IMG/VR virus record: IMGVR_UViG_3300013133_002208
Span: 1 to 20,471 of that record
Length of the DNA: 20,471 nt
Reading direction: 5' to 3' (one strand)
Source of the DNA: a virus
A program made the translations under genes and the position numbers. The notes below the pieces were generated by a model that saw only the letters and a list, made by a program, of their open reading frames with translations, was not told the origin of the DNA and searched no databases. Below, in pieces: positions 1-20,471 of this stretch (positions within the stretch are counted from its first letter, which is position 1; each line of letters starts with the position of its first letter).

Positions 1-1
1 A

Positions 2-943
2 TGCTACGTTTGCGGCGGTACGGGTTATGTCCTCCCTGATGAAATGGATCGGGTCGCTCGTTACCTTACACAGGCATATGCCATCGTGCCCGACAATAAG
101 ACTCGTGACGATTGGGAACTCGAACGCACGATCTTACTCTATTCTCTTAGCGGCTGGAAATGGCTTTATGCGGCGGAGGAGGGCCGTTGGGAGGTAATCG
201 AATCGGAGATTAAATTCGAGGTCCCCGTTGCGAATCCCACGACGGGCCGGGCTTTGTCCAAAGTCGTATTTGTCGGCAAAATTGACCGTCTCGTGCGAGA
301 TAAAAATACTGGACTCGTGTATGTATGGGAGCGGAAATCCACAAGTCATTCAATCACGAGCCAAGACTATTGGACCGCACTTACGCAGGGCGATCAGATT
401 AGTGGTTATCTTGCTGGTGGCCGGCACGCACAACGCATTGGGTGTTTACGACCCTACGGCATTAGACCTGAGGATACTCCGATTGCCGGGGCGTGGTGCG
501 ACGTATGGCACAAACCCGATATCATGCCAAAAAAAATCTCAAAAGCCGATCTTAAAATGCTGGTGGATACTGGGGAATACTGCGGGACTCACATTACAGG
601 ATCGATTCCATTAGGTGACTCAGTAATCGAGACCGCCGAGATGTACGGCGCTCGGCTCATTCAAGATATTGGCGAACGCCCCGAGCACTATTTTGCTCAG
701 CGCGAGGTCTCCCGCACAGATAAGGAGCTTGAGGTTTTTCAAGCCCGACTGTTTAAGCTTGCCAAACAGATTAGAGCAATAGAAAAAGGCGATCTCTGGG
801 TGGAGAATGGGAGGTCTTGTGAGAATCCGTTCTATTGTGAATTCCGGCCCCTCTGTCAAGCAGGAGTTCAGGTGACACCGGGAACAGCGCCGGTGGGATA
901 TCAGTTGAAGCACCCGCAGGCCGAGGAAATACCGCTGGAATGA
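2..943 (+). CDS. PD-(D/E)XK nuclease, RecB/Cas4-like, 5'-partial
   Basis: Likely a phage exonuclease that resects DNA ends for recombination or replication. The frame is open to the left window edge, so the true start lies outside; the first internal ATG is at 44. Numbered from that ATG, the nuclease core is visible: D81 in GKIDRLV, E96 and K98 in VWERKST (the D...ExK signature), and Q118/Y122 in DQISGYL, which fits the QxxxY motif of RecB and Cas4 nucleases. Near the C-terminus three cysteines lie in SCENPFYCEFRPLC, as in nucleases that bind a 4Fe-4S cluster. Residues upstream of 44 read CYVCGGTGYV, a CxxCxGxG knuckle that could supply the remaining cluster cysteine or bind zinc. The stop overlaps the next ATG (ATGA). 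The family call is from visible motifs; the exonuclease role is inference from its recombination-type neighbours. Confidence 0.8.
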   Translation, partial: CYVCGGTGYVLPDEMDRVARYLTQAYAIVPDNKTRDDWELERTILLYSLSGWKWLYAAEEGRWEVIESEIKFEVPVANPTTGRALSKVVFVGKIDRLVRDKNTGLVYVWERKSTSHSITSQDYWTALTQGDQISGYLAGGRHAQRIGCLRPYGIRPEDTPIAGAWCDVWHKPDIMPKKISKADLKMLVDTGEYCGTHITGSIPLGDSVIETAEMYGARLIQDIGERPEHYFAQREVSRTDKELEVFQARLFKLAKQIRAIEKGDLWVENGRSCENPFYCEFRPLCQAGVQVTPGTAPVGYQLKHPQAEEIPLE

Positions 944-1065
944 GGAGGATTCCCGGATGGCCGGAATACGCGGTAACAGACGCCGGGGGAGTATGGAGCT
1001 ACCGCGCAAAGAAATGGTTGCGGCCGTACAGGTCGATCTTGGAAACACCTTTGGAGGAATCAATA
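940..1065 (+). other. NUMOD4-like segment in frame with the ATPase
   Basis: These 42 codons start at an ATG that overlaps the nuclease stop (ATGA) and read without a stop into the ATPase. The text RRIPGWPEYAVTDAGGVWSY, followed by KKWLRPYRS, follows the NUMOD4 pattern as I know it (I-P-G-aromatic-x-x-Y-x-V-[ST]-[ND]-x-G-x-V-x-S, then a basic W/L-K/R-P-S/Y element). NUMOD4 is normally a DNA-recognition module of HNH homing endonucleases. No HNH residues follow, so this looks like a remnant of an inserted endonuclease gene or a module captured by the ATPase. Whether it is translated as a fusion, as a leader, or not at all cannot be told from sequence. Confidence 0.55.
1053..1057 (+). promoter_or_regulatory. 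Shine-Dalgarno site deciding the ATPase start
   Basis: GGAGG lies 8 nt before ATG 1066. It supports translation of the ATPase core from 1066 rather than, or in addition to, ATG 940, whose nearest purine-rich stretch (GAGGAAA near 921-927) is farther away. Confidence 0.65.
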
Positions 1066-1902
1066 ATGGCTACCGCGCCCGTCCCTCGTATCAAAGCGCC
1101 CGTTCTTTCCTTACCGAAGCAACCACTCAAATCGTTTGCGGTTGCCCCCTGGATTGGGAATGGGGAGGGAGACAAGATAATTATATTCGGTAATTCGGGA
1201 ATGGGCAAAACCACACTCGCCGCAATGGCCCCTACTCCAGTGTTCGTTGGTATCGATGACGGTGGCCGGAAGATCAAACACCCAAAAACCGGGAAAGTGC
1301 TTGACCATGTTCCAGGCATTGAGACCTTTGGTGATGTTCGTGCAGCGCTTCAGAGCAACGTATTTGATAACTACGCCTCGGTTGTCCTCGATACCGTAAC
1401 CATGCTCCAGCATTGGGCTTTACCTTATATGTTCGCTACGATCCCGCACGAGAAAGGTGGCGTGGTCAAGTCTATAGAGGGGTGGGGGTGGGGAAAAGGT
1501 TATAGACACTTATTTGATGTCATGCACTTGATTCTCGCCGACTGTGACCGTCTCGTGCGTATGGGTAAGAATATCATTTTGATCGCTCAAGAGGCTGCGA
1601 TGACCGAGACCAATACCTCTGGGGAGAATTATCTAAAAGCGGGTCCCGATCTCCATCACAGCGATAAGCAGAGTGTCCGTAAAGATTATATTGCTTGGGC
1701 CGATCATGTGTTTCGTATCACTTGGGCGAACACCAAGGTCGAGGACCGTAAAATTAACCCAGTCAGTGGCCGCGTCATCAACGTCAAACCCGATGCTACG
1801 TTCGAGGCTAAGAGCCGTGGCTCGGCATTAGCCGATTGTGAGGCCGTCTCGTTCGAGCGACCGGACGATGATTCACTGTGGTCCTTACTTTTTAATCAGT
1901 AA
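1066..1902 (+). CDS. Sak4-like RecA-fold phage ATPase (AAA_24 type)
   Basis: Probable RecA-like NTPase of the Sak4 group, which promotes single-strand annealing together with a phage SSB. From ATG 1066 the protein is 278 aa. Walker A is GNSGMGKTT (residues 42-50) and Walker B is the hydrophobic strand SVVLD ending at D109. The compact, single-domain layout matches phage AAA_24 proteins. I chose ATG 1066 because GGAGG at 1053-1057 sits 8 nt upstream. An in-frame ATG at 940 overlapping the nuclease stop would add 42 codons that look like a NUMOD4 motif (separate entry). The neighbours, a RecB-like nuclease and an SSB-like protein, fit a recombination cassette. The 3' end carries a +1-frame SEC-C reading frame. 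The ATPase fold is firm; the Sak4 assignment is from memory of the family and not searched. Confidence 0.8.
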   Translation: MATAPVPRIKAPVLSLPKQPLKSFAVAPWIGNGEGDKIIIFGNSGMGKTTLAAMAPTPVFVGIDDGGRKIKHPKTGKVLDHVPGIETFGDVRAALQSNVFDNYASVVLDTVTMLQHWALPYMFATIPHEKGGVVKSIEGWGWGKGYRHLFDVMHLILADCDRLVRMGKNIILIAQEAAMTETNTSGENYLKAGPDLHHSDKQSVRKDYIAWADHVFRITWANTKVEDRKINPVSGRVINVKPDATFEAKSRGSALADCEAVSFERPDDDSLWSLLFNQ

Positions 1903-1999
1903 TGCCCCGTGTCCGTGCGGAAGCGGGCACAAGAAATGTTGTGGCAAGATCATCCCAGAGGGACTTGCAAGACTGAAATCATTGTTTGTGGAAGGGTAG
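1868..1999 (+). CDS. SEC-C zinc-motif small protein (hidden 43-codon frame)
   Basis: A 43-aa frame starts at ATG 1868 inside the ATPase 3' end and stops at TAG 1997-1999. It contains NAPCPCGSGHKKCCGK, a near-consensus SEC-C motif (PCPCGSGKKxKKCC), which binds one zinc ion and is known from the SecA C-terminus and many small or tail domains. The motif itself is too specific to be chance. No clear ribosome site precedes ATG 1868. It could be a translationally coupled small protein. Alternatively it could be the C-terminal tail of the ATPase reached by +1 frameshifting, or restored by a one-base change, at CTTTTTA 1888-1894. SEC-C motifs commonly end larger proteins, which favours the tail idea. 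Its stop precedes the next gene by two bases, and that gene's ribosome site lies within its last codons. Confidence 0.65.
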   Translation: MIHCGPYFLISNAPCPCGSGHKKCCGKIIPEGLARLKSLFVEG

Positions 2000-2001
2000 A
2001 C

Positions 2002-2190
2002 ATGAAGAAAGTACCGTTCGAGGAGATCAAGCCCAGTGCGTTTTTCCGTAAGGGGCAGGTTCTGTATCAGCGGTGTAAAGGCTATGGTAACGAGCTTGCT
2101 CAGGTTGTGTCAGGATCAAAAATTGGGTACTGTGACTATGGGAAGGACTTGGTCACTCTCGTCAACGCCCACATTGTGGAGGAGCAATAG
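2002..2190 (+). CDS. Small phage protein, unknown function
   Basis: A 62-aa protein that I do not recognise. It starts MKKVPFEEIKPSAFFRKGQV and reads as short alternating strands with a G-rich middle (GYGNELAQVVSGSKIGYCDYG), which suggests a small beta-barrel-type fold of the kind common in phage early regions. ATG 2002 has GGAAGGG 5 nt upstream, so the possible 31-codon extension to 1909 is discarded; that extension only re-reads the SEC-C frame. The stop is 3 nt before the next ATG, so it sits in the same operon between the ATPase and the SSB-like gene. Confidence 0.7.
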   Translation: MKKVPFEEIKPSAFFRKGQVLYQRCKGYGNELAQVVSGSKIGYCDYGKDLVTLVNAHIVEEQ

Positions 2191-2193
2191 TTT

Positions 2194-3090
2194 ATGTCAA
2201 ACATCGGACAAGCCGGAGATTATCGTGGTCTCGTGTTAGATCGTGGCCTGAGTAAGTCGTCGGGCGGCTATCTGCAACTGGTAATAAATCTGCAAGCGAC
2301 GGAGAAATGGGACCCGAACAATCAAGTTTGGACCTCCTACGAGTACGAGGATAACGAGGCGCAAGCCTTCCTAAACCTCGTCACCAGCAAAGAGAAGGAG
2401 AACGCTATTAACTGCCGTCAGATTATGCGGGCCTTTAATTGGGACGGCGCGTCGTTTGCAGCGCTGAACATTCCCGATAACGGTCTCGCCACGCAGATTC
2501 AATGGCGGATGGGTATGGAGATTTACAACGAGGAGGAACGATGTAAAGTACAGGGCATCTCCGCCTTCGATGCCGCGCCGGGTCGCGCAGTCGAAAAGCT
2601 CGATGTCGCCGACGCCAGGGCCATCGACGCCAAGTACGCCGCGATCTTGAAGAATCTCAGCGGCGGACCGAAGCCCAAGACGGCAAAGCCGGCGGCTCCT
2701 CCGGCGCAGACTCCGGCGCAGACTCCGGCGCAGGCCCCGGCGCAGCCGGACCCTCCCGTAGCAGTGGTTGCACCTGTTGCCCCCACCACTGCTATGACTG
2801 AACCCGTCACCAAGCCGAAGAAGCGCGGTCGCCCGGCGACTCCGAAACCGACTGCCGTGGTTTCGCCGGCTGTCTCGCAGCCTCCAGTCCCGGCGGCTGT
2901 TCCTATGCCCGCACTGCTGACACAAGCCGAAGCGTGGGAATACGTCTACAACACCGCTAACAAGGCTGGTAAGTCGGACCTCGATATCACGAACGGATGG
3001 GTAAAATCCGTCAATGAAGCTGGTGGAGATGAGAAGGTCGGAAATTGGACGGCGATTGCGACGGCAACGCTTAAGGAACTCGGCGTATAA
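2194..3090 (+). CDS. Candidate ssDNA-binding protein with AT-hook
   Basis: A 298-aa protein with three visible parts. Residues 1-115 are beta-rich (GDYRGLVLDRGLSKSSGGYL at 8-27) and resemble the OB-like domain of DUF669-type phage SSB proteins. Residues about 155-240 are a Pro/Ala linker with PAQT repeats and an AT-hook-like KKRGRPATP at 209-217. Residues 241-298 form a short helical tail domain ending KELGV. GGAGGAG lies about 9 nt before ATG 2194. Sak4 ATPases are commonly encoded next to an SSB, which supports the role here. The AT-hook would add minor-groove binding to duplex DNA. The acidic C-terminal tail usual for bacterial SSB is absent. The SSB assignment is inference from the fold impression and context. 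Confidence 0.5.
   Translation: MSNIGQAGDYRGLVLDRGLSKSSGGYLQLVINLQATEKWDPNNQVWTSYEYEDNEAQAFLNLVTSKEKENAINCRQIMRAFNWDGASFAALNIPDNGLATQIQWRMGMEIYNEEERCKVQGISAFDAAPGRAVEKLDVADARAIDAKYAAILKNLSGGPKPKTAKPAAPPAQTPAQTPAQAPAQPDPPVAVVAPVAPTTAMTEPVTKPKKRGRPATPKPTAVVSPAVSQPPVPAAVPMPALLTQAEAWEYVYNTANKAGKSDLDITNGWVKSVNEAGGDEKVGNWTAIATATLKELGV
2701..2745 (+). repeat. 12-bp tandem repeat encoding PAQT units
   Basis: Units begin CCGGCGCAG at 2701, 2713, 2725 and 2737; the first two are identical (CCGGCGCAGACT), the third ends GCC and the fourth is cut to 9 bp. They encode the PAQTPAQTPAQAPAQ linker of the SSB-like protein. Such repeats change copy number easily, so linker length may vary between related phages. 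Confidence 0.85.
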
Positions 3091-3104
3091 CTCTCTGTCT
3101 TACG

Positions 3105-3164
3105 GGGGATCAGGCGAGAAACTACTACAACGAGTTTGACCCATTCGCCGCTCACCTGATCCCC
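3105..3164. promoter_or_regulatory. Inverted repeat before the primase-helicase gene
   Basis: GGGGATCAGGCGAG (3105-3118) and CTCACCTGATCCCC (3151-3164) are 14-bp arms with one mismatch around a 32-nt loop, in the only sizeable non-coding gap of the left block (3091-3172). There is no T-run after it, so it is not a standard terminator. It could be an mRNA stem, an RNase III site, or a binding site for a replication protein. No convincing -35/-10 pair was found in the gap. Confidence 0.55.
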
Positions 3165-3211
3165 GATGGTCGGTGAAATTCCCGCCCGCGTGGGACGATT
3201 GCGGGGCTACT

Positions 3212-5494
3212 ATGAAGAAAGATAAACCGGATTTCGAGGACCTGGCCTTGACCTTTCAGGCCAACATGCTCCCCGGCATGACCGAGGATCTCGCGCAGAG
3301 TCTCGGCGTTACCGCCGATGCCGTGCATCGGCTCGGTGTCGGCTATTATCCGGCGGAACAGTGCTGGATATTTCCCGAACGGGATGGTGACGGCAATGTG
3401 ACCGGCCTCCTCCGCCGCTATGCGGATGGAAAGAAATATACTTGGAAAGGTTCTGAAAGAGGACTCTACTATGAATGTCTAGGTACTCAACAAAAGAACG
3501 CAGCAATACCGGAGTATCGGCCCCGATTCATTCGAGTGGGGGACGCTGGAGTACAGTGTCCGATTTGCCACAGAGAGCGGGATGGCTGTCTCGTGTCTGA
3601 TGAGGACCCAGAGGACCCCGCCTGCGTCATTTGCGTCCGAACCGCCGAAGGCGCGGAACGTTGCCTTGAAACTGGGGCTGGGTACTTCCATCGTCGTCAT
3701 ACCCAGCCTAATTATCGAGGAGGAACCGTATCTGTACTGCCTATATCGGATCAGCCGGTGGTTGTCACTGAGGGCGCGAGTGACTGCCTGGCTGCGATGG
3801 CGATGGGTTACGTGGCGGTCGGGAAGTCTAACGACACAGGCGGCAAGAATCTCGCGGGGCTACTCCAAGGCCGAGATGTCATCCTTGTCGGTGACCGTGA
3901 TCCGCACGGTGCCGGGCAGCGCGGCATGGAAGCGACTTTTCAATCGCTGCGGGAGTCTGTTCGGTCGATAGTCAAGGTTCTGCCCCCGGAAGGTAAGGGT
4001 AAAGACCTTCGGATTTGGCATCCCACTCGTGAAGAGTTCGAGGCGCACGTCAAGGCATCAGGGGACGCGGCCGACGATGGCTCCGTATTGCCGGATACCG
4101 CACCACTCACGTTGGTCAAATCGTGGATACAGCAAACTCAGATGCGTAATGGAGTTCCCTTGCTCCGGCGGGTGCACGGTGATTATTACCGTTGGGAAGG
4201 CACTGTTTACCGAAAGATTGACCAAGAGGAAATTCGAGGCGATTGGTATCAGTTCTTCACGGATCGGCAGGTTAGGGTCAAGGCTGGCAACGACATTAAA
4301 ATTACGACTTTACACCCTGATCGCAAATTCTGTGCCGACATCCACGATGCGGCATCAGCCTACTGTAATGTTCGCGTCGAGGACGGGGTACACGAGCCGT
4401 TCTCAATCAAGGCCCGCGCCCCGATGGACTTGGCTCGCGCCGTCGTATTTCAGAACGGCATCTTGTATCTCGCCGATGACCGGCTCGCCCCGCTGACCCC
4501 GGATGTGTTCCTGACGAGTACCCTGCCCTATGACTACAATCCAGCGCATACCTGCCCGCTTTGGCAGTGGTTCGTAGCGAACGTGTTCAACGGGGATCAG
4601 GAGTGCGTTGATCTGGTGCAGGAGTGGTTCGGTTACAATCTTATTGCCTCGAATCATATGCAAAGCATGATGTTTTTCTTCGGTGTGCCGGGTTCGGGCA
4701 AATCCACGATGGCGGGCGTCCTATCCGCCATGATGGGTTCAGCCCGCTGTTGCGGGGCTTCCACCGACAATTTTAAGGGTCTTTTCGGGAAGGAAACGTT
4801 ACTCAATAAATATAGTACGATTATGTCCGAGTCTCGCGACACCGGCAAAGGTGATATTGACAAACTACTACAGACGTGGAAAGCCATTACCGGCGGAGAC
4901 ATGATTAACGTGGCCCGTAAATACAAGGCCGCCGTGGACGCCCGATTGTTCTGCCGCCTGACCTATGTAGCGAATGAAGCCATTCCTTTCGATGATGTAT
5001 CACAGGCAATGGCGAATCGGATGAATTTGCTCTATTTTCCAAATAATTACCGGCGCAAGAATCCTGACCGAATGCTCGAACAAAAGCTCAAAGAGGAATT
5101 GCCGGGTATTGCCCTATGGTCCATTGTGGGTCTCAAACGCCTGTTGACGAATGATACGTTTACCGTGCCCACTGAGAGTAAGAACCATTTGGCTCAGTTG
5201 GCAGAGCTTACCAATCCAGTCGGTGTGATGTTGGAGGAATGTACGAAACTGCATATTGGGTCGGGGTTTATGGCCTATTACACCGAGTGTGGAGATCTAT
5301 ACGATCTATGGCGGGCATGGTGCGACTCCACTGGGATCAAGACGAATTTGAACGCCATCGGGTTTGGCATGAAACTATCCCACATGGAGAAGCCGTTGAT
5401 CCGTAGGCGGGTGGAGACGGCGGGTGTGCGAAAGTATGTGTACCAAGGCTTGGAAATCTTTTCTTGGGCGATGCAAAAATATCTACTGAAATAG
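3212..5494 (+). CDS. Primase-helicase: zinc finger, TOPRIM, SF3 helicase
   Basis: A 760-aa replicative protein that makes primers and unwinds DNA at the phage fork. In order: a short helical N-terminus; a zinc knuckle pair C116-x2-C119 and C138-x2-C141; a TOPRIM-like domain with E187 in TEGASD and D228/D230 in VGDRDPHG; a linker; and an SF3 (P4/D5-type) helicase with Walker A GVPGSGKST at 491-499, a Walker B-like strand ending STIMSES, and a later NRMNLLYFP segment typical of D5-type helicases. Position of the zinc motif after the first ~110 residues rather than at the very N-terminus is unusual. Start choice is uncertain: ATG 3212 has only a weak GGGG upstream, and an in-frame GTG at 3173 would add 13 residues. 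No separate helicase loader or DNA polymerase is seen in the window. Confidence 0.85.
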   Translation: MKKDKPDFEDLALTFQANMLPGMTEDLAQSLGVTADAVHRLGVGYYPAEQCWIFPERDGDGNVTGLLRRYADGKKYTWKGSERGLYYECLGTQQKNAAIPEYRPRFIRVGDAGVQCPICHRERDGCLVSDEDPEDPACVICVRTAEGAERCLETGAGYFHRRHTQPNYRGGTVSVLPISDQPVVVTEGASDCLAAMAMGYVAVGKSNDTGGKNLAGLLQGRDVILVGDRDPHGAGQRGMEATFQSLRESVRSIVKVLPPEGKGKDLRIWHPTREEFEAHVKASGDAADDGSVLPDTAPLTLVKSWIQQTQMRNGVPLLRRVHGDYYRWEGTVYRKIDQEEIRGDWYQFFTDRQVRVKAGNDIKITTLHPDRKFCADIHDAASAYCNVRVEDGVHEPFSIKARAPMDLARAVVFQNGILYLADDRLAPLTPDVFLTSTLPYDYNPAHTCPLWQWFVANVFNGDQECVDLVQEWFGYNLIASNHMQSMMFFFGVPGSGKSTMAGVLSAMMGSARCCGASTDNFKGLFGKETLLNKYSTIMSESRDTGKGDIDKLLQTWKAITGGDMINVARKYKAAVDARLFCRLTYVANEAIPFDDVSQAMANRMNLLYFPNNYRRKNPDRMLEQKLKEELPGIALWSIVGLKRLLTNDTFTVPTESKNHLAQLAELTNPVGVMLEECTKLHIGSGFMAYYTECGDLYDLWRAWCDSTGIKTNLNAIGFGMKLSHMEKPLIRRRVETAGVRKYVYQGLEIFSWAMQKYLLK

Positions 5495-5502
5495 GAGAAA
5501 GT

Positions 5503-5655
5503 ATGTACCTATGTAATGATTGTGGCGAAGAATTCGAGGTCCCTGCCTGTGAATACACTTATGCGAACGAAACTTTAATCGAGGATGAAGTTGAGGTCTG
5601 CCCTGCGTGTGGTAGCGATGACATCGTTTTGATAAGAAAGAGGTTTAATGTATGA
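5503..5655 (+). CDS. Small zinc-ribbon protein
   Basis: A 50-aa protein beginning MYLCNDCGEEFEVP. Two CxxC pairs (C4/C7 and C33/C36, the latter as CPACGSDD) form a standard zinc ribbon with an acidic middle and a basic end. GGAGAAAG just before ATG 5503 sets the start; an in-frame ATG at 5464 would lie inside the primase gene and lacks a ribosome site. It begins 8 nt after the primase-helicase stop and its stop overlaps the next start (ATGA). The function is unknown; similar small ribbons in phages may bind nucleic acid or a host protein. Confidence 0.75.
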   Translation: MYLCNDCGEEFEVPACEYTYANETLIEDEVEVCPACGSDDIVLIRKRFNV

Positions 5656-5927
5656 GGCTGAGACGACAGGTACAAGACCTCATCAATCAGATGAAGGTCC
5701 ATGAGCTAGAAATCATCCAACTTCGTAAGGAAGTTGGGTGTCGTGAACATGACTGGCGATTTGTTCGGGCCATCGTAGCTGATCTCGATTTGTGGTTTGT
5801 CTCGCGCATGACCTACGTATTCAAATGCTGGAACTGCGGCAAAGAGATCAAGCGTCGTGAAAAGGACTTGACTATCGATCAGCGCAAGGCTCTCAAGACC
5901 CTCGGTTACCCAGTGGAGGAAAAATGA
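5652..5927 (+). CDS. Small coiled-coil/zinc-motif protein
   Basis: A 91-aa protein that I do not recognise by name. Residues 1-28 form a charged amphipathic helix (RRQVQDLINQMKVHELEII), then C30-x2-H33 in GCREHDW and C59-x2-C62 in FKCWNCGK make a likely zinc site of the CxxHDW...CxxC type seen in many small phage proteins. The C-terminus is basic then acidic (YPVEEK). It overlaps the preceding and following genes by four bases each, so translation is coupled. Nucleic-acid binding is possible but not shown. Confidence 0.7.
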   Translation: MRLRRQVQDLINQMKVHELEIIQLRKEVGCREHDWRFVRAIVADLDLWFVSRMTYVFKCWNCGKEIKRREKDLTIDQRKALKTLGYPVEEK

Positions 5928-6559
5928 AAACAGTTATACCCGTGCTTTGTTTATTGTGTATCACAGGCGGCCTCGGCTGCGCTGCGCTATCCAGTTACGT
6001 GACGCCGGCCACCGTGGATCAGAAGGCCGTAGACTATGCCGTCAGCGCGGGCGTAGCAGATTCAAATGACTTTCAGGGTTTCGCCAACCTCGATAAAGCC
6101 CTTCGGCTTGAAGTCGCAGTTGAGTCAGCGTACCAGGTTAAAATCCTGGCCCTGAATCAGATAATTGAGAAGAACCAACTCGATTATGGCATTCTGCGCG
6201 GCGTGGTGACAAATAACGTCAAAGCAGCTCAAGCCCGCGAAGAGCAACTGTTCGGTGAGACCGGGCTATTGTCGATGGGTCTTTCGCTTCTCGGCGTGGG
6301 CGGTCTCGGCGGAGTTCTCGGTTTGATGCGTAAAAGACCTGGCGATATCACACCAGTCGAGATGGAATCAGCAATGGCCGGGATCAAGGGTACGGTCACA
6401 GCCAAAGATCGGCAGTTTGCGGAATTGGTTAAGGGTGTGCAGTCCTATCTCGATGCTAACCCTGGCGTAATTGCTAAGGGCCTCAAGGCCGCGATCACCG
6501 CTGCCCGGTCGTCGGATACCGCTACCGCCATTGCTACTGTGAAGGCGAGGTTGGCATGA
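5924..6559 (+). CDS. Lipoprotein-like membrane protein, unknown role
   Basis: A 211-aa protein. It begins with a signal peptide (MKTVIPVLCLLCITGGLGC) whose C19 fits a non-canonical lipobox (-3 to -1 is G-L-G rather than L-A-G). Residues about 40-112 are helical, and residues about 114-135 are a Gly/Leu membrane segment (LLSMGLSLLGVGGLGGVLGL) followed by RKRPGD, a positive stop. The last 75 residues are helical and Ala-rich. The expected layout is a lipid-anchored N-terminus, an envelope-facing middle, one inner-membrane helix and a cytoplasmic tail. This recalls single-gene spanins, but those usually end soon after the membrane helix and sit with lysis genes. A membrane anchor for replication, or superinfection exclusion, are other options. 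Overlaps both neighbours by four bases. Confidence 0.65.
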   Translation: MKTVIPVLCLLCITGGLGCAALSSYVTPATVDQKAVDYAVSAGVADSNDFQGFANLDKALRLEVAVESAYQVKILALNQIIEKNQLDYGILRGVVTNNVKAAQAREEQLFGETGLLSMGLSLLGVGGLGGVLGLMRKRPGDITPVEMESAMAGIKGTVTAKDRQFAELVKGVQSYLDANPGVIAKGLKAAITAARSSDTATAIATVKARLA

Positions 6560-7125
6560 TACCCGTGCCACATGTGTTGGGTAGCCCCAAGCGCTACAGC
6601 ATAATCTATGCGGACCCGCCGTGGACCTATAGTGATTGGAATTGCAATGGGGCGACAGCCAACCACTATAGTACGATGTCATTGAGTCAGATTTGTAGCC
6701 TGCCAATCGAAAGCATTTGTGCGCCTGACTCCGTGTTGTTCCTTTGGGCTACCTATCCCATGCTTCAAGAGGCTCTATCCGTAATAAAGGCGTGGGGGTT
6801 CACCTATAAGAGTTCAGCATTTGTGTGGATCAAAATGAATACGCGAACTCCCACGCCCTTCTATGGATTAGGCCGATGGACTCGTGGCAACACAGAACCG
6901 TGTCTACTGGCGACACGAGGAAAGCCGCATCGTCTATCAAATGCTGTATCACAGTTGATTATCGAGCCGCACGGCCGGCATAGTGAAAAACCAGCAATAG
7001 TTCGAGATCGAATTATTGATTTGATGGGTGATATTTCCCGCGTTGAGATATTCGCCCGTCAGAAAACTCCCGGTTGGGATATCTGGGGCAATGAACTTCC
7101 AAATGATGTAAGGCTATCAGTATGA
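6556..7125 (+). CDS. MT-A70 family DNA adenine N6-methyltransferase
   Basis: A 189-aa S-adenosylmethionine-dependent methyltransferase that would methylate adenine in phage DNA, probably to evade host restriction. The catalytic DPPW is at residues 20-23 (YADPPWTYSD). The later conserved MT-A70 blocks are present: RGNTEPCLLATRGKP, and HSEKPAIVRDRI near the C-terminus, then VEIFARQKTPGWDIWGNE. The length is normal for solitary phage members of this family, with no attached target-recognition domain. No cognate restriction enzyme gene is next to it, so it is probably a solitary methyltransferase. Start ATG 6556 overlaps the previous stop, and its own stop overlaps the helicase start (ATGA). Confidence 0.92.
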   Translation: MIPVPHVLGSPKRYSIIYADPPWTYSDWNCNGATANHYSTMSLSQICSLPIESICAPDSVLFLWATYPMLQEALSVIKAWGFTYKSSAFVWIKMNTRTPTPFYGLGRWTRGNTEPCLLATRGKPHRLSNAVSQLIIEPHGRHSEKPAIVRDRIIDLMGDISRVEIFARQKTPGWDIWGNELPNDVRLSV

Positions 7126-10022
7126 TGATTCTAACCACACCCATCAAGGAGCTTAAAGGCATTGGTCCGACGAAACTTGCCGGGCTTAGACGCCTTGGAA
7201 TCGAGACTGTGGACGATCTACTCCACCATTATCCATCCGGTTATTTTTTCGCACCCGCAAAAACCAATGGACCGTTGGTCGATGGACAGCCCGCCACAAT
7301 TGGCGGAATCGTTCGCAATATACGCACGTGGGATCGGAATTTCGCGGTTCAACTCGATACCGGCGTAGAGATTATTTGGTATGGTGGGGGCTACCTCCGT
7401 TCCAGTATCTTTCGTGGGGTTGCGCTCATTGCTTCCGGTATCGTGCGGAATGGGGGTCTGTCAAATCCAGAGTGGCGGGTGGTGAGGGAAGGGGACCGGG
7501 TTGATGAGTCCCTACTCAATGTGGTTACTTACCCCGTAACGGCGGGGATCACCAGTCGTGACATTGCTCGTCTCGTCAAGGAGTGCCTCATCGGACTACC
7601 TGCCGAGTATATTATTCCAGCCTCTTCAGTGTTGATACGGGTTCATCGCCCCCGCAATCAAGCGGAGGCGAATGAGGCGCGACGGGAACTGAAATATGAC
7701 GAACTTCTCTACATGCAGCTGGCCCTTGCCTTGCGACAGGCCCGGCGGGAACAGAAACCGCCCAATGTGCGATGCATCGTACCACCACAGAACATTGGAC
7801 ATTACTTTCCATTTCGATTTACTGGGAATCAGTTGCGCGCAACTGAAGAAATTCTCGGTGATCTCTGCTCTTTCCACGCGATGAATCGCCTCCTTCAAGG
7901 CGATGTCGGCTGCGTAGACGCGGCAACCGAGTTTCTGTCGCCTACAGGATGGATTCCGATCTCTGAGTGGGCCGGGCAACAGGTGATGCAATATGACGCG
8001 CAAATCAGAGTGGCCTCATTCACTACACCCATGCGGTATATCAAAGCCCCGTGTACGGAGTTCATCCGCCTCCATACTAAATACGGGGTGTCACAAGTAC
8101 TATCCCCTGACCATCGCTGCCTCGTATATAGATTCTCAAAGGCAACCGGCAAGTACGACCGAGCTGACGAACTGACAGCGGCGGAGCTTGAAGAAGAGCA
8201 CAACCGCGATAAGTTCGGTTTTCGGGGAAGGTTTGAGACCACGTTTACCGTAGAACGAGAATCATCAATGCCGCTCACCGACGCGCAACTCCGGGTCATG
8301 GTGATGGCCTGCGCAGATGGGCATATAGCAGACAATACATCAGTGGTTGTCAGCGTGAAGAAACTACGGAAGATTGTCCGCGCCAAGCAGTTACTTGCAG
8401 AGGCCAGCATAGATTATTACGAGACCACTTCTGCGGGATATACCCGTCTACGGTTTACCCTGCCAGTATTACAAAAGGGCCTTGAGCAATTTTGGGCGGC
8501 GTCGCCCGCGCAGCTTCGAGTGATTGCTGATGAGGTATTGTTTTGGGATGGCGACCAAAAAAGCACGTTCTACACCCGCAGAAAGCCAGAAGCCGATTTC
8601 GTTCAATATACCTTCTCAGCCTGTGGATACAGATCTACTATTTGCTCGTGCCGCCGAGGCGATAAAACCGATTACGTAGTCCTTCGTCATAAAGAGACAA
8701 AGACAGGATTGATGTCAAATCCCAAAACGGCCGTGACCCGCGTTCCGAGCGCGGATGGATACAAATACTGCTTCACCGTGCCGTCGTCCTACCTCATTCT
8801 CCGCCGCGATGATCGAGTGTTCGTGACTGGTAACTGCGGCAAGACCGCCGTGGCCGCCTACGCCGCTATCGTGATGGCGTTCAATGGTGGACAGACGGTT
8901 ATCCTGTGTCCCACGGAAATTCTTGCGCGGCAACACTACGAAACGGTAAAAGGATATTTCGAGAGGGCGGGAGTTACCTGCCGGCTCGTAACCGGAGCGC
9001 CAGTGCGTGAATCGCAAGCGTCTTTACCGGCGGCGCAGATTTTCGTGGGAACTACCGCCCTCCTTGGAAATAGGGTGTCATTTCCGAATCTCGGCCTCGT
9101 TATCATCGACGAACAACATAAGTTCGGCGTTGAACAACGCGCTGCGCTTCGCTGTCACGGCAACCCACATGTACTGGTGATGACCGCGACTCCGATCCCG
9201 CGAACAATGGCGATGACTGTATTCGGAGATCTTGATGTGTCTACTATCTGGGCGATGCCGCCGGGGCGTATTCCTGTAAGAACTCAATGGCGGGCCAGTC
9301 TCAGTTGCGGGCCTATCGGACACCACGCCCCGTCGCCGGATACTCCACGAGACATCATCGCTCGCGAACTCTCCGCCGGCCATCAGGTCTATGTCGTTTG
9401 TCCCAGAATCGAAGCCCTCGATGACGAGATACGGGCGGTGGAGGAGGTCTGGCAGGAATATTGCACCCTGTTCCCCGACGCCAGTGTGGCGATGTTACAT
9501 GGGCGCATGACGCCTACTGAGCAGCAGACTGTCGTCGAGTGGTGGTCTGGTCCCTCGGCTTACGGCCGGATTTTAGTTGCGACGACTGTTGTAGAAGTAG
9601 GCGTGGACAACCCCAATGCAACTGTCATGGTGATCGAGGGTGCCGAGCGTTTCGGTCTGGCCCAACTCCATCAACTGCGCGGGCGCGTGGGCCGTGGGTC
9701 AGCCCAGAGTTATTGCTTCCTGCTTAGTAGTTCAGACTCTCAGGAAGCGCGCGATAGATTGAAGGCGATGGAGCAAACTAATAACGGCTTTGAGATCGCG
9801 GAGGCTGACCTGCGCCAGCGGGGTCCCGGCGATCTCCTCAGTACGCGGCAACACGGTCTACCAGAGTTACACATCGCCGATTTAGTTGAGGATTACGACC
9901 TACTGATGGGGGCTCGCAAAAGGGCTCGCGAGATAGTCGCGGCGGGGTTACTACTGGCGAGTATGCAAGCAGAGTTGGAGAGGCGATTCGGAGATAAGTT
10001 ACTGTTGGGGGATTGCGGTTAG
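7122..10022 (+). CDS. recG: RecG-type DNA helicase with intein in the P-loop
   Basis: A 966-aa precursor; removing the 308-aa intein leaves 658 aa, close to bacterial RecG (about 690). RecG remodels stalled forks and unwinds R-loops and Holliday junctions. The N-terminus starts with a HhH-like KELKGIGPTKLAGLRRLGIE and DLLHHYP, then an OB wedge domain (to about residue 150). Motor motifs: P-loop LLQGDVG/CGKT split by the intein; IIDEQHKFGVEQR (motif II); VMTATPIPRTMAM (III); MPPGRIPVRT; VATTVVEVGVDNPNATVM and QLHQLRGRVGRG (V and VI); then LRQRGPGDLLSTRQHGLPEL, the RecG-specific tail. In T4 the unrelated helicase UvsW plays the comparable role in recombination-driven replication; this phage may use RecG so. 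The protein can act only after splicing, since the intein destroys ATP binding. ATG 7125 is an alternative start by one codon. Confidence 0.93.
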   Translation: MMILTTPIKELKGIGPTKLAGLRRLGIETVDDLLHHYPSGYFFAPAKTNGPLVDGQPATIGGIVRNIRTWDRNFAVQLDTGVEIIWYGGGYLRSSIFRGVALIASGIVRNGGLSNPEWRVVREGDRVDESLLNVVTYPVTAGITSRDIARLVKECLIGLPAEYIIPASSVLIRVHRPRNQAEANEARRELKYDELLYMQLALALRQARREQKPPNVRCIVPPQNIGHYFPFRFTGNQLRATEEILGDLCSFHAMNRLLQGDVGCVDAATEFLSPTGWIPISEWAGQQVMQYDAQIRVASFTTPMRYIKAPCTEFIRLHTKYGVSQVLSPDHRCLVYRFSKATGKYDRADELTAAELEEEHNRDKFGFRGRFETTFTVERESSMPLTDAQLRVMVMACADGHIADNTSVVVSVKKLRKIVRAKQLLAEASIDYYETTSAGYTRLRFTLPVLQKGLEQFWAASPAQLRVIADEVLFWDGDQKSTFYTRRKPEADFVQYTFSACGYRSTICSCRRGDKTDYVVLRHKETKTGLMSNPKTAVTRVPSADGYKYCFTVPSSYLILRRDDRVFVTGNCGKTAVAAYAAIVMAFNGGQTVILCPTEILARQHYETVKGYFERAGVTCRLVTGAPVRESQASLPAAQIFVGTTALLGNRVSFPNLGLVIIDEQHKFGVEQRAALRCHGNPHVLVMTATPIPRTMAMTVFGDLDVSTIWAMPPGRIPVRTQWRASLSCGPIGHHAPSPDTPRDIIARELSAGHQVYVVCPRIEALDDEIRAVEEVWQEYCTLFPDASVAMLHGRMTPTEQQTVVEWWSGPSAYGRILVATTVVEVGVDNPNATVMVIEGAERFGLAQLHQLRGRVGRGSAQSYCFLLSSSDSQEARDRLKAMEQTNNGFEIAEADLRQRGPGDLLSTRQHGLPELHIADLVEDYDLLMGARKRAREIVAAGLLLASMQAELERRFGDKLLLGDCG
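7911..8834 (+). mobile_element. LAGLIDADG intein inserted in RecG Walker A
   Basis: A 308-residue intein, precursor residues 264-571, inserted between G and C of the P-loop GDVG|CGKT. It starts with Cys1 (CVDAATEFLSPTGWIPISEW, block A). Block B is VLSPDHRCL with the conserved His at intein residue 68. A LAGLIDADG-type endonuclease follows: QLRVMVMACADGHI (127-140, acidic D136) and ADEVLFWDGD (206-215). Block F/G is GYKYCFTVPSSYLILRRD then VFVTGN|C, with terminal Asn308 and Cys+1. The penultimate residue is Gly, not the usual His. All splicing nucleophiles and both endonuclease acidic motifs are present and the frame is intact, so splicing and homing are both plausible. RecG is a conserved-motif target, as is usual for inteins. 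Confidence 0.93.
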
Positions 10023-10024
10023 TG

Positions 10025-10237
10025 ATGAAACCTATCCAGTGGCTAAAACGGTACGTCCAGAACGATCCGCTTCTCCAGCAGGCCCTCGATCACGTACAGT
10101 CAGTAGAAGAGACGCCGGAAGGCTGGCGCGTCAGAGCGCGATCGCGGAGGGGCGTGGAACATTGCGTCATCGTGGTACGGCATCCTGTAACAGGCGCGCC
10201 GGAAAGATACTATCGTGAAGCGACCTCTCTATCCTGA
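10025..10237 (+). CDS. Small hypothetical phage protein
   Basis: A 70-aa protein (MKPIQWLKRYVQNDPLLQQA...) that I do not recognise. It has an N-terminal helix, then a beta-like stretch WRVRARSRRGVEHCVIVVRH ending in PVTGAPERYYRE. It is basic in the middle, which could suit nucleic-acid contact. It starts 2 nt after the helicase stop; GGGGGA about 13 nt upstream is a loose ribosome site, and in-frame TTG 10013 or GTG 10022 are alternative starts. It overlaps the next gene by 23 nt. Confidence 0.6.
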   Translation: MKPIQWLKRYVQNDPLLQQALDHVQSVEETPEGWRVRARSRRGVEHCVIVVRHPVTGAPERYYREATSLS

Positions 10238-10427
10238 TCTCATAAAAAAAGGCCTAATTCAGGCGACACTTCTCAAAATGACGGGAACACTGGTGTCGAA
10301 AATGAGAATCGGCCGGTGGATCAGCAAAGGCGAGATACCCCTCATCAAAGTGCCTTGTGCCGGCGGGTATAAGTGGTTTACCCGCCGGTATTTTTTGGAG
10401 AAACTCGTTCGCCGGTATTCCGCTTGA
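10215..10427 (+). CDS. Small HTH/excisionase-like DNA-binding protein
   Basis: A 70-aa protein starting at GTG 10215 with GGAAAG 8 nt upstream. The core LVSKMRIGRWISKGEIPLIK followed by a turn, YKWFTRRYFLEKLV, matches the layout of winged-helix excisionase/HTH_17 domains (recognition helix, RWI-x-K-G-x-I-P, then a basic wing and a last helix). As the final gene of the + operon it could be a regulator. A shorter start at ATG 10278 would remove part of the first helix. A strong intrinsic terminator lies within its last third (10360-10396), so transcripts stopping there would lack the stop codon. It also overlaps a - strand gene (10378-10533). Fold call is moderate, function unknown. Confidence 0.5.
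   Translation: MKRPLYPDLIKKGLIQATLLKMTGTLVSKMRIGRWISKGEIPLIKVPCAGGYKWFTRRYFLEKLVRRYSA
10244..10264 (-). terminator. Weak intrinsic terminator for the - strand operon
   Basis: Read leftwards, GCCT-GAATT-AGGC (10264-10252) forms a 4-bp stem with a 5-nt loop, then one C and seven T (10250-10244). The stem is short, so this is only a candidate. It is the sole U-run near the 3' end of the structural operon and would make each convergent operon end inside the other's last gene. Confidence 0.4.
10360..10396 (+). terminator. Intrinsic terminator of the + strand operon
   Basis: CCGGCGGGTA (10360-10369) and TACCCGCCGG (10379-10388) pair perfectly over 10 bp around a 9-nt loop, followed by TA and six T (10391-10396). 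This is a textbook Rho-independent terminator reading rightwards. It lies inside the reading frame of the HTH-like gene and covers the stop codon region of the opposing 51-aa gene. In the leftward direction no U-run follows, so it works for the + strand only. Confidence 0.8.
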
Positions 10428-10533
10428 CATACCGCCGTAGCCACAGCCATAACAAATAAGGCGGGATCGCCCACGGCATCGTGATACCGACAGCGATCCA
10501 AAGCATTATACTATCCATCCGACTTTGCTGCAT
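10378..10533 (-). CDS. Small membrane protein, holin-like candidate
   Basis: A 51-aa frame that reads MQQSRMDSIMLWIAVGITMP, continues WAIPPYLLWLWL and then RRYVKR. That is one hydrophobic membrane segment of about 24 residues followed by a strongly basic stretch, so N-out/C-in topology is likely. It begins 17 nt after the stop of the 64-aa membrane protein on the same strand, and together they end the structural operon, where lysis genes often lie. An in-frame stop three codons upstream rules out a longer version. No strong ribosome site is visible. It overlaps the convergent HTH-like gene by 50 nt. The membrane prediction is good; a holin role is inference from position and size. Confidence 0.6.
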   Translation of the reverse strand: MQQSRMDSIMLWIAVGITMPWAIPPYLLWLWLRRYVKRNTGERVSPKNTGG

Positions 10534-10550
10534 ATCCGTTTATCGACCGT

Positions 10551-10745
10551 TCAACCATGCGACTTAAGTAGAATCAACAACGACACCACCGTTGTTCCCA
10601 GTGCCAGGAACGCCGACACCGCCGCTCCCAGAAACGCCAGCGACAACCGGGTGTGCAATTCAACATGTCGCTCGGTCCACTTCACCAACTGCTCCGTCCG
10701 CTCGTCAATCCGGACAAGTAATTCTACCTTCTCCTGATGTGTCAT
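10551..10745 (-). CDS. Coiled-coil single-membrane-helix protein, XhlA/holin type
   Basis: A 64-aa protein. Residues 1-33 form a charged amphipathic helix (HQEKVELLVRIDERTEQLVK), and residues about 34-60 a membrane helix (LSLAFLGAAVSAFLALGTTV then VSLLILLKSHG). This layout is like XhlA-type haemolysin/holin-accessory proteins of phages, which help host lysis. Its start overlaps the stop of the 1374-aa virion gene (ATGA) with GAGG 6 nt upstream. The 51-aa membrane protein follows directly, giving a holin-like pair. No endolysin is in the window. The family call rests on layout, not on a diagnostic motif. Confidence 0.65.
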   Translation of the reverse strand: MTHQEKVELLVRIDERTEQLVKWTERHVELHTRLSLAFLGAAVSAFLALGTTVVSLLILLKSHG

Positions 10746-13700
10746 GGCAACCTCTTACGTATCACTCTCCGCGCTGGCCCGGCACTCTTCCCCTCGTTCA
10801 GTTCAGTTTGTAGGGACGCCCCGAAATAGTTAAGGGCGTTCAGTCCTGTCGCTGTGTCAAGTCCCATATCATCGTGCATTATATCAAGCAGGTTTTGAAA
10901 CATAATCGGTTGCACTGCTTTAAGAGCCACCTTCAGTAGCGTGGCTTCTTCACCTGTCGGATACACTGTGCCGGTTAAGAAACGATCCCACGCCGCTGCC
11001 GGCACCGGAGCCAGCCCGGAACGAAAGTAATTTTTTAGCAGGTCCACGCCGGTAGGTTGGCCAAAGCCTATATCTGCTCCGCGAATTGGAACAGTATGTC
11101 CTGCCTTATTCTTGCGCTCACCGGAGGCCAACTGCCAAATTAAGGATGTAATTCGAGCCTCCTGTGCAAATGGTTTGTAATAAGTGTGCGTACCGGGGAT
11201 TAGCCACGCTCGGAAATGGGACGAGTTCGGGTCTTGTTCCGGTTCTCCTAAGAGAAGTGAAAGTGTCCGTGCGATCAGAAGTCCGTTGATAATATGCAGT
11301 GCGTGGTCAAGAAGAATCTGACTACGCACTTCTGGCGGGATATCAGGCCGCCAACCGGAATAAAAGACCGTATTAAGGAGTTGACTGATTCGATATTGGG
11401 GTGCCCACTGAATACCGTTGAGGTTTTTGACCAACTGCTCCCCGCGACCCCCCAGCGGCACCGCCCCCGTGGTGCAGTTGACGTGAAACGCGATTCCCTC
11501 ACCTTGCGCTGGTGTAGGGCCGCCATCGGCCAGATAAGCACGAGCAAAAGCACGATAGGCCCCCACCCGCAAGACGTTTAGAGTGAGGGCATAGGCCCGT
11601 TGTCCAAAACCCAAAGGCAGGGTCATTCGAGGAAACCGCTGAGCAATGGCCGCCAACCAGTCCGACCGTAATTGTTCGGCCCCTCCGGTAAACACGTCTC
11701 GGCCGGCGACCGGGTAGAGTTTTACTTTATCGCGAGCTAACCGCCACGCATCGGGGGCTTGTCCGACCAATTCATCCATGTATTGTAGTGCCGCAGCGTC
11801 ACTGATCGCCGCTCGTAAAACCCCTGGCTGCACCCGTAGGGAACGGATCGGGTGAGTCACAACCTGCCAACCACCTTGATTCAATAGGGCACTGTCATCG
11901 AAAGAACTGTCCCAACTTTGCAGAAGTTTACACGCTTCACTTGCCTCAACAGCCGCCCGGTTAGCTAAGGTCTTTGGCTGTAATTGTTCTACTTTTGCCC
12001 GCACAATGGCCTGTCGTCTGGCAAGTTCCATCCGCTGCCGATACAACTCCTGAGGATACGTCGAGCGCACGCGCCGGGGGCGGGGGCCGTAATCTTCGTT
12101 GGCGATCCGGGCATCGAGGAACTTGATTTGGCTTTCGAGTTTTGCCTGCACTTCCGGCAGACTGCTCTTCTGCATCTCCCGCATCAGATCGCGGGCCTCT
12201 CGCAGCCTATGGTTAATGTCCGCTTCAGTGCGCAGGCCGCGCTCTGGCTTCGGCCGGACTTCTCCCGATTCCAAATAGTATAGAATGTCTTTCAAGTCAT
12301 CTGCGAGAGTCTTGTTCGTCTTGGCCGGCCCCTTGAGTAGGCCCCTGATTCGGGCAGTCATCTCGTTCACGACGTGGGGCTGTCGCCGCCCTGACTCCGC
12401 GATGGCGTCGATGATGGTGTTCTGCCCCATATCGGGAAGCAAGACACCGACGCGGTTGATAACATCCTCGAACGTACCGAATTCAGGCCGGGAGGCGATA
12501 TTCTCAGCGATATGAGCAATCGTAGCGGGATCCTTCTCCCGCTGTAACAGGTCCTGTAACTCGGCGTCTTTCTCGGCCTCCGTCATGCGTTCGTAGCGAG
12601 TCACACCGCGCGACATAGGTTTGCCCCTCCGCAAACGTCGCTTACGAGGTTTCGGCCGCAGCACTTCTTCCGCCATCCGGCGATTGCCTTCCGACTCCAA
12701 CTTGTCAACTTTATCGGCAGTCTCCTTGACATCACGGGCCGATGTTTCCAACTTCATACGTTCTGGCTCAGTGAGTTTGTCACCTTTGGCCTGTGCCCCG
12801 CGCGCCGCAACCGCCAGCGGATCAGCGTCATTCTCCAATACACGCTTGAGATTTTTGCGGGAGGAAAACGCCGCCGATTCCTCCGTGCCGCCGAGTTCTG
12901 TGGCTCGAATCAAGGACTCGCTCCGACCCCGAAGTTGCCCCTGTGCCGCAAGGTTCGCCCGTAGTGCGGGACTACCCGCAGACAGTTTATCAGCCGCCTC
13001 GATCAGGGAGAGATATTCCCGATGGGTCTTGTCGATCTCACGCCGGAACGCCTGTTCCTGTACTTTATCGAGCGGATACGGAGTCTTGTTCATTTCCTCA
13101 GCAAGGGCATCAACCTCCACCGGGGTTATTTTCTCCGCTTCCGTCGCCCACATTTCCTGTTTCACGTCGATGTACTGCCGCTTCGGGCGCACGCGCGGGG
13201 GCAAATTCTCTTCCATTCGCACTCGCGCTGTATCGACGTTGCGGGTGGAGATCGGGGAATGCCCGCCTTCAGAAATAGGTTCGGTGGCTGAGGGTTCTGA
13301 GGGGTAGACCCAGCGGATCGAAGGACCTTGTTCGCCCGCACCGGCAGAGGATACGCCGATAGGCGGGCGGCCCGGTATCGGAATACCAGTGGGAACCGAC
13401 TCTACGGGAGTCGGGATTTCAGTAACAGGTGGAGTTTCCTGTTTACGAATGTTACGCTTGACCGGAGGTGCGCCCTCCGGCACTACCGGCGGATTCTTCC
13501 GCGTAGCAAGCCATGCATCGGCCTCCTCTTGTTGTATGCGTTTCTCAGCCGCCTTGATCTGAACTTCCTCAAAGGCTGCATTTCGCTCAGCGACCGCTTT
13601 CTCAGCTCGTGATATATCCTCTAAAACAGACGGTTTCTTTGCCCGCAACCGTTCTAATTCCGGCGGTACAGTAGGTCGTCCTTCAAGTGGATCAGTCACA

Positions 13701-14866
13701 CCGTCGAGCATATTGATCGCACGGATTGTTTCATAGATGTCTTTGCCTAACTGCCGTTGCAGCGGACCACCGGGATGAACCCGATCAAAGGCTTGGTATA
13801 GGGCGATGTGACGATTTACGAGGGCTTGACGAAACGTCTGTGGCGTGGGAACCAAAGGTTTGCCAGGAACATAATCGCGAACAGTACTCCACATTGCCTC
13901 TAAAAAGGACGAGTCGGTAGTGGTTTCCGGTGTGGAGATCGTCTTTTGTGGGGCAACCGTCTCTCCCCGTGGCTCGAACGTCGGTCCCGCCTTGGCCCCC
14001 ACCGATGAGACAGTCTCCGGTTGGGCATAGATCAACGGTGTCTCGGCAACGGGTTTGCGGTGCAATACCCGTTTGCCTTTGGTTGGCTTACCCATAGCGA
14101 CGCCCACGGCCCCCTGGATGAGTGCTTCGCCGGGCGTGCCGCCCTCAAGGAGCGCTGACCCCGCCAAAGTAGCCCCGCTCGATCCGCGACGTAGGATCGG
14201 ATTTTTAATCAGGCCAATGCCCTCAAGAAGCTTACCGAGGGCGAACCGCTTAGCTGCCTCTTTGGTCGCACCTTTGATAATTCCAACAGGTCCCTTACCC
14301 TCTTTCGCGGCCTCAGTTCCATCTTCTACCGCTGCGAGAGGAACTCCGCCCATCCAATTCAGCATACCGGGGGCAAACCCGCCGATAGCCTTGCCGAGTA
14401 GTTTTTCAACGCCGGAGACTCCCTCTTCCTTGATCGTCTTTTCCCAGTAAGCGTTATTGGCTATAAGTTCAGTATTGAGCAATTTAAGCGGTGTAATTCG
14501 TTTATCCTCAGGCACGCCGACCACGGCAAGGACTTCATCGAGGACATCGGGGAGCCGTGTCGTGATCCCGGCCACGCCTCCGGACACACCAGAGGCCATC
14601 GGAGCGGCAACCCGCCGCACAGCACGCCGGGCGACTTCCCGCAGTGGGTGTTTGTATCCCGGTGCCCAGCCTGGTTGAAACATCTGCGGGTATTTCTCAC
14701 GCAGAGCCGTATTGGCATCCTCGGCCTCAGTAGGCGTAGCGCCCTCTACGGTTATAGTACGTGGGGGTGAACCGCCAGGGGGTGGAGTAGTCGCCCGCCG
14801 TTGTAACTCAGCCACGGCTTGTCTACGTAGGAGTTCTCGACGCGCATCTTCTGGCGTGATCGGCAT
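10742..14866 (-). CDS. Large internal-virion / DNA-ejection type protein
   Basis: A 1374-aa protein, the longest in the window. Residues about 85-285 are Gly/Ala-rich with several hydrophobic patches (GVSGGVAGI, LLGKAIGGFAPGMLNWMGGV, AGSALLEGGTPGEALIQGAV). Residues about 380-460 and 560-960 are charged helical/coiled-coil stretches, broken by a Pro-rich linker near 470-550. From about 980, LLQSWDSSFDDSALLNQGGW and later text resemble the LPD38-type domain found in very large phage polyvalent and internal virion proteins. Such proteins are packaged in the head and ejected to form a channel through the host envelope, mainly in podovirus-like phages. No enzymatic motif was seen (no transglycosylase or peptidase signature). 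Start ATG 14866 lies 3 nt after the previous stop with GGGGAT upstream. The ejection role is inference. Confidence 0.6.
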   Translation of the reverse strand: MPITPEDARRELLRRQAVAELQRRATTPPPGGSPPRTITVEGATPTEAEDANTALREKYPQMFQPGWAPGYKHPLREVARRAVRRVAAPMASGVSGGVAGITTRLPDVLDEVLAVVGVPEDKRITPLKLLNTELIANNAYWEKTIKEEGVSGVEKLLGKAIGGFAPGMLNWMGGVPLAAVEDGTEAAKEGKGPVGIIKGATKEAAKRFALGKLLEGIGLIKNPILRRGSSGATLAGSALLEGGTPGEALIQGAVGVAMGKPTKGKRVLHRKPVAETPLIYAQPETVSSVGAKAGPTFEPRGETVAPQKTISTPETTTDSSFLEAMWSTVRDYVPGKPLVPTPQTFRQALVNRHIALYQAFDRVHPGGPLQRQLGKDIYETIRAINMLDGVTDPLEGRPTVPPELERLRAKKPSVLEDISRAEKAVAERNAAFEEVQIKAAEKRIQQEEADAWLATRKNPPVVPEGAPPVKRNIRKQETPPVTEIPTPVESVPTGIPIPGRPPIGVSSAGAGEQGPSIRWVYPSEPSATEPISEGGHSPISTRNVDTARVRMEENLPPRVRPKRQYIDVKQEMWATEAEKITPVEVDALAEEMNKTPYPLDKVQEQAFRREIDKTHREYLSLIEAADKLSAGSPALRANLAAQGQLRGRSESLIRATELGGTEESAAFSSRKNLKRVLENDADPLAVAARGAQAKGDKLTEPERMKLETSARDVKETADKVDKLESEGNRRMAEEVLRPKPRKRRLRRGKPMSRGVTRYERMTEAEKDAELQDLLQREKDPATIAHIAENIASRPEFGTFEDVINRVGVLLPDMGQNTIIDAIAESGRRQPHVVNEMTARIRGLLKGPAKTNKTLADDLKDILYYLESGEVRPKPERGLRTEADINHRLREARDLMREMQKSSLPEVQAKLESQIKFLDARIANEDYGPRPRRVRSTYPQELYRQRMELARRQAIVRAKVEQLQPKTLANRAAVEASEACKLLQSWDSSFDDSALLNQGGWQVVTHPIRSLRVQPGVLRAAISDAAALQYMDELVGQAPDAWRLARDKVKLYPVAGRDVFTGGAEQLRSDWLAAIAQRFPRMTLPLGFGQRAYALTLNVLRVGAYRAFARAYLADGGPTPAQGEGIAFHVNCTTGAVPLGGRGEQLVKNLNGIQWAPQYRISQLLNTVFYSGWRPDIPPEVRSQILLDHALHIINGLLIARTLSLLLGEPEQDPNSSHFRAWLIPGTHTYYKPFAQEARITSLIWQLASGERKNKAGHTVPIRGADIGFGQPTGVDLLKNYFRSGLAPVPAAAWDRFLTGTVYPTGEEATLLKVALKAVQPIMFQNLLDIMHDDMGLDTATGLNALNYFGASLQTELNEGKSAGPARRVIRKRLP

Positions 14867-14869
14867 GGA

Positions 14870-15883
14870 TTACATCCCCGCAATACGACGGAGTTCAGCA
14901 TCGGACAAACTACTCAGATCATTTGAGTTCGCCTCAGATCGGACCTGCGTCACGGTCTGAGCCAGAGGGGTCAACGTGGTACGGGCCGCTGACACCAAAT
15001 CAGGAGTCGGGCGGTTGACTACCGTTCGGCGTAGTTCAGCGGCCTCCTTGGTGAGGGTAAGATAATCCCGGCGAAACCGCCAGAAATCAGGTAAGTCTAT
15101 TGCTGAAATATCCCGCCAATCTGCTTCCGTTGCTGTGTCTCCTCTCCACTCTGACTCCGGGGCGAGTATCTGCGGTCTCTTGGTTTTGGGATTGATGCGA
15201 TATCGCAGGGCCTCCCGGTCATAAGCGCTCAGAATTGGTGTCAACTCTCGAAGCCGTTGGATGGGTGTCTGTGCCCTTGTAGCGGCCGACTCCGATGGCA
15301 CACTAATCCCCAATTCCTGTAGCTGCGCTCGATGAACATCCTCTTCAGACCAGCCGAGCCGTTTGCCCTCATTGGCAATCCCCTCTAAGTTTCCCCGCAT
15401 TTTGGCCTCATGCAAGGCGAGTGCGGTCATCGCAGCGACTCGCTTTTGGGTCAACTCATTGATATCGGTCTGAATCTTATTTTGAATACTTAGTTTCTTT
15501 TTCTTGTAAGTGGCGGCCAAATCCTTCTTTCGTTCCTCTTTCGCCTCAAAATCAAGGTTGGAATCCTCAATCCGGTGAAAGTCAATCCCATAGGCGGCAT
15601 AGGCGGCGTCAATATCCGGGGCGATACTTCTTTGGAGCGCCGTCTGTTGGTCTTCAAAACCCTTCATGGTGAGATCGTGTGCCGTTTTGCTGGTGAAGGC
15701 AAGGATTGCTAACGGATCGTCGTAAGCAGGAGGTTTGTCCGCGCCCTGAGTGCGCGGCGTGTCCCATTTCGACTCAATCCACGGGCGACCCGCCCGGATA
15801 TCGGCGTTGATTGCAGCCGTACCTGCGACAACAGCGGGGTCTTGACTCGGCGCAACCAAGGGAGGAAAGGGTAATCCTGCCAC
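14870..15883 (-). CDS. Helical virion-associated protein, unknown
   Basis: A 337-aa protein starting at GTG with AAAGGAGAG about 6 nt upstream, a strong ribosome site that compensates for the weak start codon. It is mostly helical: a lysine/glutamate-rich coiled coil at about 115-150 (AKEERKKDLAATYKKKKLSI), a further helix to 200, and a C-terminal region ending DLSSLSDAELRRIAGM. I do not recognise a family. Its position between the fibre cassette and the 1374-aa protein, with a 3-nt gap to the latter, suggests a second internal virion protein or a partner of the large one. Confidence 0.55.
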   Translation of the reverse strand: MAGLPFPPLVAPSQDPAVVAGTAAINADIRAGRPWIESKWDTPRTQGADKPPAYDDPLAILAFTSKTAHDLTMKGFEDQQTALQRSIAPDIDAAYAAYGIDFHRIEDSNLDFEAKEERKKDLAATYKKKKLSIQNKIQTDINELTQKRVAAMTALALHEAKMRGNLEGIANEGKRLGWSEEDVHRAQLQELGISVPSESAATRAQTPIQRLRELTPILSAYDREALRYRINPKTKRPQILAPESEWRGDTATEADWRDISAIDLPDFWRFRRDYLTLTKEAAELRRTVVNRPTPDLVSAARTTLTPLAQTVTQVRSEANSNDLSSLSDAELRRIAGM

Positions 15884-15895
15884 AATATCTCTCCT

Positions 15896-17218
15896 TTATG
15901 TAGTCGTAATGCTGGTTATTCGCCCGTTGGCAATCGTAATAGACCGTACTTTGTCCGGCGATGAGGGCGCCTCAAAATCATACGTGCCATCGGCGGCATA
16001 TGTAATCTGCGTCTGGGCCGTCGCAATCCCGCCCGCCAACGCCGTCACGTCGCACACCTTGCCCGCTGCCGCTGCCTGAGTAACGCCGTCCGTACCGTTC
16101 ACGTTGAAACCGGTACTGGCGCGGATTTTGCCGGTGACTTCCAGCACTTCGTTAGGCGCGCTGTTACCGATGCCAACTTTGCCGTCACCCATGACCTTGA
16201 TGCCCTCTGTGCCGCCGCCGGTGAAGAGACCATATGCTCGCACATCGCCGCCGATTATTTCTTGTAGGCTTAGTGTGTCTAAAGTAAATGCCTGCCCCGT
16301 TGTAAGTGTGGCGGAAATCACGAAATCACTGGGCGATGCTGCCGAAATGAAATAGACCACCAACGCGCTACCGTTTGTACTTACGGCAAGACTGGTTGTT
16401 GTAGCTGCAAACGAAGTGGTAATGGCTGCTGTCGGCGATCCCGTGGAATTGGTAACCGTATACGTTAGCTTGTAATAACGATTCGGCTTCCCCGCCGTTG
16501 TCATAGTATCCGACGCTTGTGTTAGGGTTGACTCCAGCCCGGTCGTATATGACCAATTTGCTGCGTTCGAGGATAAGGCACAATCATTCGTTGCCGTCCA
16601 CGATGTGCCGCCGGTCAGACTGCCGTTACTCAATGAATTGTAGGCAAGAGTGGATTGATCTACTGCCCTAAAGAGAGCGGCCCGTGAATTGCCCTGTACA
16701 TGCAACAAATCCAATGGTGTAGTAACCCCAATACCGATGTATCCATTCTGGTCAATAATCATTCGAGCCGTCGCCGCTGTCGCTCCATTGGCAATGGTTA
16801 GAAACGTAGTTTTTCGGCCATGTGCCGTAGTAGTCCACGTCTCAGTAGCGGAACCCAGTACCACATCATCCGAACTACTGCTGGATGGAAACGCTCCGTT
16901 ACTCTGACAACCTTGAGTACTCATCCGAAAAAGTTGGTCGTTCGCCACTACCCCGGCGGGGGAGGCATAAGAGCCACGGGCCTTGAGCATGAGGAACCCG
17001 TTGCAATAAGGCGAATCAGCATAACGACTCAACGTTATCGGATTATACGTACTGGCATTACCTACCGTGAGTTTAGAAAACGTGGGGCTGGACGTGGTCT
17101 TAACCGCTTGGTTCAAATAGTCGGCCGTCACCAGCTTCTTATCGGCGTCTGTTAAGACAGTCTGAGAGGCGTTGAAACTACCATTGTTCAGAATCGGTAT
17201 TTTATAATCCGTCGTCAT
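15896..17218 (-). CDS. Tail fibre / receptor-binding type protein
   Basis: A 440-aa protein. The start is ATG 17218, which overlaps the previous stop (ATGA); a GTG at 17236 would add six residues. The N-terminus MTTDYKIPILNNGSFN resembles that of the preceding gene (MTTQYRIPELSTFNWQ), so the two may share an attachment region. Inside are two fibre-type repeats, GYIGIGVTTPLDLLHVQG and GKVGIGNSAPNEVLEVTGKI, of the GIGT-xP...L-x-V-x-G pattern common in phage fibres and spikes, with a Ser/Thr-rich beta region between them. The C-terminus ends IANGRITSITTT. No S74 peptidase chaperone follows. A role in host recognition is inference from these repeats. Confidence 0.7.
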   Translation of the reverse strand: MTTDYKIPILNNGSFNASQTVLTDADKKLVTADYLNQAVKTTSSPTFSKLTVGNASTYNPITLSRYADSPYCNGFLMLKARGSYASPAGVVANDQLFRMSTQGCQSNGAFPSSSSSDDVVLGSATETWTTTAHGRKTTFLTIANGATAATARMIIDQNGYIGIGVTTPLDLLHVQGNSRAALFRAVDQSTLAYNSLSNGSLTGGTSWTATNDCALSSNAANWSYTTGLESTLTQASDTMTTAGKPNRYYKLTYTVTNSTGSPTAAITTSFAATTTSLAVSTNGSALVVYFISAASPSDFVISATLTTGQAFTLDTLSLQEIIGGDVRAYGLFTGGGTEGIKVMGDGKVGIGNSAPNEVLEVTGKIRASTGFNVNGTDGVTQAAAAGKVCDVTALAGGIATAQTQITYAADGTYDFEAPSSPDKVRSITIANGRITSITTT

Positions 17219-17781
17219 AGGGTAAACGTCAAACACTTTAAATCGGAATCGTAAACAGCCCGCGTGTCATACGCGGTCTTGATCTGGGCTGGACTGGTTG
17301 CGTAAGTGCCATCCGTGATATTACCACCAGCCACGAGGTCTTTGCCTTTGATATCGGCATAGGCATCGTCGGCGGCGTTGCGGGCCTCCAATACGCCGCT
17401 ATTGTCCTTGAGTTTGGGGCCGCTACTGCCGCTGTTCAGTTGAAAAGTCGCCGACGTAGTCCCGGTATCAGTGTTCTGCGTATGCCCCAAAGAAGGGTCC
17501 CACGCTACCCAAGTCGTGCCGTTGAATGAATAGTATTCGTTCGCGTCCTCGTCCCAGGTAATCCAGCCTTCCGCCGGGGTGTCGAACGACCACACCGGGC
17601 CAGTGGCGTTACTGCACCATGCGATGTCAGCCTCATGCCCCGCCCAGTCGCCGCTTGCCTCAGCAATCACGAGATAGCGGTCTCCTTTATCCGGTTGGCC
17701 CGGCGGCGTGTCCAGCTGCTCCAGTACGTTCTGCTGCCAGTTAAACGTGCTCAATTCGGGAATTCTATATTGCGTCGTCAT
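17215..17781 (-). CDS. DUF2793-like tail protein
   Basis: A 188-aa protein. Residues about 20-95 follow the DUF2793 pattern: PPGQPDKGDRYLVIAEASGD, WAGHEADIAW, then WSFDTPAEGWITWDEDANEY and a short YSFNGTTWVAW beta repeat. DUF2793 modules sit in phage tail fibres or spikes. The rest is a Ser/Thr/Gly-rich beta stretch, and the protein ends YDSDLKCLTFTL, sharing DLKCL with the preceding 79-aa protein. GGAGA 8 nt before ATG 17781 supports the start. It probably forms part of the fibre or its adaptor. Confidence 0.65.
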   Translation of the reverse strand: MTTQYRIPELSTFNWQQNVLEQLDTPPGQPDKGDRYLVIAEASGDWAGHEADIAWCSNATGPVWSFDTPAEGWITWDEDANEYYSFNGTTWVAWDPSLGHTQNTDTGTTSATFQLNSGSSGPKLKDNSGVLEARNAADDAYADIKGKDLVAGGNITDGTYATSPAQIKTAYDTRAVYDSDLKCLTFTL

Positions 17782-17784
17782 GTT

Positions 17785-18024
17785 CTAAATCTCCGTTACC
17801 AGACATTTCAAGTCTGTATCCTTGGTTAAGGCGTTGCCAGTAACAACGCCATCGGTCGCTTTGAGTATGCCAGATACTGAGGTCGGAAGCGCAATTGCGC
17901 TAAATGTCGGATGTCCGCTCGGCCCGAGGGCTTCCCGCAGTCGAGTCAGGGCCAGGGTAGTATCCTGCTCGAATCGCGATGAACCCGGAATCGGGACATT
18001 GATAGTATTGGCGAGTTCGGTCAT
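17785..18024 (-). CDS. Short tail-fibre-associated protein
   Basis: A 79-aa protein. A helix (RFEQDTTLALTRLREALGPS) is followed by HPTFSAIALPTSVSGILKAT and DGVVTGNALTKDTDLKCLVTEI. The PTFSAI/GILKATDGVV phrases are common in phage fibre stalks, and PTFSKLTVGN occurs in the 440-aa fibre. The start overlaps the previous stop (ATGA), and 3 nt separate it from the 188-aa gene. Its size suggests a fibre adaptor or trimerised stalk piece. No named family is recognised. Confidence 0.55.
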   Translation of the reverse strand: MTELANTINVPIPGSSRFEQDTTLALTRLREALGPSGHPTFSAIALPTSVSGILKATDGVVTGNALTKDTDLKCLVTEI

Positions 18025-18611
18025 CGTGCGATCATTCCCGATCCCGAGGAACCGCCGCTCGACTGTTTTGCAAGTGCAAGTTTCGCGTTAAGTTCCCGTT
18101 GTGCGAGATCGTAATTTAATTGTCCGAGATAACGCTGCAACGCCTGTTGGGCATAATTAGCTTCTGCCCCCCGAATCGAATTGGCCTCATTCACAGACGC
18201 CTCAAGGTTCTGCCCATACATTCCAGCCGCTATTTGTCCAAGTCCAGTGAAAAGGCCGGCTTTCTCCCGCCCAAGAGCAAGATTCGTGGCTGCTCGGTTT
18301 GCCTCATCGTAGGCAACTCCCGCAGCCGGCATGTTCAGGGTGTTCGCCATACCGGAGTTTATCGACTGCATGGCAATATCAGTCAGCGTCCGGCGCTTGC
18401 CCTGTTGATACGTCTTCTCAGCCTCACCGGTCAGACTGTTAAGGGCCTGTTGAAATAGGCCGGAGATAGTGTTGTAGGTAGGCCTAAACGTATTCGCACC
18501 CGAGTAAGTTGTAAACGTAGTAGCGGCGGGGGCTGAAGCAGCGCGCCATTCCAGACCCGGTGCTTCATTAGCCTGTACGTAATTTCCCGTAGAACTCTTA
18601 TACCATCCCAT
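18021..18611 (-). CDS. Virion-associated protein, unknown
   Basis: A 196-aa protein, ATG 18611, with AGGAGGAT about 8 nt upstream and its start overlapping the previous stop by one base (TAATG). Residues 45-180 are Ala/Gln-rich helices (for example GLFQQALNSLTGEAEKTYQQ, and a long helix near RYLGQLNYDLAQRELNAKLA). The C-terminus is Gly/Ser-rich (SSGGSSGSGMIAR). This type of small helical protein is frequent next to tail and internal virion genes, but I cannot assign a family. Confidence 0.55.
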   Translation of the reverse strand: MGWYKSSTGNYVQANEAPGLEWRAASAPAATTFTTYSGANTFRPTYNTISGLFQQALNSLTGEAEKTYQQGKRRTLTDIAMQSINSGMANTLNMPAAGVAYDEANRAATNLALGREKAGLFTGLGQIAAGMYGQNLEASVNEANSIRGAEANYAQQALQRYLGQLNYDLAQRELNAKLALAKQSSGGSSGSGMIAR

Positions 18612-20471
18612 TATCTGATCCTCCTACCCGGCGCACCGCCGTCCAAAGTGATTGTCTCCATCCCCCAGGTCTCGCCTGCAACATTGTTCCCCACCTTGAT
18701 CCCGGCAAAAGCCCCCCGTACTCCGCGCCGACGTTTGGCTCCGTGCGCCCGCCCCGGACCCGTAAACGTCATGGCGAGTTTGGGAGTCGTCCCGGCGTTC
18801 AAGTCCTCAATCACGGTCTCGGCCACGTCCTCCGACCACACTTGCACCGTGGCATCGCCGGAATCGGCCAAACTACCGCTCGCGCCGCCCGCTAACACGA
18901 TATCAAACGCCTCAATGGAGCCGTCTCGCCCGCTCTCGGCCAGAGGAATCGGGCCAAAGGTTACGTAACTATCAATTGCCGTACCATCATCGTTTGCTGC
19001 CGCATCACTATGTAGACGAATATAGCCATCGGTGCAACCAAAGAGTAGACCCTTATACGTGGGACTATTCGCATCATACTGGAAAATCGAGTAGACCCCA
19101 TGCCCGGCGATCCGCGTTTCCGGGAAAAAACTACCTGATAGCGCGAGAGGAAGCCAATAATTTTTACTGGTCCCATCAGTGAGTTTGGTAATGCAAATCT
19201 CAATCCCATGCCGTACTGGGTCGTAGCCCATCGTCACACGATGGGTAGCCGGGTCAGCGGCATTGTCCTCAATGAATTTCGGCAACGGAATCAGACTCAA
19301 ATTCTCCACCTGAGAGGCCCCCCGTGGCAAACGGATCACTCCGTTGGTCGCGTAGGCGTACAGGTTGCCGTCGGCGTCGAAGCACCATGAGTTCGCCCCG
19401 AAGATACCGACGCCGTTGATGTCTACCATTTGCCCCCCATAAGCCGGGTTACCGAGCATGATATGGAGGGAATTGGCACACCCTATAATGAGTTGCCCAT
19501 CCCGCGCCGGGATCAACGCCCGCACGACATCGCCGATCTGTCCGGCTACTCCCGAACCAATGACGGTGGCCCGGTCGGAATCAGTGCGGTAGATATTCCA
19601 GTCCCACGGATTTCCAGCCGCTGAAGTCGGAGCTTGGTGCGGATAATCAGGGTTACCCGAAAGAACGCAACGCCCGCCCGAAAGACAGCCGATGTAGGCT
19701 TTGGCCGGCATCGAACCGTATAACGTAGTGCTGCCTCCATACACCGTCCAGTCGTACCAGTGCGGTGGGGCATCTTCCGCAGCGGACGTGGTGAAAGAGA
19801 TATCGTTATCATCATCGTCGTGTCCGGTCACGACATGATTATTCTGGAACGTCTTAGTCGTGGTACGATAACCGTAAATCGTGCAGGCCCCAGAAAGCGC
19901 GGTAATATAGTCCACGACCATCTGCGCTCCATCGGCCTCTGTCAAAATGTTGCCACGATCCGGAGGATTGGTCCCTACGTTTTCAGTGGTGATCTTGGTG
20001 TTCTGAAAATCGGCAACCTTGAGGTTAGCCCCATTGACGACGAAGACCTTACCGTAGGCGGAAAAGATGTTGAGTTGGTCGGACGTGTCGATATCGTTTT
20101 TCGCGTCCGTCAATTCGATCATAGTTCCTGCGCTCACGCCCGTACCCTCATACCAGAGTTGATCATTGCCCGCTACCACGAGCCGTTTGTTGGGGAAAGA
20201 TTCATCCAGCCAAACGTGAGAAAGAAGAAAACCTGATCCCCCGCCCGTGCCGCCGCCGGTAGTTGCCATACTAATCCAAGTCACCGTTTCCAGGGAGGCA
20301 CTGCCACCACCTGTATCTCCACCGGTGACTACCAGACTCCGCAGTCGAGTTAACTCAGCGGTCCCCGCCCCCGCCCCGCCGCCGGTGGCGGCTAAGTCCA
20401 CTGTGGCTACGCCGATGTTCAGGTTCTCTACCAACCCGTCCGTAGCGGCCGTACCTACTCCCCGGCACGAG
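18611..20471 (-). CDS. Large beta-rich tail/virion protein, 5'-partial
   Basis: At least 607 aa from an apparent TTG at 20434, but the frame is open to the right edge of the window, so the gene continues beyond it and that TTG need not be the start. The visible N-terminal part has three Gly-rich repeats (ATGGGAGAGTAEL, VTGGDTGGGSASL, ATTGGGTGGGSGF). The main body is rich in short beta strands with blade-like phrases (FSAYGKVFVVNGANLKVADF, FDADGNLYAYATNGVIRLP, DGQLIIGCANSLHIMLGN), consistent with a beta-propeller such as those in podovirus tail tube B or tail-stabilising proteins. The C-terminus is basic (GAKRRRGVRGAF). The exact tail part is not determined. Confidence 0.6.
   Translation of the reverse strand, partial: SCRGVGTAATDGLVENLNIGVATVDLAATGGGAGAGTAELTRLRSLVVTGGDTGGGSASLETVTWISMATTGGGTGGGSGFLLSHVWLDESFPNKRLVVAGNDQLWYEGTGVSAGTMIELTDAKNDIDTSDQLNIFSAYGKVFVVNGANLKVADFQNTKITTENVGTNPPDRGNILTEADGAQMVVDYITALSGACTIYGYRTTTKTFQNNHVVTGHDDDDNDISFTTSAAEDAPPHWYDWTVYGGSTTLYGSMPAKAYIGCLSGGRCVLSGNPDYPHQAPTSAAGNPWDWNIYRTDSDRATVIGSGVAGQIGDVVRALIPARDGQLIIGCANSLHIMLGNPAYGGQMVDINGVGIFGANSWCFDADGNLYAYATNGVIRLPRGASQVENLSLIPLPKFIEDNAADPATHRVTMGYDPVRHGIEICITKLTDGTSKNYWLPLALSGSFFPETRIAGHGVYSIFQYDANSPTYKGLLFGCTDGYIRLHSDAAANDDGTAIDSYVTFGPIPLAESGRDGSIEAFDIVLAGGASGSLADSGDATVQVWSEDVAETVIEDLNAGTTPKLAMTFTGPGRAHGAKRRRGVRGAFAGIKVGNNVAGETWGMETITLDGGAPGRRIR
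20232..20398 (-). repeat. Gly-rich protein repeats in the tail gene
   Basis: Three GC-rich, imperfect copies (about 20362-20398, 20298-20332 and 20232-20267) encode the TGGG-x-G-x-A-x-L repeats of the large tail protein, spaced about 21-22 codons apart. The intervening residues differ, so these are diverged protein repeats, not recent DNA duplications. Confidence 0.55.

Follow-up and report, generated by a model that had tools for sequence, protein, structure and literature searches.

The 43-codon reading frame that overlaps the end of a Sak4-like recombination ATPase gene in the window, i.e. the entire IMG/VR virus record of 20,471 bases analysed here, is in our estimate (probability of about 0.82) an overlooked small gene that is separate in its lineage and has become truncated in this genome, and not a frameshifted tail of the ATPase. 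This ORF extends from ATG1868 to position 1999 on the plus strand, lacks an SD, has orthologs in related viruses and is translated as MIHCGPYFLISNAPCPCGSGHKKCCGKIIPEGLARLKSLFVEG followed by a stop. It is shifted by +1 against the reading frame of the ATPase gene, whose last 35 nt it overlaps. The SEC-C motif itself, NAPCPCGSGHKKCCG, is encoded at positions 1901 to 1945 (plus strand), its AAT codon at 1901-1903 overlapping the ATPase stop codon TAA at 1900-1902. The frame is open upstream as far as a stop at 1829, and ATG1868 and GTG1838 are the only in-frame starts. The position and frame of the motif, the 35-base overlap, the sequence CTTTTTA at 1888-1894 and the frame reading open through the ATPase end, all reported in a first-pass annotation of this DNA, were verified.

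The motif had also been described as near-perfect, which did not hold. The ligand spacing is CxC-X6-CC instead of CxC-X8-C[CH], and the Pfam SEC-C score of the window copy is 14.6 bits, below the gathering cut-off of 20.4, as compared to 29-42 bits for the orthologs in the relatives. The score falls below the cut-off because two residues of the metal-binding loop are missing; accordingly, a two-residue gap is needed to align the window motif to the SEC-C profile. The low Pfam score could be taken to mean that an open frame with a SEC-C-like string arose by chance, but this can practically be dismissed, since an independent profile made from 40 unrelated phage SEC-C segments, when run on the six-frame translation of the window, matches only the frame at 1868-1999 (E=1.4e-6; the runner-up has E=1). 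Moreover, orthologs occupy the same genomic place in related viruses, and this synteny refutes an origin by chance.

The ATPase gene (1066 to 1902, plus strand) matches the families PHROG_124 and Pfam AAA_24 with E-values of 9e-21 and 1e-24. Its start is most likely ATG1066, which is preceded by the SD GGAGGA (-9.3 kcal/mol) and whose position is equivalent in the relatives and the window, rather than ATG940. The latter opens the longest ATPase ORF, and the additional stretch at 940-1065, in frame with the ATPase, codes for a weakly NUMOD4-like piece, MRRIPGWPEYAVTDAGGVWSYRAKKWLRP (Pfam NUMOD4, E 0.1; HNH family PHROG_59, E 0.05). Peptides resembling this piece were found elsewhere in the relatives L003 to L006. 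Among isolate phages, the closest ATPases are at most 32% identical to that of the window.

A scan with the ATPase as single query did not find any relatives, and alignments were required. The six nearest relatives were obtained by a primase-based search (54-78% identity), and searches with ATPase and primase profiles widened the set to 37 ATPase relatives from IMG/VR or MAGs. In all six nearest relatives, a small SEC-C ORF lies downstream of the ATPase and upstream of the next conserved gene. In the whole set, 27 of the 37 relatives have such a separate ORF downstream of the ATPase, 23 of them identified by regex and four (L014, L015, L017 and L019) by eye from the ORFs; after removal of near-duplicate contigs the proportion is 25/33. 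This association is not circular because the contigs were retrieved by ATPase or primase and not by SEC-C. The intact proteins of the lineage have 44-130 aa, and their genes sit between the exonuclease/Sak4-like ATPase and primase genes. The slot of the mini-gene, downstream of the ATPase and before a conserved gene of 298 aa, is also that of the window copy. In L002 to L007 the likely SEC-C starts have a strong SD (-9.3 to -13.3 kcal/mol), and in most relatives the motif is preceded by the leader GGQxPxR, with TPKR in L002. The RLxKLKxLF tail of the window copy is a shared feature, and its conserved end LARLKSLFVEG plus stop (1964 to 1999, plus strand) has counterparts in L002 (FAKLKRMFEIGG) and L007 (LAKLKELFLGGK).

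The codons of the motif provide evidence for selection at the protein level. Over 17 core codons, the window and L002 differ by 5 synonymous and 1 non-synonymous changes (pS 0.50, pN 0.024), while the ATPase genes of the two are near saturation (pS 0.75, pN 0.18). The pattern is reversed when the first 12 core codons are read in the other two frames, with 0 synonymous and three non-synonymous changes. Because of this synonymous excess and its reversal in the other frames, the gene was under purifying selection at the protein level for most of the divergence, the small number of codons making this an indication and not a precise estimate. Together with the common tail, the core comparison identifies the window copy as the ortholog of the relatives' separate SEC-C gene. 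Thus, of the two alternatives offered by the first-pass annotation, the overlooked mini-gene is supported: homologous ATPases are followed by an orthologous small SEC-C ORF in most relatives.

The window copy has lost its own SD and start as well as the GGQxPxRN leader, and its metal-binding loop is shorter by two residues. The SD energies at ATG1868 and GTG1838 are -2.2 and -2.5 kcal/mol, respectively, as compared to a background median of -2.8. In L002, the ATPase ends with GGAGGTAAGTAATGC and the SEC-C gene reads AAACGTAACGCCCCGTG, with AAACGTAACGCCCCG at its start. The window sequence CAGTAATGCCCCGTG is what would remain once the DNA between both GTAA[TC]GC stretches had been deleted, which suggests a deletion in the window lineage. 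At the putative junction (1895 to 1907, plus strand), the ATPase end AGTAATGC would have been joined through this homology to the SEC-C codons CCCGTG. As judged from the comparison with L002, a deletion at the short homology GTAAyGC would have taken the SD, start and leader of the SEC-C gene and abutted the leftover codons to the ATPase stop, giving rise to the 35-nt overlap in the +1 frame. A codon alignment places a further in-frame deletion of 6 nt at the AAG/AAA codons at 1931-1936 (plus strand), where relatives have HK-[YF]K-K; the loop reads HKYKKCC in L002 and HKKCC in the window. L002 bears a 5-nt direct repeat, ACAAG...ACAAG, in CACAAGTACAAGAAG, and slippage at this repeat would have dropped the 6 nt and shortened the metal loop. 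The tail of the window copy is also reduced, by some four to five residues relative to those of L002 and L007. All indels relative to these two genomes preserve the frame and the stop. The deletion was viewed through comparison with L002 and L007 rather than with a near-identical genome; the damage is either recent relative to the divergence or tolerated.

The other alternative put forward earlier, that ribosomes shift into the +1 frame at CTT-TTT-A (1888-1894) and thereby add a SEC-C zinc tail to some of the ATPase, is very unlikely. Codon CTT in the P site is known to permit +1 slips, as in prfB, and in the window, as in L003, the +1 frame contains no stop across the ATPase end. However, SEC-C in L003 has a GTG start of its own at 4870, preceded by an SD, and none of the 37 ATPase relatives carries a fusion. 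Counted from the ATPase frame, SEC-C is in frame 0 in L002 and L108, in +1 in L003, L006, L007 and L016, and in +2 in L004, L005 and L022, and in five of these nine relatives (L002, L006, L007, L016 and L108) the SEC-C frame is interrupted by stops after the ATPase stop and before the motif. A conserved frame relation combined with a slippery site, as it would mark a programmed +1 frameshift, was not found in the relatives, and the C-terminal end of the ATPase is at a conserved position in the window and all relatives compared. At the site itself, TTT as the A-site codon of CTT-TTT is not a rare codon and not a stop, an SD stimulator is missing upstream, and the RNA structure downstream of CTTTTTA is not unusual (z=-0.71). 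Since frames vary, stops intervene, most of the checked SEC-C genes in the relatives have an SD of their own, fusions are absent and no stimulatory RNA structure was detected, the frameshift fusion was rejected. The overlap looks like a deletion product rather than a frameshift signal. It thereby shows clearly how the deletion of a small gene into the end of its neighbour can mimic a programmed frameshift.

By definition, the ligands in the SecA metal-binding domain are spaced as CxC-X8-C(H/C) (PMC6620043). X8 was found in all 78 of the SEC-C ORFs scored and in all intact relatives scored by regex; X6 occurs only in the window copy among the SEC-C sequences scored. A short-loop SEC-C family was also considered and rejected, as two pattern scans of IMG/VR did not yield a true second case; the broad X6 pattern gave one match in 2.9 million viral contigs, L109, an out-of-frame chance match. 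AlphaFold2 modelled the intact ortholog of L007 with a pLDDT of 75, and in Foldseek this model resembles the SecA zinc domain (1sx0, rmsd 1.1; 1ozb, rmsd 1.2; prob 0.87-0.89), with E-values that are not significant because the SEC-C domain is tiny. The window peptide, modelled with the same relatives, reached a pLDDT of 54, which is too low to judge the metal site, and metal binding by it appears doubtful. The damaged window copy amounts to a natural experiment on the minimal length of a SEC-C metal loop.

The truncated gene may be a young relic or may still be weakly translated, with about equal odds. A recently inactivated remnant without any product has close to an even chance in our view: SD, start and the conserved GGQxPxR leader have been lost and the metal loop is damaged, all in one copy, and broken SEC-C copies (34-aa ORFs) also exist in L112 and L113. 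There, however, the broken copy lies beside a second intact one, which is absent from the 20.5-kb window, although the record is a fragment; in addition, reading frame, stop and all four metal ligands of the window copy are intact. A functional 43-aa protein, which starts at ATG1868, is coupled to termination of the ATPase and binds metal through the shorter loop, is a serious but somewhat weaker candidate. It would account for the exclusively in-frame indels, the conserved stop and tail, the 5 synonymous changes against 1 non-synonymous in the core and the position of the ATPase stop 32 nt past ATG1868. Against it speak the lack of an SD, the X6 loop that no other scored SEC-C sequence has and the low confidence of the structure. 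The near absence of amino acid changes in the core codons and the frame-keeping indels also argue against a long-dead relic. If the frame is expressed at all, this would occur by termination-reinitiation or by a weak SD-less start at ATG1868 and not by frameshifting. We consider it improbable that a compact SEC-C domain with a six-residue loop is translated by coupling from the ATPase overlap, folds around a metal and acts with the ATPase; if true, it would represent a shortened SecA-like knuckle not seen before which is made in step with the recombinase.

In SecA, the metal-binding domain binds SecB and the ribosome (PMC6620043; PMC8076867), and nucleic-acid binding has been speculated for a phage SEC-C protein (PMC12038007). 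The gene is flanked by recombination and primase genes in most of this lineage of uncultivated phages, a position which suggests that it functions in the same module. Judged by its fold and its neighbours, the intact protein would most likely, though with a chance slightly below one half, be a small metal-knuckle adaptor in phage recombination or replication, with a surface like that of the SecA metal-binding domain for contacts to a protein, ribosome or nucleic acid during these processes. A putative host-directed role on SecB or the ribosome is the main alternative and appears rather unlikely.

The intact phage proteins share the GRNxPCPCGSGxKxKKCH/C motif with the C-terminal domain of SecA (SEC-C, PF02810; PDB 1sx0, 1tm6, 1ozb), L007 is predicted to adopt the same fold, and the relatives' profile matches the SecA sequence (1ozb, E 1.4e-10). 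In contrast, they are free-standing proteins of 44-130 aa and not a tail of SecA, and the spacing in the window copy is X6, not X8. YchJ and YecA (UPF0225 and UPF0149) are bacterial proteins other than SecA with SecA-like metal-binding domains (PMC8076867). YchJ chain 9l6b_C matches both the relatives' profile (E 4.8e-10) and the L007 model, but YchJ and YecA are larger and have no sequence similarity to the phage proteins outside the motif. Known phage SEC-C proteins, e.g. ORF118 of Vibrio phage vB_VneS_J26 (PMC12038007), PHROG_30159 and PHROG_24700, have the motif in common with ours, whereas in the other phage contigs found the motif is mostly the C-terminal tail of a larger ORF. Neither PHROGs nor isolate phages yielded the lineage-wide SEC-C family, and a search of isolate phages with the SEC-C protein of a longer relative gave no homolog. 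A general association of SEC-C with Sak4 ATPases was also rejected; no such ATPase lies within 3 kb at unrelated SEC-C loci, only at two relatives. The synteny of the two genes throughout this lineage is a modest new observation.

Several minor observations concern the same region. L112 and L113 carry two SEC-C copies downstream of the ATPase (1454-1555 and 1904-2311), a broken one of 34 aa, PCPCGSGLKFKYMEDSF, and an intact ORF of 136 codons, representing further SEC-C decay in the lineage. The small ORFs located between ATPase and SEC-C vary among relatives, which makes this slot a variable insertion spot; it contains an 80-aa Cys-containing ORF in L002 (4601-4860) and short hydrophobic, single-helix-like peptides in L006 (about 4684-4776) and L007 (4250-4344). 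Downstream of the SEC-C remnant, the window has a 62-aa ORF with an SD (2002-2190) ahead of the next conserved gene; it is missing from the relatives checked and has no family matches. The longer SEC-C proteins of L114-L119, L123, L127, L132 and L134 have an extra C-terminal Cys ribbon (CxxC...CxxC), which may point to two metal sites in the ancestral protein. Finally, the contig of L108 (WTBT01000015.1) that carries the ATPase and SEC-C genes, 50.9 kb long, belongs to a Candidatus Aegiribacteria MAG, which is a possible lead to the host or, alternatively, a binned phage contig.
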